Of a stretch of 64,000 nt of DNA, positions 1 to 64,000 are shown in pieces. Under the pieces are notes generated by a model. The model saw nothing but the letters and a program-made list of their open reading frames with translations. It ran no database searches and was not told where the DNA came from. The position numbers were made by a program, and so were the translations under genes. Within the stretch, counting starts at the first letter, position 1. Each line of letters opens with the position of its first letter. The DNA is from Streptomyces abyssalis (GTDB lineage: Bacteria > Actinomycetota > Actinomycetes > Streptomycetales > Streptomycetaceae). The stretch spans positions 1,109,045 to 1,173,044 of the forward strand of contig NZ_LJGT01000041.1 of assembly GCF_001751365.1 (NCBI RefSeq), written 5' to 3'.

Positions 1-556
1 GATCGCCCCTTCCGAGTGCTCCTCCAACCTCGCCCGGTTCGACGCGATGCGCTACGGCCTGCGCGTGGGCGACGACGGCACGCACTCGGCCGAGGAAGTC
101 ACCGCCCTGACCCGTGAGGAGGGCTTCGGCGACGAGGTCAAGCGCCGCGTCATGCTGGGCACGTACGCGCTCAGCTCCGGCTACTACGACGCGTACTACG
201 GCTCGGCCCAGAAGGTCCGCACGCTCATCACCCGGGACTTCGAGCGTGCGTTCGGCGAGGTGGACGTGCTGGTCTCGCCGACGACCCCGACCACGGCCTT
301 CCCGATCGGCGAGCGCGCCGACGACCCGATGGCCATGTATCTGGCCGACCTGTGCACCATCCCGTCCAACCTGGCCGGGAACGCCGCAATGTCCGTACCG
401 TGCGGCCTGGCCGGTGAGGACGGCCTCCCCGTGGGGCTGCAGATCATCGCCCCGGCCATGGCCGATGACCGTCTCTATCGTGTCGGAGCGGCCCTGGAAG
501 CCGCTCACCAGGCACGTTGGGGGCACCCGCTGCTTGAGGAGGCACCGTCGCTGTGA
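1..556 (+). CDS. gatA: Asp/Glu-tRNA amidotransferase subunit A, 3' part
   Basis: C-terminal part (about 184 residues) of the amidase subunit of the GatCAB complex, which releases ammonia from glutamine so that mischarged Glu-tRNA(Gln) or Asp-tRNA(Asn) can be amidated in the cytoplasm. The frame is open from base 2, so the gene starts outside the window and the N-terminal Gly/Ser-rich amidase signature is not visible. Family landmarks seen are [13 protein letters not shown] near the edge, the [14 protein letters not shown] helix, [16 protein letters not shown], and [14 protein letters not shown] followed by [11 protein letters not shown] near the end. The stop overlaps the next start as GTGA, so the downstream small gene is probably translationally coupled. 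gatB follows 257 bases later, as expected for a gat operon. Confidence 0.95.
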
Positions 557-798
557 GTGGAAAGCTGCAGAAGGCCAAGGGTTTCAAGAAGTCCCGTACC
601 GGGATGTACGTGTCAATCGCGGCCTCCCTCTTCGGGGTGGTCGGCACCGTCAAGCGCGGCAGGGAGGCCCGCCGCGAGGGTGACACGCTCCAGCTGATCG
701 ACGTCGCCGTCTCGGCGGCGGGCATCGTCACGGGCGTCGCACTGCTCGTGCGGGAGCTGCGGCGCGGCGAGCTCCACGATGTCCTCGCGGACGACTGA
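553..798 (+). CDS. small conserved protein between gatA and gatB, probable membrane association
   Basis: 81-residue protein of unknown function. The GTG start overlaps the gatA stop by four bases, and gatB begins 15 bases after its stop, so it is embedded in the gat operon. The N-terminus is strongly basic (K-rich, residues 4-14), followed by two hydrophobic stretches at about residues 17-31 and 45-66 separated by a charged segment with [11 protein letters not shown], and an acidic end. This suggests a small membrane-bound protein with two short hairpin-like segments. I recall a similar gene in this position in other streptomycetes, but I recognise no named domain. Whether it contributes to tRNA amidation is not known from sequence. 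Confidence 0.8.
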
Positions 799-813
799 GA
801 GGCGGATTTTTCC

Positions 814-2322
814 GTGACCGTCACTGAACTGGTGCCGTACGAGGACGCGTTGGCCGTCTACGACCCCGTCATGGGTCTGGAGGTGCACGTCGAGCTCGGC
901 ACCGCGACGAAGATGTTCTGCGGCTGTTCGACGACGCTCGGCGCCGATGCCAACAGCCAGACCTGCCCCACCTGTCTGGGGCTGCCCGGCGCCCTGCCCG
1001 TCGTCAACGCGACAGGCGTCGAGTCCGCCGTCCGTATCGGTCTCGCGCTCAACTGCGAGATCGCGGAGTGGTGCCGCTTCGCGCGGAAGAACTACTTCTA
1101 CCCGGACATGCCGAAGAACTTCCAGACCTCCCAGTACGACGAGCCGATCGCCTTCAACGGCCACCTCGACGTACAGCTGGAGGACGGCGAGGTCTTCCGC
1201 GTCGAGATCGAGCGCGCGCACATGGAGGAGGACACCGGCAAGTCGACGCACATCGGCGGCGCCACCGGCCGAATCCACGGCGCCTCACACTCGCTGCTCG
1301 ACTACAACCGCGCCGGTATCCCGCTCATCGAGATCGTCACCAAGCCGATCGAGGGCGCCGGGGAGCGCGCGCCCGAGGTCGCGAAGGCGTACGTCGCCGA
1401 ACTGCGGGAGCTCATCAAGGCGCTGGGCGTCTCTGAAGCCCGCATGGAGATGGGCCAGATGCGCTGCGACGTCAACCTGTCGCTGCGTCCCAAGGGTGAG
1501 AAGACCTTCGGCACGCGCAGCGAGACGAAGAACGTCAACTCACTGCGCAGCGTGGAGCGTGCGGCCCGGTTCGAGATCCAGCGGCACGCGGCCGTGCTGG
1601 ACGCGGGCGAGAAGATCGTCCAGGAGACCCGGCACTTCCACGAGGAGAACGGCAGCACGACCTCCGGACGGGTCAAGGAAGAGGCGGAGGACTACCGCTA
1701 CTTCCCCGAGCCGGACCTGGTGCCGGTGGCTCCCTCCCGCGAGTGGGTCGAGGAACTGCGTGCGGGTCTGCCCGAACTGCCGCGCCTGCGCCGTAACCGG
1801 CTGCGGGAGGAGTGGGGCATCTCGCAGCACGAGATGCAGTCCGTCCTCAACGCGGGGGCCGTCGGCCTCATCGTCGCGACGGTCGACGCGGGTGCGCCCG
1901 CCGACCAGGCCCGCAAGTGGTGGATGGGCGAACTGGCGCGTCGTGCCAACGAGTCGGGCACCGAACTCGCCGACCTGCCGATCGGCCCGGAGGACGTCGC
2001 CCGGGTCTGCGCGCTCGTCGGCGAGGGCTCGCTCAACGACAAGCTCGCGCGGCAGACCATCGAGGGTGTGCTGGACGGGGAGGGCACGCCGGACGAGGTC
2101 GTCGAGAAGCGCGGCCTGAAGGTCGTCTCGGACGAGGGCGCCCTCGGCACGGCCGTGGACGAGGCCATCGCCGGCAACCCGGACATCGCGGAGAAGATCC
2201 GCGGCGGCAAGGTGCAGGCCGCCGGCGCCCTGGTCGGTGCGGTCATGAAGGCCACGCGCGGACAGGCGGACGCGGCGCGCGTACGCGAGCTGATCCTGGA
2301 GAAGCTCGGCGTCGAGGGCTGA
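814..2322 (+). CDS. gatB: Asp/Glu-tRNA amidotransferase subunit B
   Basis: 502-residue GatB, the subunit that binds the mischarged tRNA and carries out ATP-dependent transamidation with GatA-derived ammonia. Family features in order: [13 protein letters not shown] at about residue 15, the zinc-site cysteines in MFCGCSTT and [10 protein letters not shown] (residues 37-65), [57 protein letters not shown] and [13 protein letters not shown], then [11 protein letters not shown]. The C-terminal part (from about residue 350) is the helical YqeY/tail domain with the ending [24 protein letters not shown] (quoted only in part as a landmark: [12 protein letters not shown]). Length is normal. The GTG start is chosen because the next in-frame ATGs fall inside the conserved domain. 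A strong hairpin follows the gene. Confidence 0.96.
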
Positions 2323-2357
2323 GCGCAGGCGCGCCACGGCGCGCCGGATTTCCCGAT

Positions 2358-2400
2358 GACGGAGCGGGGGCGGCCTCACACGGGCCGCCCCCGCTCCGTC
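2358..2400 (+). terminator. hairpin terminator after gatB
   Basis: Near-perfect 18-bp stem (5' arm GACGGAGCGGGGGCGGCC at 2358, 3' arm ending at 2400) with a short loop, 36 bases after the gatB stop. There is no U tract, which is usual for GC-rich actinobacteria. Confidence 0.8.
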
Positions 2401-2605
2401 GCGTCACGCCGGCGGCGCCCCGCGCAGTGGTGCGACGGTCCGCCCTCGGCGGGGTCGGTACACATGCCCTTCGCGGCCGCACACGGCACGGGCTACCTGA
2501 CCCCGTACGGGACGACCTGCCGAAACGCCAGGGTGGAGCCCTGTTTGTGGCCATGAACACAAAGGTGGCAAAGGATCTTCATCCGATGTCACTCTGCCAG
2601 GACGG

Positions 2606-2630
2606 AACATCACGACATCATCACGATGTT
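2606..2630. promoter_or_regulatory. candidate operator (interrupted palindrome)
   Basis: Outer arms AACATC and GATGTT are exact inverted repeats, with further symmetric GA/TC pairs inside, over 25 bases. The site lies about 180 bases before the MMPL gene. TetR-like repressors that control exporters use sites of this size, but no regulator gene is adjacent, so function is inferred only. Confidence 0.35.
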
Positions 2631-2633
2631 TCC

Positions 2634-2724
2634 CCTCGGCCTAACGGCCTGGGGGGACCCCCATCCTCGGCCTGAACGGCCTGGAGGGACCCCCATCCTC
2701 GGCCTGAACGGCCTGGGGACCCTC
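2634..2724. repeat. three tandem copies of a short palindromic repeat
   Basis: Three head-to-tail units of 31, 32 and about 28 bases beginning at 2634, 2665 and 2697. Each has the form CCTCGGCCT-(a)aACGGCCTGGG-rGGACCCCCAT, i.e. a GGCC inverted repeat around a short loop followed by GGG..CCC. The shape is the same as the single units at 27557-27586 and, inverted, 61377-61406. Confidence 0.8.
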
Positions 2725-2811
2725 ACACTCCGCTCGCCCGCTCGGCACCGTGACGAACGCCCGACCCGGTGAGACGCCCACACCCCTCTCACCGGGAAGG
2801 TCGAAGCACAT

Positions 2812-5214
2812 ATGACGGCTATCGCTCGCTGGTGCCTGCGCCGCCGTCTGGCCGTGGTCCTTCTCTGGTGCGCCGTCCTGGTGGGCGTCGGCACCTCCGC
2901 CCTCTTCTCCGGTTCGTCGTTCTCGAACCAGTACGACGTGCCGGGCACCGAGTCCGGGCGCGCCAACACGATGATCAGCGAGAGCTTCCCGGGCCGTGAC
3001 GGCGACAGCGACACGATCGTCTGGCACACGGGCAAGGGCACCGACGCGTCCACGGACAAGGTCCGGGACACGCAGGTCGAGAAGACCATGGACCGGACCC
3101 TGAAGGACATCGCCGATCTGCCCGGGGTCGCCTCCGTCCAGAGCCCCTACGGCAGCCCCGGTGTCGCCGGCGACCGCGGCGAGCAGCAGGACCGCATCAG
3201 CCGCGACGGCCGCACCGCCTACGCCACGGTGACCTTCGACGCCGCCGTGGAGAAGCTCGACAAGAAGGACGTGGAACGCGTCGTCGAGACCGCGCAGGGC
3301 GCCGGCGAGGACGTGCCGGGCATGGACGTCGAGCTCGGCGGCCCCGGCATCGCGCTGACCGAGAAGCAGGAAGGCCATCTGAGCGAGGCCGTCGGCATCG
3401 CCGTGGCGGCCGTCGTGCTGCTGATCGCGTTCGGCTCGCTGGCGGCGATGCTGCTGCCCCTTGTGACGGCGCTGGTCAGCGTCGGTACGGCCATCCTCGG
3501 CATCGGGCTGCTCAGCCATGTGATGACGGTGGCCGACTTCGCGCCGATGCTCGGCACGCTCATCGGGCTCGGCGTCGGCATCGACTACGCCCTCTTCATC
3601 ATCACCAGACACCGGCGGGGCCTGAAGGAGGGCATGCCCGTCGAAGAGGCGGCGGAGCGGGCCGTCGCGTCCGCGGGACGGGCCGTCGTGTTCGCGGGTG
3701 TGACGGTGTGCATCGCCCTCCTGGGCATGCTCGTACTGCAGCTGAGCTTCCTGAACGGGGTCGCGATCGCCGCCTCGCTCACCGTCGTGCTCGCCGTGCT
3801 CTCCTCGGTGACGCTTGTGCCGGCGCTGCTGGGCGTCATCGGCAAGCGGGCTCTCAGCAGGCGGGAGCGGCGCAGGCTCGCCGAGCACGGACCGGACGAA
3901 CCCGCCGACCTGCACTCCGAGGAGGACGCCGCCGATGGAGCCGGCAGCCCGGGCGGCACCGGAGTCCGCCGTCGGCGTGCCTCTGTGGCCGCGCGCTGGT
4001 CGTCCTTCGTGGCGCGTCACCCGCGGCTGCTCGGCGGTGTCGCCGCCGTGGTGATGGTCGTGCTGGCGGTGCCCGTGGCCGGGCTCCAGCTGGGCACGTC
4101 CGACCAGGGCAGCAACCCGGGTACGACCACGACCCGGCAGGCGTACGACCTGCTCTCCGACGGGTTCGGACCGGGAACCAACGGGCCGCTCACGCTCGTC
4201 GGCGAGATCGACGACGCAAAGGCCAAGCTCGAGTTCGAGAAGCTGCCCGGCGAGCTGCGCGACGTCCAGGGCGTCGCACACGTCTCCGGCGGTGAGCTGA
4301 ACGGCAGCGGCAGCACGGGCGTCATCACGGTCGTACCGGAGAGCGGACCGCAGGCCGAGAGCACTTCGCAGCTCGTGGACGATCTGCGCAAGGACGTACT
4401 GCCCGAGGCCACCGGCTCCAGCTCGCTCGACATGCAGGTGGGCGGAGTGACGGCCGCGCACGACGACTTCGCCTCCGTGATCCTCGGCAAGCTGCCGCTC
4501 TTCGTCGGCGTCGTGGTCTCGCTCGGCTGTGCGCTGCTCCTCGTCGCCTTCCGGAGCATCGGGATACCGCTCAAGGCGGCGCTGATGAACGTGATGGCGG
4601 TGGCCGCCGCCTGCGGAGTCGTCGTCGCCGTCTTCCAGTGGGGATGGGGCAGCGGCCTGATGGGGCTGGGCGGCTCCGGCCCGATAGAACCGTTCCTGCC
4701 GGTGATCATGGTCTCCGTGCTCTTCGGCCTGTCGATGGACTACCAGGTCTTCCTGGTCAGCCGCATGTACGAGGAGTGGCGTCTGACTGGCGACAACTGC
4801 AGATCCGTACGCGTGGGACTGGCGGAGACCGGACGTGTGATCAACTCCGCCGCTGTGATCATGATCGCGGTCTTCGGGGCGTTCGTGCTCAGCGGCGACA
4901 GGATCATCGCGATGTTCGGCATCGGCCTCGCGGCGGCAGTCGCGCTGGACGCGTTCGTGCTGCGCACGCTCCTCGTACCGGCCCTGATGCACATGCTGGG
5001 CAGCGCCAACTGGTGGCTGCCGAAGTGGATGGACCGGTGGCTCCCGCGCGTCAGCATCGAGCCCGAGGCCGTCCCCGAAACCGTGCCCGAGAAGGTGCCG
5101 GAACCGGTGGGCGCGGGCGTCGGCGCGACGGTTCCCGCTCAACGGTTCCGGACTCTCATCGGACTCTCAGAAACGGCCCCTACGGTGACGCCCCATGGCT
5201 ACCGAGACGACTAA
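2812..5214 (+). CDS. MMPL/RND-superfamily membrane transporter
   Basis: 800-residue integral membrane protein of the MmpL family, which in actinobacteria exports lipids, siderophores or other hydrophobic compounds using the proton gradient. The topology is the duplicated RND plan: TM1 at residues 10-32, a large extracytoplasmic domain to about 195, five TMs at about 200-370 including the motif GLGVGIDYALFIITRHRRG (residues 250-268), then a cytoplasmic charged linker, TM7 near 405, a second external domain, and a second TM bundle with FGLSMDYQVFLVSRMYEEWR around residues 638-657. Both conserved Asp-Tyr pairs of the proton relay are present. ATG 2812 follows a GGGAAGG-type ribosome site. The last 20 bases overlap the next gene. 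Substrate cannot be predicted. Confidence 0.92.
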   Translation: MTAIARWCLRRRLAVVLLWCAVLVGVGTSALFSGSSFSNQYDVPGTESGRANTMISESFPGRDGDSDTIVWHTGKGTDASTDKVRDTQVEKTMDRTLKDIADLPGVASVQSPYGSPGVAGDRGEQQDRISRDGRTAYATVTFDAAVEKLDKKDVERVVETAQGAGEDVPGMDVELGGPGIALTEKQEGHLSEAVGIAVAAVVLLIAFGSLAAMLLPLVTALVSVGTAILGIGLLSHVMTVADFAPMLGTLIGLGVGIDYALFIITRHRRGLKEGMPVEEAAERAVASAGRAVVFAGVTVCIALLGMLVLQLSFLNGVAIAASLTVVLAVLSSVTLVPALLGVIGKRALSRRERRRLAEHGPDEPADLHSEEDAADGAGSPGGTGVRRRRASVAARWSSFVARHPRLLGGVAAVVMVVLAVPVAGLQLGTSDQGSNPGTTTTRQAYDLLSDGFGPGTNGPLTLVGEIDDAKAKLEFEKLPGELRDVQGVAHVSGGELNGSGSTGVITVVPESGPQAESTSQLVDDLRKDVLPEATGSSSLDMQVGGVTAAHDDFASVILGKLPLFVGVVVSLGCALLLVAFRSIGIPLKAALMNVMAVAAACGVVVAVFQWGWGSGLMGLGGSGPIEPFLPVIMVSVLFGLSMDYQVFLVSRMYEEWRLTGDNCRSVRVGLAETGRVINSAAVIMIAVFGAFVLSGDRIIAMFGIGLAAAVALDAFVLRTLLVPALMHMLGSANWWLPKWMDRWLPRVSIEPEAVPETVPEKVPEPVGAGVGATVPAQRFRTLIGLSETAPTVTPHGYRDD

Positions 5215-5827
5215 GACCGACAAGACCGAAGAGGCCGGCGCCAAGCCGGAGACCGGCCCCGACAAGGACACCACCGACAAGGCCGAGGGCACCGCTGCCG
5301 GTACGGCGGCGGACGACCCCCGTACCGAGACCCTCTCGGACGACGGCCTCGACGACGACTACGCGGAGGACGAGACGGCCCCCGCGACCACCGTGCGCAG
5401 CGGTGGACTGGGCGCCGGCGCCGCCGCCGTCGTCAGCGCCGGGCTGGGCCTCAGCGCCCTCACCGGCACCTCTCTCAGCGAGATGCTGCGCGACCGCAAA
5501 CAGCTCATCGGGCAGATCGAGAGCAGTGCCCAGGGCCCGCAGGGCGGCGGCGGTGGCGCCGACCAGATCAACGCGCTCTACGGTGCGCCCTGGCACGCCA
5601 CCGCTCTGGTCAACGGGATCTTCGCCCTGCTCGCCGTCATCGTGGGCGGTGTGCTGCTCGCGGTCGTGGCCAAGCGTGCCGACACCCGCTCCTGGGTGAA
5701 GGCAGTCGCGCTGGGCGGAGTCGTTCTCGGCGCGATCGGCCTGCTCGTGGCCGGCGGCATGTACTTCGACCTGTTCGCCGCGGCCCCCGAGGTGCCGAGC
5801 ACTCCCACCGCGCCGCCCGCGCAGTGA
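5195..5827 (+). CDS. small integral membrane protein with acidic Thr-rich N-terminus
   Basis: 210-residue protein of unknown function. Residues 1-65 are hydrophilic and rich in Thr, Glu, Asp and Ala (probably disordered), followed by a hydrophobic segment at about 68-92, a short soluble loop with a GGGGG run near residue 118, and two clear transmembrane helices at about 136-158 and 165-190, then a Pro-rich tail. It starts inside the 3' end of the MMPL gene (20-base overlap, different frame). The overlap suggests co-expression, but promoter-like sequence ahead of ATG 5195 could also drive it alone. Confidence 0.75.
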   Translation: MATETTKTDKTEEAGAKPETGPDKDTTDKAEGTAAGTAADDPRTETLSDDGLDDDYAEDETAPATTVRSGGLGAGAAAVVSAGLGLSALTGTSLSEMLRDRKQLIGQIESSAQGPQGGGGGADQINALYGAPWHATALVNGIFALLAVIVGGVLLAVVAKRADTRSWVKAVALGGVVLGAIGLLVAGGMYFDLFAAAPEVPSTPTAPPAQ

Positions 5828-5867
5828 CCATCGCTCACTTCTGACGGAACCGCCGGCCTCGCGCCCT

Positions 5868-5924
5868 CACGGCAGGAGCCGCCCGCGTACGGGACCGATG
5901 CCCCGACCGGGCGGCTCAGCCGTG
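5868..5924 (+). terminator. hairpin terminator after the membrane-protein gene
   Basis: CACGGC..GAGCCGCCCG pairs with CGGGCGGCTC..GCCGTG (5876-5885 with 5908-5917, extended by 5868-5873 with 5919-5924), 41 bases after the stop. Confidence 0.6.
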
Positions 5925-6125
5925 CCTGGGCGCCCGACGGAAGGCCGTAGGCGGACAGGCCCCGGTGCACCCCGGTACATCCCGCTCCCGGCCTAAGACG
6001 TGAGTACCCCGCGCCTAAGGCCCCGGGCGCCCGTAAGACCGGGCAGATGCCCGATGTGGCGACCCTCCTTGGGCGGCGACTGTGGAGACAGCGAAAAGCA
6101 GTCCGCACAGACAGGGGAGTCCGAG

Positions 6126-6290
6126 ATGTACTACGGCCACGAGGCAGGGTTCCTGCGCATCGCCGAGATGCGGCAGAAGGCGGCGGCCGAACGCCGCGCC
6201 CGCGAGATCACCGAGAACGCCGTCCGGGACGGGGAGGGGTCGGCCCGCCGGTCGCGGCGTGCCCGGCGGTTCTGGCTCAGGGCCGCGTGA
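6126..6290 (+). CDS. small basic protein coupled to the LuxR regulator
   Basis: 54-residue protein starting MYYGHEAGFLRIAEMRQK, helical and Arg-rich (14 Arg), ending in WLRAA. ATG 6126 follows the ribosome site GGGGAG at a spacing of seven bases. The stop TGA overlaps a GTG that is in frame with the following regulator, which points to translational coupling. Short basic proteins of this sort are common in streptomycetes. No domain is recognised. Confidence 0.6.
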   Translation: MYYGHEAGFLRIAEMRQKAAAERRAREITENAVRDGEGSARRSRRARRFWLRAA

Positions 6291-6358
6291 AACCGGCACC
6301 GGCGCCGCCACCCGGCATCAGGTCCGGTGCGGCGCCGGAGGAGAAATCGCCTGCCGCG

Positions 6359-9300
6359 ATGTCGGTGGCAGGTGCCATGCTGGGCGACGTGCCCAGCCAG
6401 TCCACCATCAGCCCCGTGTTCGTCGGCCGTGAGAGCGAGCTGACCACGCTCACGGATGCGCTCGCCCGAGCCGGCGCGGGCGAGCCGCAGGCATTGCTGA
6501 TCGGCGGCGAGGCAGGCGTCGGCAAGAGCCGTCTGCTGGAGGAGTTCCTGAGCGCCGCGCGCGCCTCCGGAGCCGTCACCGCGTTCGGCGGCTGTCTCGA
6601 ACTGGGCGCGGACGGCCTGCCGTTCGCGCCCTTCGCCACAGCTCTGCGCGGTCTCCACCGTGCCCTCGGCGAGGCCGAGCTTGCCGCAGCCGCTGCCGGC
6701 CGGGAGGCCGAGCTGTCGCGTCTGCTCCCGGACCTGGCCTCCGCGCCGGCACCCGGCAGCCCGTCAGCCGCGCGTGAGGGTTCGTATGCCCCCGAAGGCG
6801 CGTCGGACGGCCGCGCCCGGCTGTTCGAGCTGACGGCCCAGCTGCTGGAGCGCCTGGCCGCCGGCCGTACGGTCGTGATCGCGCTGGAGGACCTGCACTG
6901 GGCGGACCGCTCCACCCGCGAACTCCTCGGCTATCTCTACCGCTCGGTGCAGACGTCACGGCTGATCCTGCTGGCGACGTACCGCTCGGACGACATCCAC
7001 CGCCGCCATCCGCTGCGTCCCTTCCTCGCCGAGCTGGACAGGCTGCGCAGCGTCCGCCGCATCGAGCTCCCCCGGCTGTCCCGCGTGGAGGTGCACGCGC
7101 AGATGGCCGGAATCCAGGGCGTGGCCGCGCCCGATCCCGAGCTGGCCCGCGTCGTCTTCGAACGCTCCGACGGCAACCCGTTCTTCGTCGAGGAGCTGAC
7201 CGCGAACTGCGCCACCTGCGGCATCAGCGACTCCCTGCGTGACCTGCTGCTCGTGCGGGTCGAAGCCCTGCCCGAGCCCGTGCAGCAGGTGCTGCGCACC
7301 GCCGCCCAGGGCGGCTCCGCCGTCGAGCACGCCCTGCTGGCCGCCGTCTGCGAACTGCCGGGGCCCGAGCTGCTGGAGGCACTGCGCGTGGCCGTCGGCG
7401 CCCAGGTGCTGCTGCCGACCGACGACGGCGACGGCTACCGCTTCCGGCACGCGCTGCTGCGCGAGGCCGTCGGCGAGGACCTGCTGCCGGGCGAGGCCGC
7501 CGCCCTCAACAGGCGCTACGCGAAGGCGCTGGAGGCCGACCCCGCGCTCGTACGGTCGGAGCAGTGCACGATCCGCCTGGCGTACTACTGGTACCACGGC
7601 CGGGACGCCGCGAAGGCCCTGCCCGCCGTGCTGGCCGCGGCCGTGGAGGCCCGCCGCAGACACGCCTACGCCGAGCAGCACCAGCTGCTGGAACGGGCGA
7701 TCGAGCTGTGGCACGAGGCGCCCGGGGAGGTACGCGAGCGGCTGCGTCCCATGGACGAGGCGGAGGTCTACCCCCGTCCCGGCGGCCGCTCGGAGGCATC
7801 CGGCCCCGAGGCACCCGGCTCCCGTGAACTGGCCGCGCAGTCGCTGTCGTTCATGGACCTGCTGGCCGAGGCCGTCGTCGCCGCGCGCACCGGCGGAGAC
7901 GTCGAGCGTGCCCTCGCCCTGACCAGACGCGCCCTCGACCTGCTGGACGAGCGCACGGACCCGCTGCGTGCCGCCTGGTTCTGGGTCAGCCGCTCCAAGA
8001 CCGTGGAGGCCCTGGGCCGCGGCGACGGCTGGGACGAGATCGCCCGCGCGCAGGAGCTGGTGCGCGGTCTGCCGCCGTCGGCCGTCCACGCGGACGTGCT
8101 GGCCTGCGCCGCCGCCTGGGGCGTGATGCACCGCCCCGGCCACGACGCCATGAGCACCGCCGTACGGGCCGTCGAGCTGGCCCGCGTCGTCGGCGCGACC
8201 ACGATCGAGCTCCACGCGCGCGTCACCCTCGGCATCCTCATGGCCCAGTCGGGCAGCCTGGACGCGGGCATCGGCGAAATGACCACGGCACGCGAACAGG
8301 CCCTGGAGACGGGCGCGTTCGGAGTCGTCGGCCGGGCGGACATCAACCTCGCCACCGAGCTGGAGTCCATGGGGCGCTCCAGCGAAGCCGTCGCCGCCGC
8401 GGTCCGTGCCGTGGAGACGGCGGAGACGCACGGGCGCCCCGACCTGTGCGGCTTCGCGCTGGGCAACCAGGCGGAGTCGCTGTACGCGATGGGGGAGTGG
8501 GCGGAGGCCGCCAGGATCACCGAGGAGGCGTCGGCCGCCGCACGCTCCGCGGAGACCAGGGGCTTCGCCGCCCTGATGAAGGCCCATATCCAGCTCGGCC
8601 GGGGCGACTTGGCGGCCCTGGAGTCGGCGGCGCAGGCCGCGCGTGAGGTGATGGGCAGCTATGCTGCCGCTGCACACGCCGCGGTCCAGCTCCGGCATTT
8701 CGCGCTGGAGGTGGCCGCCGGGCGCGGCGATTTCGCCGGTGCACGGGCGGAGTTGAGGGCCGCGCTCGCCGTCGGCTTCCCGCCCGGCACGCACCGCTAC
8801 GCCTGGCCGCTGCTGCACGCGGCCGCGGTGCACGAGGCCGGTCTGCGCGGCCTGCCCGCCGCCGAGGACGGGCGGGCCGAAGTGCTGGAGGAGCTGCGTA
8901 CGGCCGTGCGCCGGCTGCCGCACCCGGCGCGGGTCTGGGAGGCTCACTCGGCGCTCGCCACTGCGGAGATCAGCCGGGCGGAAGGGCGTTCGTCGCCGGC
9001 GGAGTGGCAGGGGGTGGTGGAGGCCTTCGAGACGCTGGAGCGCCCGTACCACCTGGCTCTGGCACGTCAGCGCCGCGCGGAGGCCCTGCTGGAGGACGGG
9101 ACGGCCGGCCGTGAGGCGCGCGAGCACGCGAACGAACTGCTGGCGGCGGCCCACGGGGTCGCGGCACGGCTGGGTGCGCAGCCCCTGCGCACCGAGATCG
9201 AACAGCTCTCGCTGCGGGCGCGGCTGCCGGCGGCCCCTGCGGCGTCCGAGAACGGACGGGAAGCCTCCGGCCGGGCGGGAGAGCCGGCTGACACCTTCGG

Positions 9301-9517
9301 ACTGACGCAGCGTGAGCGGGACGTGCTCCACCTCGTGGCGGCGGGCCGCAGCAACAGGCAGATAGCGGAGCAGCTTTTCATCTCGCCCAAGACGGCGAGC
9401 GTCCACGTGTCCAACATCCTGGCGAAGCTGGGCGTCGGCGGGCGCGGCGAGGCGGCGGCCATGGCACACCGCCTGCGGCTGCTCCCGGACGCGGAGACGC
9501 GTCCCGCAGCGGGCTGA
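6359..9517 (+). CDS. large ATP-binding LuxR-family (LAL) transcriptional regulator
   Basis: About 1052 residues if translated from ATG 6359. An in-frame GTG at 6287, overlapping the upstream stop, would add 24 residues, and the frame is open further upstream. Domains: AAA-type ATPase with FVGRESEL at about residue 21, Walker A GGEAGVGKSRLLEEF at 49-63, and Walker B-like ALEDLHWADRSTRELL near 175; a long helical TPR-like middle (about 400-950); and a C-terminal LuxR helix-turn-helix at about 982-1045 (LTQRERDVLHLVAAGRSNRQ, then IAEQLFISPKTASVHVSNIL). LAL regulators (MalT-like) are usually pathway-specific activators responding to small ligands. No biosynthetic cluster is adjacent, so the target is unknown. 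Confidence 0.9.
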   Translation: MSVAGAMLGDVPSQSTISPVFVGRESELTTLTDALARAGAGEPQALLIGGEAGVGKSRLLEEFLSAARASGAVTAFGGCLELGADGLPFAPFATALRGLHRALGEAELAAAAAGREAELSRLLPDLASAPAPGSPSAAREGSYAPEGASDGRARLFELTAQLLERLAAGRTVVIALEDLHWADRSTRELLGYLYRSVQTSRLILLATYRSDDIHRRHPLRPFLAELDRLRSVRRIELPRLSRVEVHAQMAGIQGVAAPDPELARVVFERSDGNPFFVEELTANCATCGISDSLRDLLLVRVEALPEPVQQVLRTAAQGGSAVEHALLAAVCELPGPELLEALRVAVGAQVLLPTDDGDGYRFRHALLREAVGEDLLPGEAAALNRRYAKALEADPALVRSEQCTIRLAYYWYHGRDAAKALPAVLAAAVEARRRHAYAEQHQLLERAIELWHEAPGEVRERLRPMDEAEVYPRPGGRSEASGPEAPGSRELAAQSLSFMDLLAEAVVAARTGGDVERALALTRRALDLLDERTDPLRAAWFWVSRSKTVEALGRGDGWDEIARAQELVRGLPPSAVHADVLACAAAWGVMHRPGHDAMSTAVRAVELARVVGATTIELHARVTLGILMAQSGSLDAGIGEMTTAREQALETGAFGVVGRADINLATELESMGRSSEAVAAAVRAVETAETHGRPDLCGFALGNQAESLYAMGEWAEAARITEEASAAARSAETRGFAALMKAHIQLGRGDLAALESAAQAAREVMGSYAAAAHAAVQLRHFALEVAAGRGDFAGARAELRAALAVGFPPGTHRYAWPLLHAAAVHEAGLRGLPAAEDGRAEVLEELRTAVRRLPHPARVWEAHSALATAEISRAEGRSSPAEWQGVVEAFETLERPYHLALARQRRAEALLEDGTAGREAREHANELLAAAHGVAARLGAQPLRTEIEQLSLRARLPAAPAASENGREASGRAGEPADTFGLTQRERDVLHLVAAGRSNRQIAEQLFISPKTASVHVSNILAKLGVGGRGEAAAMAHRLRLLPDAETRPAAG

Positions 9518-9607
9518 CCGCGGCCGGGGCAGGGGCCGGTCGGCGGGCAGCGGCGGCCCGGGAGCGAGCAGGGGCCTCGGGGTCCTGACGGAGATTCCGG
9601 GCGAGAT

Positions 9608-9664
9608 CCCGGCGGTCTCGAGGAAACCCGGCGGTCTCGCGGAAGAGGCACCCCGGCGGTCTCG
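9608..9664. repeat. three short direct repeats downstream of the LuxR gene
   Basis: CCCGGCGGTCTCG occurs at 9608-9620, 9627-9639 and 9652-9664, between the convergent regulator and DUF6191-like genes. The spacing is uneven (19 and 25). Probably a decayed slippage repeat. Confidence 0.6.
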
Positions 9665-9682
9665 CAGAAGAACCCGGAGGCC

Positions 9683-9943
9683 TCAGGGGAGATCCGGCGG
9701 GCCGCCGTCACCGCCGGCGTCGTCTCCCTCGGACTCCTCGTCGAGCTTCGGCCGCGCGGGAAGGATCGCGTGCTGCTCCTGGAGAGCGATGACGATCCTG
9801 CCGGAGCCGAGGTCGACGGGACCGCAGCCGCGCTGGTTGCTGCCGTCGGCCGCGCCTTCCATGACGTAGGTGTGATCCAGCCGCTGCTTCTCGTGCTGCA
9901 TGTGCTGCTGGCTCGGGAAGAAGAGGTCGTCCGCTATTCCCAT
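9683..9943 (-). CDS. DUF6191-like small protein, second of a pair
   Basis: 86-residue protein beginning MGIADDLFFPSQQHMQHEKQ. The central GCGPVDLGSGRIVI matches the GPIDLTSGRVLI of the neighbouring gene, and both share a (D/E)xLFxPxxxH start and an ExxRLxHT block, so the two are tandem paralogues. Its ATG (9943) lies ten bases inside the end of the upstream gene. The acidic tail after residue 66 is specific to this copy. The family (DUF6191-like, as I recall it) is small, soluble and of unknown function. Confidence 0.65.
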   Translation of the reverse strand: MGIADDLFFPSQQHMQHEKQRLDHTYVMEGAADGSNQRGCGPVDLGSGRIVIALQEQHAILPARPKLDEESEGDDAGGDGGPPDLP

Positions 9944-10140
9944 GGCCGGCTCCCGCCGTGGTCCTCGTCCGTGTCCCGCTGCTCGGGGGGCCGGATCAGC
10001 ACACGTCCTGAGGTGAGATCGATCGGGCCGTGCCCCGGATCGTTGCTGCCCGCTTCCACCCGCGTGTGCTCCAGCCGCCGGCGCTCGTCCTCGGTGTGCC
10101 GCCGGCCCGGGGAGAAGAGCTCCTCCATCAGGTTGAACAT
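9934..10140 (-). CDS. DUF6191-like small protein, first of a pair
   Basis: 68-residue protein beginning MFNLMEELFSPGRRHTEDER and containing GSNDPGHGPIDLTSGRVLIR. ATG 10140 is preserved by the ribosome site GGAGGG four bases upstream. I take this start, not the further upstream in-frame ATG at 10227, because the family begins at MFNL and the extra segment is Arg/Pro-rich filler. It overlaps the second paralogue by ten bases. Function unknown. Confidence 0.7.
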   Translation of the reverse strand: MFNLMEELFSPGRRHTEDERRRLEHTRVEAGSNDPGHGPIDLTSGRVLIRPPEQRDTDEDHGGSRPWE

Positions 10141-10226
10141 CGGCCCTCCGCTCGACCGCCCGATTCGCAGCGGTCCGGTGCTGCACCGCGCGAGCCCCGC
10201 AGCGACGGGACTCACGCGGTGCGGCA

Positions 10227-11390
10227 CTAGCTCACCTTCAACTTCAGGATACGGTCATCGCCGCGTTGCGGGCTGCCGCGTCCGTCCGTCTCGCTCGTCA
10301 GGAGCCACAGCCCGCCGCTGCCGTCGGCGACGACGGTGCGCAGCCGCCCGTACTTGCCGTCCAGGAACGACTGCGGCTCCGCGGCCGCGGCCGTGCCCTT
10401 CAGCGGGATGCGCCACAGCCGTTCGCCGCGCAGGCCGGCCATCCACACCGAGCCCTTCACGATCGCGATGCCGCTCGGGGACGCCTCGGCCGTACGCCAC
10501 TGTTCGACCGGGTCGACGAAGCCGGACTCGCCCGCCCGTCCCTCGGCCTCGGGCCAGCCGTAGTTCTTGCCGCTTCGGATGACGTTCAGCTCGTCCCAGG
10601 TGTTCTGCCCGAACTCGCTCGCCCAGAGCCGCTTCTCCGCGTCCCAGGCGATGCCCTGCACATTGCGGTGGCCGTAGGTGTAGTAGAGCGAGTCGGACTC
10701 GGGATTGCCCTGGCCGGGAGGTTCGCCCTCGGGCGTCATCCGGAGGATCTTGCCGCCGAGCGACTTCTTGTCCTGGGCGAGGCCGCCCTGGCCGGATTCG
10801 CCCGTACCCGCGTAGAGCATCTTGTCGGGCCCGAAGGCGATCCGGCCCCCGTTGTGGATCTCGCCCTTGGGGATGCCCTTGAGCACGGTGTCGGGTGCTC
10901 CGAGCTGGTTGCCGGGGGACTTCTCCGGGTCGTAGTTCATGCGGACGATGCGGTTGTCGGACGCCGTCGTCAGATACGCGTAGACCATCTTGGCGTTGTC
11001 GGGCGGGACGGCGATGCCGAGCAGCCCGCCCTCGCCGCTCGCCTGCACGCCGGGCACCGTGCCGACCACGGTCTTCTTGCCGTTGCGCTCGTCGACGCGG
11101 ACGATCCTCCCGTCGTCGCGCTGGGAGACGAGCAGCCCGTCGCCGGGCAGCGGCGCCAGCCCCCAGGGCGACTTCAGCCGCGTCGTGACGGTGCGTTCCA
11201 CCTTCACCGAGCCCTTCGCGGGAGCGGCCGACGCCGTCGCGTTCGGGCCGGTCTCCGCAGTGGGGGAGGCAGGCGTGGACTTCTCCTCCGAGGGGCCGCC
11301 GGAGTCGTCGGAGCAGCCCGCCGTCAGCAGCGCCAGGGCGGCGAGCCCCGCGGCGGTGGCTCGGACGGACGGCAGATAGCGGCTTCGCAC
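10227..11390 (-). CDS. PQQ-type glucose/sorbosone dehydrogenase-like lipoprotein
   Basis: 387-residue exported protein. GTG 11390, eight bases after GGGAGG, gives a classical lipoprotein signal peptide with lipobox LLTAGC at about residues 16-21 and an acidic/Ser/Pro linker. The rest is a six-bladed propeller of the sugar-dehydrogenase family: LKSPWGLAPLPGDGLLVSQR, GEGGLLGIAVPP, GEIHNGGRIAFGPDKMLYAG, YTYGHRNVQGIAWD, SEFGQNTWDELNVI and GKNYGWPEAEG. These are the usual calcium/PQQ-site blades. It should be anchored outside the membrane and oxidise an aldose, but the substrate is not evident and many actinobacterial members have no known activity. Confidence 0.88.
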   Translation of the reverse strand: MRSRYLPSVRATAAGLAALALLTAGCSDDSGGPSEEKSTPASPTAETGPNATASAAPAKGSVKVERTVTTRLKSPWGLAPLPGDGLLVSQRDDGRIVRVDERNGKKTVVGTVPGVQASGEGGLLGIAVPPDNAKMVYAYLTTASDNRIVRMNYDPEKSPGNQLGAPDTVLKGIPKGEIHNGGRIAFGPDKMLYAGTGESGQGGLAQDKKSLGGKILRMTPEGEPPGQGNPESDSLYYTYGHRNVQGIAWDAEKRLWASEFGQNTWDELNVIRSGKNYGWPEAEGRAGESGFVDPVEQWRTAEASPSGIAIVKGSVWMAGLRGERLWRIPLKGTAAAAEPQSFLDGKYGRLRTVVADGSGGLWLLTSETDGRGSPQRGDDRILKLKVS

Positions 11391-11537
11391 GGTCAGCGCC
11401 TCCCGGTGTCGGTGTGCTCCGGTCACAGTGTGAGCGGTGAGCTCAGCACACCACATCAGTAACGGCGCCGTCGGGCACAGCGGAAGTTCGCGCACGGATG
11501 CGCGTACGCGGCTGTCGTCGCGGGTCTGCCGCCGGAG

Positions 11538-12548
11538 TCACTCCCAGGAGCCCTGCGCGGCGGGCAGCGCGTCCAGTTCGGCCATGTCGGCGGGTGTGAG
11601 TGCCAGGTCCGCGGCGGCGGCGTTCTCGGCCACCCGGCGCTCCTTCTTCGTACCGGGCAGCGGAACGACTTCCCGACCCTGCGCCAGCAGCCAGGCAAGC
11701 GCCACCTGAGCGGGCGTCACCTCTCCGTGCCGCTCCGCGACCCGGCGCAGGCCCGCCACGACGGGCTGGTTGGCGGCCATCATCTCGGCGGTGAAGCGCG
11801 GGTGACGGGCACGCACGTCGTCCGTCTCGAAGCCGCCTCCCGGGGTGAGGGTGCCGGTCAAGTAGCCGTTGCCCAGCGGCATCGCGGCCATGAAGCCCAC
11901 ACCGTGCGAGACGCACCACGGCAGCAGCGAATCCAGCGCCTCCCGCGACCAGACGGCCAGCTCGGCCTGTACGCCGCTGACGGGGAAGACGCCCTGCACG
12001 CGCTCCAGCTGCCGGATCGTCGCGGCGTGTATGCCCGAACCCGTCGTCACCGGCCGGTTCCTGTGGTCCGCCCGTGCGCCCACGGCGCTGAATCCGAGCG
12101 CCCGTACCTTGCCCTCGCTGACCAGCTCGGCCATCGCGCCCCAGGTCTCCTCGACGGGCACCTCGGGGTCGGCACGGTGCAGCTGGTAAAGGTCGATGAA
12201 GTCCGTCTGCAGGCGGCGCAGCGACGCGTCGCACGCCCGTTTCACGTAGCCGGGGCGGCCGTTGGCGACGATGTGCTGCTCGCCCACGAGCAGCCCGCAC
12301 TTGGTGGAGACGAAGGCGTCCTCGCGCCGCTCCTTGAGGACCCGCCCGATCAGCAGCTCGTTGGTGAACGGGCCGTACATGTCCGCCGTGTCCAGCAGCG
12401 TCATGCCGCGGTCGAGTGCGGCATGGACCGTACGGAGCGACTCCTCGCCGCTCTGCTCGGACGCCGAATACGCCCAGCTCATCGGCATGCAGCCGAGGCC
12501 GATCGCACCCACTCCGAGCGCTGCCGCGCCGATCGTCCTGCGCTCCAC
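11538..12548 (-). CDS. aldo/keto reductase
   Basis: 336-residue NADPH-dependent oxidoreductase of the AKR superfamily. GTG 12548 is chosen because GGGGAG lies nine bases upstream and it gives VERRTIGAAALGV, the usual first strand. The catalytic tetrad is visible: D and Y in LLDTADMYGPFTNE, K in VSTKCGLL and H in LYQLHRADPEVPVE. The C-terminal cofactor region reads VVPLPGTKKERRVAENAAA. Members reduce aldehydes, ketones or sugars; the substrate is unknown. It reads away from the divergent 2-hydroxyacid dehydrogenase gene 104 bases upstream. Confidence 0.9.
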   Translation of the reverse strand: MERRTIGAAALGVGAIGLGCMPMSWAYSASEQSGEESLRTVHAALDRGMTLLDTADMYGPFTNELLIGRVLKERREDAFVSTKCGLLVGEQHIVANGRPGYVKRACDASLRRLQTDFIDLYQLHRADPEVPVEETWGAMAELVSEGKVRALGFSAVGARADHRNRPVTTGSGIHAATIRQLERVQGVFPVSGVQAELAVWSREALDSLLPWCVSHGVGFMAAMPLGNGYLTGTLTPGGGFETDDVRARHPRFTAEMMAANQPVVAGLRRVAERHGEVTPAQVALAWLLAQGREVVPLPGTKKERRVAENAAAADLALTPADMAELDALPAAQGSWE

Positions 12549-12640
12549 CTGGACCGACTCCCCTCTGCCGGCCCCCAAACTAACGCCTGCCCGGGGCGGT
12601 GTCCGACGAGGCTCCTTCCCTCACTCTTCCGGACAGCGCC

Positions 12641-12653
12641 TACCCTCTGACCA
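12641..12653 (+). promoter_or_regulatory. leaderless promoter -10 of the hydroxyacid dehydrogenase gene
   Basis: TACCCT at 12641-12646 lies six bases before ATG 12653, so transcription should begin at or next to the start codon. There is no Shine-Dalgarno sequence. Confidence 0.45.
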
Positions 12654-13642
12654 TGGCACCATCACCGGCACCGCAGGACTCCGGGGCACCCTCGGCGGCG
12701 CGAGCCGCCACAGACGTCTGGCTGCCGATTCCGCCCGCCCAGATCGAAGGACTCCCGGAGGGCTTCACCTACCACTTCTGGGACGGCGACGAGGAGTTCC
12801 CCGCCGACCCGGACGACTGCTGCTTCTACGTCGTCCCGTACATGAAGGGCCAGGCCGTGTCCGTGCGCCCGCTGCCGCAGATGCGGCGGCTGCGCGTGGT
12901 GCAGACGCTGACGGCGGGGATAGACCACGTGGCGGGCGCCGTGCGTGACCTTCCGCCGGGGACGCTGCTGTGCAACGCCCGCGGTGTGCACGACGCCTCC
13001 ACGGCCGAACTCGCCCTGGCCCTCACGCTTGCGGCCCTGCGCCGGCTGCCGGCGTTCGTACGGGCCCAGGACGCCGAGGAGTGGAGCCCCGGTGTGTACG
13101 ACGCGCTCGCCGACAAGTCCGTCCTCATCGTCGGTTACGGCGCGATCGGTTCGGCCGTGGAGGAACGGCTCCTCCCCTTCGAGGTCGAGGAGGTCGTGCG
13201 GGTGGCGCGTACTCCGCGTGAGGCGCCGCGCGGGCCGGTCCAGGCGATGGACGCCCTGCCCGGGCTGCTGCCGCACGCCGACGTGGTGATCCTGTGCACG
13301 CCGCTGACCGAGGAGACGAGGGGACTTGCCGGAGCCGGCTTCCTCTCCCGCATGAAGGACGGCGCACTGCTCGTCAACGTCGCGCGCGGGGGAGTGGTCG
13401 ACACCAAGTCCCTGCTGGCGGAGCTGGATTCGGGCCGGCTGCGTGCCGCACTCGACGTGACCGAGCCCGAGCCGCTGCCGGCGGGACACCCCCTCTGGCA
13501 GGCTCCGGGGGTGCTCATCACCCCGCACGTCGGCGGTCCGACGACCGCGTTCCTGCCGCGCGCGAAGCGGCTGCTGCGCGCCCAGCTCGGCCGCTGGGCC
13601 CGTGGTGAACCCCTGGAGCACACGGTGGCCGTCGCCGAGTGA
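12653..13642 (+). CDS. D-isomer-specific 2-hydroxyacid dehydrogenase family protein
   Basis: 329-residue cytoplasmic NAD(P)-dependent dehydrogenase. ATG 12653 is preferred to GTG 12599 because a -10-like TACCCT sits directly before it. The Rossmann motif is VGYGAIGSAVEERL (about residues 160-173). Active-site residues are Arg in NVARGGVVDT, Glu in DVTEPEPLP and His in ITPHVGGPTTAF. Length fits the glyoxylate/hydroxypyruvate reductase branch rather than SerA. The physiological substrate is not clear. It is a single-gene unit between divergent AKR and the GGDEF gene. Confidence 0.88.
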   Translation: MAPSPAPQDSGAPSAARAATDVWLPIPPAQIEGLPEGFTYHFWDGDEEFPADPDDCCFYVVPYMKGQAVSVRPLPQMRRLRVVQTLTAGIDHVAGAVRDLPPGTLLCNARGVHDASTAELALALTLAALRRLPAFVRAQDAEEWSPGVYDALADKSVLIVGYGAIGSAVEERLLPFEVEEVVRVARTPREAPRGPVQAMDALPGLLPHADVVILCTPLTEETRGLAGAGFLSRMKDGALLVNVARGGVVDTKSLLAELDSGRLRAALDVTEPEPLPAGHPLWQAPGVLITPHVGGPTTAFLPRAKRLLRAQLGRWARGEPLEHTVAVAE

Positions 13643-13950
13643 CCCGGGTGCCGGGGAGCCGGCCCGCAAGGCGACGCGGAGACCGTCCGCGAGGGTCCCC
13701 TAGACGTCTCGCGAGGGGCGTCACGGGGACCGTCCGCGGGGCGTTCCGCCGACCCTGCCTGAGGGCTGCCGAAGCGCTCCAACACCCCTGAAAAATACGC
13801 TCCGGAGGCGTACGAACGCTCCCAGTGTCCGCAACGTGCCTGGTCGTCACGTTCTGTATCGGCACTATGTCCCTCTGTGACGGTTCTGGTGTATCGTCCA
13901 AGAGGGGGCGAACCCGGACACGAGGGGGGCGACGGGCGAATGCGCGGTCA

Positions 13951-16900
13951 ATGGACGAACTGCCGGTGGACGAAGCGCCTTACACCACGGACACCCTGCC
14001 GTCGGCCGGTCCCGCAGCGGGACCGGAGCGCGGAAGTGCCCGTGTGCCGGTGCCCCGTCCGCGCGTACCGGAGGCCCGGGAGGGCTCTGTCCCGCAGGGG
14101 GACACGATGACCGCCGGAGGCGCGGCCACGCGCCAGGGCATCGTACGGACCCCGGCCGGTGCGCCGGCCTTCGCTCCGCCCTCCACGCAGCCGGGCGCTC
14201 CGCACGCCGGTGAGGTCCCTTCGGGCGGCAGGCCGGGAGGAGTTGGAGCACCGGCGGTGAGCGGCGCGCTCGCCCCTGACGGGGCCGAGCCGCGTGGCGG
14301 AGCCGCTGCGCCGGCGGGCCCCTCGCGGGTGGTGAGCGTGCTGCCGCAGCTGCTGCTCGTCGTCCTGTGCTGCGGCTATGCGGCAGGCGCGGCCGTCGGG
14401 TGGGGTTCCGAGCAAGTGTCGCTGTTCATGGGTGACTTCGGGCTGAGCGCCGCCGGACTGCTGGCCGCCGCCTCCTGCGTACGGTATGCGCGCGCGCACC
14501 GCGGCACCCAACTGGGCCCGGCCTGGCTCATGTTCGGCCTCTCGTCGCTGATGGCGGCCGCCGGCAACGCGGTGTGGGGGTGGTACGAGGTGGTGCTGCA
14601 CCAGCCCGTGCCGCGTCCCTCCGCCGCCGACTTCTGCTTCCTGCTCTTCGCCCCGCCCGCGATCATCGGCCTGCTCGTGCTCGCCAAGAGGCCCGTCACG
14701 CGCGCCGGTTGGGTCTGCCTGGGCCTCGACTCGTGGCTGATCGGCGGTTCGCTGCTCACGATCTCCTGGTCGCTCGCGCTCGTCCACACCGCGTACTGGG
14801 AGGGCGATTCGGTGGCGCGGGCCGCGCTCAGCCTCGCCTATCCGCTGCTCGACATCGTGCTGGTGAGCATGGTGCTGGTGCTGCATTTCAGGCGCTCCGC
14901 AGCACACCGTTCGGCGATCAACACGGCCATCGGCGCCCTCGCGCTGACGGTGCTGTGCGACGCGCTGTTCACCTCGCCGCTGCTCCGTGAGCACTACACC
15001 TCGGGGCAGTTGCTGGACGCGGGATGGTTCGCGGGCTCCCTGCTCCTCGCGTACGCGCCGTGGGTCAAGGGCGAGCGGGAGGCCGCGCGGGCCGGCACGG
15101 CCCGCAAGGGCGCCGCGGCCGGTCCCGGCCGTGCCGTCGCGGTGCAGGATCGGGAGGACGTCCCGGACGGCGACAGCCCCAGCCGCCCGATCGCGGGGTC
15201 GCTGGCCGCGCTCACGCCGTATCTGGCCGCCGCCGTCTGCACGTTGGGGATTCTCTACAACGCGGTCTCGGGGCGCGAGATCGACGGCGTGGTGCTCTTC
15301 ACCGCCTGCACGGTCGTGCTCGCCCTGGTCGTACGGCAGGGCATCATGCTGCTGGACAACATCAGCCTCACCCAGGAACTGGCCCAGAAGGAGAACCACT
15401 TCCGCTCGCTGGTCCAGGGGTCGAGCGACGTCATCATGATCGCTTCGCCCACTGGCATGCTCCGTTACGTCTCTCCCGCGGCCGCCGGGGTCTACGGCCG
15501 GGACGGCGACGCCCTCATCGGCTCGGAGCTCGCCGCGCTGATCCACCCCGAGGACCTCGCCCGTGTGCTGCACGAGTTGCGCCGTTTCCTCGCGACGCCT
15601 CCGCATCAGGAGCCCTCGACCCGGATCGAGTGCCGCTTCAGGCACGGCCGCGGCCACTGGCTGAACGTCGAGTCGACGGTCAACCGCTACCGCAGCGGAC
15701 TGATCTTCAACAGCCGGGACGTGACCGAACGCGTCCGTCTCCAGGCTCAGTTGCAGCACAACGCCTCGCACGACCCGCTCACCGACCTGCCCAACCGGGC
15801 CCTGTTCACCGAGCGCGTGCGCAAGGCCCTCGTCGGGCGACGCGGCGGGGACAGCGAGCACGCCGTCCTCTTCATCGACCTCGACGGGTTCAAGGCGGTC
15901 AACGACAGCGTCGGCCACCAGGGCGGCGACGAACTGCTCGTGGCCGCGGCCCGCCGCCTCCAGGAGTCCGTCCGGGCGGGCGACACCGCTGCCCGCCTCG
16001 GAGGTGACGAGTTCGCGGTGCTCATCCTCGGCGACGGCAACCCGAGCACCCACTCCGAGACCGAGCGTGAGCAGCGCATCCACGAGATCGCCGACCGGCT
16101 GCGCATGACGCTCTCCGAGCCGTACAGCGTGGAGGGCCGGGAGGTGCGGATCGCCGCGTCCATCGGCATCGCCTTCGCCGAGCCCGGCATCTCGCCCACC
16201 ACGCTCATGCGCAACGCGGACCTGGCGATGTACCGCGCGAAGCAGGCGGGCAAGGCCAGGGTCGAGCTGTACGCGCCACGGCTCCAGGACGGCACACCCG
16301 GCAAGCCCGGCACGTACGCGGCCGGTGTGCCACGGGCGGCGGGCGGCACCCGCGAGGACCACGAGGCAGGCCGCGAGGTCCACGAGTCCGGCGCGGCCGC
16401 GAAGAGGCATGCGGTGGCCGCGGCTGCGCAGCCCGGCAGCGAGTTCACGCTGCTGCACCAGCCCGTCGTCGAACTGGCGGGCGGCAAGATCACGGCGGTC
16501 ACGGCCCATCCGCGGAAGCGCTCCGCGCAGGGCGTCCTGTTCACCCCGGCCGAGTTCCTGCGCGCGGGAAGCGGAGACGGAAGCGGGAGCCCCGGCGCGG
16601 GCGACGGAGGCAGCGGAGTCCGGCCCGGCGCGGCGGCCGAGTCCGGCCACCGGCTGCTGGAGGAGGCCGTGCGTCAGGCGGTGGCCCGGCACGGCGCCGG
16701 CTTCCCGGTGCCCGTATCCGTACGGCTGCCTGCCGCGTGCCTCACCGAGTCGGCACCCGGCAGCCGCACCGTCGAGGCCGTGCTCGCGCCCCGGGACGAG
16801 CTGCCGCCGGGTTCGCTGATCCTGGAACTGACGGGCGCCGACACGCGCGTGGCCCTGGACGAGCTGGAGGCGAGACTGAGCGCGCTGCACCGCCTCGGCG

Positions 16901-17514
16901 TCCGTATCGCCCTGGACGGCTTCGGCAGCGGGCCGCTGGCGGTGTCGGCCCTGCGGCGGCTGCCCGTGGATGTCGTGAGACTCGAACGAACCCTCGTCGA
17001 GGGCGTGGTGGAGTCCACGAGGCAGCGAAAGATCACCAAGGGGCTGCTGCGCATCGCGGACGACCTCGGGCTGACGTCCGTCGCCGAGGGTCTCGACCTG
17101 CCCGAACACGCGGTCAGACTGCGGGAGATGGGCTGCACCCACGGCCAGGGTGCGGTCTTCTCGGGGCCGCTCGACGAGCACCGCTTACGTCACGCGCTCT
17201 CGCGCGGGGTGCTGCCGGTGCCCGAGGAGCGCACGCCCGCGCGCGGAGTTCCCGCGTGCGGGCGCCCGGCGGGTTCGGCGGGTGGCCCGGCACCGGGAGG
17301 CGCGGCGACGGGCGGGAGGAGTGGTCACACTTCGTCCGGACGGGGCGGCGGCCGCTCGGTCGTGGTCGCCGGAGCCCTGCCCGTAAGGTTGCAGGAACGG
17401 CGCGAGAGCATGCCGCCGTGGCTGGTGTCGGGGGACGTCAGGGAGCCAGTGGAACCGGTCACACAGCCGCCGTCTCCGTGCCCGCATGCTGAGACGCGTG
17501 TCCCACCCACTTGA
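13951..17514 (+). CDS. cdgC: membrane GGDEF protein with PAS and degenerate EAL domain
   Basis: About 1187 residues from ATG 13951; other in-frame starts are 13825, 13867 and 14107, the last with GGGGGA just upstream. After a Pro/Ala/Gly-rich N-terminus there are multiple TM helices at about 130-470, a PAS domain at about 484-600, a GGDEF domain at about 605-775 and an EAL-type domain at about 830-1087. The cyclase signature is complete (LFIDLDGFKAVNDSVGHQGG and RLGGDEFAVL at residue 684). The EAL half lacks the EAL triplet (AVTAHPRKR instead), has LDGFGSG for DDFGTG and LERTLVEG in place of KxDxxxV, so it is probably not a phosphodiesterase. Predicted role: c-di-GMP synthesis and signal sensing in development. 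The symbol rests on its position directly upstream of ilvB, where I recall CdgC in S. coelicolor. Confidence 0.85.
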   Translation: MDELPVDEAPYTTDTLPSAGPAAGPERGSARVPVPRPRVPEAREGSVPQGDTMTAGGAATRQGIVRTPAGAPAFAPPSTQPGAPHAGEVPSGGRPGGVGAPAVSGALAPDGAEPRGGAAAPAGPSRVVSVLPQLLLVVLCCGYAAGAAVGWGSEQVSLFMGDFGLSAAGLLAAASCVRYARAHRGTQLGPAWLMFGLSSLMAAAGNAVWGWYEVVLHQPVPRPSAADFCFLLFAPPAIIGLLVLAKRPVTRAGWVCLGLDSWLIGGSLLTISWSLALVHTAYWEGDSVARAALSLAYPLLDIVLVSMVLVLHFRRSAAHRSAINTAIGALALTVLCDALFTSPLLREHYTSGQLLDAGWFAGSLLLAYAPWVKGEREAARAGTARKGAAAGPGRAVAVQDREDVPDGDSPSRPIAGSLAALTPYLAAAVCTLGILYNAVSGREIDGVVLFTACTVVLALVVRQGIMLLDNISLTQELAQKENHFRSLVQGSSDVIMIASPTGMLRYVSPAAAGVYGRDGDALIGSELAALIHPEDLARVLHELRRFLATPPHQEPSTRIECRFRHGRGHWLNVESTVNRYRSGLIFNSRDVTERVRLQAQLQHNASHDPLTDLPNRALFTERVRKALVGRRGGDSEHAVLFIDLDGFKAVNDSVGHQGGDELLVAAARRLQESVRAGDTAARLGGDEFAVLILGDGNPSTHSETEREQRIHEIADRLRMTLSEPYSVEGREVRIAASIGIAFAEPGISPTTLMRNADLAMYRAKQAGKARVELYAPRLQDGTPGKPGTYAAGVPRAAGGTREDHEAGREVHESGAAAKRHAVAAAAQPGSEFTLLHQPVVELAGGKITAVTAHPRKRSAQGVLFTPAEFLRAGSGDGSGSPGAGDGGSGVRPGAAAESGHRLLEEAVRQAVARHGAGFPVPVSVRLPAACLTESAPGSRTVEAVLAPRDELPPGSLILELTGADTRVALDELEARLSALHRLGVRIALDGFGSGPLAVSALRRLPVDVVRLERTLVEGVVESTRQRKITKGLLRIADDLGLTSVAEGLDLPEHAVRLREMGCTHGQGAVFSGPLDEHRLRHALSRGVLPVPEERTPARGVPACGRPAGSAGGPAPGGAATGGRSGHTSSGRGGGRSVVVAGALPVRLQERRESMPPWLVSGDVREPVEPVTQPPSPCPHAETRVPPT

Positions 17515-17546
17515 CACGGAAAGTGCCTCGGGGGAGGGTCTGTGCC

Positions 17547-17588
17547 ATGCGCACCCGAATTCTCGTACTTGGAAAGCGCGTCGACTGA
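17547..17588 (+). CDS. ilvB leader peptide
   Basis: 13-codon reading frame MRTRILVLGKRVD, with GGGGGAGGG seven bases before its ATG. It contains Ile-Leu-Val-Leu in a row, the residues made by the downstream enzymes, and is followed by a terminator. Ribosome stalling at these codons would govern read-through into ilvBNC, as in classical attenuation. A similar leader before ilvB is known in streptomycetes. It is much shorter than ordinary genes and has no other function I can see. Confidence 0.85.
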   Translation: MRTRILVLGKRVD

Positions 17589-17661
17589 CCGGGTCCACAC
17601 CACGACCCGCGATCCCAGCGACGCGCTCCCCTCGCTTGCCTCACGGCACGAGGGGTTTTTT
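17589..17661 (+). promoter_or_regulatory. ilvBNC attenuator
   Basis: Between the leader stop and ilvB the RNA can form a rho-independent terminator: CCCCTCG (17628-17634) pairs with CGAGGGG (17649-17655), with inner GCC/GGC pairs, followed by TTTTTT (17656-17661). The preceding 17589-17627 would hold the competing pairing, for example GGGTC/GACCC-type arms around 17590-17605. The combination with the leader peptide makes attenuation by charged Ile, Leu and Val tRNA the likely control. Confidence 0.85.
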
Positions 17662-17750
17662 GTTGCACAAACGCCGGAGACAAGCTCCACCACTCAGCAG
17701 CAACCGCACAAATCGAGCGTCAACCCTCACTCTCCGAGAAGAGATCACCG

Positions 17751-19619
17751 ATGACCGAGCAGTCCACCGCGGCCCCGAAACCCCAGCCGCGGGCCCGCAC
17801 CGTCGGACAGCAGAAGGCCGCGCCGGCCGTGATGACGGGCGCCCAGTCCCTCATCCGTTCTCTCGAGGAGGTCGGCGCCGACACCGTATTCGGCATTCCG
17901 GGCGGGGCGATCCTCCCGGCGTACGACCCGATGATGGACTCCGCCCGCGTCCGCCACGTCCTGGTGCGGCACGAGCAGGGCGCAGGCCACGCGGCCACCG
18001 GTTACGCGCAGGCCACGGGCAAGGTCGGGGTCTGCATGGCCACGTCGGGGCCGGGTGCCACGAACCTCGTCACGCCACTCGCCGACGCGCACATGGACTC
18101 GGTGCCGCTGGTCGCGATCACCGGGCAGGTCGCCTCCGGCGCCATCGGGACGGACGCATTCCAGGAGGCCGACATCTGCGGCATCTCCATGCCCGTCACC
18201 AAGCACAACTTCCTGGTCACCGACCCGGACGAGATCCCCCGCACGATCGCCGAGGCGTTCCACATCGCCTCCACCGGCAGGCCCGGCCCCGTCGTGGTCG
18301 ACATCGCCAAGGACGCGCTGCAGGGCCGTACGGTCTTCAACTGGCCGCCCGTGCACGACCTGCCCGGATACCGCCCCGTGACCAAGCCGCACGCCAAGCA
18401 GATCCGCGAGGCCGCGAAGCTGATCGCCGAGGCCCGCCGTCCCGTTCTCTACGTCGGCGGCGGTGTGATGAAGGCGCAGGCGACCGGAGAGCTGAAGGTG
18501 CTCGCCGAGCTGACCAGGGCGCCCGTGACGACCACGCTGATGGCCCTCGGGTCCTTCCCGGACAGCCACCCGCAGCACCTGGGCATGCCCGGCATGCACG
18601 GCAGTGTGGCGGCCGTCACGTCGCTGCAGAAGGCCGACCTGATCGTCGCGCTCGGTGCCCGCTTCGACGACCGGGTGACCGGCAAGCTCGACTCCTTCGC
18701 GCCGCTCGCCAAGATCGTGCACGCCGACATCGACCCCGCGGAGATCGGCAAGAACCGGGCCGCCGACGTGCCGATCGTCGGCGACGCCCGCGAGGTCATC
18801 GCCGACCTGGTGGTGGCCGTGCAGGCCGAGCTGGGTGAGGCGTCCGCAGGAAGCGCCGCCGCGGCCGGATACGAGGACTGGTGGAAGCAGCTCGACCGCT
18901 GGCGCGAGACGTACCCGCTGGGTTACGACCTGCCCGAGGACGGCAGTCTCTCCCCGCAGCAGGTCATCGAGCGCATCGGCGAACTGGCCCCGGACGACAC
19001 CGTCTACGCGGCGGGCGTCGGCCAGCACCAGATGTGGGCCGCCCACTACATCGGCTACGAGCGCCCGGCGACCTGGCTGAACTCCGGTGGCCTGGGCACC
19101 ATGGGATACGCCGTCCCGGCCGCTCTGGGCGCCAAGGTCGGCAGGCCGCAGAGCACCGTGTGGGCCATCGACGGCGACGGCTGCTTCCAGATGACCAACC
19201 AGGAGCTGGCCACGGCCGCCATGAACGGCGTGCCGATCAAGGTCGCGATCATCAACAACGGTGCGCTGGGCATGGTCCGCCAGTGGCAGACGCTCTTCTA
19301 CAACCAGCGCTACTCCAACACGAAGCTGCACACCGGGCCCGGCGAGGAGGACCCGCAGCAGCCCAACAAGGGCACCCGCTGCCCCGACTTCGTGAAGCTG
19401 GCGGAGGCGATGGGCTGCGTGGGCATCCGCTGCGAGGACCCGGACGAGCTGGACTCGGTGATCGAGAAGGCCAACGCGATCAACGACCGTCCGGTCGTGG
19501 TCGACTTCATCGTCCACGAGGACGCGATGGTCTGGCCGATGGTGGCCGCAGGCACCTCCAACGACGAGGTCATGGCGGCGCGCGGCGTCCGTCCCGACTT
19601 CGGTGACGACGAAGAGTGA
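17751..19619 (+). CDS. ilvB: acetolactate synthase large subunit
   Basis: 622-residue thiamine diphosphate enzyme that makes 2-acetolactate or 2-aceto-2-hydroxybutyrate, the first common step of valine, leucine and isoleucine synthesis. The catalytic Glu is in [19 protein letters not shown] (about residue 74), FAD-region motifs include [19 protein letters not shown] and [10 protein letters not shown], and the ThDP/Mg site is [16 protein letters not shown] (about 473) with [12 protein letters not shown] after it. ATG 17751 follows GAGAAGAG. First gene of ilvBNC, behind the attenuator; ilvN follows after 104 bases. Confidence 0.97.
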
Positions 19620-19723
19620 GCCCGGAAGCCAGTGCCGTGACCGGCAATTCCGCCCGGCAGGGCGACGGTTGCCGGTAGAGGCACCAGGCAGGCTCATCGG
19701 CAGCTCAGGAGAAGGAACGACGA

Positions 19724-20248
19724 ATGTCCAAGCACACGCTCTCCGTCCTGGTGGAGAACACCCCGGGCATCCTGGCCCGGATCGCCTCGCTGTTCTCGCG
19801 CCGCGGCTTCAACATCGACTCGCTCGCCGTCGGTGTCACCGAGCACCCGGAGATCTCCCGCATCACGATCGTCGTGAACGTGGAGGATCTGCCGCTGGAG
19901 CAGGTGACCAAGCAGCTCAACAAACTCGTCAACGTTCTCAAGATCGTTGAGCTGGACCCGGCATCCGCCGTCCAGCGTGAACTCGTTCTGGTGAAGGTCC
20001 GTGCCGACAACGAGTCGCGCTCCCAGATCATCGAGATCGTCTCGCTCTTCCGCGCCAAGACCGTGGATGTCTCGCCGGAGGCCGTCACCATCGAAGCCAC
20101 CGGCAGCAGTGACAAACTCGACGCCATGCTCAAGATGCTGGAGCCGTACGGCATCAAGGAGCTGGTGCAGTCAGGGACCATCGCCGTCGGGCGCGGCGCC
20201 CGCTCCATCACAGACCGGAGCCTGCGCGCGCTGGACCGGTCCGCGTAA
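19724..20248 (+). CDS. ilvN: acetolactate synthase regulatory (small) subunit
   Basis: 174-residue regulatory subunit that activates IlvB and gives feedback inhibition by valine. The N-terminal ACT domain is clear: HTLSVLVENTPGILARIASL, then FSRRGFNIDSLAVGVTEHPE. The second half has the conserved LVKVRADNESRSQIIEIVSLF and the KLDAMLKMLEPYGIKELVQSG block. ATG 19724 is preceded by AGGAGAAGGAACG. Length is standard for the IlvN/IlvH family. Confidence 0.97.
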   Translation: MSKHTLSVLVENTPGILARIASLFSRRGFNIDSLAVGVTEHPEISRITIVVNVEDLPLEQVTKQLNKLVNVLKIVELDPASAVQRELVLVKVRADNESRSQIIEIVSLFRAKTVDVSPEAVTIEATGSSDKLDAMLKMLEPYGIKELVQSGTIAVGRGARSITDRSLRALDRSA

Positions 20249-21451
<1,203 letters not shown>

Positions 21452-21508
21452 CGCGCCTGGTGGCGCAGCCGGGCCGCCGTGCCCGGGCTCTGCCGGTGGG
21501 CGCCTGCC

Positions 21509-21543
21509 CGTGCCCCGTCCTGCCACCCGGCGGGCGGGGCACG
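21509..21543 (+). terminator. ilvC terminator hairpin, first copy
   Basis: CGTGCCCCG pairs with CGGGGCACG, with an inner TGCC/GGCG stem, 58 bases after the ilvC stop. Confidence 0.6.
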
Positions 21544-21707
21544 TGTGCGTGGTGCGCAGTGCAGGGGTGACCTGTGCTGTGGTGTCCGTGGGGCGCCCTG
21601 GGGGGTGGCCGGACGGTCGCATCCGGGGGCTTTCGGACGAGGACGCGTAACGCGCCTGGCGGCGCAGCCGCGCCGCCGTGCCCGGGCTCTGCCCGTGCGC
21701 GCCTGCC

Positions 21708-21742
21708 CGTGCCCCGTCCCGCCACCCGGCGGGCGGGGCACG
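21708..21742 (+). terminator. ilvC terminator hairpin, duplicated copy
   Basis: The same CGTGCCCCG/CGGGGCACG hairpin 199 bases downstream, carried by the tandem duplication. It is the second in a row and ends about 125 bases before the next gene. Confidence 0.55.
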
Positions 21743-21868
21743 TGTGCGTGGTGCGCAGTGCAGGGGTGACCTGTGCTGTGGTGTCCGTGGGGCGCCCTGG
21801 CGGGTGGCCGGACGGCCGGACGCGCGAGGGTGGTCCTCGGCACGCCGAGCCCTGCAGGGGGACCGAAC

Positions 21869-22492
21869 ATGACCCGCACTGCCGTCCGTTACCTCTACCT
21901 CGCGCGGCACGCCGAGGCCTCACCGGACGACGGACGGCTGACGGAGGCGGGCCGCCGCCAGGCCGTACTGCTCGGAGAGCGACTCCGCCGCAGCCCCCTC
22001 TCCGCGGTCGTTCACGGGCCGCTTCCACGAGCGGAGGAGACCGCGCGGCTGGTCCAGGGCCGGCTCCGCGGCGTTGAGCTGAAGTCCTCGGAGGCAGCCG
22101 GGGATTACGTCCCCCACGTACCGGAGAGGGACGAACTCCCCGCGGAATCGGCGGACTTCCTGCTCGACCGGCTCGCGGAGCTCCCGGCCGGGGAGCGTGA
22201 GGGCGGCCGGGAGCAGGCGGAGCAGGCACTCGCGGCGTTCGCCGGACCGGCCGAGGGCGGTGCCCCGCGCCACGAACTCGTCGTCACCCACGCCTTCCTC
22301 ATCGGCTGGCTGGTCCGCGACGCCCTCGACGCACCCGAGTGGCGCTGGATGGGTCTCAACCACGCCAACGCCGGCCTGACCGTCATCCGTTACACGCCCG
22401 GACGGCCCGCCTCCCTGCTCCTCTTCAACGACACGGGACACCTGCCCCCTCGGCTCCGCCGGACCGGCCAGCCGCGTGAGATCGACGTATGA
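21869..22492 (+). CDS. histidine phosphatase (phosphoglycerate mutase) family protein
   Basis: 207-residue protein of the histidine phosphatase superfamily. The phosphohistidine motif is LARHAEASPDDGRLTEAG (residues 12-29), so the usual RHG is RHA. The second catalytic His is in HELVVTHAFLIGWLV, and the acid/base region is VHGPLPRAEETARL. ATG 21869 follows CAGGGGGAC; the frame is open upstream into the duplicated region but without coding character. It may be a phosphatase of small metabolites; the substrate is unknown. It is convergent with the PfpI gene. Confidence 0.85.
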   Translation: MTRTAVRYLYLARHAEASPDDGRLTEAGRRQAVLLGERLRRSPLSAVVHGPLPRAEETARLVQGRLRGVELKSSEAAGDYVPHVPERDELPAESADFLLDRLAELPAGEREGGREQAEQALAAFAGPAEGGAPRHELVVTHAFLIGWLVRDALDAPEWRWMGLNHANAGLTVIRYTPGRPASLLLFNDTGHLPPRLRRTGQPREIDV

Positions 22493-22539
22493 GACCAGGT
22501 CCCGGGAGCCGACGGTGCGGCGGTGAAACCGCGCCTCCC

Positions 22540-23166
22540 TCAGCGGCCGGGCACCGGCGCCCCGCTGATGAGTTCCACGAGCGCCGCCGGGGCCTTCGAC
22601 GGGGAGCCGGCGTCGTACGGCGGCTGCGGGTCGTACTCGATCATCAGCTGTACGGCCTGCGCGTGCTCGTCGCCCGCGATCCTGCCGGCGAGCGTGAGCC
22701 CCATGTCGATGCCGGCGGACACTCCGGCGGCCGTCACATACTTCCCGTCGAAGACGACCCGCTCCCGCGACGGCTCCGCCCCGAACTCCGTCAGCCGGTC
22801 CAGGGTCGTCCAGTGGGACGTGGCCCGGCGGCCGTCCAGCAGTCCGGCGGCCGCGAGCATCAGCGAACCGGTGCACACCGAGACCGTCCAGGTGGAGGCC
22901 GCGTCGACGGTGCGCAGCCAGTCGAGGACCGCCTCGTTCCGCACGTCCGGATCGGGGCCGCCCGGGACGATCACGATGTCGGGGCGGGTCACTTCGGCCA
23001 GGGACTTCGCGGCCACCAGCGAGAGGCTGCGGTTGTCGTCCAGTACGGGTCCGGTCTGCTCGGCGACGAAGACGGTCTCCGCGCCCGGCAAGGGACCGAG
23101 CGTCTGGTAGGGGCCCACGGCGTCGAGAACCGTGCAGTTGTCGTAGAGGAGGATCGCGATCTGCAT
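22540..23166 (-). CDS. DJ-1/PfpI family protein, isonitrile hydratase-like
   Basis: 208-residue class I glutamine amidotransferase-like protein. MQIAILLYDNCTVLDAVGPY is the usual start of the InhA/GlxA-type branch; the nucleophile elbow is TVSVCTGSLMLAAAGLLDGR with Cys near residue 97, and VTAAGVSAGIDMGL follows. It may act as an isonitrile hydratase or related hydrolase. GAAAGGGA lies just ahead of ATG 23166. It lies downstream of, and on the same strand as, a GlxA-type regulator whose N-terminal domain is related to it. Confidence 0.88.
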   Translation of the reverse strand: MQIAILLYDNCTVLDAVGPYQTLGPLPGAETVFVAEQTGPVLDDNRSLSLVAAKSLAEVTRPDIVIVPGGPDPDVRNEAVLDWLRTVDAASTWTVSVCTGSLMLAAAGLLDGRRATSHWTTLDRLTEFGAEPSRERVVFDGKYVTAAGVSAGIDMGLTLAGRIAGDEHAQAVQLMIEYDPQPPYDAGSPSKAPAALVELISGAPVPGR

Positions 23167-23323
23167 GATGTCCCTTTCGGAGCGTCGGACCGGCGGCGTA
23201 CGGATCGCCGGCGTCGGATTCGGACCGTCCGGTTCGGAGCGGGCGGCCTGGAGGGTCGAGTGGGTGTCGGGAACGAGATGAGTGGCGGGAGCGCGGAGGC
23301 GGAGCCCGGAGCCCGGAGTCCGT

Positions 23324-24334
23324 TCAGGTCCCGCCCCGTGTGAGGTGCTCTGCCGTGCCGCCCGTGTGCCGGAAGCGGCGCCGGTATTCGGCCGGTGAGG
23401 AGCCCAGGACGCGGACGAACGCGCGGCGCAGCGCCTCCGGGGTGCCGTATCCGCAGGCGCGCGATATCTCCGCGATGCCGCCGGTGCTCTCCTCCAGGAG
23501 CCTGCGGGCCTGTTCGAGCCGTACCCGGTCGACGTAGCGGCCGGGAGTCATGCCGGTCTCGGCGAGGAAGGCCCGGGCGAAGTGGCGCGGCGAGAGCCGT
23601 GCACGCTCGGCGAGTGCCGCGACGGACAGATCGCCATCCGTGTGCTCGCTGATCCACTGCTGGACCTCTCGCAGCGGCTCCCGCTGCGCGCTCTGCGCGG
23701 CCAGCTGGGTGCTGAACTGCGCCTGGTTTCCCGGGCGGTGAAGGAAGACGACCAGATGGCGCGCGATGTCGAGCGCGACGTCGCGGCCCAGATCCTCCTC
23801 GACGAGCGAGAGGGCGAGGTCGATCCCCGCCGTCACGCCGGCGGAGGTGGCGACATGGCCGTCGCGGATGTAGATGGGTCCGGCGTCGACCTCGGTGTCC
23901 GGATGGCGCCGCGCGAGCGTATCGCTGTACGCCCAGTGGGTCGTCGCCCGGCGGCCGCGAAGCAGCCCCGCCTCGGCGAGCAGCATCGCCCCGGTGCATA
24001 CGGAGACCAGACGCCGGATGGAGGGCCCCTTGTCGCGCAGCCAGTCGATCAGGCGTCCGTCGGGTGCACGGGTGCCGTCGCCGCCCGGCACCAGCAGGGT
24101 GTCCGGCAGGGGGGCGTCGGCGAGAGCGAAGTCCGGGACGAGTGTGAGGCCGCTGGAGGTGCGGACCGGCCGGCCGTCCGGGGAGGCCGTCCGCAGACGG
24201 TACGCACCGGGGTCGCCGGCGGACAGGCAGGCGCCGGCGAAGACCTCGACGGGGCCCGTCACGTCGAGGCTCTGAACGTCGTCGAAGACGACGACCAGCA
24301 CGTCTTCGCCGCTTGTTCCGGTTCGCCTGGACAT
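23324..24334 (-). CDS. GlxA-family transcriptional regulator (DJ-1/PfpI plus AraC HTH)
   Basis: 336 residues. An N-terminal DJ-1/PfpI-like domain (residues 10-190; VVVFDDVQSLDVTGPVEVFA, RRLVSVCTGAMLLAEAGLL) is followed by an AraC/XylS helix-turn-helix pair (about 215-320; LARRLLEEST-like second helix, CGYGTPEALRRAFVRVLGSS). The Cys of the elbow is kept, unlike some regulators where it is lost. It probably controls the PfpI gene 157 bases downstream, possibly itself, and it is divergent from the GH3 gene. ATG 24334 is used. Confidence 0.9.
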   Translation of the reverse strand: MSRRTGTSGEDVLVVVFDDVQSLDVTGPVEVFAGACLSAGDPGAYRLRTASPDGRPVRTSSGLTLVPDFALADAPLPDTLLVPGGDGTRAPDGRLIDWLRDKGPSIRRLVSVCTGAMLLAEAGLLRGRRATTHWAYSDTLARRHPDTEVDAGPIYIRDGHVATSAGVTAGIDLALSLVEEDLGRDVALDIARHLVVFLHRPGNQAQFSTQLAAQSAQREPLREVQQWISEHTDGDLSVAALAERARLSPRHFARAFLAETGMTPGRYVDRVRLEQARRLLEESTGGIAEISRACGYGTPEALRRAFVRVLGSSPAEYRRRFRHTGGTAEHLTRGGT

Positions 24335-24567
24335 GAATCCGATTCTTCAGCCCATCGCCGATGTCAGCAATGACTAAGTTCCCACCTTTACTGCCATGCG
24401 CATGCGCGTGCGCGGCCGCCGTTCGTCCATCCCCCAACCTCTCTCCCACGCGTCCCCGCGACCCGTATCCGCCGTGGCTGTGACCGTGATTCGCACGTGC
24501 GCTCCTGGGGAGGATGGCTCGGTGAGGCGGCCGGGGCAGCCGCAACGACGTACACCGGGAGCCGTTC

Positions 24568-27339
24568 ATGACCCTCGCGGGCCGGCCCGATCCGTCCGGG
24601 CAGCCGACCGACGACCGACTCGCCGCGCTGGTGGGCAGGTTGAGCCTCGAAGAGCGTGTGCGCGTGCTCACCGGTGAGACCACGTGGACGCTGTATCCGC
24701 TGCCGACCGCCGGACTGCGGGCCCTGACGGTCTCCGACGGGCCGATCGGTGTGCGCGGCAGGGGGCGTGAGCCCATCACGTCGGCGCAGATGCCCGCGCC
24801 CTCTGCTATTGCCGCCACCTGGGACGAGGCGCTGGCAGGGGAGTTGGGCACGCTCGCGGCCGCGGAGGCGCGCGCGAAGAGCGCGGACGTCGTGCTGGCG
24901 CCGGTGGTCAACCTGCAGCGGACACCGGTCGCCGGACGCCACTTCGAGTGCTTCTCGGAGGACCCGCTGCTCAGCGGCCGCATGGCGGTCCCGTACGTCG
25001 CCGCGGTCCAGCGCGCGGGCGTGGGCGCGTGCGTCAAGCACTTCGTCGCCAACGACTCCGAGACCGAACGCACCGTCTACCGCTCGCGGTTGAGCGTCCG
25101 CGCGCTGCGCGAGGTGTATCTGGCGCCCTTCGAGCGGGTCGTGAAGGACGCCGGGGTGTGGATGGTCATGGCCGCGTACAACGGTCTGGAGGTGCGCTCC
25201 GCCCAGGACGGCGAGAGGCCGGATGGGGCGGCGGAGGCCGCGCCCGCCACCGAACACCGCTGGCTGCTGCGCGAACTGCTCAAGGAGGAGTGGGAGTTCG
25301 ACGGAGTCGTGGTGAGCGACTGGCTCGCGACGAAGAGCACCGCTGCCTCCGCACTGGGCGGGCTCGACCTCGTGATGCCCGGCCCGGGCGGCCCCTGGTC
25401 CGGCTCCGGTGCCCTGCTCGAAGCCGTACGCGCCGGTGAGGTGCCCGTGGAGGACGTCGACGACAAGGTGCGCCGCATCCTGCGGCTCGCGGCCCGCGTC
25501 GGCGCGCTGCGGGAACCCGCGGAGGGAGACGCGGAAGGGGACGCGGAAGGAACCGGGGACCCGGGCCCGGACGGGGACTTGCAGAACGACTCGCACAGGG
25601 AGGTGCCGTCCGGGCACCAGCCGGACACGCGCGCCCTGCTGCGCCGCGCCGCCGCGAGGGCCACGGTCGTACTGCGCAACGAGGGCCGCCTGCTGCCGCT
25701 GCCTCCGGACACGTCCCGCATCGCGCTGATCGGGGCCAACGCCCTCGACCCCTTCGTACAGGGCGGCGGCAGTGCGCACGTCACGCCGCCGCATCTCAGC
25801 CGCCCGCTCGACGCGCTGCGCGAAGCGTTCCCCTCGGCAAGGGGCCTCCCCGGACCCGCCGGGGTCCAGGGGAAGGTCACCGCTCACCGGGGCGGACGCA
25901 CGCTGCGTCACGCGCCGCTCGTGGAGGCGTCCGCGCTGGACGGCGGGTCCGTACAGCTCACCGTGCACGCCGTCGACGGCCGGCAGCTGTACGCCCTCAG
26001 CCGCCCCGCCCCCTGGGACGGCGCTCTGGGCGAACTCCCCGAGGACGCCGCGTACGTACGGCTTGCGGCACGGCTGCGGCTCGACGAGCCCGGAGAGCAC
26101 CTGCTGGAGGCGGCCCCGGTCGGCGCTCACCGCATCGAGATCGACGGCGGTCTGCTCAGCGAGAGCACCCACCACGTGGCCGAGGAGGTCCTGCTCGACC
26201 AGTCCGCAGGCCACCCCGAGGGCCACGTGCGCCGCGTCGACGTCGGGGAGGACGGACTGGAGCTGACGGTCTCGGCGACGGTGCAGGCCGTCGACCTCGG
26301 GGCGTTCGGCCGCTTCGCGCGGATGGAACTGCGCCACCTGCCTCCGGAACCCGGCCCCGACGAGGAGATCGCCGAGGCGGTGGAGGCGGCCCGGCAGGCG
26401 GACACCGCGGTCGTCGTCGTGGGCACCAACCCGGAGGCGGAGTCCGAGGGCTGGGACCGCAAGGGGCTCGGACTGCCCGGCCGCCAGGACGAGTTGGTGC
26501 GCCGCGTGGCAGAGGCAAACCCCCGTACGGTCGTGGTGGTCAACGCGGGCGCGCCCGTACTGCTGCCGTGGCTGGACGAGGGCGCGGTACGGGCGGTGCT
26601 GTGGTGGTGGCTGCCGGGCCAGGAGGCCGGCGGCTCGCTCGCCGATGTGCTGACCGGAGCGTGCGAGCCGTCCGGGCGGCTGCCGTGGACGCTTCCGGCC
26701 GCTGCCGGAGACGTGCCGGTGCCCGACGGCGTCCCCCGCGACGGCGTGATCGACTACACCGACGACCTGGACGTCGGCCACCGCGGCTGGGACCGTCTCG
26801 GACGCGAGCCCGCCCGCGACTTCGGCCACGGCCTCGGCTACGCGGACTGGTCCTACGGAGAGCCGTCCGCCGGTCCTTGGCGCGAGGGGCTGCCGCTGGA
26901 GGTGACGGTGCCCGTGCGGAACACGGGCGACCGCCGCGCACGCGAGGTCGTGCAGGTCTATCTGGAACCGCCGCGTGGCTCCGCGCCGGGAGACCGGCCG
27001 GAGCACCAGCGGCCGCTGCGCATGCTCGCGGGCTTCACCGTCGTGGAGGCGGAGCCCGGCGAGACCGTACGGGCGGCCGTCGCCGTCGAGCCGCGCGCCT
27101 TCGAGGTGTGGGACGAGGCCTCGCGCTCCTGGCGCACCCCGGCGGGCGAGTACCGCCTGCTCGCGGCGCACTCCAGCCGCGACGTGCGGGGCGCGGTGAA
27201 TGTGCACGCGGGCGGCGGCCCGGGGCCGGGCTCCGATTCCGGCTCGGGCCCAGGGCCGGGTTCCGCCTCCGGCCCCGCTTCCGATCCCGGCTCAGGCTCA
27301 GGCTCCGGCCCCGGCGCACGCACCAGCGCACATGACTGA
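24568..27339 (+). CDS. glycoside hydrolase family 3 (beta-glucosidase-like)
   Basis: 923-residue enzyme without a signal peptide, so probably cytoplasmic. The GH3 N-terminal barrel has SDGPIGVRG, VVNLQRTPVAGRHFECFSED, CVKHFVANDSETER and the nucleophile Asp251 in VVVSDWLATKS. The second domain (from about residue 345) carries ALIGANALDPFVQGGGSAHV, then a PA14-like or inserted segment at about 440-560, the GTNPEAESEGWDR loop, and a C-terminal Fn3-like domain (VPVRNTGDRRAREVVQVYLE). The last 45 residues are a Gly/Ser/Pro tail. Likely a beta-glucosidase or beta-xylosidase on imported oligosaccharides or glycosides. It stands alone, divergent from the GlxA regulator. Confidence 0.9.
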   Translation: MTLAGRPDPSGQPTDDRLAALVGRLSLEERVRVLTGETTWTLYPLPTAGLRALTVSDGPIGVRGRGREPITSAQMPAPSAIAATWDEALAGELGTLAAAEARAKSADVVLAPVVNLQRTPVAGRHFECFSEDPLLSGRMAVPYVAAVQRAGVGACVKHFVANDSETERTVYRSRLSVRALREVYLAPFERVVKDAGVWMVMAAYNGLEVRSAQDGERPDGAAEAAPATEHRWLLRELLKEEWEFDGVVVSDWLATKSTAASALGGLDLVMPGPGGPWSGSGALLEAVRAGEVPVEDVDDKVRRILRLAARVGALREPAEGDAEGDAEGTGDPGPDGDLQNDSHREVPSGHQPDTRALLRRAAARATVVLRNEGRLLPLPPDTSRIALIGANALDPFVQGGGSAHVTPPHLSRPLDALREAFPSARGLPGPAGVQGKVTAHRGGRTLRHAPLVEASALDGGSVQLTVHAVDGRQLYALSRPAPWDGALGELPEDAAYVRLAARLRLDEPGEHLLEAAPVGAHRIEIDGGLLSESTHHVAEEVLLDQSAGHPEGHVRRVDVGEDGLELTVSATVQAVDLGAFGRFARMELRHLPPEPGPDEEIAEAVEAARQADTAVVVVGTNPEAESEGWDRKGLGLPGRQDELVRRVAEANPRTVVVVNAGAPVLLPWLDEGAVRAVLWWWLPGQEAGGSLADVLTGACEPSGRLPWTLPAAAGDVPVPDGVPRDGVIDYTDDLDVGHRGWDRLGREPARDFGHGLGYADWSYGEPSAGPWREGLPLEVTVPVRNTGDRRAREVVQVYLEPPRGSAPGDRPEHQRPLRMLAGFTVVEAEPGETVRAAVAVEPRAFEVWDEASRSWRTPAGEYRLLAAHSSRDVRGAVNVHAGGGPGPGSDSGSGPGPGSASGPASDPGSGSGSGPGARTSAHD

Positions 27340-27404
27340 GGCCGTGCACCGGTCCGTAGCTGATCGTTTACGGGGAGGGGCAGCCCGCACCCCGCGTACG
27401 TAGC

Positions 27405-27410
27405 TACACT
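27405..27410 (+). promoter_or_regulatory. candidate serA promoter -10
   Basis: TACACT fits the TANNNT pattern, about 190 bases ahead of serA; a good -35 is not evident. The leader between it and serA includes the palindromic repeat. Confidence 0.3.
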
Positions 27411-27556
27411 GCACGAACAAGCCGAGCGCGCCACAGGCTCACAGCGTCGTGCGTCTGCCCGCCGCCGCCCCGCGGGGATGACCCCTCCACCGTCCACGGT
27501 CGCCGGGACGCGGCCGTTGCCTCCCCGCCGCTGCCCGCAGCGAGGATGATCCTCCA

Positions 27557-27586
27557 CCTGGGCCTTCGGCCCGGGAGGTGCCCCCA
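27557..27586. repeat. short palindromic repeat upstream of serA
   Basis: A 30-bp unit, CCTGGGCCTTCGGCCCGGGA then GGTGCCCCCA, ending 13 bases before the serA start. Its inverted counterpart in gltX (61377-61406) matches at 27 of 30 positions. GGGCC-TTC-GGCCC forms a hairpin close to the ribosome site of serA. Confidence 0.8.
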
Positions 27587-27599
27587 ACCTGGAGACCAC

Positions 27600-29189
27600 G
27601 TGAGCAAACCCGTAGTACTGATCGCCGAAGAGCTCTCGCCCGCCACCGTCGACGCCCTCGGACCGGACTTCGAGATCCGGCAGTGCAACGGCGCCGACCG
27701 GGCCGAACTCCTCACCGCCATCGCCGACGTCGACGCGATCCTCGTCCGCTCCGCGACGAAGGTCGACGCCGAGGCGGTGGCCGCCGCGCAGAAGCTCAAG
27801 GTCATCGCCCGTGCCGGCGTCGGGCTCGACAACGTCGACGTACCGGCCGCGACGAAGGCGGGCGTGATGGTGGTGAACGCCCCCACCTCCAACATCGTCA
27901 CCGCCGCCGAGCTCGCCTGCGGACTGCTGATCGCCAGCGCCCGCAACATCCCGCAGGCCAACACCGCCCTCAAGAACGGCGAGTGGAAGCGCAGCAAGTA
28001 CACCGGCGTGGAGCTGAGCGAGAAGACCCTCGGCGTCGTCGGCCTCGGCCGCATCGGCGTGCTGGTGGCACAGCGGATGTCTGCGTTCGGGATGAAGGTC
28101 GTCGCCTACGACCCGTTCGTACAGCCCGCGCGGGCCGCGCAGATGGGCGTCAAGCTGCTCTCCCTGGACGAGCTCCTGGAGGTCTCGGACTTCATCACCG
28201 TCCACTTGCCCAAGACCCCCGAGACTCTCGGCCTGATCGGCGACGACGCCCTCCACAAGGTCAAGCCGAGCGTCCGCCTCGTCAACGCCGCCCGTGGCGG
28301 GATCGTCGACGAGGCAGCGCTGGCCTCCGCCCTGAAGGAGGGCCGCGTCGCGGGCGCGGGCCTGGACGTCTACGCGAGCGAGCCGTGCACCGACTCGCCG
28401 CTCTTCGAGTTCGACCAGGTCGTGTGCACCCCGCACCTGGGCGCCTCCACCGGTGAGGCCCAGGAGAAGGCGGGCATCGCGGTCGCCAAGTCGGTACGTC
28501 TGGCGCTGGCGGGCGAGCTCGTGCCGGACGCCGTCAACGTCCAGGGCGGCGTCATCGCCGAGGACGTACGTCCCGCGCTGCCGCTGGCCGAGGGCCTGGG
28601 CCGCATCTTCACCGCGCTCGCGGGCGAGGTCGCGGTCCGGCTCGACGTCGAGGTGTACGGCGAGATCACGCAGCACGACGTGAAGGTGCTCGAACTCTCC
28701 GCCCTCAAGGGAGTCTTCGAGGACGTCGTCGACGAGACCGTGAGCTACGTCAATGCTCCGCTCTTCGCGCAGGAGCGTGGTGTCGAGGTGCGCCTGACCA
28801 CCTCCAGCGAGTCCGTGGAGCACCGCAACATGGTGACCGTGCGGGGCACGCTCAGCAGCGGCGAGGAGGTCTCGGTCTCCGGCACCCTGACCGGGCCCAA
28901 GCACCAGCAGAAGATCATCGCTGTCGGTGAGCACGACGTGGACCTGCCGCTCGCCGAGCACCTGGCCTTCTTCCGCTACGCCGACCGTCCCGGCATGGTC
29001 GGCACCGTCGGCCGCATCCTCGGCGAGGCGGCCATCAACATCGCCGGCATGCAGGTGGCGCGGGCCACGGCGGGCGGCGAGGCCCTGGTGGCACTCACCG
29101 TCGACGACGACATCCCGGCTCCGGTCCTCGCCGAGATCAAGGGCGAGATCGGGGCGACGTCCGCCCGCAGCGTCGATCTCTCCGACTGA
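27600..29189 (+). CDS. serA: D-3-phosphoglycerate dehydrogenase
   Basis: 529-residue long-form enzyme that oxidises 3-phosphoglycerate to 3-phosphohydroxypyruvate, the first step of serine synthesis. GTG 27600 follows GGAG at seven bases and gives SKPVVLIAEELSPATVDALG. The NAD motif is VVGLGRIGVLVAQR (about residue 147), the catalytic Arg, Glu and His are in NAARGGIVDE, the Asp/Glu loop and VCTPHLGAST. The intervening allosteric substrate-binding domain (about 320-450) and a C-terminal ACT domain (FFRYADRPGMVGTVGRILGE, about 460-529) are present, so serine feedback is expected, as for the mycobacterial type. Confidence 0.96.
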   Translation: MSKPVVLIAEELSPATVDALGPDFEIRQCNGADRAELLTAIADVDAILVRSATKVDAEAVAAAQKLKVIARAGVGLDNVDVPAATKAGVMVVNAPTSNIVTAAELACGLLIASARNIPQANTALKNGEWKRSKYTGVELSEKTLGVVGLGRIGVLVAQRMSAFGMKVVAYDPFVQPARAAQMGVKLLSLDELLEVSDFITVHLPKTPETLGLIGDDALHKVKPSVRLVNAARGGIVDEAALASALKEGRVAGAGLDVYASEPCTDSPLFEFDQVVCTPHLGASTGEAQEKAGIAVAKSVRLALAGELVPDAVNVQGGVIAEDVRPALPLAEGLGRIFTALAGEVAVRLDVEVYGEITQHDVKVLELSALKGVFEDVVDETVSYVNAPLFAQERGVEVRLTTSSESVEHRNMVTVRGTLSSGEEVSVSGTLTGPKHQQKIIAVGEHDVDLPLAEHLAFFRYADRPGMVGTVGRILGEAAINIAGMQVARATAGGEALVALTVDDDIPAPVLAEIKGEIGATSARSVDLSD

Positions 29190-29237
29190 GCAGTCGGTCT
29201 CCCCGACTGAGCGGGGACGGACCATACGAAGGGCGTG

Positions 29238-29269
29238 GCGCCCGGGCCGTGGAGACACGGGCCGGGCGC
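29238..29269 (+). terminator. serA terminator
   Basis: GCGCCCGGGCCGTG pairs with CACGGGCCGGGCGC with a single mismatch around the loop GAGA, about 50 bases after the stop. Confidence 0.75.
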
Positions 29270-29298
29270 GCTCCTGTCCAGGGCCCGCGGTGCGGGCC

Positions 29299-29336
29299 CG
29301 TACACAGCTGAAAGGCCCCGTACACAACTGAAAGGC
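29299..29336. repeat. tandem 19-bp direct repeat before the DinB gene
   Basis: CGTACACA-(g/a)CTGAAAGGC occurs twice in a row between a GGGCCCGC/GCGGGCCC hairpin at 29281-29299 and the ribosome site. Its role is unknown. Confidence 0.55.
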
Positions 29337-29348
29337 AGGGCACAGGAC

Positions 29349-29879
29349 ATGTCTGGGAGTACCTCCGGGGCCGCGGGCGAGGAACGGACCTCTCCACCGC
29401 TGACCGGGGGAGAGCGCGAGACCCTGCGGGCCTACCTCGACTTCCACCGCGAGACCCTCGCCATGAAGTGCGAGGGCCTGAGCGACGAGCAGCTGCGCCG
29501 CGCCTCGTCGCCGCCGTCCACGCTGTCGCTGCTCGGCCTGGTGCGGCACATGGCGGAGGTGGAGCGCGCCTGGTTCCGGCGCACCATCGACGGCGAGGAC
29601 GTACCGCTGGTGTGGTCGGACGCGGGCGACTTCCAGGCGGCGTACGACGCGAGCGCCTCCACCCGCGCCGAGGCGTTCGCCGCCTGGCAGGCGGAGGTCG
29701 CCCACGCGCGCCGCATCGAGCGGGAGGCCGCGTCGCTGGACGTCACCGGCCATCAGGTGCGGTGGGGCGAGGACGTCTCGCTGCGGGTGGTGATGCTGCA
29801 CCTCATCCACGAGTACGCACGCCACAACGGCCACGCCGACTTCCTCCGCGAGGCGATCGACGGCACGACCGGGGCCTGA
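29349..29879 (+). CDS. DinB/DUF664 family protein
   Basis: 176-residue four-helix protein of the DinB superfamily, DUF664 branch, to which mycothiol-dependent transferases belong. The metal-site pattern is visible: His in LLGLVRHMAEVERAWF (about residue 70), then His-Glu-x-x-x-His in LIHEYARHNGHADFLREAID near the end. ATG 29349 is chosen; the frame upstream covers the repeat and has no coding character. Probable role: thiol or small-molecule transfer in detoxification, inferred only from family membership. Confidence 0.85.
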   Translation: MSGSTSGAAGEERTSPPLTGGERETLRAYLDFHRETLAMKCEGLSDEQLRRASSPPSTLSLLGLVRHMAEVERAWFRRTIDGEDVPLVWSDAGDFQAAYDASASTRAEAFAAWQAEVAHARRIEREAASLDVTGHQVRWGEDVSLRVVMLHLIHEYARHNGHADFLREAIDGTTGA

Positions 29880-29909
29880 GCGCGCCCCACGCCCCCGGGC
29901 CGCAGGCTG

Positions 29910-30713
29910 TCAGCGGCCCGGGGGCGTCCACACGTACGGCGTCAGGGCAGTGACGGTGCGGAAGCCCAGCCGGCGCAGGATGGGGAGGCTGTCGTCCGAG
30001 GCGTCGACCTGCAGATACGGCACCCCTCGCGCGGCGGCGATCCGGGCACGCTCGGCGACCAGCGCCCGGTAGACGCCCCGGCCCCGCCAGGCGGGCAGAG
30101 TCGTGCCGCCGCGCAGCCCGCCGAAGCCTCTCCCCGGCCACAGGAACATCCACGCGGCGCAGACGGTCTCCCGCTCGTGCTCGGCGACCAGCACCAGCGT
30201 GTCCTCCGGCGTCGCCGCGACCCGCTCGTTCAGGAAGCCCGCGAGCCAGCTCAGGTCCATGTCCCAGACGGCGGCCTCCAGCGCGACGATCCGGCGCATG
30301 TCCCCGGCGCCCGTGACGCGGCGCAGCACCACCCCTTCGGGCAGCACCGGCTCCGCGCTCAACTCGGCGCTCTCACCCACGAGTACGGTCTTCTCCGGGC
30401 CCGCGGCGAAGCCCGCCGCGCGCAGTCGCTCCGCCAGCTCCGGTGGCCCGTCGTGCGAGTGGAGCCGCCACTCCACCGTCTCTCCGCGCCCGGCGAAGCG
30501 GTCGCGCTGGCGGGCGATCAGAGCGTCCAGACCGGCGCCGCGCAGTGCGATGTCCCGGGGACCGAAGACGAAGCCCCGGAAGCCGCCGAGGGCGCGTACG
30601 AGCGGTCCGTCCTCCTCGTACGTCACCCCGGCCGACGGCCGTGAGGGTGCTGCCCGCATCGACTCGTCGTACACGGCGAGCAGTTCGGCGTCCCGGCCGT
30701 CGTCGCCCGTCAC
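29910..30713 (-). CDS. GNAT-family N-acetyltransferase
   Basis: 267 residues. The C-terminal half is a GNAT domain: VLVAEHERETVCAAWMFLWP, PAWRGRGVYRALVAERARIA (the acetyl-CoA-binding R/QxxGxG/A motif appears as RGRGVYRA) and YLQVDASDDSLPILRRLGF. The N-terminal half is a separate helical region. Start GTG 30713 is preceded by TAGCGT at seven bases with no ribosome site, so the mRNA is probably leaderless. Substrate unknown. It is convergent with the DinB gene. Confidence 0.85.
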   Translation of the reverse strand: MTGDDGRDAELLAVYDESMRAAPSRPSAGVTYEEDGPLVRALGGFRGFVFGPRDIALRGAGLDALIARQRDRFAGRGETVEWRLHSHDGPPELAERLRAAGFAAGPEKTVLVGESAELSAEPVLPEGVVLRRVTGAGDMRRIVALEAAVWDMDLSWLAGFLNERVAATPEDTLVLVAEHERETVCAAWMFLWPGRGFGGLRGGTTLPAWRGRGVYRALVAERARIAAARGVPYLQVDASDDSLPILRRLGFRTVTALTPYVWTPPGR

Positions 30714-30835
30714 CCCGCCGACGCTACACACCGGAGCCCGTACGCGGGACTCCTCGCGATCCGCACCGCGCCCAGCCGCTGCGCCCGGCGCTGCTTGAGC
30801 CTGCCGGTGCGTCCGCCGCCCCGGGCGCCCGGGTG

Positions 30836-31705
30836 TCAGGCGTCTTCCCCGTAGAGATCGGTGAGCAGGGCCACGGCGGCGTGGGTGGCGGGATGGGGAT
30901 CGTGCCGGCGCCAGATGAGGTGGACGGGGACGGGTTCTGCGTCGCGCACAGGGCGGTAGGTGATGCCGTCGCGGCGGTACTGGGCGGTGGTGGCCTGCGG
31001 GGTGACGCCGACGCAGCGGCCGGCGGCGATCGCGGCGAGCCAGTCGTCCACGTCCTGGGTGTACTCCACGGCTGGGCGGGCGCCCTCGGGCCACAGGTCC
31101 AGAGTGGTGGTGCCGGTGCGGCGGTCCACCACCAGGGTGCGTTGCCGGATCTCGTTCAGGCGGATGCTCCGGCGGGTGACCCATGGGTCGTCGGAGGCGA
31201 GCGCGAGATGGCGGCGCTCGTGGCCGACGAGTGCGTGGGCGTAGCGGCGGGTGTCGGGGGCGGTGCGGAGGACGGCCAGGTCGCACAGGCCCTCGGCGAG
31301 GCCGCCGGTGGGAGTGTTGTGGCGGATCAGGTGGAGTTCGACGCCCGGGTACCGGTGGTGCCAGCGGCGCTGGAACTCGGTGGTGTGCCGGCCCATGGCG
31401 GACCAGGCGTGGCCGACGTGCAGGCGAGTGTGACCGGTGGTGGCCCGACGGACCAGTTCGTCGGCTTCGGTGAGCAGGCGGCGGGCGTGGGCGAGGACCT
31501 GCACGCCCGCAGTGGTCGGCGTGACGGTGCGGCTGGTGCGGTGCAGCAGACGCACGCCCAGGACCTTCTCCAGTGCCAGCAGGGTGCGTGAGACCGCTGC
31601 CTGTGAGACCCCCAGTTCGATGGCGGCGTCGGTGAAGCTGCCGGTGTCGACGATCGAGACCAGGCAGCGCAGGTGCCGCAGTTCCAGATCCGTACGTCCA
31701 TCCAT
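30836..31705 (-). CDS. LysR-family transcriptional regulator
   Basis: 289 residues. The N-terminal winged helix is typical (ELRHLRCLVSIVDTGSFTDA, then AIELGVSQAAVSRTLLALEK at residues 8-48), followed by a ligand-binding periplasmic-binding-type domain to the end. ATG 31705 is used; TATACG eight bases upstream looks like a -10. It is divergent from an EamA exporter, with a TGCAT-N7-ATGCA palindrome between them, so it most likely regulates that exporter. Confidence 0.9.
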   Translation of the reverse strand: MDGRTDLELRHLRCLVSIVDTGSFTDAAIELGVSQAAVSRTLLALEKVLGVRLLHRTSRTVTPTTAGVQVLAHARRLLTEADELVRRATTGHTRLHVGHAWSAMGRHTTEFQRRWHHRYPGVELHLIRHNTPTGGLAEGLCDLAVLRTAPDTRRYAHALVGHERRHLALASDDPWVTRRSIRLNEIRQRTLVVDRRTGTTTLDLWPEGARPAVEYTQDVDDWLAAIAAGRCVGVTPQATTAQYRRDGITYRPVRDAEPVPVHLIWRRHDPHPATHAAVALLTDLYGEDA

Positions 31706-31733
31706 GCGCCCAGCGTATAGCTGAGCCAGTGGA

Positions 31734-31750
31734 TGCATTTTGCGTATGCA
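31734..31750. promoter_or_regulatory. candidate LysR-type operator
   Basis: TGCAT and ATGCA separated by seven bases form a T-N11-A-style inverted repeat in the gap between the divergent LysR and EamA genes. Confidence 0.5.
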
Positions 31751-31773
31751 CCGGTGAGGCGGATGGTCATGCC

Positions 31774-32751
31774 ATGGCAATCGAGGCTCGCGCAGGGACG
31801 GCGGCGGCAGCCGCTTCACAGGCCACGTCCTCCCGGTTGTCCGGGATGGCGTTGATGGCCGGCAGCGGCCTGTCCAACCAGGCCGGTGCGTCGATCGCCG
31901 CGCTCGCCTTCCCGGTTCTGGGGCCGGTGGGAGTGGTGGCGGTGCGCCAATGGGTGGCCGCCGTGGTACTGCTGGGCGTCGGCCGGCCGAGGCTGCGTTG
32001 GTTCACTGCCGCGCAGTGGCGGCCGGTGCTGGGGCTGGCCGCGGTGTTCGCGACCATGAACCTCGCCCTCTATGCGGCGATCGACCGGATCGGGCTCGGA
32101 CTCGCGGTCACCCTGGAGTTCCTCGGCCCTCTCGCCGTGGCGCTGACAGGCTCCCGCCGCCGTACCGATCTTGCCTGCGCGCTCGCAGCCGCGGCGGCCG
32201 TGGTGGTCCTCACCCGTCCCCGGCCCAGCACCGACTATCCGGGCATCGGTCTGGCCCTGCTGGCCGCCGTCTGCTGGGGCTGTTACATCCTGCTCAACCG
32301 TGCGGTGGGCGAGCGCGTGCCCGGAATCGAGGGATCGGCCGCCGCCGCGGCCGTCTCCGGACTGCTCTACGCACCGGTCGGCACCGCCGTCCTGTGGTTC
32401 CACCGGCCCACCGGCGGCGCCGTGCTGTGCGCGCTCGTGGCGGGCGTGCTGTCCTCCGCGGTGCCGTTCCTCACCGACCTGCTCGCGCTGCGCCGGGTCC
32501 CCGCCCGCTTCTTCGGGATCTTCATGAGCGTCAACCCGGTGTTCGCCGCCCTGATCGGCATGCTCGTTCTCGACCAGTACCTGGACCTGGCCTCCTGGCT
32601 GGCCGTCGCCGTGATCGTCACGGCCAACGCCGTCGCCGTGGGCACCGCCGCCGGCGGTGCCGAGGAGAAGGATGCGTTCACAGCCGCGCCGTCTTCAGGG
32701 CCAGATGCAGCAGCAGACGGGAGGCACCCTCGTCGAGGTCGAGGCCCGTGA
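31774..32751 (+). CDS. EamA/DMT-family exporter
   Basis: 325 residues with about ten predicted TM helices arranged as two EamA repeats (first to about residue 145, second from there). Landmarks are LGLAAVFATMNLALYAAIDR, GLGLAVTLEFLGPLAVALTG (RhtA-like) and LRRVPARFFGIFMSVNPVFA. RhtA relatives export homoserine, threonine or related metabolites. ATG 31774 is chosen; ATG 31729 overlaps the operator. The last 25 residues run through the tail of the convergent PucR gene (74-base overlap) and are hydrophilic, probably not functional. Confidence 0.88.
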   Translation: MAIEARAGTAAAAASQATSSRLSGMALMAGSGLSNQAGASIAALAFPVLGPVGVVAVRQWVAAVVLLGVGRPRLRWFTAAQWRPVLGLAAVFATMNLALYAAIDRIGLGLAVTLEFLGPLAVALTGSRRRTDLACALAAAAAVVVLTRPRPSTDYPGIGLALLAAVCWGCYILLNRAVGERVPGIEGSAAAAAVSGLLYAPVGTAVLWFHRPTGGAVLCALVAGVLSSAVPFLTDLLALRRVPARFFGIFMSVNPVFAALIGMLVLDQYLDLASWLAVAVIVTANAVAVGTAAGGAEEKDAFTAAPSSGPDAAADGRHPRRGRGP

Positions 32752-33982
32752 GGGATTCGATGCGGGAGAGCCGGTAGTAGAGGGTCTGCCGGTGGATGCC
32801 GAGTGCCGCCGCGGTGCGTCCCGCCTGGCCCGCGTGGTCGAGGAACACCTCGGCGGTGCGGGCCAGTTCGGTGTGGGCGGGGCGCAGCAGCGCCGCCGCG
32901 GCCGGGTCGGCGCCGCCGCCGGCGGGCAGTGCGGTCAGCAGCCGGTACGGGCCGATGCCGTCCCACTCCGCGACCGGGCCCAGCTCCTCCGGCTCGGCCC
33001 TCGCCGCCCGTGCCGCGCCGAGCGCCTGCCGCCAGGCCGCCGCCGCACCGGACAGCCCGCGCCGGGGTGAGCCGATGCCCGCGACGGCGGGGGAGCGCGG
33101 CACGCGGAGCAGCCGCCCCGCGGCCGTGCGGGCCGGGTCCAGGACCTCGGCCGAACGCAGCCGCACGAGGGCCGCGAGCACCGGCTCCCCGGCCGCCGGT
33201 CCGGCCGCCTCTCCGGCCGCCGGTCCCGCGCTCGTCACCGGCGTCGTCCCGGCACTCGTACCTCCCCCCGTCCCGGTGGCGGGGAGCACGCACCGGGCCG
33301 TCACCTGCGGTACGGGTCCGCCCGTACCGACGTGGGGAGCACCACCGGGACCGCCCCCGGCCCCGGTACCACGGTCGTCCCCACCGCCCCCGCCGCCCGC
33401 GTCCTCCGCCCGCCACGGCAGCACCGCCAGCAGCACCACCGGCCCCGCGGCCGCCGGGCCGAGAAGTCCGCTCAGCTCGGAGGCCGCCTCCTCGCTCGCG
33501 CCACGGTCGTCCGCGGTGAGCAGGGCCCGCAGCAGTTCGCCGGTACGTGCCTCCGCCCCCGCCTCCGCCGCCAGCAGCGTCCCGATCCGCGAGGCCACCG
33601 TCATGGCCGATTCCAGCCGCGGGTCGGCGAGGTCGAGCGCGCCGTCGTCCATCAGCCAGATGTATCCGTGGACGACTCCCGCGTTCCGCACGGGCAGACA
33701 GATCCTGCCGTGCTCGACACCGGCCGACGGTTCGGGATCGATGCGGACGGGCCCCGTCGCCCTGGTGATGCCGAAGCTCTCGAACCATCTGCGCACCTCG
33801 GCGCTGGAGCGGCGGCCCAGGATGGAACGCCTGCGGACCGGGTCGAGCGCCGGCTCCGCGCCGTCGCCGTCGCCCTCGTGGGCGCCGAAGGCGATCAGCG
33901 AGAAGTCGCGGCCCTCCAGAGTCGCGGGTGTGCCCAGCAGCGCGCAGACCTCGTCGATGAGTGCCTGGTAGTCCTCGCGCAT
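32678..33982 (-). CDS. PucR-type transcriptional regulator, probably of proline catabolism
   Basis: 434 residues. The C-terminal PucR helix-turn-helix is HAGQAGRTAAALGIHRQTLY, then YRLSRIESLTGLDLDEG. The N-terminal half is a ligand domain (MREDYQALIDEVCALLGTPA). A Gly-rich low-complexity linker (GGGGGGDDRG, then GGGPGG) lies at about residues 205-255. ATG 33982 follows GGGACG. It is divergent from proline dehydrogenase/P5C dehydrogenase, the position where PucR-type activators of proline use are found in actinobacteria. Confidence 0.85.
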   Translation of the reverse strand: MREDYQALIDEVCALLGTPATLEGRDFSLIAFGAHEGDGDGAEPALDPVRRRSILGRRSSAEVRRWFESFGITRATGPVRIDPEPSAGVEHGRICLPVRNAGVVHGYIWLMDDGALDLADPRLESAMTVASRIGTLLAAEAGAEARTGELLRALLTADDRGASEEAASELSGLLGPAAAGPVVLLAVLPWRAEDAGGGGGGDDRGTGAGGGPGGAPHVGTGGPVPQVTARCVLPATGTGGGTSAGTTPVTSAGPAAGEAAGPAAGEPVLAALVRLRSAEVLDPARTAAGRLLRVPRSPAVAGIGSPRRGLSGAAAAWRQALGAARAARAEPEELGPVAEWDGIGPYRLLTALPAGGGADPAAAALLRPAHTELARTAEVFLDHAGQAGRTAAALGIHRQTLYYRLSRIESLTGLDLDEGASRLLLHLALKTARL

Positions 33983-34078
33983 GATCGTCCCGCTGTTCCG
34001 CTCGTTGCTGCCCGCCCTGTCCCCGCCGTGCCGCCGGCCGCTGCCGTACGGGCTTCGGTACCCCCATTCTCGTACAGA

Positions 34079-34115
34079 TGTCTGAGATCTGGGACACGGA
34101 TACGTGACAGCTGTC
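34079..34115. promoter_or_regulatory. two TGTC/GACA palindromes in the divergent promoter region
   Basis: TGTC-TGAGATCTGG-GACA at 34079-34096 is symmetrical around AGATCT, and GACAGCTGTC at 34106-34115 is a perfect palindrome. They share half-sites and lie between the PucR regulator and proline dehydrogenase, so they are candidate operators. Confidence 0.5.
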
Positions 34116-34258
34116 GATGGTCCCGTGATGGCGCGATCCTTAGATTCAGGGTGGCTTCCGACGTCCGCGGCGCTCCGTCCTTCCGTCTCTTCCCTTCCGG
34201 CTGAACGGTCCGCCGCAGGACGCCCGGAGCAGGAAGAAGAACGCCAATGGAGGTGCCC

Positions 34259-35188
34259 GTGTTCGGACCAGTGCTCCTGGCCGCGGCGCGCAGTGACGGC
34301 ATCCGCCGTCTCGTCTCGTCCGCGCCGGTCACCCGCCCCGTCGTGAACCGCTTCGTCGCGGGCGAGCGGCTCGCGCCGTGCCTTGAGGCCGTACGGTCGC
34401 TGACCGGCCGCGGCCTCGACGTCACGCTCGATCACCTCGGGGAGGACACCACCGACCGCGCCGAGGCGACGCGCAACCGCGACGCCTATCTCGCACTCGC
34501 GCACGCCCTGGCGGCCGAGGGCCTGGGCGGCCGGGCCGAGATGTCGGTGAAGCTGTCGGCCTTCGGGCAGGCACTGCCGGACGGCGGCCACGACATCGCG
34601 CTCGCCAACGTGCGGCCGGTGGTGGAGGCAGCGGCCCAGGCGGGCACCACCGTGACGCTGGACATGGAGGACCACACCACCGTGGACTCCACCCTCGCCG
34701 TCCTCTCCGAGCTGCGCGGCAGCTTCCCGCAGACCGGGGCCGTGCTGCAGTCCTACCTCTTCCGTACCGAGGACGACTGCCACGCCCTGGCCGGGGAGGG
34801 CTCGCGCGTACGGTTGGTGAAGGGGGCATACAAAGAACCGGCGTCGGTCGCACACCAGCAGAAGACCGAGGTGGACCGTGCGTACGTGCGCTGCATGAAG
34901 ATCCTGCTCTCCGGCAGGGGCTATCCCATGATCGGCACGCACGACCCGCGGATGGTCACGGTCGCGCAGGAGCTGGCGCGGCGCCTGGGACGCAAGCACG
35001 ACGAGTTCGAGTTCCAGATGCTCTACGGCATCCGGGAGAACGAGCAGCTGCGGCTTGCGGCCGAGGGCCACCGGATGCGCGTTTACGTCCCCTACGGGAC
35101 CGACTGGTACGGATACTTCATGCGCCGCCTCGCGGAGCGTCCGGCCAACCTCGGATTCTTCCTCCGCTCGCTCGCCACCCGCGGCTGA
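34259..35188 (+). CDS. proline dehydrogenase
   Basis: 309-residue FAD enzyme of the monofunctional PutB/PRODH type, which oxidises proline to 1-pyrroline-5-carboxylate. The GTG start at 34259 gives VFGPVLLAAARSDGIRRL and sits five bases after GGAGG; ATG 34247 is only four codons upstream. The barrel shows EMSVKLSAFG, TLDMEDHTTVD, LQSYLFRTEDDC, RLVKGAYKEP, IGTHDPRMV and the FAD/substrate block QMLYGIRENEQLRLAAEGHR with RRLAERPANLGFF. P5C dehydrogenase follows 50 bases later, and the two form a proline-to-glutamate operon. Confidence 0.95.
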   Translation: MFGPVLLAAARSDGIRRLVSSAPVTRPVVNRFVAGERLAPCLEAVRSLTGRGLDVTLDHLGEDTTDRAEATRNRDAYLALAHALAAEGLGGRAEMSVKLSAFGQALPDGGHDIALANVRPVVEAAAQAGTTVTLDMEDHTTVDSTLAVLSELRGSFPQTGAVLQSYLFRTEDDCHALAGEGSRVRLVKGAYKEPASVAHQQKTEVDRAYVRCMKILLSGRGYPMIGTHDPRMVTVAQELARRLGRKHDEFEFQMLYGIRENEQLRLAAEGHRMRVYVPYGTDWYGYFMRRLAERPANLGFFLRSLATRG

Positions 35189-35238
35189 ACAACCCTGACA
35201 GTGCTCGTAAGGACTCGTAAGAAGGAGAGTCGGCAGCC

Positions 35239-36870
35239 ATGGACGCTGTGACCCAGGTCCCCGCCCCGTACAACGAGCCGGTGCACACCTACGCGCCCGG
35301 CAGCCCCGAGCGCTCCCGGCTGGAGCGCAAGCTCAAGGAACTCGCCGAGAATCCGGTCGATCTGCCCATGACCATCAACGGTGAGAGGCGGATGGGCGGC
35401 GGCGCACGCGTCGACGTCGTGCAGCCGCACAATCACAGCAAGGTCATCGGCACCTACGCGAACGCCACCCGGCAGGACGCGCAGGACGCGATCGACGCCG
35501 CCCTCGCGGCCGCGCCCGCATGGCGTGCGATGTCCTTCGACGACCGTGCCGCGATCATCCTCAAGGCGGCCGAGCTGCTGTCGGGCCCGTGGCGCGAGAC
35601 GATCGCCGCCTCCACCATGCTCGGCCAGTCCAAGACGATCCAGCAGGCCGAGATCGACGCCCCCTGCGAACTGATCGACTTCTGGCGCTTCAACGTGCAC
35701 TTCGCGCGCGAACTCCTCGCGGAGCAGCCGCCGATGCAGCCCAAGGGCGTGTGGAACCGCCTGGACCACCGGCCGCTGGAGGGCTTCGTCTACGCGATCA
35801 CGCCCTTCAACTTCACCGCCATCGCCGGGAATCTGCCCACCGCTCCCGCGCTGATGGGCAACGTCGTGGTCTGGAAGCCCTCCCCGACGCAGACGCACTC
35901 CGCCGTGCTCCTGATGGAGATGCTGGAGGAGGCAGGCATGCCCAAGGGCGTCATCAACCTCGTCACCGGCGACGGCAAGGACGTCTCGGAGGTCGCGCTG
36001 CCCCACCCGGACCTGGCGGGCGTGCACTTCACCGGTTCGACGAAGACGTTCCAGTACCTGTGGCGGACGGTCGGCGAGAACATCGAGCGCTACAGGTCCT
36101 ATCCGCGCATCGTCGGTGAGACCGGCGGCAAGGACTTCATCGTCGCCCACCCGACCGCCGACGCCGCGGTGCTGAAGACGGCGATGGTGCGCGGCGCCTT
36201 CGAATACCAGGGCCAGAAGTGCTCGGCCGCCTCCCGCGCGTACATTCCGCGTTCGCTGTGGGACGGAGGGCTCAAGGACGAACTCCTCGCCGAGACCGAG
36301 GGCCTGGCGATGGGCGACGTCAGCGACCTGTCCAACTTCATCGGGGCCGTCATCGACGACCGCGCCTTCGCGAAGAACAAGGCCGCCATCGACCGTGCGA
36401 GGCAGGACCCCACCTGCGAGATCCTCGTCGGCGGCGAATACGACGACTCCACCGGCTGGTTCGTGAAGCCGACGGTGATCGCCTGCACCGACCCGGACAA
36501 CGAGATCTTCTCCGAGGAGTACTTCGGCCCGATCCTCGCCGTGCACGTCTACGAGGACGGCGACTGGACGACGATGCTGGAGCAGATGGAGTCCGTCGCC
36601 GCGTACGCGCTGACGGGCGCCGTGCTCGCCAAGGACCGGGCGGTGCTCGCCGAGGCGAGCGAGAAACTCCGGTTCGCCGCGGGCAACTTCTACCTCAACG
36701 ACCGCCCGACCGGCTCCATCGTCGGCCAGCAGCCCTTCGGCGGCGCCCGTGCCTCCGGCACCAACGACAAGGCGGGCTCGAAGTTCAACCTGCTGCGCTG
36801 GATGTCGCCGCGAGCCATCAAGGAGACCCAGGTGGCGCCGACCGACTACCGCTATCCGCACATGGGTTGA
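35239..36870 (+). CDS. 1-pyrroline-5-carboxylate dehydrogenase
   Basis: 543-residue aldehyde dehydrogenase that converts glutamate semialdehyde to glutamate. Landmarks are ITPFNFTAIAGNLPTAPALM, GVHFTGSTKTFQYLWRTVGE, ETGGKDFIVAHPTAD, the catalytic Cys in YQGQKCSAASRAYIP and EEYFGPILAVHVYE. ATG 35239 follows GAAGGAG. It is downstream of proline dehydrogenase and presumably shares its promoter. Length and motifs fit the RocA/PruA family (rocA or pruA by name in other genera). Confidence 0.95.
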   Translation: MDAVTQVPAPYNEPVHTYAPGSPERSRLERKLKELAENPVDLPMTINGERRMGGGARVDVVQPHNHSKVIGTYANATRQDAQDAIDAALAAAPAWRAMSFDDRAAIILKAAELLSGPWRETIAASTMLGQSKTIQQAEIDAPCELIDFWRFNVHFARELLAEQPPMQPKGVWNRLDHRPLEGFVYAITPFNFTAIAGNLPTAPALMGNVVVWKPSPTQTHSAVLLMEMLEEAGMPKGVINLVTGDGKDVSEVALPHPDLAGVHFTGSTKTFQYLWRTVGENIERYRSYPRIVGETGGKDFIVAHPTADAAVLKTAMVRGAFEYQGQKCSAASRAYIPRSLWDGGLKDELLAETEGLAMGDVSDLSNFIGAVIDDRAFAKNKAAIDRARQDPTCEILVGGEYDDSTGWFVKPTVIACTDPDNEIFSEEYFGPILAVHVYEDGDWTTMLEQMESVAAYALTGAVLAKDRAVLAEASEKLRFAAGNFYLNDRPTGSIVGQQPFGGARASGTNDKAGSKFNLLRWMSPRAIKETQVAPTDYRYPHMG

Positions 36871-36900
36871 GCCGCTGAGCCGCTGAACCCTTCAGCACCT

Positions 36901-36950
36901 GACCGCGCCCGTCACGCGTACGTCCGCACGTACACGTGACGGGCGCGGTC
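36901..36950. terminator. bidirectional terminator between P5C dehydrogenase and nitroreductase
   Basis: Sixteen perfect pairs (36901-36916 with 36935-36950) plus an inner GTACGT/ACGTAC stem form one long hairpin between two convergent genes. Confidence 0.9.
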
Positions 36951-36969
36951 GCCGTGTCACCGGTCCGTG

Positions 36970-37677
36970 TCACCAGCCGTCGCGGTGGATGACCTCCTGC
37001 ACCGGACGGCGGCGCACGGGCCCGAAGTTGCCCGCGGGCATGCCCACGGGGATCACAGCGAAGGTGTTCACGTCCTTGGGTATGCCGAGCACCTGCTTCC
37101 ACTCCCGCTCCAGCATCAGGTGCCAGACGGTGACCGTGGCCGCCAGCCCCAGCCCGCGCGCCGCGAGCAGCAGGTTCTGAACGCCGGGGTAGACGCTGGA
37201 GGTCTCCGCGATCGTGCTGAAGACGCCGTTGGTCATCAGCCGCAGCATCCCGCTCGTGCCGAGCGATCCGTGCAGGGCCTTCAGCCCGTCCATGTCGCCC
37301 TTCGGCTGGACGTAGCGGTAGCACGGAACGATCAGTGCGGGGGTGTCGGCGAAGTGGTCACGCTGGTGCTCGATGGCCGCGACCATCCGCCGGTACGCGC
37401 CCTCCTCCATGCTGGGAGGCGTCGCCTTGCCGGCGGAGCCGAGGTACGCGTTCACGCACCGGCGCCACAGCGGTTCGAGCCGCGCGATCACATCCCGGTC
37501 GGTGACGACGACGTAGTGGAACTGCTGGAGGTTCGACCCGCTGGGGGCCCACACGGCGGCCTGCACGAGCCGCTCCAGCAGTTCCTCCGGCACGGGGTCG
37601 GGTTTGAGACGGCGCATCGCGCGCATCGTGGACATGGTCTCGAAGAGCAGGGGCTCGGCTTGCCGATCATCCGTCAT
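36970..37677 (-). CDS. nitroreductase family protein
   Basis: 235-residue flavin-dependent oxidoreductase. The FMN-binding RAMRRLKPDPVP at residues 18-30 and WAPSGSNLQQFHYVVV are typical, with VQNLLLAARGLGLAATVTVW and the closing GNFGPVRRRPVQEVIH. The Met-rich loop differs between members, so the substrate cannot be stated. TAGACT eight bases ahead of ATG 37677 and no ribosome site suggest a leaderless mRNA. Confidence 0.9.
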   Translation of the reverse strand: MTDDRQAEPLLFETMSTMRAMRRLKPDPVPEELLERLVQAAVWAPSGSNLQQFHYVVVTDRDVIARLEPLWRRCVNAYLGSAGKATPPSMEEGAYRRMVAAIEHQRDHFADTPALIVPCYRYVQPKGDMDGLKALHGSLGTSGMLRLMTNGVFSTIAETSSVYPGVQNLLLAARGLGLAATVTVWHLMLEREWKQVLGIPKDVNTFAVIPVGMPAGNFGPVRRRPVQEVIHRDGW

Positions 37678-38141
37678 GGCCGCGGAGTCTAGGGCTCCGC
37701 TTCGACGTGCGGCACCGTCCCTGGCGCTCGCGGTCCCGTCGGGCTTCTGCCCGGGTCCGCCGCCAACTCCCTGTTGTGGTCCCGGACATGGCGACCCGGG
37801 CGGTCGGGAGTGCTCCGCTCGCCGCTCACACGGGCCGGAGGCTCAGAGGTGCGGGCTCAGAGGTGCGGGCTCCGAGGGCGGTGCCCGGACGGCCGGTGGC
37901 CTGAATCGAGTGGTGTTCGTCTCAGATAGTAGGAAGGCCAACTAATTGGCGAGACATCACGGCGATCGGGTTCTACCTTTGTAGGGAGCCGAACGTCTCG
38001 CTCATCCAGCGAACGGCGGATGAGGCCCGGTGCACGAGCGCAGGTGATCCCTGACGCACCGCTCCGCCCCCGCCCGATCCGGCATCACCAGCCCCCACCT
38101 TCCCTTCTTGAAGCCTTTGCGTGCACAAGGAGTTGCTGATC
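37678..38141. other. intergenic region, nitroreductase to the small gene
   Basis: About 460 bases without a clear gene. It contains a 15-bp direct repeat (GGCTCAGAGGTGCGG at about 37839 and 37854), an AT-richer stretch at 37920-37990 with CAACTAATTGG, and an imperfect palindrome TTCTACCTTTGTAGG at 37969-37984. The last two look regulatory, but no partner is known. Confidence 0.5.
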
Positions 38142-38282
38142 ATGGATGAGACCGCCCGCCGCCGCGCACGGCACACCGCCCGCACGGCCCGTATCAACCG
38201 CGACGCCGACCGCCGGAACGCAGCGGCCGCCCTCCAGCGCGCCCTCGACCGCCGCGACAACGGCGGCGCCACGGGCCACTGA
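38142..38282 (+). CDS. small basic protein of unknown function
   Basis: 46-residue reading frame starting MDETARRRARHTARTARINR, Arg- and Ala-rich, ending GGATGH. AAGGAG lies nine bases before ATG 38142, which is a good ribosome site. It is helical in appearance and has no recognised domain. It could be spurious; the case rests on the ribosome site and the coding-like composition. Confidence 0.45.
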   Translation: MDETARRRARHTARTARINRDADRRNAAAALQRALDRRDNGGATGH

Positions 38283-38299
38283 GGCCCAGGCCCCGCCGA

Positions 38300-38667
38300 T
38301 CACCATTCGACGCTGAGCGACGTGGGCCCGGAATCGGCACCGCCCCGGGCCCATGGGACGTCCTCGGCCGTTCCCTGAAGCCGTAGTCCCGGCAGCCGCC
38401 GCGCCAGTGCGCACAGTGCGGCGCCGACCTCGGCACGGGCCAGTGCGGCGCCCTGGCCGGAACCGGCCGACGCCGGTCCCGCAGCCGTCCCTCGGTCAGC
38501 AGTCGGAGCGTCCCGGCGGACACGGTGTCGCAGACCGTCGAGTATCCGGCCGCCACGACGGTGGTGGCCATGCCGGTCAGTTCGCCGTCGCCGAGGCGCC
38601 CGTCACCGGAGACAGTGACAAGCGGGCCCTGCCGACGGGCGTCCGTGATGTGGACGGGTTGTGTCAT
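38300..38667 (-). pseudogene. cytochrome P450 remnant with internal deletion and frameshift
   Basis: Two pieces of a P450 lie together on the minus strand. From ATG 38667, residues 18-55 look like an I-helix ([20 protein letters not shown], then [20 protein letters not shown]). The following bases shift frame, and in another frame 38300-38470 reads [20 protein letters not shown], then [11 protein letters not shown] and [10 protein letters not shown] with a stop, the normal end of a P450 after its heme-binding Cys. The K-helix ExxR and the Cys loop itself are missing. So about 100 residues were deleted and the gene is dead. It is divergent from leuB. Confidence 0.7.
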
Positions 38668-38684
38668 CCCCTGGGATCAGAGGT

Positions 38685-38697
38685 TATGGTCGCTGCC
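38685..38697 (+). promoter_or_regulatory. leaderless promoter -10 of leuB
   Basis: TATGGT at 38685-38690 lies seven bases ahead of ATG 38698, with TTGTGT at about 38659-38664 as a possible -35 at a wide spacing. No ribosome site precedes leuB. Confidence 0.45.
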
Positions 38698-39735
38698 ATG
38701 TCTCGCAGCATCAGCCTCGCAGTGATCCCCGGTGACGGAATCGGCCAGGAGGTCGTGGCCCAGGGCCTGAAGGTCCTGACCGCCGTCCTTCCCCAGGACG
38801 TGAAGCTGGAGACGAAGCAGTACGACCTCGGCGCCGCCCGCTGGCACGCCACGGGTGAGACCCTCCCGGACGCTGAGCTGGAGCAGCTGAAGCAGCACGA
38901 CGCGATCCTGCTGGGAGCCATCGGCGACCCGAGCGTGCCGTCCGGCGTGCTGGAGCGCGGGCTGCTGCTCAAACTGCGGTTCGCCTTCGACCACTTCGTC
39001 AATCTCCGGCCGTCGCAGCTCTTCCCCAACACGGAGACGCCGCTGGCCGGCCGCCCCGTCATCGACTTCGTGGTCGTGCGCGAGGGCACCGAGGGCCCGT
39101 ACGTCGGCAACGGCGGCAGCATCCGCACCGGTACCCCCGCCGAGGTCGCCAACGAGGTCAGCGTGAACACCGCGTACGGCGTGGAGCGCGTCGTCCGGGA
39201 CGCGTACGAGCGTGCACAGGCGCGCCCCCGCAAGAAGCTGACCCTGGTGCACAAGAACAACGTGCTGGTCCACGCGGGCCACCTGTGGAAGAACCTCTTC
39301 GACAAGATCGGCGAGGAGTACCCCGAGGTCACCACCGACTACCTGCACGTCGACGCCGCGACCATCTTCCTGGTCTCCGACCCCGGACGCTTCGACGTGA
39401 TCGTCACCGACAACCTCTTCGGCGACATCATCACCGACCTGGCCGCCGCCGTCAGCGGCGGCATCGGCCTCGCCGCCTCCGGGAACATCAACCCGACGGG
39501 CAGCTTCCCCTCGATGTTCGAGCCCGTCCACGGCTCCGCACCCGACATCGCGGGCACCGGCAAGGCCGACCCTACGGCGACGGTGCTCTCCGTCGCGCTG
39601 ATGCTGCGGCACCTCGGCCTCGGGGCCGAGGCCGCCCGCGTCGAGGCGGCGGTCACGGCCGACCTGGCCGGGCGCCCCGCCGGCCGTACGACGGACGAGA
39701 CCGGCGACGCCCTGGCCGCAGCGGTATCCGGCTGA
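38698..39735 (+). CDS. leuB: 3-isopropylmalate dehydrogenase
   Basis: 345-residue NAD-dependent beta-decarboxylating dehydrogenase of leucine synthesis. ATG 38698 gives [19 protein letters not shown]. Motifs are [15 protein letters not shown] (substrate Arg/Glu region), [32 protein letters not shown] (metal Asp residues) and [13 protein letters not shown] (NAD). It is the short form usual in actinobacteria. The start abuts a -10-like TATGGT with no ribosome site. ilvE follows 242 bases downstream, after a hairpin. Confidence 0.95.
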
Positions 39736-39764
39736 CCCGGAGCAGGCCGGAGCAGGCGGCCTGT

Positions 39765-39782
39765 CCGGGCATCGGTGCCCGG
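39765..39782 (+). terminator. possible leuB terminator
   Basis: CCGGGCA-TCGG-TGCCCGG hairpin 30 bases after leuB. Confidence 0.5.
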
Positions 39783-39977
39783 CCGCTGTGCCAGTGAGGG
39801 GTCGGGGTGCCACCATCCATCCAGGGGCCGCCCACCCGGACTCCCTCCGCGGACCTCCACGCGTGATAATCGGACGCGGGGGCTGACGCATCAGGGAATG
39901 CTCGGACGTCCAAGCACCACGACGGAGGGCGTACGGGAGCGCGGTCCGCCACGACACACAGTGAAGGACGCGCTCAC

Positions 39978-41081
39978 ATGACGACGCCTCGAATCGACTT
40001 CGACCTCAAGCCTTCCTCGCAGCCGCTGCCCGCCGCGGAGCGCGAGGCGGTGCTGGCCAACCCGGGCTTCGGCCGTCATTTCACGGACCACATGGTCACG
40101 ATCAAGTGGACCGAGGGACGGGGCTGGCACGACGCACAGCTCCAGCCGTACGCGGCGCTGCAGCTCGATCCCGCCAACATGACGCTGCACTACGCGCAGT
40201 CGATCTTCGAAGGGCTGAAGGCGTACCGGCAGCCGGACGGCTCCGTCTCCGCCTTCCGTCCCGACGCGAACGCCCGCCGCTTCCAGCGCAGCGCCCGCCG
40301 GCTGGCCATGCCGGAGCTCCCCGAGGAGGCGTTCATCGAGGCGTGCGAGCTGCTCGTGCGGCAGGACAAGGAGTGGGTGCCGGGGAGCGGCGAGGAGTCG
40401 CTCTATCTGCGGCCCTTCATGTTCGCCACGGAGGTCGGGCTCGGTGTGCGTCCGGCCAACGAGTACCTCTTCATGCTGATCGCCTCGCCCGCCGGCTCCT
40501 ACTTCCCCGGAGGCGTCCAGCCGGTGTCCGTGTGGCTCTCCCAGGAGTACGTGCGGGCGGCGCCCGGCGGCACCGGCGAGGCCAAGTGCGCGGGGAACTA
40601 CGCCGCTTCGCTCGTCGCGCAGGCCGAGGCCGCCGAGCAGGGCTGCGACCAGGTCGTGTGGTTGGACGCGATCGAGCGCCGCTTCATCGAGGAGATGGGC
40701 GGCATGAACCTCTACTTCGTCCACGGCTCAGGCGCCGACGCGAAGATCGTCACGCCGTCGCTGACCGGCACGCTGTTGCCGGGCATCACCCGCAGTTCGC
40801 TGCTCACGCTCGCCGCCGACCTCGGGTACGAGACGGCGGAGGCCCGCCTGACCGTCGACGACTGGCGGGAGGGCAACGCTGACGGCACCATCACCGAGGT
40901 CTTCGCCTGCGGTACGGCAGCGGTGATCACACCGGTCGGCGAGGCGAAGTGCGCGAGCGGCGCGTGGAAGGTCGGCGACGGCCAGCCCGGCGAGATCACC
41001 ATGCGGCTGCGCGAGACGCTGCTGGCGGTGCAGACCGGCCGGGCGGAGGACCGCCACAACTGGATGCGCCCCCTGGCCTGA
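39978..41081 (+). CDS. ilvE: branched-chain amino acid aminotransferase
   Basis: 367-residue PLP enzyme of fold type IV that interconverts branched-chain keto acids and amino acids. The motif YAQSIFEGLKAYRQPDGSV at about 75 and the PLP lysine in GGTGEAKCAGNYAASLVAQA near residue 203 are clear, followed by WLDAIERRFIEEMGGMNLYF, TPSLTGTLLPGITRSSLL and VFACGTAAVITPVG. ATG 39978 follows GAAGGA. It is probably used for valine, leucine and isoleucine together. Confidence 0.96.
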   Translation: MTTPRIDFDLKPSSQPLPAAEREAVLANPGFGRHFTDHMVTIKWTEGRGWHDAQLQPYAALQLDPANMTLHYAQSIFEGLKAYRQPDGSVSAFRPDANARRFQRSARRLAMPELPEEAFIEACELLVRQDKEWVPGSGEESLYLRPFMFATEVGLGVRPANEYLFMLIASPAGSYFPGGVQPVSVWLSQEYVRAAPGGTGEAKCAGNYAASLVAQAEAAEQGCDQVVWLDAIERRFIEEMGGMNLYFVHGSGADAKIVTPSLTGTLLPGITRSSLLTLAADLGYETAEARLTVDDWREGNADGTITEVFACGTAAVITPVGEAKCASGAWKVGDGQPGEITMRLRETLLAVQTGRAEDRHNWMRPLA

Positions 41082-41210
41082 CGGGGAGCGGCTCGCTCTG
41101 CCCTCGTCGTGGGTCGCGGCGCGGGGTGCCCGACGCCCTGCCCGTGCTTGCGCACCGCACGGCTTCTGCCGGGCGCGGCGCCCTCGCCGCCGGACGATTG
41201 CCGCGCTCCG

Positions 41211-41583
41211 CGCCGCCCGGCGTCCGGGCGGCTGTCCGCTGCTCCGGGTCCCGGCGCCGACGGTCTCTGCCCCGACGGCCTCTGCCCCGACGCCGGGCCC
41301 CGGCTCCGGCGACTTTTCCGGCGCGCACCGGCCGTGGGGCGCGGCGGACTGTCGCCGCGCTCGATGCCGCCGCGTGTCCCGGCGGCTGTCCGCTGGGCGG
41401 GCTCCGCCGCCCGACGGCCCGGTCCGCGGTCCGGCCTGCCGGGGAGTCGGCGCGCTTCGCGCTGTTGGCCGCGGGGGTGCGGGCTGCGACCCGACGGATC
41501 GGCTGCAGGCCGTGTCCGCACGGCGGCTTGCGCCGCCCGGCGTCCGGGCGGCTGTCCGCTGCTCCGGGTTCCGGCGCCGACGG
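41211..41583. repeat. 53-bp direct repeat pair
   Basis: Copies at 41211-41263 and 41531-41583, both beginning CGCCGCCCGGCGTCCGGGCG, differ at one base (41250 against 41570). They are 320 bases apart. Confidence 0.8.
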
Positions 41584-41595
41584 CCCGACGCTGAC

Positions 41596-41625
41596 CCTTG
41601 CCTTGCCTTGCCTTGCCTTGCCTTG
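41596..41625. repeat. CCTTG microsatellite, six units
   Basis: CCTTG repeated six times exactly, followed by CCGAG/CCGGG pentamers. A five-base repeat of this purity is unusual in such a GC-rich genome. Confidence 0.85.
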
Positions 41626-41754
41626 CCGAGCCGGGCCGGGCCGGGCCGAGCCGGGCCGGACCGGGCCGGGACCGGCCGATGCCCGCCGGGCTGGCGCCCG
41701 GGCGGCCGGGCCTCCCGCGCCAGCGGGAAGCCGCTTTCCGCATCGTGAGACGCC

Positions 41755-41791
41755 TTGCGGGCGCGGGGGCGGTTTGTGCAAGACTCCCCCC
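41755..41791 (+). promoter_or_regulatory. candidate cimA leader promoter (leaderless)
   Basis: TTGCGG at 41755 and AAGACT at 41780-41785 are separated by 19 bases, with the GTG of the leader peptide six bases after the -10, so translation could begin on the first base of the RNA. Confidence 0.4.
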
Positions 41792-41842
41792 GTGTCCTCG
41801 TTCGCCATGATTATCGGCAGCAGGCGCGCCGGTCCTTCGTGA
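41792..41842 (+). CDS. putative cimA leader peptide
   Basis: 16-codon frame MSSFAMIIGSRRAGPS, containing two Ile codons in a row after an internal Met. There is no ribosome site; a -10-like sequence lies six bases upstream of GTG 41792, so it would be leaderless. It is followed by a hairpin and a terminator. Ile is the end product of the citramalate route, so stalling at the Ile pair is plausible. The peptide is inferred from layout only. Confidence 0.5.
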   Translation: MSSFAMIIGSRRAGPS

Positions 41843-41847
41843 CCGAC

Positions 41848-41930
41848 TGCCGCAGGAAGACCCGTGCGGCAGCGGCCACCGTGTCCCAGACCCGCGCGCC
41901 AGACCTCTCGCACCCGCGAGAGGTTTTTTT
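41848..41930 (+). promoter_or_regulatory. attenuator before cimA
   Basis: First hairpin CTGCCGCA/TGCGGCAG at about 41848-41873 (possible pause stem). The second is a rho-independent terminator: CCTCTCGC/GCGAGAGG (41904-41923, loop ACCC) followed by seven T. It ends 134 bases ahead of cimA. Confidence 0.75.
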
Positions 41931-42064
41931 GGTTTCCGGCCCACCCCAGCCGGGACGACCGGCGCGAGAAGGCAGCGGAACAACCCAGGGACAAGCGGAC
42001 CCCGGAATTGCGGATCTCCCTTCGTCGCCCAGAAGCACAGCATCCACCAGGAGCCACAGCAGCC

Positions 42065-43675
42065 ATGAGCACTGACGCCCCGGCCGCCCCGGACGACAGC
42101 TTCCACATCTTCGACACCACGCTCCGCGACGGAGCCCAGCGCGAGGGCATCAACCTCACCGTCGCCGACAAGCTGACGATCGCCCGTCACCTCGACGAGT
42201 TCGGCGTCGGCTTCATCGAGGGCGGCTGGCCGGGGGCCAACCCGCGCGACACCGAGTTCTTCGACCGCGCCCGTCAGGAGATCGATTTCCGGCACGCGCA
42301 GCTCGTGGCCTTCGGCGCGACCCGTAAGGCAGGTGTGCGCGCGGCCGACGACGCGCAGGTCAAGGCACTGGTGGCGTCCGGCGCCCCGGTCGTCACGCTG
42401 GTCGCGAAGTCGCACGACCGGCACGTCGAGCTGGCCCTGCGCACCTCGCTGGAGGAGAACCTGGAGATGGTCCGGGACACCGTGGCCCACCTGCGCGAGC
42501 AGGGACGCCGGGTCTTCGTGGACTGCGAGCACTTCTTCGACGGCTATCTCGCCAACGCCCGCTACGCGAAGGAGGTCGTGCGCGCGGCGCACGAAGCCGG
42601 CGCCGACGTCGTCGTCCTGTGCGACACCAACGGCGGGATGCTCCCCGCGCAGATCCAGGCGGTCGTACGCACCGTCCTCGCCGACACCGGCGCCCGCCTG
42701 GGCATCCACACGCAGGACGACACCGGCTGTGCCGTCGCCAACACCCTCGCCGCCGTGGACGCGGGAGCCACCCACGTCCAGTGCACCGCCAACGGCTACG
42801 GCGAGCGCGTCGGCAACGCCAACCTCTTTCCCGTGACGGCGGCGCTGCAGCTCAAGTACGGCAAGCAGGTGCTGCCGCAGGGCGCCCTGGAGGAGATGAC
42901 GCGCATCTCGCACGCGATCGCCGAGGTCGTCAATCTCGTGCCCTCGACCCACCAGCCGTACGTCGGCACCTCGGCCTTCGCGCACAAGGCGGGGCTGCAC
43001 GCCTCCGCGATCAAGGTCGACCCGGACCTGTACCAGCACATCGAGCCCGAACTCGTCGGCAACAGCATGCGGATGCTCGTATCCGACATGGCGGGGCGCG
43101 CCTCGGTCGAGCTGAAGGGCAAGGAGCTCGGCTACGACCTGGAGGGCGACCGGGACCTGGTCGGGCGGATCGTCGAGCGCGTCAAGGAGCAGGAGCTCAA
43201 GGGCTTCACCTACGAGGCCGCGGACGCCTCGTTCGAACTGCTGCTCCGCGACGAGGTGCACGGCCGCGCCCGGCGCTTCTTCCGCCTGGAGTCCTGGCGG
43301 ACCATCGTCGAACAGCGCCCCGGCGGCGGCCAGGCCAACGAGGCCACGGTCAAGCTGTGGGCCAAGGGCGAGCGCATCATCGCCACGGGTGAGGGGAACG
43401 GACCGGTCAACGCCCTCGACCGCGCGCTGCGCAGCGGTCTGGAGCGCCTGCACCCGGAGCTGGCCAGGCTCTCCCTCGTGGACTACAAGGTCCGCATCCT
43501 CGAAGGCGGGCACGGAACCGACTCCACGACGCGTGTGCTGGTCTCCATGAGCGACGGGCGCGCGGAGTGGTCGACCGTGGGCGTCGCGGACAACATCATC
43601 GCGGCGTCCTGGCAGGCACTGGACGACGCGTACACGTACGGGCTGCTGCGGGCGGGCGTCGAACCACACGAGTGA
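42065..43675 (+). CDS. cimA: citramalate synthase
   Basis: 536-residue HMGL-family enzyme, the citramalate synthase type (TIGR00977-like), which condenses pyruvate and acetyl-CoA to make citramalate for isoleucine by a threonine-independent route. Landmarks are FDTTLRDGAQREGINLTVAD at about residue 15, FIEGGWPGANPRDTEFFDRA, VFVDCEHFFDGY, LCDTNGGMLPAQIQ, CTANGYGERVGNANL and a C-terminal regulatory domain from about residue 400. LeuA has different loops here. ATG 42065 follows AGGAG. An attenuator lies upstream. Confidence 0.92.
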   Translation: MSTDAPAAPDDSFHIFDTTLRDGAQREGINLTVADKLTIARHLDEFGVGFIEGGWPGANPRDTEFFDRARQEIDFRHAQLVAFGATRKAGVRAADDAQVKALVASGAPVVTLVAKSHDRHVELALRTSLEENLEMVRDTVAHLREQGRRVFVDCEHFFDGYLANARYAKEVVRAAHEAGADVVVLCDTNGGMLPAQIQAVVRTVLADTGARLGIHTQDDTGCAVANTLAAVDAGATHVQCTANGYGERVGNANLFPVTAALQLKYGKQVLPQGALEEMTRISHAIAEVVNLVPSTHQPYVGTSAFAHKAGLHASAIKVDPDLYQHIEPELVGNSMRMLVSDMAGRASVELKGKELGYDLEGDRDLVGRIVERVKEQELKGFTYEAADASFELLLRDEVHGRARRFFRLESWRTIVEQRPGGGQANEATVKLWAKGERIIATGEGNGPVNALDRALRSGLERLHPELARLSLVDYKVRILEGGHGTDSTTRVLVSMSDGRAEWSTVGVADNIIAASWQALDDAYTYGLLRAGVEPHE

Positions 43676-43720
43676 GGCACGGGCCGGCCGTGAGGCATCG
43701 GCCGTGGGGCAGAAGCGTGC

Positions 43721-43751
43721 GCGGCGCCGGCAACCCGAAGCCCGGCGCCGC
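43721..43751. terminator. hairpin between cimA and the P450 gene
   Basis: GCGGCGCCGG and CCGGCGCCGC are perfect inverted repeats 11 bases apart, between two convergent genes. Confidence 0.7.
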
Positions 43752-43762
43752 CCGTCGGCGGC

Positions 43763-45070
43763 TCAGCCGTCCAGGCGCACCGGCAGTGTCCTCGTGCTGT
43801 TGCCGATGAAGCTCGCCAGCGGCGTCAACTCCTCCTCCGGCACGGCGAGCCGAAGATCCGGGTGACGGCCGAAGAGCGCTTCGAGAGCGATGACCGCCTC
43901 CATCCTGGCCAGCGGGGCGCCGATGCAGAAGTGCGCGCCGTGGCCGAAGGACAGGTGGCGCTTGTTCCGGCGCGTGACGTCGAACTCCGCCGCGTCGTCC
44001 CCGTACGTACGCGGATCGCGTCCGGCGGCGGTGTAGCAGGCGAGCACGGGCGTACCCCTGGGGATCGCGGTGCCGCCGACGGTGAGGTCCGCCACGGGGT
44101 AGCGGAAGGGGAAGTAGCTGACCGGGCTGTCGTAGCGGAGTGTCTCCTCGACGACGTCGTCCCAGGAGACGGAGCCGTCGCGTACGAGGGCGAGCTGGCC
44201 GCGGTGTGCGCACAGGGCGCGCACCGCGTTGGTGATGAGGTTCAGCGTGGTCTCGTGCCCGGCGACGATCATCAGCATGAGTGTGCCCACGAGTTCGGTC
44301 TCGCTCAGCCTGTCGCCGTCCTCCTCGCGGGCGGCGACGAGTGCGCTGGTGAGGTCGTCCCCCGGGTCGGCGCGGCGGATCCCGACGACCTGGGCGAGTA
44401 ACTCGGCGACCTCGCGGTTGGCGGCGATCACCTCGGCCGGCTCGGCACTCGTACTGACGAGCACGCCGGAGAGGTGGTGCAGCCGGTCGCGCAGCCGGGC
44501 GTCGACACCGAGGAGTTCGCAGATGACGCTCATCGGCAGCGGGTAGGCGAAGTGCTGCCGCAGGTCGACGGTGCCGTCCTCGTCCGCGGCGGCGGGCAGC
44601 GCGTCCAGCAGACCGGCGGTCAGCATCTCCACACGGGGACGCAGGCCGTCCACGCGCCGTGCCGTGAAGGCCTTGCTGACCAGGCCGCGCAGTCTCCGGT
44701 GGTCCGCGCCGTCGGCGGTGGTCATGCCTTCGACGGTGGCGAAGACGGTGAGCGGCCAGCCCTCGGGCACGTGGCCCTCCTGGAGTGCCGCGAAGTGGCA
44801 GGCGTTCTTGGCCACGTCGGGATGGGTGAGGAAGTCCCGCAGTTCCGCGTGACCGGTGACGGCCGCCCCTGCAACCTCGCCCGGCAGCGTGACGTGGACG
44901 GCCGGACCGCGGGTGCGCAGCCGCTCGTTGACGGCGTGCTGGTCGCGTCCGCGGGGATCGAGGCGGTGGGGCGCGTCCGGAGCGCCGGCTGCCGCCTGGG
45001 GCGGCGTGCCGGACGTCTCAGGTGTCCCGGGGCGACCGGGTGCGGGGAGTGCGTCGGCTGAGTCGGTCAT
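43763..45070 (-). CDS. cytochrome P450
   Basis: 435-residue bacterial P450 (CYP105/107-like by look). I-helix IVAGHETTLNLITN, K-helix EETLRYDSPVSY and heme loop HLSFGHGAHFCIGAPLARME with the Cys ligand are all intact. The N-terminus has an Ala/Gly/Pro-rich tail, which may be trimmed. ATG 45070 is nine bases after GGAG. No ferredoxin or ferredoxin reductase gene is adjacent. It is divergent from accB. Function cannot be assigned. It is unrelated by position to the remnant at 38.3 kb. Confidence 0.92.
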   Translation of the reverse strand: MTDSADALPAPGRPGTPETSGTPPQAAAGAPDAPHRLDPRGRDQHAVNERLRTRGPAVHVTLPGEVAGAAVTGHAELRDFLTHPDVAKNACHFAALQEGHVPEGWPLTVFATVEGMTTADGADHRRLRGLVSKAFTARRVDGLRPRVEMLTAGLLDALPAAADEDGTVDLRQHFAYPLPMSVICELLGVDARLRDRLHHLSGVLVSTSAEPAEVIAANREVAELLAQVVGIRRADPGDDLTSALVAAREEDGDRLSETELVGTLMLMIVAGHETTLNLITNAVRALCAHRGQLALVRDGSVSWDDVVEETLRYDSPVSYFPFRYPVADLTVGGTAIPRGTPVLACYTAAGRDPRTYGDDAAEFDVTRRNKRHLSFGHGAHFCIGAPLARMEAVIALEALFGRHPDLRLAVPEEELTPLASFIGNSTRTLPVRLDG

Positions 45071-45523
45071 CGGACGGTGCTCCTGCGGGCCGGGGTGCGG
45101 GCGGGCTGCGGGCGTGATGGAGTCCGGGCTGCGGGACGGCTGCCGGCGGGCCGGGGGCGGGATGCCGGCGGAGCGGACGACCCGCTCTTGAAGGCTGCGC
45201 CCACCGCCCTTGTGCCGCAAGGGAGTTGCGGTCCAGGACGGACGGGGCCCGGGGACCGGGCAGGGCGGGACCGAGCGTGAGCTGTGCGGTCCGGATGCGC
45301 TGAGCTGCGGTTGCGCGGAAGCCCGTGCCCCGCCTGCGCGCGCTGGAGGGGCACTGTCACACGGCTGTGGAAACCCCACAGCCCGGTGGCGGCCGGATGT
45401 GAGGGTTCGCTGCCCTGAAGCGGCGCTTCCGCGTCCTTCTGTCCAGCGCGGCCATGAATCGCGTCCGGACACTGTCTGAATCTGACGAGGATGAATCGCC
45501 CTGCCGTTTCGTAGGGTCTATAC
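45071..45523. other. divergent region, P450 to accB
   Basis: 450 bases without a gene. A perfect hairpin CTGTGG-AAACC-CCACAG lies at 45365-45381. The accB promoter is at its right end: TAGGGT at 45512-45517, six bases ahead of ATG 45524. Confidence 0.5.
45512..45523 (+). promoter_or_regulatory. leaderless promoter -10 of accB
   Basis: TAGGGT is six bases from the ATG of accB, with no ribosome site. Confidence 0.45.
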
Positions 45524-47158
45524 ATGACCGATCAGACCCAGCCGTCGCAGCAGGCGCAGCAGACCATGGACACCGTGGCCGCGCCCGAGGCCGCGGGCCC
45601 CGAGGCGCAGGATGCCCGCGGGCGTGTGGCGGAACTGCGTGCTCTGCGGGAGCTTGCTCTGCAGGGTCCCAGTGAACGGGCGACGCAGGCTCAGCACGCG
45701 AAGGGGAAGCTGACCGTCCGGGAGCGGATCGAACTGCTGCTGGACGAGGGGACGTTCCGTGAGGTGGAGCCGCTGCGGCGGCACCGTGCCACGGGTTTCG
45801 GACTGGAGGAGAAGAAGCCCCACACCGACGGTGTGGTCACCGGGTGGGGGCTGGTGCACGGGCGGACCGTGTTCCTCTACGCGCACGACTTCCGCATCTT
45901 CGGCGGCGCGCTGGGGGAGGCGCACGCCACGAAGATCCACAAGATCATGGATATGGCGATCTCGGCCGGTGCGCCGCTGATCTCGCTCAACGACGGTGCG
46001 GGTGCCCGTATCCAGGAGGGCGTCTCGGCGCTTGCCGGCTACGGGGGGATCTTCCAGCGCAACACCCGCGCGTCGGGCGTGATCCCGCAGATCTCGGTGA
46101 TGCTCGGCCCGTGCGCGGGCGGCGCGGCCTACAGCCCCGCGCTCACGGACTTCGTGTTCATGGTCCGCGACACCTCGCAGATGTTCATCACCGGCCCGGA
46201 CGTGGTGCAGGCGGTGACCGGCGCGCAGGTCTCGCAGAACGGTCTCGGCGGCGCGGACGTGCACGCGGCGACCTCGGGTGTCTCGCACTTCGCCTACGAC
46301 GACGAGCAGTCGTGCCTGGAAGAGGTGCGGTATCTGCTGTCGATGCTGCCGAGCAACAACCGGGAGAACCCGCCGGCCGAGGAGAGCCACGACCCGGTGG
46401 ACCGGCGCGGCGAGGTGCTCCTGGATCTGGTGCCGGCCGACGGCAACCGTCCGTACGACATGCGCAAGGTGATCGAGGAACTCGTCGACGACGGGGATCT
46501 GCTGGAGATCCACGAGCGGTGGGCGACGAACCTGATCGTGTGTCTGGCCAGGATGGACGGCCAGGTGGTGGGCGTCATCGCCAACCAGCCGCAGTCGCTG
46601 GCCGGGGTGCTGGACATCGAGGCGTCGGAGAAGGGCGCCCGCTTCGTGCAGATGTGCGACGCGTTCAACATCCCCATCGTCACGCTGCTGGACGTGCCGG
46701 GCTTCCTGCCCGGCGTCGACCAGGAGCACGGCGGGATCATCCGGCACGGCGCCAAGCTGCTGTACGCGTACTGCAACGCGACGGTGCCGCGGATCTCGGT
46801 GGTGCTGCGCAAGGCCTACGGCGGCGCGTACATCGTGATGGACTCGCAGTCGATCGGCGCCGATCTGACCTTCGCCTGGCCGACGAACGAGATCGCGGTC
46901 ATGGGCGCGGAGGGCGCGGCGAACGTGATCTTCCGCCGGGAGATCAACGGCGCGGACGATCCGGAGGCGATGCGGGCCCGGATGGTCAAGGAGTACAAGG
47001 CCGAGCTGATGCATCCGTACTACGCAGCCGAGCGCGGTCTCGTCGACGACGTCATCGACCCGGCCGAGACCCGCGAAGTGCTCGTCCGCTCACTGCAGAT
47101 GCTCCGCACCAAGCACGCGGATCTGCCCTCACGCAAACACGGCAATCCCCCTCAGTAA
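45524..47158 (+). CDS. accB: acyl-CoA carboxylase beta (carboxyltransferase) subunit
   Basis: 544-residue carboxyltransferase of the crotonase fold, with both N- and C-domains (KLTVRERIELLLDEGTFRE; ISLNDGAGARIQEGV; GPCAGGAAYSPALTDF; LDVPGFLPGVDQEHGGIIRH; VLRKAYGGAYIVMDSQSIGA). It transfers the carboxyl group from biotin to acetyl- or propionyl-CoA to make malonyl- or methylmalonyl-CoA for fatty acids and polyketides. The partner alpha (biotin) subunit is elsewhere. The epsilon subunit follows, the accB-accE pair known from Streptomyces. A duplicated CTCAGTAAGGG block overlaps the stop. Confidence 0.95.
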   Translation: MTDQTQPSQQAQQTMDTVAAPEAAGPEAQDARGRVAELRALRELALQGPSERATQAQHAKGKLTVRERIELLLDEGTFREVEPLRRHRATGFGLEEKKPHTDGVVTGWGLVHGRTVFLYAHDFRIFGGALGEAHATKIHKIMDMAISAGAPLISLNDGAGARIQEGVSALAGYGGIFQRNTRASGVIPQISVMLGPCAGGAAYSPALTDFVFMVRDTSQMFITGPDVVQAVTGAQVSQNGLGGADVHAATSGVSHFAYDDEQSCLEEVRYLLSMLPSNNRENPPAEESHDPVDRRGEVLLDLVPADGNRPYDMRKVIEELVDDGDLLEIHERWATNLIVCLARMDGQVVGVIANQPQSLAGVLDIEASEKGARFVQMCDAFNIPIVTLLDVPGFLPGVDQEHGGIIRHGAKLLYAYCNATVPRISVVLRKAYGGAYIVMDSQSIGADLTFAWPTNEIAVMGAEGAANVIFRREINGADDPEAMRARMVKEYKAELMHPYYAAERGLVDDVIDPAETREVLVRSLQMLRTKHADLPSRKHGNPPQ

Positions 47159-47176
47159 GGGCCTCCTCAGTAAGGG

Positions 47177-47413
47177 ATGAAGACTTCGATGAACCCGACC
47201 GACACAGCCGGCAGCCGCCTCGTCCGCGTGGAGAAGGGCGAGGCCAGCGAGGAGGAACTCGCAGCCGTCACGGCTCTGTTGCTCGCCCGCGCCGCTGCTT
47301 CGGCCAGGCACGAGCAGATTCCGGCCGCTCGCGGCGCCGGAAGCGGCAAGGCGGGCTGGCGGCGGCTGGAGCGCGCACGCGGCTTCCGCGCCCCGCACAG
47401 CTGGCAGGGCTGA
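47177..47413 (+). CDS. accE: acyl-CoA carboxylase epsilon subunit
   Basis: 78-residue epsilon subunit that binds AccB and stimulates the carboxylase. RLVRVEKGEASEEELAAVTA, LLLARAAASA and the end GWRRLERARGFRAPHSWQG are typical. ATG 47177 may be too early; ATG 47189 gives a 74-residue protein. It is 18 bases after accB and followed by a long hairpin. Confidence 0.9.
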   Translation: MKTSMNPTDTAGSRLVRVEKGEASEEELAAVTALLLARAAASARHEQIPAARGAGSGKAGWRRLERARGFRAPHSWQG

Positions 47414-47497
47414 GGACGAGGACGAAGACGCCCCGGCGGACAGCGGCTGCGGCCCTGCACCCGGCAGCACATCGAGCACGGCAGTACACGTGCACAC

Positions 47498-47548
47498 CAC
47501 AGCGAGGACGGCCTCCCGGTGAACTCACGGGAGGCCGTCCTCGCTGTG
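47498..47548 (+). terminator. accBE terminator
   Basis: Perfect 21-bp stem (47498-47518 with 47528-47548) and a nine-base loop, 85 bases after accE. It also stands in front of the small gene that runs toward it, so it may work from both sides. Confidence 0.9.
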
Positions 47549-47576
47549 CTGCCGTCTGTCGTGTGCCGGCGTCTCG

Positions 47577-47759
47577 TCAGCCGACGGGTGCGTCTTCGAG
47601 CACTGTGCGCCCGGGATTCGCTGTATGCGCGGGAAGGCCGTCGAGACTTTCGGCCTCTTCGGCGACGGCCGTCGTGGTCAGCTCGTCCGCGTCCTGGAGG
47701 TTCACCAGGGTGGTGCGGCGCGGGTTGGCTGTATTGCGCATGATAAGGGTGGTCTTCAC
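47577..47759 (-). CDS. small acidic protein of unknown function
   Basis: 60 residues from GTG 47759 (54 from ATG 47741). After a basic start (MRNTANPRRTTLVNLQDADE) it is rich in Thr, Ala and Glu, ending LPAHTANPGRTVLEDAPVG. TACGGT five bases before GTG is a possible leaderless -10. It is convergent with accE; the hairpin between them is shared. No domain is recognised. It is not Cys-containing and has no modifying enzymes beside it. Confidence 0.55.
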   Translation of the reverse strand: MKTTLIMRNTANPRRTTLVNLQDADELTTTAVAEEAESLDGLPAHTANPGRTVLEDAPVG

Positions 47760-48308
47760 GCTCGACCGTACCTCGCACTTTCCAATTGGCTTGTCTTTCC
47801 GCGGTGTTCTGTAAACAAGGCTAGGCCGCCTTTTCCTTTCGTTACGTGACGCGGGCAACGCGGAGCGTGTGAGGTTCCTCACCGGGGCGCGGGCAAAAGG
47901 GACTTACGTGATGAGCCGCGACCAGGACCGAAGCGGACATGAGGGCCAGACGTGAGGTTCCGGTTCCGCGCCTGATAAAGCTGAGGTGTGAAGGGCCGGC
48001 GGCGCGCGGCAGAAAAGTCCGGAATCACGGGAAGTGCTCTGCACAGCATGTGACGGAGCAATGGCGGAGCGTCACTTGGGGTCCCGGGTTTTCCACAGGC
48101 CTTGTTGGAGATCCGGCACTGTGCTGGAATTCCACGGACCGCTGCGGGAAACAACCGGCGCGCAGGGGCGCAGAGCAGCGCCGCGTGGCGGTCAGGGGAC
48201 GCGCGCCGGTCACTTCACGACCGCCCGGGGGGCCTTGGGACCCCCACGACTCGATACCGTCCCGCCGTCCCAAGCGGAGGGGCGCCTGGTCCAGAGGTTG
48301 CGACGCTA
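47760..48308. other. intergenic region before the first conservon
   Basis: About 550 bases, with an AT-rich stretch at 47770-47850 that should hold promoters of the divergent genes. GTGAGG-TT-CCTCAC at 47869-47882 is a palindrome. I see no gene. Confidence 0.5.
47869..47882. promoter_or_regulatory. GTGAGG/CCTCAC palindrome
   Basis: Exact six-base arms two bases apart, about 110 bases upstream of the small acidic gene. It recalls the half-sites of developmental regulators such as BldD (TGA..TCA type), but the match is only partial. Confidence 0.35.
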
Positions 48309-51300
48309 GTGCAGGGACGTTTCAAGAGGGATGGCAGCGCTGCGGGGGATCCGGAGCCGCGCGGAATGACGGACCGCGGATCCACACCCCAGCGCGCCCA
48401 GCAGAGTGGGCCCACGGCCGCCGTGCACGACGAAGACGGCGCGGCGACGAACCGTCCGGCCGTGACGAGCGAGAAGAGCACGGAGCAGCGACTCAGGACG
48501 CCTCCTGGGCCGGGCTCGCGTGCCGCGCTGCGCAACTGGCGGATCAGTACGCGTCTGGTCTCGCTGCTCGCCCTTCCCGTGGTCGCCGCAACGACCCTGG
48601 GTGCCCTGCGGATTCAGGATTCGCTCGGCAAGGTCGACCAGCTCGAGAACATGAAGCAGCTCACGGAGATGACCGAGCAGGCGACCGAACTCGCCGCCGC
48701 CCTCCAGGAAGAGCGCGACCGCTCGGCCGGTCCGCTGGTCGCCACCGCGGACTCCAAGGACGACACCGTCGTCGGCCCGCGTGAGAAGACGGACCAGTCC
48801 TTCCAGGCGTTCAAGGAAGCCACCTCGGACCTCGACGGCAGTGACCGCTCACTGGCGGGCGTCCAGTCCACCGTTCTCGACATCACCCGCCAGCTGACCG
48901 CGATCAAGAACATCCGCGAACGGGCGTACGACAACGAGGCGTCGGTCTCCCAGACGGTCAACAGCTACAACCAGCTGGTCGATTCGCTGCTCTCCCTGTC
49001 CCAGGACATGGCGCAGGCGACGAACAACAGCGAGATGATCCAGAGCACCCGCGCCCTGGCCGCGTTCTCCACCGCCAAGGAGTACGCGTCGATCCAGCGC
49101 GCCATCATCTCCGCCGGCCTTGCCGTCAAGGGCGGTCCCGAACTCTCCGAGAGCGACCGGCTCTACGCCAAGACGGCGGCCGAGAGCGAGAGCGCCTCCC
49201 TCGGCAGCTTCAACCAGATCTACGGCGAGGAGAAGGCCTCCGAGCTGACCAAGCCGCTCGACGGCGGCGTCGTCAACATCACCCTCGCGGACAAGTACCG
49301 CGACCGCGTGCTGAACAACCCCGACGGCATCAAGAGCGAGAACCGTTCGTACCCCGACTGGTACGACCAGGACCGCTCCAAGATCGACGAGATGGCGAAG
49401 ATCGAGTCCACGCTGCTCTCGCAGATGGAGCAGCAGGCCCGCGAGCTGCGTGCCGACGCCCAGCGTGAGGCGTTCCTCAACGGCGCCGTCATCCTGCTCG
49501 TCCTCGGCATCTCCCTCGTCGGGGCCTTCGTCGTCGCCCGCTCCATGGTCCGCTCGCTGCGGCGCCTGCAGGACACCGCCCAGGACGTCGCCCGCAAGCG
49601 GCTGCCGGAGCTGGTGCGTCAGATGTCCGAGTCCGAGCCGCAGGACGTGGACACCTCCGTCGAGTCCGTCGGTGTGCACAGCCGGGACGAGATCGGCAAG
49701 GTGGCCTCCGCGTTCGACGACGTCCACCGCGAGGCCGTCCGGCTCGCCGGCGAGCAGGCCCTGCTGCGGGGCAACGTCAACGCGATGTTCACCAACCTCT
49801 CGCGGCGCAGCCAGGGCCTCATCCAGCGTCAGCTCTCGCTCATATCCGAGCTGGAGTCGCGTGAGGCCGACCCGGACCAGCTCTCCTCGCTCTTCAAGCT
49901 GGACCACCTCGCGACCCGTATGCGCCGTAACGGTGAGAACCTGCTCGTCCTCGCGGGCGAGGAGCCGGGCCGCCGCTGGACCAGGCCCGTCCCGCTCGTC
50001 GACGTGCTGCGCGCCGCCGCCTCCGAGGTGGAGCAGTACGAGCGCATCGAACTGAACTCGGTGCCCGCAACCGAGGTCGCGGGCCGCGTCGTCAACGACC
50101 TCGTACACCTGCTGGCGGAGCTGCTGGAGAACGCGACGTCCTTCTCCTCGCCGCAGACGAAGGTCAAGGTCACCGGTCACGCCCTGCCCGACGGGCGCGT
50201 GCTGGTGGAGATCCACGACACGGGCATCGGCCTCTCCCCGGAGGACCTCTCCGCGATCAACGAGCGGCTGGCGAGCCCGCCGACCGTCGACGTCTCGGTC
50301 TCCCGCCGCATGGGCCTGTTCGTGGTCGGCCGCCTCTCGCTGCGGCACGGCATCCGGATCCAGCTCCGCCCGTCCGACTCCGGCGGCACGACCGCCCTTG
50401 TCATGCTGCCCGTCGACGTCGCGCAGGGCGGGGCGCAGGGCCCGCAGGGAGCCAAGGGCAAGCCCGCCGGTGCGGGCGGCCCCGGCGGCAACGGCGCCGG
50501 CGTCCCCAAGGGCGCCGGCCTCGCCGCCGCGCTGCAGCGCGGACCGGGCTCCGGCCCGGGCACCCGGCAGGTCGGCGGCGGCGACGCGCGGCCCGCACTG
50601 CCCGGTTCGGACGTCCCCGTGGGGGCCGGTGCCGGCCCCGGCGGCGGCCCGCCGACCACGAACCTCTTCGGCGACAGCGGCCAGGGCAGGGGCCCCGGCC
50701 CGGACCGCCCGGGCGCGGGCTCCGGCCCGCCGAACCGCCAGGCTCCGCCGCTGCCGCAGCGGCCCGGCCCGGCGGGTGCACTGCCCGGCGGCGCGGGAGC
50801 CGGCGGCGGCCAGGGCGGCCCGGAACCGGCCGAGTTCGACAGGCCGGCCGGCGGCTGGGGCGGTTCCTGGGAGCGGGAGAGCCAGTCGACCGGTGAGTTC
50901 CAGCGTCCGCAGTCGCCTTCGGACACCGGTGAGTTCCAGCGTCCCCAGTCGCCTTCGGACACGGGCGAGTTCCAGCGTCCCCAGTCGCCTTCGGACACCG
51001 GTGAGTTCCAGCGTCCGTCCCCCTCCGACACCGGCGAGTTCCAGCGTCCCCAGTCGCCTTCGGACACGGGCGAGTTCCAGCGTCCGCCGTCCCCCTCCGA
51101 CACCGGCGAGTTCCAGCGTCCGGAGCCCGGCGGGCCGAGCGACACCTCGCAGTTCGCGCGTCCGGACCAGTGGACCCAGGCGCGTCCGAGCTGGGCCACG
51201 GCCTCCGGTCCCGCGGAGGACGGCCCCCGCGGGCACGACGAGACCGAGTCCAGCGACACGGGCGAGTTCGCCCGCCCCGGCTACACCGGCGCCTCCAGCG

Positions 51301-51992
51301 GCGGCCAGGGCGCAGCCCCGGGCCGCGAGGAGCAGCAGAGCGAGCAGACGCAGGGCGGCCAGCAGCCCTCGTACGACCCGGACTTCGGCATACCTTCCGG
51401 TCCGCCGGCGGCGGCGGACGCCCCGACGCCGATCTTCGAGTCGATCGAGTCCAACTGGTTCCGCGCGGCGTCCTCGGCGCCTCCGCCCCCGCCCCCGTCG
51501 GCACCGCCGGCTCAGCGGGAGTCCGCGGAGTACGCCACGCCGGAGCGGTCCTCGCAGCACGCGCCCACGCCGCGACCGGGGCAGCCGGCCTCGGCCGTAC
51601 CGCCGATGCCGCAGCGGCACGCGGCCCGCCCGTCCTCGGAGGGGGCCTCGGCGAACTCCACTCACTCCACCGCTGCCCAGCACGGCGCCGACACCGGCGC
51701 CCACTGGGGAGCCTCGCCCAACGACGAGCGCTGGCGCCGCGCGGAGCAGGTCCGCCAGCCCGCCGCGGGCGGAGTGACCACCTCCGGCCTGCCGCGCCGT
51801 GTGCCCCGCGCCAATCTCGTCGCGGGCACCGCTCAGCAGCAGTCCTCCGCACAAGCAGGACCGCAGGTCTCGCGTGCACCCGATGACGTCCGCGGCAGGC
51901 TGACCAACCTCCGCCGCGGCATCCAGCAGGGCCGACAAGCCGGTACGACGAACGGCCGCGGCATAGGCCCCCATTACCAGCAGGAGCGTTAG
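48309..51992 (+). CDS. cvnA: conservon histidine kinase-like sensor, first conservon
   Basis: 1227 residues. Cytoplasmic N-tail, TM1 at about 80-100 (LVSLLALPVVAATTLGALRI), a nitrate/NIT-like extracellular sensor to about 390, TM2 at about 393-415, HAMP, then the kinase core with the N box LVHLLAELLENATSFSSPQT (about 598) and IHDTGIGLSPEDL. The phospho-acceptor His region is not the usual one. A Pro/Gly-rich tail follows from about 700, including seven TGEFQRP repeats (about 861-939), and ends in GLPRRVPRANLVAGT and VRGRLTNLRRGI. GTG 48309 is chosen; ATG 48366 is an alternative. CvnA with CvnB, C and D forms a membrane-bound G-protein-like complex. Confidence 0.9.
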   Translation: MQGRFKRDGSAAGDPEPRGMTDRGSTPQRAQQSGPTAAVHDEDGAATNRPAVTSEKSTEQRLRTPPGPGSRAALRNWRISTRLVSLLALPVVAATTLGALRIQDSLGKVDQLENMKQLTEMTEQATELAAALQEERDRSAGPLVATADSKDDTVVGPREKTDQSFQAFKEATSDLDGSDRSLAGVQSTVLDITRQLTAIKNIRERAYDNEASVSQTVNSYNQLVDSLLSLSQDMAQATNNSEMIQSTRALAAFSTAKEYASIQRAIISAGLAVKGGPELSESDRLYAKTAAESESASLGSFNQIYGEEKASELTKPLDGGVVNITLADKYRDRVLNNPDGIKSENRSYPDWYDQDRSKIDEMAKIESTLLSQMEQQARELRADAQREAFLNGAVILLVLGISLVGAFVVARSMVRSLRRLQDTAQDVARKRLPELVRQMSESEPQDVDTSVESVGVHSRDEIGKVASAFDDVHREAVRLAGEQALLRGNVNAMFTNLSRRSQGLIQRQLSLISELESREADPDQLSSLFKLDHLATRMRRNGENLLVLAGEEPGRRWTRPVPLVDVLRAAASEVEQYERIELNSVPATEVAGRVVNDLVHLLAELLENATSFSSPQTKVKVTGHALPDGRVLVEIHDTGIGLSPEDLSAINERLASPPTVDVSVSRRMGLFVVGRLSLRHGIRIQLRPSDSGGTTALVMLPVDVAQGGAQGPQGAKGKPAGAGGPGGNGAGVPKGAGLAAALQRGPGSGPGTRQVGGGDARPALPGSDVPVGAGAGPGGGPPTTNLFGDSGQGRGPGPDRPGAGSGPPNRQAPPLPQRPGPAGALPGGAGAGGGQGGPEPAEFDRPAGGWGGSWERESQSTGEFQRPQSPSDTGEFQRPQSPSDTGEFQRPQSPSDTGEFQRPSPSDTGEFQRPQSPSDTGEFQRPPSPSDTGEFQRPEPGGPSDTSQFARPDQWTQARPSWATASGPAEDGPRGHDETESSDTGEFARPGYTGASSGGQGAAPGREEQQSEQTQGGQQPSYDPDFGIPSGPPAAADAPTPIFESIESNWFRAASSAPPPPPPSAPPAQRESAEYATPERSSQHAPTPRPGQPASAVPPMPQRHAARPSSEGASANSTHSTAAQHGADTGAHWGASPNDERWRRAEQVRQPAAGGVTTSGLPRRVPRANLVAGTAQQQSSAQAGPQVSRAPDDVRGRLTNLRRGIQQGRQAGTTNGRGIGPHYQQER
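50889..51125 (+). repeat. TGEFQRP protein and DNA repeat array in cvnA
   Basis: Seven units of about 33-36 bases encode (P)SPSDTGEFQRP(Q). The DNA units are nearly identical (CCTTCGGACACCGGTGAGTT or close variants), so slippage is likely. It falls in the predicted disordered cytoplasmic tail. Confidence 0.9.
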
Positions 51993-52415
51993 TTGAGTCC
52001 GATGAGCCAGGCGGCGCAGAATCTGAACTGGTTGATCACCAACTTCGTGGACAACACACCAGGTGTGTCGCACACGGTGGTGGTCTCCGCGGACGGCCTC
52101 CTTCTGGCCATGTCCGAGGGATTCCCGCGCGACCGCGCCGACCAGTTGGCGGCGGTCGCTTCGGGGCTGACCTCACTGACCGCCGGTGCCTCCCGGATAT
52201 TCGAGGGTGGCCCGGTCAATCAAACCGTGGTGGAGATGGAGCGCGGCTTCCTCTTCATCATGTCCATCTCGGACGGCTCGTCACTGGCCGTCCTCGCTCA
52301 TCCGGAGGCTGACATCGGTCTCATCGGATACGAGATGGCGCTACTGGTAGACCGCGCAGGAACCGTCCTCACCCCTGACGTGCGCGCTGAACTTCAGGGG
52401 AGCATCCTCAACTGA
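51993..52415 (+). CDS. cvnB: roadblock/LC7-domain protein, first conservon
   Basis: 140 residues. Whole-length roadblock/LC7 domain: NLNWLITNFVDNTPGVSHTV, VVSADGLLLAMSEGFPRDRA, QTVVEMERGFLFIMSISDGS. TTG 51993 is used, since AGGAG lies six bases upstream and the paralogue at 57109 has GTG in the same place; ATG 52002 is the alternative. It starts directly after the cvnA stop. It probably regulates the nucleotide state of the CvnD GTPase. Confidence 0.92.
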   Translation: MSPMSQAAQNLNWLITNFVDNTPGVSHTVVVSADGLLLAMSEGFPRDRADQLAAVASGLTSLTAGASRIFEGGPVNQTVVEMERGFLFIMSISDGSSLAVLAHPEADIGLIGYEMALLVDRAGTVLTPDVRAELQGSILN

Positions 52416-52489
52416 TCTGAAAGCTCCCCCTACATGAGCCACCTCAGTCCGTTAACCGACCCCGACCTCATGCCTCGCCCGGAGGAGCC

Positions 52490-52900
52490 ATGACCCCGCC
52501 AGCCTCGCCCGGCCCGTACGGTGCCCCATACCAGCACGCACCGTACGGAGGTGAGGGCGACCAGCCGCTGGTGCGCCCATATGCGATGACGGGCGGCCGC
52601 ACCAGGCCGCGCTACCAGCTCGCCATCGAAGCACTGGTGAGCACCAGCGCCGACCCGGTCCAGCTTCAGGGTCTGCTCCCGGAACACCAGCGCATCTGCC
52701 ATCTGTGCCGGGAGGTCAAGTCGGTCGCAGAGGTCTCCGCCCTGCTCGCGATACCGCTGGGCGTGGCCCGGATCCTGGTCGCCGATCTCGCCGAGGCCGG
52801 AATGGTGGCCATCCACCAGCCCGGCGGCAGCTCCGAGCCCGGCGGCGCGCCAGATGTGACGTTGCTCGAAAGGGTGCTCAGTGGACTTCGCAAGCTCTAG
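52490..52900 (+). CDS. cvnC: DUF742 protein, first conservon
   Basis: 136 residues with DUF742 winged-helix-like fold: LVRPYAMTGGRTRPRYQLAI, LPEHQRICHLCREVKSVAEV and LLAIPLGVARILVADLAEAG, ending LLERVLSGLRKL. ATG 52490 follows GGAGGAG. The end overlaps cvnD by 20 bases in another frame, exactly as in the second conservon. The N-terminus is short (about 26 residues before DUF742). Confidence 0.92.
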   Translation: MTPPASPGPYGAPYQHAPYGGEGDQPLVRPYAMTGGRTRPRYQLAIEALVSTSADPVQLQGLLPEHQRICHLCREVKSVAEVSALLAIPLGVARILVADLAEAGMVAIHQPGGSSEPGGAPDVTLLERVLSGLRKL

Positions 52901-53501
52901 CCCGCAGACGGGCCAGATGGTGGGTTACGGAGCCGGAGCCCCTGCCCCCGGCCGGTCGACGACGTCCGCGAAGATCGTCGTGGCCGGCGGTTTCGGCGTG
53001 GGCAAGACGACCTTCGTCGGTGCTGTCTCCGAGATCAATCCGCTCCGTACGGAAGCGGTCATGACGTCCGCGTCCGCGGGCATCGACGATCTGACCCACA
53101 CCGGGGGCAAGACCACCACGACGGTGGCCATGGACTTCGGGCGCATCACGCTCGACGACGACCTGATCCTCTACCTCTTCGGCACACCGGGGCAGGATCG
53201 TTTCTGGTTCATGTGGGACGACTTGGTGCGCGGCGCCATCGGCGCCGTGGTCCTCGTCGACACCCGCCGCCTGGCGGACTGTTTCCCCGCCGTCGACTAC
53301 TTCGAGAACTCGGGGCTGCCGTTCATCATCGCGCTGAACGGTTTCGACGGGCACCAGCCCTACACCCCCGAAGAGGTCCGCGAGGCCCTGCAGATCGGCC
53401 CGGACGCTCCCATCATCGTCACCGACGCCAGGCACCGCGCCGAGGCGAAGAGTGCGCTGATCACGCTGGTCGAGCACGCCCTGCTCGCCCGCCTCAAGTA
53501 G
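52881..53501 (+). CDS. cvnD: conservon GTPase, first conservon
   Basis: 206 residues, a small Ras-like GTPase of the MglA/CvnD group. P-loop GGFGVGKTTFVGAVSE (residues 35-50), switch region SASAGIDDL, G3 LFGTPGQDRFWFMWDDL (DxxG replaced by GTPGQ as in this group), and the guanine-specificity NGFDG motif at about 154. GTG 52881. It acts as the output of the conservon at the membrane. Confidence 0.93.
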   Translation: MDFASSSPQTGQMVGYGAGAPAPGRSTTSAKIVVAGGFGVGKTTFVGAVSEINPLRTEAVMTSASAGIDDLTHTGGKTTTTVAMDFGRITLDDDLILYLFGTPGQDRFWFMWDDLVRGAIGAVVLVDTRRLADCFPAVDYFENSGLPFIIALNGFDGHQPYTPEEVREALQIGPDAPIIVTDARHRAEAKSALITLVEHALLARLK

Positions 53502-53547
53502 GGCGTGGAGCCAACTCGGCGCGCACCAGGGCGAGTTGAGTGCACGG

Positions 53548-53573
53548 CCGGGCAGGAGGATTCCTCCTCCCGG
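53548..53573 (+). terminator. terminator of first conservon
   Basis: CCGGG-C-AGGAGG pairs with CCTCCT-CCCGG, loop ATT, 47 bases after cvnD. Confidence 0.7.
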
Positions 53574-53873
53574 CTGTGTCCGCCGTGTTCGCCGCTCCGC
53601 GCTCCTTCAGGTTCATAACGTTTCGACAGTGAATTACGTCTCCGCGAACACGGCAGGCGAGCAAAAGGCTTCACTCTGCTCACAAATCCTGGACTCTTTA
53701 CCCCTGTTGCCCTCGTATGCCCGATTTCTCAGACCTGTGGGGCACTCGTACCCCCCTCTGAGAGGTGTTTGGCGGCCGCTGCCCTGACGTGCTGAAATGC
53801 GCTGAACTCAGCAGTAGCGAGTTGGCACGTCGCCGACCCATGGACGTCGGATACGGACACCGAGGGTCAAGAG
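53574..53873. other. promoter region of second conservon
   Basis: About 300 bases, AT-richer than its surroundings (for example 53620-53720), no gene. It probably holds the promoter of the second cvn operon. Confidence 0.5.
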
Positions 53874-56800
53874 GTGAGGAGTCGCGTGAGGCGAAGCAAG
53901 ACGGGCGCTGCGACAGGAGCCCGGGCGGAGTCGAGGGGCAACTTCACTCCGCCGTCGCGGGTTTCGGTCACATCCGACCTGCCGGACGGTACCGACGGTT
54001 CAGGAAGCCGCTTTGCCGTACGCAACTGGCGTGTGCGGACGAGGCTGTACGCCATCCTTCTCATACCCGTGATGGTGGGACTGGTCTTCGGCGGTTTCCG
54101 CGTGAACGACGCCATCGCCACCTGGAACGAGGCCGAGGACGCCCAGCGCACCGCCGAGCTCGTGCGCGCGGCCGCCACCTACGGCAACGCCCTCCTCGAC
54201 GAGCGCGACCGCACCGCCGAACCCCTTCTCCAAGGGCGCCGTAACGATCCGGCAGTCGAGCGCGCCCGCACCATCACCGACCGGGCCAAGAAGGACTTCG
54301 ACCGCGCGGCGTCCGCCATGCCGGACAAGCCCGGGCTCGAGCGCCGCCTCGCCGTCTTCCGCAAGGTCGAGCCGAAGCTGGGGACCCTGCGGGCCGCCGC
54401 CTACAGCAAGCGCCTCGGCGGCGTCGAGACCGAGGAGCGCTACGTCGCCGTCCAGCACCCGCTGATGGAGTTCGCCAACGAACTCGGCTTCGGCACGGGC
54501 AACATCACCTCCTACGGCCGCACCGTCTACGCCGTGTCGCTGGCCAAGGGCGCCCAGTCCCTGGAGCGCTCCATCGGCATGCATCTGCTGGTGCGGCAGG
54601 GGCCCGGCAAGTCGGACGTGAAGCGCCAGTACACGGCTCTGACCTCGTACGCCTACCTGGAGCGCATCGCCGTCGAGGAGTACGTCGGCGGGGGCCGCCC
54701 GCAGGATGTGACCCTCCTCAAGCAGGAGATGGCCAAGGCAGAGGCGAAGGGCAAGCAGCGTCTGGCCAAGGCCGAGGCCGCCGCGACCGCCGCAGGCAAG
54801 GACTTCGTCCAGCCGCCGAAGACCGAGAAGGCGATCCCGATGATCGTCTCCGGCGCGGGCAAGCAGGCTCTCGCCTCCAAGGGCGTGACGCCGCAGAGCT
54901 GGTTCGCCACGACCACCGGCAAGTTCGACGCCTACCGCGCCGTCGAGGCGGAGCTCGCGGAACTGGCCGTCGACGAGACGGCCCAGATCTCCGACGACGC
55001 CGCCCGCGACGCCGTGGTCAACGCCCTCATCGTGCTGGTGGCGCTGCTGATCGCGTTCTTCCTCGCCGGCATGATGGCCCGCTCCATGAGCCGCAGCATG
55101 GGCAATCTGCGCAACGCGGCGTTCGGCATCGCCGAGCAGCGGCTGCCGATGCTCGTCGACCAGCTCTCGCGTACCGACCCGGGCCGCGTCGACACACGCG
55201 TCGCACCCATCCCCATCGAGAGCACCGACGAGATCGGCGAAGTGGCCCGCGCCTTCGACCAGGTCCACCGCGAGGCCGTACGTCTCGCGGCGGAACAGGC
55301 ACTTCTGCGCGGGAACGTCAACGCGATCTTCACCAACCTCTCCAGCCGCAACCAGGGCCTCATCGAGCGCCAGCTCGGCCTGATCTCCGACCTCGAGAAC
55401 AACGAGGCCGACCCGGACCAGCTGGAGAGCCTCTTCCGCCTCGACCACCTGGCGACCCGCATGCGGCGCAACGGCGAGAACCTCCTCGTCCTCGCCGGTG
55501 AGGAACCCGGCCGCAGCTGGAACGAGCCGGTGCCGCTCGTGGACATCCTGCGCGCCGCGTCGTCCGAGGTGGAGCACTACGAGCGCATCGAGCTCTCCGG
55601 CGTCCCCGAGAGCGACATCCACGGCCAGGTCGTCAACGACCTCGTGCACCTGCTCGCGGAGCTGCTGGAGAACGCCACCTCCTTCTCCTCCCCGCAGACG
55701 AAGGTCGACGTCACCGCCACACGGCTGCCCGACGACCGCGTCGTGATCGAGATCCACGACAAGGGAGTCGGCCTGACCGCGGAGGACTTCGCGGACATCA
55801 ATTACAAACTGGCCAATCCGCCCACGGTGGACGCCAGTCTCGCCCGCCGCATGGGCCTGTACGTCGTCGGCCGCCTCGCCGACCGGCACGGCATCCGCGT
55901 CCAGCTGCGCCCCTCGGGCGAGCAGATCGGCACGACGTGCCTGGTGATGCTGCCGCAGGGGATCACACAGGGCGGCGGCGGCGAGGAAGACGCATACGAG
56001 GACTTCACCGTCTCGCGCATCATGCCGGAGGCGCCCGCGCCGCCGGACCCCGCGTCGTACGGCCGCGGCCTGCCGGCCTCACGTACCGCGGGCGAACTCG
56101 GCTTCGACGACGCGCGCTACGAGGTGCCCGACGATCTCTCCTCGCTCGGCCCGCTCGACTCCGTCGGGCGCGCGCAGCTGCGTGACGAACGCCGGGAGGA
56201 GCTGGAGCCCCGGCCCGGCGGGCGGGACGAGCCCGCGGACCCGCACCGGTTCCAGGAGCCGCGGGAGTTCCAGGAGCGCCGGCCCGAGCCGCTGGAGACG
56301 TGGCAGCCGCAAGGGCAGTGGCAGGAGCAGCGGGAGCAGCGCGAACAGCAGGAGTGGCAGGAACAGCGGGAACAGCAGGAGTGGCGGGAGCGACAGGAAT
56401 GGCGGGAGGGGCAGGAGGAGTGGCTCGAGCGGCAGCGCGGCCGCCAGGAGCCCCAGGACCGGCAGCCCGAACAGGAGCAATCGCGGCAGGAGCCCCGGTT
56501 CCCCTCCCGGCCCTCGTCCCCGTACGGTGAGCAGCCGCCGGCACCTCAGCCCCAACTGCCCCATCAGCCTGAGCAGTTGCCCTCCACGGGCAGTCCCTAC
56601 GCCTCTCAGGGATCCGAAGCGGAATCCGGTACGGGCGTTCACGAGAATGGCCGTGACCGCGTAGGCTTCGACCGTCCGGGCCCAGCCCCGAGCAGTTACC
56701 GCACCACAACCGGCGCTGGCCTGCCGCGCCGGGAGGCGGGGCGGTCACGGCAAGAGGGCGGTCCGGCAGAGCAACACCAGCAGCACCAGCCTCAAACGGA

Positions 56801-57107
56801 ACCTTCCGAGGATTGGCGTAACGCCAACGACGAGCGCTGGAGCCGGGCAGGCCGGCTGCGTGACCCGCAGTCCAGTGGTCTCACTCCATCCGGCCTTCCC
56901 CGGCGGGTGCCCAGGGCCAACCTGGTCGCGGGCACCGCGGATGCGACCCCGCAGGGAGGCCCTATGGTCTCCCGGGCACCCGAGGACGTCCGTGGCAGGC
57001 TCAGCAACCTCCACCGCGGCGTACGCCGAGGGCGCGGCGCGGGTGACGCCCCCCAGAATGACCGACAGGGCTTCGGCCCCGGCAGCACCTACGATCAGGA
57101 GCGTTAG
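53874..57107 (+). CDS. cvnA: conservon histidine kinase-like sensor, second conservon
   Basis: 1077 residues, same plan as the first copy: TM1 at about 59-78 (LYAILLIPVMVGLVFGG), NIT-like sensor, TM2 at about 382-405, HAMP, and HATPase with NDLVHLLAELLENATSFSSP (about 586) and IHDKGVGLTAEDF. The kinase core is closely similar to the first, but the sensor and the tail differ. The tail (from about 690) has a Gln/Glu/Arg/Trp-rich stretch around 820-870 with repeated REQQEW, and no TGEFQRP repeats. It ends with the same SGLPRRVPRANLVAGT motif and VRGRLSNLHRGV. GTG 53874 is used; GTG 53886 is also possible. Confidence 0.9.
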   Translation: MRSRVRRSKTGAATGARAESRGNFTPPSRVSVTSDLPDGTDGSGSRFAVRNWRVRTRLYAILLIPVMVGLVFGGFRVNDAIATWNEAEDAQRTAELVRAAATYGNALLDERDRTAEPLLQGRRNDPAVERARTITDRAKKDFDRAASAMPDKPGLERRLAVFRKVEPKLGTLRAAAYSKRLGGVETEERYVAVQHPLMEFANELGFGTGNITSYGRTVYAVSLAKGAQSLERSIGMHLLVRQGPGKSDVKRQYTALTSYAYLERIAVEEYVGGGRPQDVTLLKQEMAKAEAKGKQRLAKAEAAATAAGKDFVQPPKTEKAIPMIVSGAGKQALASKGVTPQSWFATTTGKFDAYRAVEAELAELAVDETAQISDDAARDAVVNALIVLVALLIAFFLAGMMARSMSRSMGNLRNAAFGIAEQRLPMLVDQLSRTDPGRVDTRVAPIPIESTDEIGEVARAFDQVHREAVRLAAEQALLRGNVNAIFTNLSSRNQGLIERQLGLISDLENNEADPDQLESLFRLDHLATRMRRNGENLLVLAGEEPGRSWNEPVPLVDILRAASSEVEHYERIELSGVPESDIHGQVVNDLVHLLAELLENATSFSSPQTKVDVTATRLPDDRVVIEIHDKGVGLTAEDFADINYKLANPPTVDASLARRMGLYVVGRLADRHGIRVQLRPSGEQIGTTCLVMLPQGITQGGGGEEDAYEDFTVSRIMPEAPAPPDPASYGRGLPASRTAGELGFDDARYEVPDDLSSLGPLDSVGRAQLRDERREELEPRPGGRDEPADPHRFQEPREFQERRPEPLETWQPQGQWQEQREQREQQEWQEQREQQEWRERQEWREGQEEWLERQRGRQEPQDRQPEQEQSRQEPRFPSRPSSPYGEQPPAPQPQLPHQPEQLPSTGSPYASQGSEAESGTGVHENGRDRVGFDRPGPAPSSYRTTTGAGLPRREAGRSRQEGGPAEQHQQHQPQTEPSEDWRNANDERWSRAGRLRDPQSSGLTPSGLPRRVPRANLVAGTADATPQGGPMVSRAPEDVRGRLSNLHRGVRRGRGAGDAPQNDRQGFGPGSTYDQER

Positions 57108-57108
57108 T

Positions 57109-57531
57109 GTGAGCCCGATGAGCCAGGCGGCGCAGAACCTGAACTGGTTGATCACCAACTTCGTGGACAGCACCCCGGGTGTGTCCCACACGGTGGTGGT
57201 CTCCGCGGACGGGCTTCTGCTCGCAATGTCCGAGGGCTTCCCGCGCGACCGCGCCGACCAGTTGGCGGCAGTCGCGTCCGGGCTTACCTCACTCACCGCC
57301 GGAGCCTCCCGGATCTTCGAGGGCGGCAGCGTGAACCAGACGGTTGTGGAGATGGAGCGAGGATTTCTCTTCATCATGTCCATCTCCGACGGTTCGGCGC
57401 TCGCGGTTCTCGCACATCCCGAGGCCGACATCGGACTTGTCGGCTACGAAATGGCACTCCTCGTCGACCGCGCAGGCACGGTCCTCACACCGGATCTCCG
57501 CGCCGAACTGCAAGGAAGCCTGCTGAACTAG
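57109..57531 (+). CDS. cvnB: roadblock/LC7-domain protein, second conservon
   Basis: 140 residues, almost identical to the first copy (a few changes such as NTPG to STPG and GGPVN to GGSVN). GTG 57109, two bases after the cvnA stop, has AGGAG upstream. It probably regulates the second CvnD. Confidence 0.93.
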   Translation: MSPMSQAAQNLNWLITNFVDSTPGVSHTVVVSADGLLLAMSEGFPRDRADQLAAVASGLTSLTAGASRIFEGGSVNQTVVEMERGFLFIMSISDGSALAVLAHPEADIGLVGYEMALLVDRAGTVLTPDLRAELQGSLLN

Positions 57532-57667
57532 TTCTCAACCGGCAGACAGGCAGTGCGCGTTGAGCCGGAGCGCCATAAGGTGCTTTAGGTGCGTGCCCGC
57601 TGAAGACAGTGCCGGAGCAGGACGGAACAATGTGTGGCCCGCACGTCCGTGAGTCGGAGGAGGAAAC

Positions 57668-58345
57668 ATGACAATGCCCCCAGGCGGCCCGTCGTCGTAC
57701 GGCAGCGGTCATGAGAACGGGCGTCCCAGGCGTTTCAACTTCCCCTCCACGCCCAGCCGGCACGCCGCCGGGCAGCAGCCCGGCTACGAGCAGCAGGGGC
57801 CCGGTCAGCCGCACCAGCAGCCGCCGCCTCCGCCGCCGTCGCGCCGGCAGCCCTCCCGGTACGACGAGGGGCTGTACGAGTCCTCGCGCTACGACCGCCG
57901 GCAGGAGCGGCGCCAGTACGACCAGGGGCCACCGCCCCGAATCCAGACGGTGCAGCCGCAGCCCCGCAAGGACCCTGCCAACCAGGGTGGCCGCACCGAA
58001 CAGCAGCCGCTCGTGCGCCCGTACGCGATGACGGGTGGACGGACCCGTCCCCGCTACCAGCTCGCCATCGAGGCACTGGTGCACACCTCGGCCGAACCCG
58101 CCAGGCTCCAGGGCCAGTTGCCCGAGCACCAGCGGATCTGCCGTCTGTGCTACGAGATCAAATCGGTAGCTGAGATCTCGGCACTTCTCACCATTCCCCT
58201 CGGCGTCGCCCGTATCCTCGTCGCCGACCTGGCCGAAGCGGGCCTCGTCGCCATTCACCAGCCGGGCGGCGACGACACCAACTCCGACGGCCAGCCAGAC
58301 GTGACACTGCTCGAAAGGGTGCTCAGTGGACTTCGGAAGCTCTAG
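57668..58345 (+). CDS. cvnC: DUF742 protein, second conservon
   Basis: 225 residues. The DUF742 part (from about residue 113) matches the first copy (LVRPYAMTGGRTRPRYQLAI, ARILVADLAEAG), but a Pro/Gln/Arg-rich N-terminal extension of about 90 residues (including PPPPPPSRRQPS) is specific to this copy. ATG 57668 follows GGAGGAGG. It overlaps cvnD by 20 bases. Confidence 0.92.
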   Translation: MTMPPGGPSSYGSGHENGRPRRFNFPSTPSRHAAGQQPGYEQQGPGQPHQQPPPPPPSRRQPSRYDEGLYESSRYDRRQERRQYDQGPPPRIQTVQPQPRKDPANQGGRTEQQPLVRPYAMTGGRTRPRYQLAIEALVHTSAEPARLQGQLPEHQRICRLCYEIKSVAEISALLTIPLGVARILVADLAEAGLVAIHQPGGDDTNSDGQPDVTLLERVLSGLRKL

Positions 58346-58910
58346 CGGCGGCGCTGCTGCCCGTTCCACCACCTCCGCGAAGATCGTGGTTGCTGGCGGA
58401 TTCGGTGTGGGCAAGACGACCTTCGTCGGTGCCGTGTCGGAGATCAATCCGCTGCGCACGGAAGCCGTGATGACTTCGGCGTCGGCGGGTATCGACGACC
58501 TGTCACACACCGCTGACAAGACCACCACCACGGTGGCCATGGACTTCGGCCGCATCACCCTCGACCAGGACCTGATCCTCTACCTCTTCGGTACGCCCGG
58601 ACAGGACCGCTTCTGGTTCATGTGGGACGACCTGGTCCGCGGTGCGATCGGCGCCGTCGTCCTCGTCGACACCCGCCGCCTCGCGGACTGCTTCCCCGCG
58701 GTGGACTACTTCGAGAACTCCGGCCTCCCCTTCGTGATCGCCCTCAACGGCTTCGACGGTCATCAGCCGTACACGCCGGAGGAGGTGCGTGAGGCCCTGC
58801 AGATCGGGCCCGACGCCCCGATCATCACCACCGACGCCCGTCACCGCGCGGACGCGAAGAGCGCGCTGATCACGCTGGTCGAGCACGCGCTGATGGCCCG
58901 CCTGCGATAG
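58326..58910 (+). CDS. cvnD: conservon GTPase, second conservon
   Basis: 194 residues. GTPase with GGFGVGKTTFVGAVSE (about 22-37), LFGTPGQDRFWFMWDD and NGFDG at about 141; apart from a shorter N-terminus it is almost the same as the first copy. GTG 58326. Confidence 0.94.
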   Translation: MDFGSSSGGAAARSTTSAKIVVAGGFGVGKTTFVGAVSEINPLRTEAVMTSASAGIDDLSHTADKTTTTVAMDFGRITLDQDLILYLFGTPGQDRFWFMWDDLVRGAIGAVVLVDTRRLADCFPAVDYFENSGLPFVIALNGFDGHQPYTPEEVREALQIGPDAPIITTDARHRADAKSALITLVEHALMARLR

Positions 58911-58952
58911 CGCGGTCGCCGCCGCGCGCCTCCGCCGACGGCGGCGCCCCGT

Positions 58953-58989
58953 ACGACGAAGAGCCGGACCTCGGTCCGGCTCTCGTCGT
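58953..58989 (+). terminator. terminator of second conservon
   Basis: GAGCCGGACC-TC-GGTCCGGCTC, extended by ACGACGA/TCGTCGT with one bulge, 42 bases after cvnD. Confidence 0.85.
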
Positions 58990-59066
58990 CTCCGGCCGCT
59001 CCCTGGGAACGTCTCCCTCTGCGGCGACGGCCGCTTCCGCAGGAAGGGTGCCTCGTCGAACGCGGC

Positions 59067-59684
59067 TCAGGCTCGGGCGGTCCTCTTCTCGGCCATGTCA
59101 CGTGCACAGGCCACGCCGACCGGGACGAGGCCCAGGAGGAAGAGCGTCAGCGTTCCGGGCATGACCCAGGCGGGGACGGCGGCTGTCTCCGGAGTACGCC
59201 ACTGGAGCCAGCAGAGCGGCAGGAACCCCGCCCCGGACAAGGCGTTCATGATCAGCAGTGACCGGGCCGTGCGGCGGGCCGAGACGCCGCTGGCCGGGCG
59301 GTTGGTCATGGCGGCCGCCGCCCCGCTCCAACGGTTCCGGGGCTCCGGCAACTCGTCCTGCGGGGTGATGCGTGTCGCCAGCGCCGCGCAGCCGGTGAGC
59401 ACCACGGTGAGCCCCGCGTAGATGAAGACCGGGACGAAGGCGGCCCCCACGCCCTTCGCTGTCCACGCGTCGATGCCGTCCGGGCCGATGTGCGCGGGCA
59501 GACGGTCCGGCAGACCGGGATACCGGACCGCTCCCCAGACCGCCATGGCGGTCAGCAGCACCAGGCTCGGCGCCAGCCAGGACCACAGCGGCCCTCCCGG
59601 CGAGGACACGTTCCGGCTCCGCACACCCACTCCAATCCGTGCCGTACCCAGGGCCGTTCGCCTCGGCCTCATGCGATTGTGCAT
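59067..59684 (-). CDS. DUF1648 membrane protein
   Basis: 205 residues with four predicted TM helices (about 33-52, 85-104, 140-160 and 173-195). The DUF1648 motif is YPGLPDRLPAHIGPDGIDAW at about 55-74. Such proteins occur with SdpI-like immunity or signalling proteins; no role is clear here. ATG 59684 or 59672 may be the start. It is convergent with the second conservon. Confidence 0.8.
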   Translation of the reverse strand: MHNRMRPRRTALGTARIGVGVRSRNVSSPGGPLWSWLAPSLVLLTAMAVWGAVRYPGLPDRLPAHIGPDGIDAWTAKGVGAAFVPVFIYAGLTVVLTGCAALATRITPQDELPEPRNRWSGAAAAMTNRPASGVSARRTARSLLIMNALSGAGFLPLCWLQWRTPETAAVPAWVMPGTLTLFLLGLVPVGVACARDMAEKRTARA

Positions 59685-60326
59685 GTGGCACGGTCCCGGG
59701 CGTCAGGGGCCGGCGACGATCGATCGACGGCATCCGCCGCCGCGGCGCGGGTCGGCCGCGTGCGCCGCTGAGGCGGGTGCGTGCGGGGCGGGATCGAGTT
59801 GCCGCGCCGGGTCCAACATGGCGTGCCCGGTGCCTTGTTGGTCCGTGCAGGGGGTACGGACGGTGCACGCCGCGGCGGACGGCGCGCTGCGACCGGGAGC
59901 GAAGGAGCCGGTCGCCCGCCTCCGCCGCATGCCTCCGCCGCGTGGGGCTCCGGGGCGGGGCCCTGGGTCCCGAGCGCCCGCTTGATTCGCGGTGTGGTGC
60001 ACGGGCGGGCCCGGGAGCCCACGGCCGCGAGAGAGCCAGTGTGCGGGCGCGCGCGAGTGCTGCGCGTGTTCGGCCGGCACCCCGGGCCGCGAAGCTCGCG
60101 CGCACCCGAGCCCGTCGCGCGCAGCCGCGTACCGCTCGGACGCGGGCCGCCCCTCGTACCCGCTCGGACGCGAGCCGCCCCTCGTGTCCATCGCCCGGAA
60201 ACCCGGAAACGGGGCCCGGAGCGGAGCCCCGGCAGGGGAGTGGGGGCGGAGCCCTCACGAAGCGCATCGCATACGCTGGAGCGTCGTCAACCCCGTCCGG
60301 CCAGAGCTGAAGGGCAGCCCGAACCC
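59685..60326. other. 640-bp gene-free region before FAH
   Basis: No gene supported. It contains a 27-28-bp tandem repeat at 60128-60182 (GCTCGGACGCG(g/a)GCCGCCCCT type). At its right end, TACGCT at 60272-60277 may be the -10 of the FAH-gltX unit. Confidence 0.5.
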
Positions 60327-61109
60327 GTGCGCATCGCAAGATTCTCCCTCGACGGAAACGTCGCCTTCGGTGTCGTGGAAGGGGACGCGGAGACCGAAGG
60401 CGGCCCCGTCCTCGACATCATCAAGGGCCATCCCTTCGCGGAGTTCGAACTCTCGGGGCAGAAGCTCCCGCTGGACAAGGTCCGTCTGCTGCCGCCCGTA
60501 CTGCCCAGCAAGGTCGTCGCGATCGGCCGCAACTACGCCGAGCACGCGAAGGAGTTGGGCAACGAGGTCCCGGACGCCCCGGTCGTCTTCTTCAAGCCGT
60601 CCACGTCCCTGTGCGGCCCGCACGACCCCGTCACCTACCCGTCCTTCTCCTCCGAGGTGCACTACGAGGCCGAACTGGCTGTCGTCATCGGCCGGTTGTG
60701 CAAGGACGTGCCACGCGAGCGCGTCAAGGACGTCATCCTCGGCTACACCTGCGGCAACGACATCACCGCCCGCGACATCCAGCGCAGCGAGTTGCAGTGG
60801 GCCCGCGCCAAGGGCTTCGACACCTCCTGTCCGCTCGGCCCCTGGGTGGAGACCGAGCTGGACGCCTCCGACCTCGGCGTGATGTGCACCGTCAACGGCG
60901 AGCAGCGCCAGCTCGGCCGTACGAGCGAGATGGTCCGCTCCGTCGAGGACCTGGTCGTCCACATCACCGAGGCCATGACACTGCTGCCCGGCGACGTCAT
61001 CCTCACCGGCACCCCGGCGGGCGTCGGCCCCCTCACCGTCGGCGACGAGGTCGCCGTCACCATCGAAGGCATCGGCACCCTCACCAACAAGGTGGTCAAG
61101 CGTGACTGA
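60327..61109 (+). CDS. fumarylacetoacetate hydrolase (FAH) family protein
   Basis: 260 residues. FAH-family C-terminal catalytic fold: KVVAIGRNYAEHAKELG, FFKPSTSLCGPHDPV, VHYEAELAVVIGR (metal Glu), GYTCGNDITARDIQRSE, MVRSVEDLVVHI and LTGTPAGVGPL. Members split or decarboxylate C-C bonds of acylpyruvates; a housekeeping oxaloacetate decarboxylase or acylpyruvate hydrolase role is likely. GTG 60327 is used. The stop overlaps gltX by eight bases. Confidence 0.9.
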   Translation: MRIARFSLDGNVAFGVVEGDAETEGGPVLDIIKGHPFAEFELSGQKLPLDKVRLLPPVLPSKVVAIGRNYAEHAKELGNEVPDAPVVFFKPSTSLCGPHDPVTYPSFSSEVHYEAELAVVIGRLCKDVPRERVKDVILGYTCGNDITARDIQRSELQWARAKGFDTSCPLGPWVETELDASDLGVMCTVNGEQRQLGRTSEMVRSVEDLVVHITEAMTLLPGDVILTGTPAGVGPLTVGDEVAVTIEGIGTLTNKVVKRD

Positions 61110-62664
61110 CGTGACCGCGACCGTGACCGCGAAGGACGTCCGCGTCCGCTTCTGCCCCTCGCCGACGGGCAACCCCCACGTCGGCCTCGTACGGACCGCC
61201 TTGTTCAACTGGGCGTTCGCGCGCCACCACGGCGGCACCCTCGTCTTCCGTATCGAGGACACCGACGCGGCCCGCGACACCGAGGAGTCCTACGAGCAGC
61301 TCCTGGACGCCATGCGCTGGCTCGGCCTCGACTGGGACGAGGGCCCCACGGCCTTCGACGCCGCCCACGGCGGCCCTGGGGGTACCGCCCGGGCCGCAGG
61401 CCCAGGGGGAGGCCCGCACGGCCCCTACCGCCAGTCGCAGCGCACCGAGATCTACGCCGACGTCGCCGCCAGGCTCCAGGAGGCCGGCCACGCCTACCCC
61501 TGCTACTGCACCGCCGAGGAGCTGGAGGTCCGCCGCGAGGCCGCCCGCAAGGCCGGCAGGCCCTCCGGTTACGACGGCAAGTGCCGCGACCTGACCGCGG
61601 AGCAGATCGCCGCGTACGAGGCCGAAGAACGCACGCACATCGTCCGCTTCCGCATGCCGGACGAGCCGATCACCTTCACCGACCTGGTGCGCGGAGAGCT
61701 GACGTTCGCCCCGGAGAACGTGACCGACTACGGCATCGTCCGGGCCAACGGCGCACCGCTCTACACGCTCGTCAACCCCGTCGACGACGCGCTCATGGAG
61801 ATCACGCACGTGCTGCGCGGCGAGGACCTGCTCTCCTCCACCCCGCGCCAGATCGCGCTCTACCGCGCCCTCGCGGAACTCGGCGTCGGCAACGGCACGA
61901 CGCCAGCGTTCGGCCATCTCCCGTACGTGATGGGGGAGGGCAACAAGAAGCTCTCCAAGCGCGACCCGCAGGCGTCCCTCAACCTCTACCGCGAGCGCGG
62001 CTTCCTGCCCCAGGGTCTGCTCAACTACCTTGCCCTGCTGGGCTGGTCGATCGCCGAGGACCGCGACATCTTCACCCTCGACGAGATGATCGCCGCCTTC
62101 GACATCGCCGACGTCAACGCCAACCCCGCCCGCTTCGACCTGAAGAAGTGCGAGGCCATCAACGCCACGCACCTGCGCGAGATGCCGCTCGCCGAGTTCA
62201 TCTCCGCGTGCGAGCCGTGGCTGCGCGCCCCGTACGCGCCGTGGCCGCCGGAGGCCTTCGACCAGGCCGCCTTCGAAGAGCTGGCCCCGCTGGCCCAGAC
62301 CCGCCTCACGGTCCTCTCCGACATCACCGCGAACGTCGACTTCCTCTTCCTGGACGAGCCGGTCTGGGACGAGGCGTCCTGGACGAAGGCGATGAAGCCC
62401 GGCGCGGAGGACGTGCTGCGCACCGCCCGTACGAGGCTGGCCGACGCCGACTGGAAGGCCGAGGCGCTCAAGGAGGCCGTGCTCGCGGCCGGCGAGGAGC
62501 ACGGCCTCAAGCTCGGCAAGGCCCAGGCCCCGCTCCGCGTGGCGGTCACGGGCCGCACGGTCGGCCTCCCGCTCTTCGAGTCCCTCGAACTCCTCGGCCG
62601 CGACCGCACGTTGGCCCGTGTGGACGCGGCGCTGACGAAGCTGGACGCACAGTCCGGCACCTGA
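61102..62664 (+). CDS. gltX: glutamyl-tRNA synthetase with internal insertion
   Basis: 520 residues, class I synthetase that charges tRNA(Glu), and with GatCAB also tRNA(Gln). HIGH region FCPSPTGNPHVGLVRTALFN (residues 13-32), RIEDTDAARDTEESYEQLLD, zinc/tRNA contact YCTAEELEVRREAAR and KMSKS loop KKLSKRDPQASLN near 284. A stretch of about 21 residues at 83-103 (TAFDAAHGGPGGTARAAGPG and G) breaks the normal DEGP-GGPHGPYRQS junction and is encoded partly by a copy of a short palindromic repeat. The GTG start overlaps the FAH stop, so they are cotranscribed. Confidence 0.93.
   Translation: MTDVTATVTAKDVRVRFCPSPTGNPHVGLVRTALFNWAFARHHGGTLVFRIEDTDAARDTEESYEQLLDAMRWLGLDWDEGPTAFDAAHGGPGGTARAAGPGGGPHGPYRQSQRTEIYADVAARLQEAGHAYPCYCTAEELEVRREAARKAGRPSGYDGKCRDLTAEQIAAYEAEERTHIVRFRMPDEPITFTDLVRGELTFAPENVTDYGIVRANGAPLYTLVNPVDDALMEITHVLRGEDLLSSTPRQIALYRALAELGVGNGTTPAFGHLPYVMGEGNKKLSKRDPQASLNLYRERGFLPQGLLNYLALLGWSIAEDRDIFTLDEMIAAFDIADVNANPARFDLKKCEAINATHLREMPLAEFISACEPWLRAPYAPWPPEAFDQAAFEELAPLAQTRLTVLSDITANVDFLFLDEPVWDEASWTKAMKPGAEDVLRTARTRLADADWKAEALKEAVLAAGEEHGLKLGKAQAPLRVAVTGRTVGLPLFESLELLGRDRTLARVDAALTKLDAQSGT
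61377..61406 (-). repeat. short palindromic repeat inside gltX
   Basis: Read on the minus strand this 30-bp segment is CCTGGGCCTGCGGCCCGGGC then GGTACCCCCA, with three differences from the unit before serA. It maintains the reading frame of gltX. Confidence 0.85.
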
Positions 62665-62680
62665 CGTCCGACGGCCCGCG

Positions 62681-62744
62681 ACACGCACGACGAAGGCCCG
62701 GGAGCCACCGAAACCGGTGGCTCCCGGGCCTTCGTCGTGCGTGT
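62681..62744 (+). terminator. gltX terminator, 30-bp perfect stem
   Basis: 62681-62710 pairs perfectly with 62715-62744 around loop AAAC, 17 bases after the gltX stop. It is the longest perfect stem in the window. Confidence 0.95.
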
Positions 62745-63165
62745 GAAATACGTAAGCGCATTCGATAGGCGCTTCCATTTCAGAAGCCGTGTACGGGAAA
62801 AGCGCTCGTTGAAACTCCGTTTCTGTATGGGCGGTTTTCGGACGACCCGCGGCAGGCACGGGAAAGTGGAAAAGGAACCTCCGGTACATCCGGCCGGAGA
62901 TGCCTGTGCCGGTTGGTTCGGCCCCGACAATCCAGTCCTTGCGAGATGAACGAATCCGAAGAGGCCGCGGGATGTCCAGCTGTGACAAGAGGCAGCACCA
63001 CCCTAGGAGTGAAAAGACCCGGGCATTGAATCGCTACGCGAACATGTATACGGCTCTGTAAATGGCCTGAACCGAATGCCCGCAGAAATTCCTGGCAACC
63101 GGGATCGACCGGAGTGGCGTCCCGGCAGGGGACAGCGTCAACGCATTTACGAAAGGACGCATCTG
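62745..63165. other. intergenic region before the I36-type gene
   Basis: About 420 bases, AT-richer than average (62750-62830 and 63025-63060). No gene and no tRNA cloverleaf found. The promoter of the following secreted protein should be here. Confidence 0.5.
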
Positions 63166-63585
63166 ATGGGTAGGAAGATCCGGACGATCCTCTGTGCCAC
63201 TGTGGTGGCGGGTGCCGTCATCGCCGTGCCGGCCTCGGCGCAGGCAGCACCGGTGAGCCAGTCGCCGGCCGTGAAGGCCCAGCAGGCCCAGCCCTCCGCG
63301 GACGCCGCCGCCAAGGGCTACAAGAGGTGTCCGAAGGGATACTTCTGCCTCTTCACGGGGAAGAACGGCAAGGGGGCCATGGCCAGGTTCAAGCGAGGAG
63401 CCCACGACCTGGGCGACTTCGGCATGGACAACAGCGCGACTTCCGTGTGGAACAGGACCAGCAAGTACGTGAAGGTCTACCGGAAGACCAACTACCGCGG
63501 ATACATGGGGTACTTCTCCCCTGGCGCAGGGGGGACCATGAAGAAGGCGGACAACAAGATCTCGTCCCTCAAGGTGGCTCGCTAG
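63166..63585 (+). CDS. secreted peptidase-inhibitor family I36-like protein
   Basis: 139 residues. Signal peptide at 1-28 (ILCATVVAGAVIAVPASAQA, cleavage around AQA), a short Ala/Gln linker, then a crystallin-like domain from about 50: CPKGYFCLFTGKNGKGAMAR, then YRGYMGYFSPGAGGTMKKAD and NKISSLKV at the end. Two Cys flank the first turn. Family members resemble the Streptomyces metalloproteinase inhibitor SMPI and small crystallin-like proteins. ATG 63166 follows GAAAGGA. Confidence 0.85.
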   Translation: MGRKIRTILCATVVAGAVIAVPASAQAAPVSQSPAVKAQQAQPSADAAAKGYKRCPKGYFCLFTGKNGKGAMARFKRGAHDLGDFGMDNSATSVWNRTSKYVKVYRKTNYRGYMGYFSPGAGGTMKKADNKISSLKVAR

Positions 63586-63659
63586 AACCGCGCCTAGTTG
63601 CCCTCCATCCTGAACTTCCTTGGCAGGGCTCATCGTTCAGTGATGGAATGACGGGCTGA

Positions 63660-63705
63660 CCCCTCGGCGCCGGTATGGATCTCACTCACCGTATCGGCGC
63701 CGGGG
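63660..63705. terminator. hairpin between convergent genes
   Basis: CCCC-CGGCGCCG-(g)TA pairs with TA-CGGCGCCGGGG with a bulge and one mismatch, between the I36-type gene and the hydrolase. Confidence 0.55.
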
Positions 63706-63728
63706 GAACTCGGGATCTCGAGAGCTGG

Positions 63729-64000
63729 TCACCTGTCGAGGAAAGCCGCGGTGGCCGCCACGAACGCGCCGGCGTCGTCGAGCCACGGGTAGTGTCCGGC
63801 GCCGGGCTGTACGACCAGTTCGGCATTCGGAAACAGCGCGGCGAATTCGGCCGTCGCCGGCGGGGGAGCGCTCACATCGACCTCCCCAGCCAGCAGGAAC
63901 ACCGGCGCCGTGAACCGGGCCAGCGCGGCGCGGGTGGTCTCGGGATCGAAAGCTCCGTCGGCGCCGAAGGCCGCCACGAGCTCCATGTTCATCCGCTCGT
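63729..64000 (-). CDS. alpha/beta hydrolase, C-terminal part
   Basis: 90 residues read from the window edge; the N-terminus lies beyond 64000. FTAPVFLLAGEVDVSAPPPA contains the usual Asp strand of the catalytic triad, and VVQPGAGHYPWLDDAGAFVA the His of the triad. The nucleophile elbow is outside the window. Hydrolase or haloperoxidase-like; substrate unknown. Confidence 0.8.
   Translation of the reverse strand, partial: ERMNMELVAAFGADGAFDPETTRAALARFTAPVFLLAGEVDVSAPPPATAEFAALFPNAELVVQPGAGHYPWLDDAGAFVAATAAFLDR

Follow-up and report, generated by a model that had tools for sequence, protein, structure and literature searches.

The step that commits pyruvate and acetyl-CoA to isoleucine is catalyzed by citramalate synthase, and the control of its gene, cimA, seems undescribed in Streptomyces. 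The DNA immediately upstream of cimA in a 64,000-nt stretch of the Streptomyces abyssalis genome (the window, meaning the whole stretch analyzed) raises the question of whether this step is governed by transcription attenuation, as proposed in the original prediction from a -10-like box, a leaderless GTG peptide with an Ile-Ile pair, a pause-like hairpin, and a rho-independent terminator with seven U preceding a citramalate synthase gene.

Composition of the cimA leader

All of these features were present in the window (Table 1), with one requiring reinterpretation. The downstream gene product matches the TIGR00977 equivalog above its cut-off (620 bits vs 450; E 2.6e-186), which identifies the gene as cimA and not another synthase of the same family. 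The GTG codon lies 6 nt past the -10-like hexamer, a spacing from which leaderless translation of the peptide is predicted. The hairpin described as pause-like does exist, as the tip, named P2, of a longer rod that has P1 at its base. A terminator scan of the window returned one site as compared to 0.7 expected in shuffled sequences, a result near chance when taken alone, and Rfam gave no match in the window at gathering score, with only sub-threshold chance matches at the leader; the case for an attenuator therefore rests on comparison. Conservation, unlike the terminator scan, is taken here as the decisive sequence evidence for the reality of the predicted elements. Tandem simple repeats of CCTTG and GCCGG(G) were also observed at window positions 41598-41680, between ilvE and the cimA promoter region.

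Table 1. Features of the cimA leader in window coordinates
Feature	Position	Strand	Remarks
cimA leader, whole	41741-41930	+	upstream of cimA
CATCGTGAGACG element	41741-41752	+	about 40-50 nt 5' of predicted start; kept across Streptomyces cimA leaders; also 5' of ilvB
-10-like hexamer AAGACT	41780-41785	+	consensus CAGACT, preceded by TGTGN
Leader-peptide ORF, predicted leaderless, VSSFAMIIGSRRAGPS*	41792-41842	+	16 codons; GTG at 41792, TGA at 41840-41842
Candidate regulatory isoleucine codons ATT ATC	41810-41815	+	conserved in Streptomyces and other genera
P1 5' arm GCGCGC-C-GGTC	41824-41834	+	10 pairs without variation in Streptomyces; covariation in 62 leaders outside the genus
P2, upper part of rod	41839-41879	+	5' strand contains the stop codon; 5 pairs with two-sided changes in Streptomyces
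P1 3' arm GACC-C-GCGCGCC	41889-41900	+	directly 5' of terminator; covariation
Intrinsic terminator T, stem-loop AGACCTCTCGC-ACCC-GCGAGAGGTTT	41901-41926	+	11 pairs; covariation
U-tract, seven T	41924-41930	+	mean conservation 0.90
cimA, (R)-citramalate synthase, presumed regulated gene	42065-43675	+	TIGR00977 equivalog

Conservation within Streptomyces

The leader DNA was matched by blastn in 294 of 296 Streptomyces genomes, with alignments stopping shortly past the terminator, and conservation was counted over 107 distinct cimA leaders. An uninterrupted ORF closed by a stop codon was found in all 107, starting with GTG in 106 and with ATG in the remaining one. The first Ile codon (41810) was ATT in 106/107, and the codon at 41813 was ATT or ATC in 96, ATG in 10, and ACC in 1. 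In fourteen of the 107 leaders, a single base is missing from the stretch that separates the Ile codons from GCGCGCC, and each of the fourteen regains a stop in frame, giving 18-residue peptides of the SAPVRS type as compared to the 16-residue SRRAGPQ type. Such regained stops make little sense as a pattern of sequence change unless ribosomes read the ORF and its end is important.

Mean conservation across the 107 leaders was 0.90 over the CATNNTGAGACG element (41741-41752) vs 0.60 and 0.54 in its flanks, 0.89 at the -10 box (41776-41786), 0.92-0.98 over the ORF region, 0.98-0.99 in the P1 and T segments, and 0.99 at 41889-41923, with a lower value of 0.74 at 41938-41959, 3' of the terminator. 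This drop, together with the ends of the blastn matches, leaves no sign of a conserved promoter 3' of the terminator, where a transcription start was named in the original prediction as grounds for abandoning it. Where the hexamer was recognized, its distance to the start codon was 6 nt in 22 of 23 Streptomyces leaders and 6-8 nt in 49 of 52 others. The cimA leader of Streptantibioticus rubrisoli encodes VSFAMIIG*, with a TAG just 5' of P1 as in distant families, and retains the long Streptomyces-type rod.

Distribution across the class

A covariance model (R1) built from 37 leaders found matches in 143 of the 297 class genomes, and 80 loci were retrieved; nearly all inspected best matches lay 5-203 nt 5' of a cimA match. 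A refined model (R2) matched 220/297 genomes and 96/114 genera, and cimA itself was found in 237/297; R2 also detects related attenuators before other genes, hence more than one match in some genomes. The cimA leader appears to be among the more widely conserved attenuators in actinobacteria.

Leaders outside Streptomyces are shorter (∼85-108 nt), with small P1 hairpins. Across the class, cimA leader peptides comprise ∼8-18 codons with a GTG or ATG start, and those outside Streptomyces include MLRSRSIIG*, VLHRTVIIIT*, VTTTVIIT*, VAQALIIG*, MFYGLLIIGRRAG*, and VPSQVIIIVRRAG*. Most other genera carry Ile-Ile or Ile-Ile-Ile. The Ile codons are kept across the genus and in ∼60 other leaders of the class, as the attenuator proposal had called for, and the two codons that had seemed unusually few are indeed two but typical of a family that ranges from one to four, mostly two or three.

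One genus (loci L203, on the strand opposite to the retrieved sequence, and L218; genomes G465 and G391) has a second Ile-type leader with P1 and terminator, encoding MFALVIIM* or MFTPRIII*. It precedes a small ACT-domain-like protein, not cimA, with a weak Pfam ACT_4 match below the cut-off; this protein is possibly an isoleucine-feedback subunit.

Structure and covariation of the leader RNA

In Streptomyces, the leader is predicted to fold as a rod in which P1 (GCGCGC-C-GGTC with GACC-C-GCGCGC) forms the base and P2 stands on top, with T following directly. P1 is without variation in Streptomyces, and double changes occur in five P2 pairs and two T pairs. P1 is the part of the rod that is kept outside the genus, where its hairpins span 22-38 nt and the long form of P2 is mostly missing. 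Covariation was assessed in an alignment of 62 leaders outside Streptomyces that was built from sequence alone. Two-sided changes were found in five of nine P1 pairs and seven of 11 T pairs, with 95.6% of T cells paired. Double-change cells in P1 and T together numbered 91, where shuffling gave 23.6 and slid controls 4-14. Both stems covary across families, and covarying stems were among the signs that the original prediction had recommended looking for. Only two plain hairpins are seen in these 62 leaders, without a conserved unpaired pocket.

Ribosome position and the P1 hairpin

Geometry was measured on 80 clearly folded leaders. The first Ile codon lies 11-14 nt 5' of P1 in nearly all of them, while the stop codon shifts between 4 nt 5' of P1 and 23 nt within it (stop-to-P1 distance, -23 to +4). 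The gap between P1 and T is 0 in 70/80 leaders and at most 2 nt. The leading edge of a ribosome lies ∼12 nt past the A-site codon, as established by toeprinting, and the fixed distance from first Ile codon to P1 therefore matches a ribosome with that codon in its A site.

Partition-function calculations, in which the ribosome was assumed to reach 12 nt beyond its A-site codon, gave mean P1 probabilities of 0.99 (Streptomyces) and 0.92 (others) when the A site holds the first Ile codon, 0.78 and 0.64 when it holds the second, and 0.00 and 0.02 when it holds the stop codon. P1 is thus predicted by these calculations to be an RNA structure dependent on ribosome position. T was computed at a mean probability of 0.94-0.98 in every ribosome state, and the folded leaders offered no alternative pairing incompatible with T, P1 and T having no bases in common in 80/80.

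In the leaders, most Ile codons are AUU (33/42 in Streptomyces and 70/127 in others), a codon that is otherwise rare: its share of Ile codons is 1/75 across four window genes and 48/1030 across the cimA genes at other loci.

Proposed mechanism and alternatives

The cimA leader is very probably a ribosome-mediated transcription attenuator that puts cimA under isoleucyl-tRNA supply. It combines a translatable ORF with conserved start and stop, end-product codons at a fixed place, and an intrinsic terminator between ORF and gene, as expected of leader-peptide attenuators. Comparison of leaders shows a conserved, translated ORF with its Ile codons, covariation in P1 and T, a constant spacing between the first Ile codon and P1, and the abutment of the two helices, and folding calculations show P1 switching with ribosome position. 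Transcription would start at or beside the GTG, and a ribosome would translate the leaderless peptide. Under a shortage of charged Ile-tRNA, this ribosome would stall once its A site holds the first Ile codon, with its leading edge, ∼12 nt on, at the foot of P1, allowing P1 to form; P1, flush on the terminator hairpin, would stop T from acting, and RNA polymerase would read into cimA. With ample Ile-tRNA, the ribosome would reach the stop codon, cover the P1 5' arm, and melt P1, upon which T would act and cimA expression would be low. The sign of control would be derepression on starvation. A biosynthetic gene is expected to be switched on by starvation, and only a stalled ribosome would leave P1 standing. 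P1 would therefore have to counteract T, and the conservation of their close contact suggests an effect of position, probably through abutment or a steric block at the RNA exit channel.

A classical trp-type attenuator, in which the stalled ribosome would favor an antiterminator pairing with part of the terminator stem and the terminator would form otherwise, shares the logic and order of parts of the cimA leader, and the leuS leader, of like architecture, has been termed a classical attenuator (PMC1262725). This arrangement is nonetheless unlikely given the lack of shared bases between P1 and T and the near full probability of T with the ribosome at Ile or stop codons; the N-terminal part of the leader, the one remaining candidate for such pairing, shows no conservation beyond Streptomyces. 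Two specific alternative pairings were rejected. The first would pair the ORF start (CTCTCG in many Streptomyces) with the terminator 3' arm, but other families and the Streptomyces that have GTGCTTGCTACCACG do not conserve this part of the ORF. The second, a hairpin through the AGACC direct repeat before the terminator, is weaker and would still have the U-tract after it.

The near invariance of P1 and T in Streptomyces and the extra covarying helix P2 could instead reflect an RNA structure recognized by a protein or small molecule (a riboswitch-like or RNA-protein attenuator) with the peptide incidental, as could codon substitutions in the S. coelicolor ilvB leader that reportedly had no effect on regulation (PMC1262725). 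This ilvB result counsels caution for the whole attenuator group. A ligand-binding RNA is, however, quite improbable for the cimA leader: besides the lack of an Rfam match and the plain hairpins without a pocket outside Streptomyces, the conserved unpaired part consists of the Ile codons, in frame with start and stop, and the amino acids encoded in related leaders follow the downstream pathway. The near-chance terminator scan would also fit a different role for 41901-41930, in ending a transcript from upstream or in RNA decay or pausing, with cimA transcribed from a separate downstream promoter and the ORF arising by chance. This is highly improbable, as the -10 box, start, Ile codons, P1, and T are kept together before cimA over much of the class and conservation falls after T. 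The ribosome-mediated attenuator remains the preferred reading, and in producer strains, deleting either the terminator or the Ile codons should free one step in the supply of branched-chain precursors from control.

Relation to known attenuators

Leader-peptide attenuators have been described in actinobacteria for ilvB, leuS, leuA, trp, and others (PMC1262725, PMC8079986), and the main text of an RNA-seq survey of S. lividans reports eight attenuators, cimA not among them (PMC8079986). In the literature searched, mainly open-access articles without supplements, no account of leader-peptide attenuation of Streptomyces cimA was found. The gene is missing from the published attenuator lists consulted, and flush, noncompeting hairpins may be a new variant. 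In the enterobacterial trp, his, and ilv attenuators, the antiterminator and terminator pairings are mutually exclusive. The cimA leader is reminiscent of these in the use of end-product codons in a leader peptide to control an intrinsic terminator, but such mutually exclusive pairing was not found in it.

Closer parallels exist within actinobacteria. The ilvB leader (ilvL; S. lividans MRTRILVLGKRVG*) likewise combines a short leaderless peptide with pathway codons, a hairpin adjoining the terminator, and a branched-chain target, is found by R2, and has CATNNTGAGACG upstream; it differs in its mixed Ile/Leu/Val codons and its target gene, and is already in the literature. Similarly, the Streptomyces leuS leader (leuL2, MRAVRLLLSEPR*) is leaderless, with regulatory codons just 5' of a hairpin adjoining a U-tailed terminator, but uses Leu codons, acts on a tRNA synthetase gene, and has been described previously (PMC8079986, PMC1262725). 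The ilvBNC attenuator of Corynebacterium glutamicum is reported to resemble the cimA leader in having a branched-chain leader peptide without a ribosome binding site (cited in PMC4046766), but is a valine-containing leader of the ilvBNC operon. The LEU element of actinobacterial leuA (PMC1262725) also places a Leu-codon leader peptide before a synthase related to CimA, but forms a pseudoknot with the leuA Shine-Dalgarno box and lacks a terminator, in contrast to the P1 and U-tailed terminator of cimA.

Sister attenuators

Among R2 matches, including some outside the class, like architecture was found before ilvB, leuS, leuA, and a threonine-dehydratase gene. The leader codons differ by gene, being III or IIT for cimA, LLL for leuA and leuS, mixtures such as LVLIT for ilvB, and AIT for threonine dehydratase. 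That the codons track the downstream pathway argues that they are the sensor, and in this respect the sister leaders support the original proposal of a leader-peptide attenuator. The window holds an ilvB leader of its own (ORF 17547-17588, MRTRILVLGKRVD*), matched by the cimA-derived R2 at 17547-17666, and leuS-type leaders were found at three loci (L202, L213, and L222), the last being the leuS leader of S. abyssalis itself. At a threonine-dehydratase-like gene (L188, genome G438), a like-built leader 5' of the gene encodes VQLHLMAIT*, which suggests that the threonine-dehydratase route to isoleucine also carries an attenuator in some families.

A wider generalization falls somewhat short of probable: a widespread actinobacterial design in which the ribosome opens or leaves a sensor hairpin flush (0-2 nt) on an always-formable terminator, the abutting helix would prevent termination, and cimA would be the isoleucine member beside ilvB, leuA, leuS, and the threonine-dehydratase gene. 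The comparative dataset assembled here (a covariance model, ∼100 leaders, and matched sister-gene leaders) serves the question of whether a helix flush on a terminator can antiterminate without common bases, and the flush-helix idea may help with the puzzling codon-mutant results at the ilvB leader.

The CATNNTGAGACG element has four exact matches in the genome and none for the reversed pattern. Two of the four precede ilvB (17485-17496) and cimA, and the element is a possible common regulator site of these genes. NdgR was considered as the factor and rejected, its published motif, [GT]T[CT]CAC...GGAC (PMC4340878), being different and the text of that paper making no mention of SCO5529. As a possible marker of a branched-chain regulon, the element fits at those two of its four exact sites; the other two lie near acid-phosphatase-like and sulfurtransferase-like genes.
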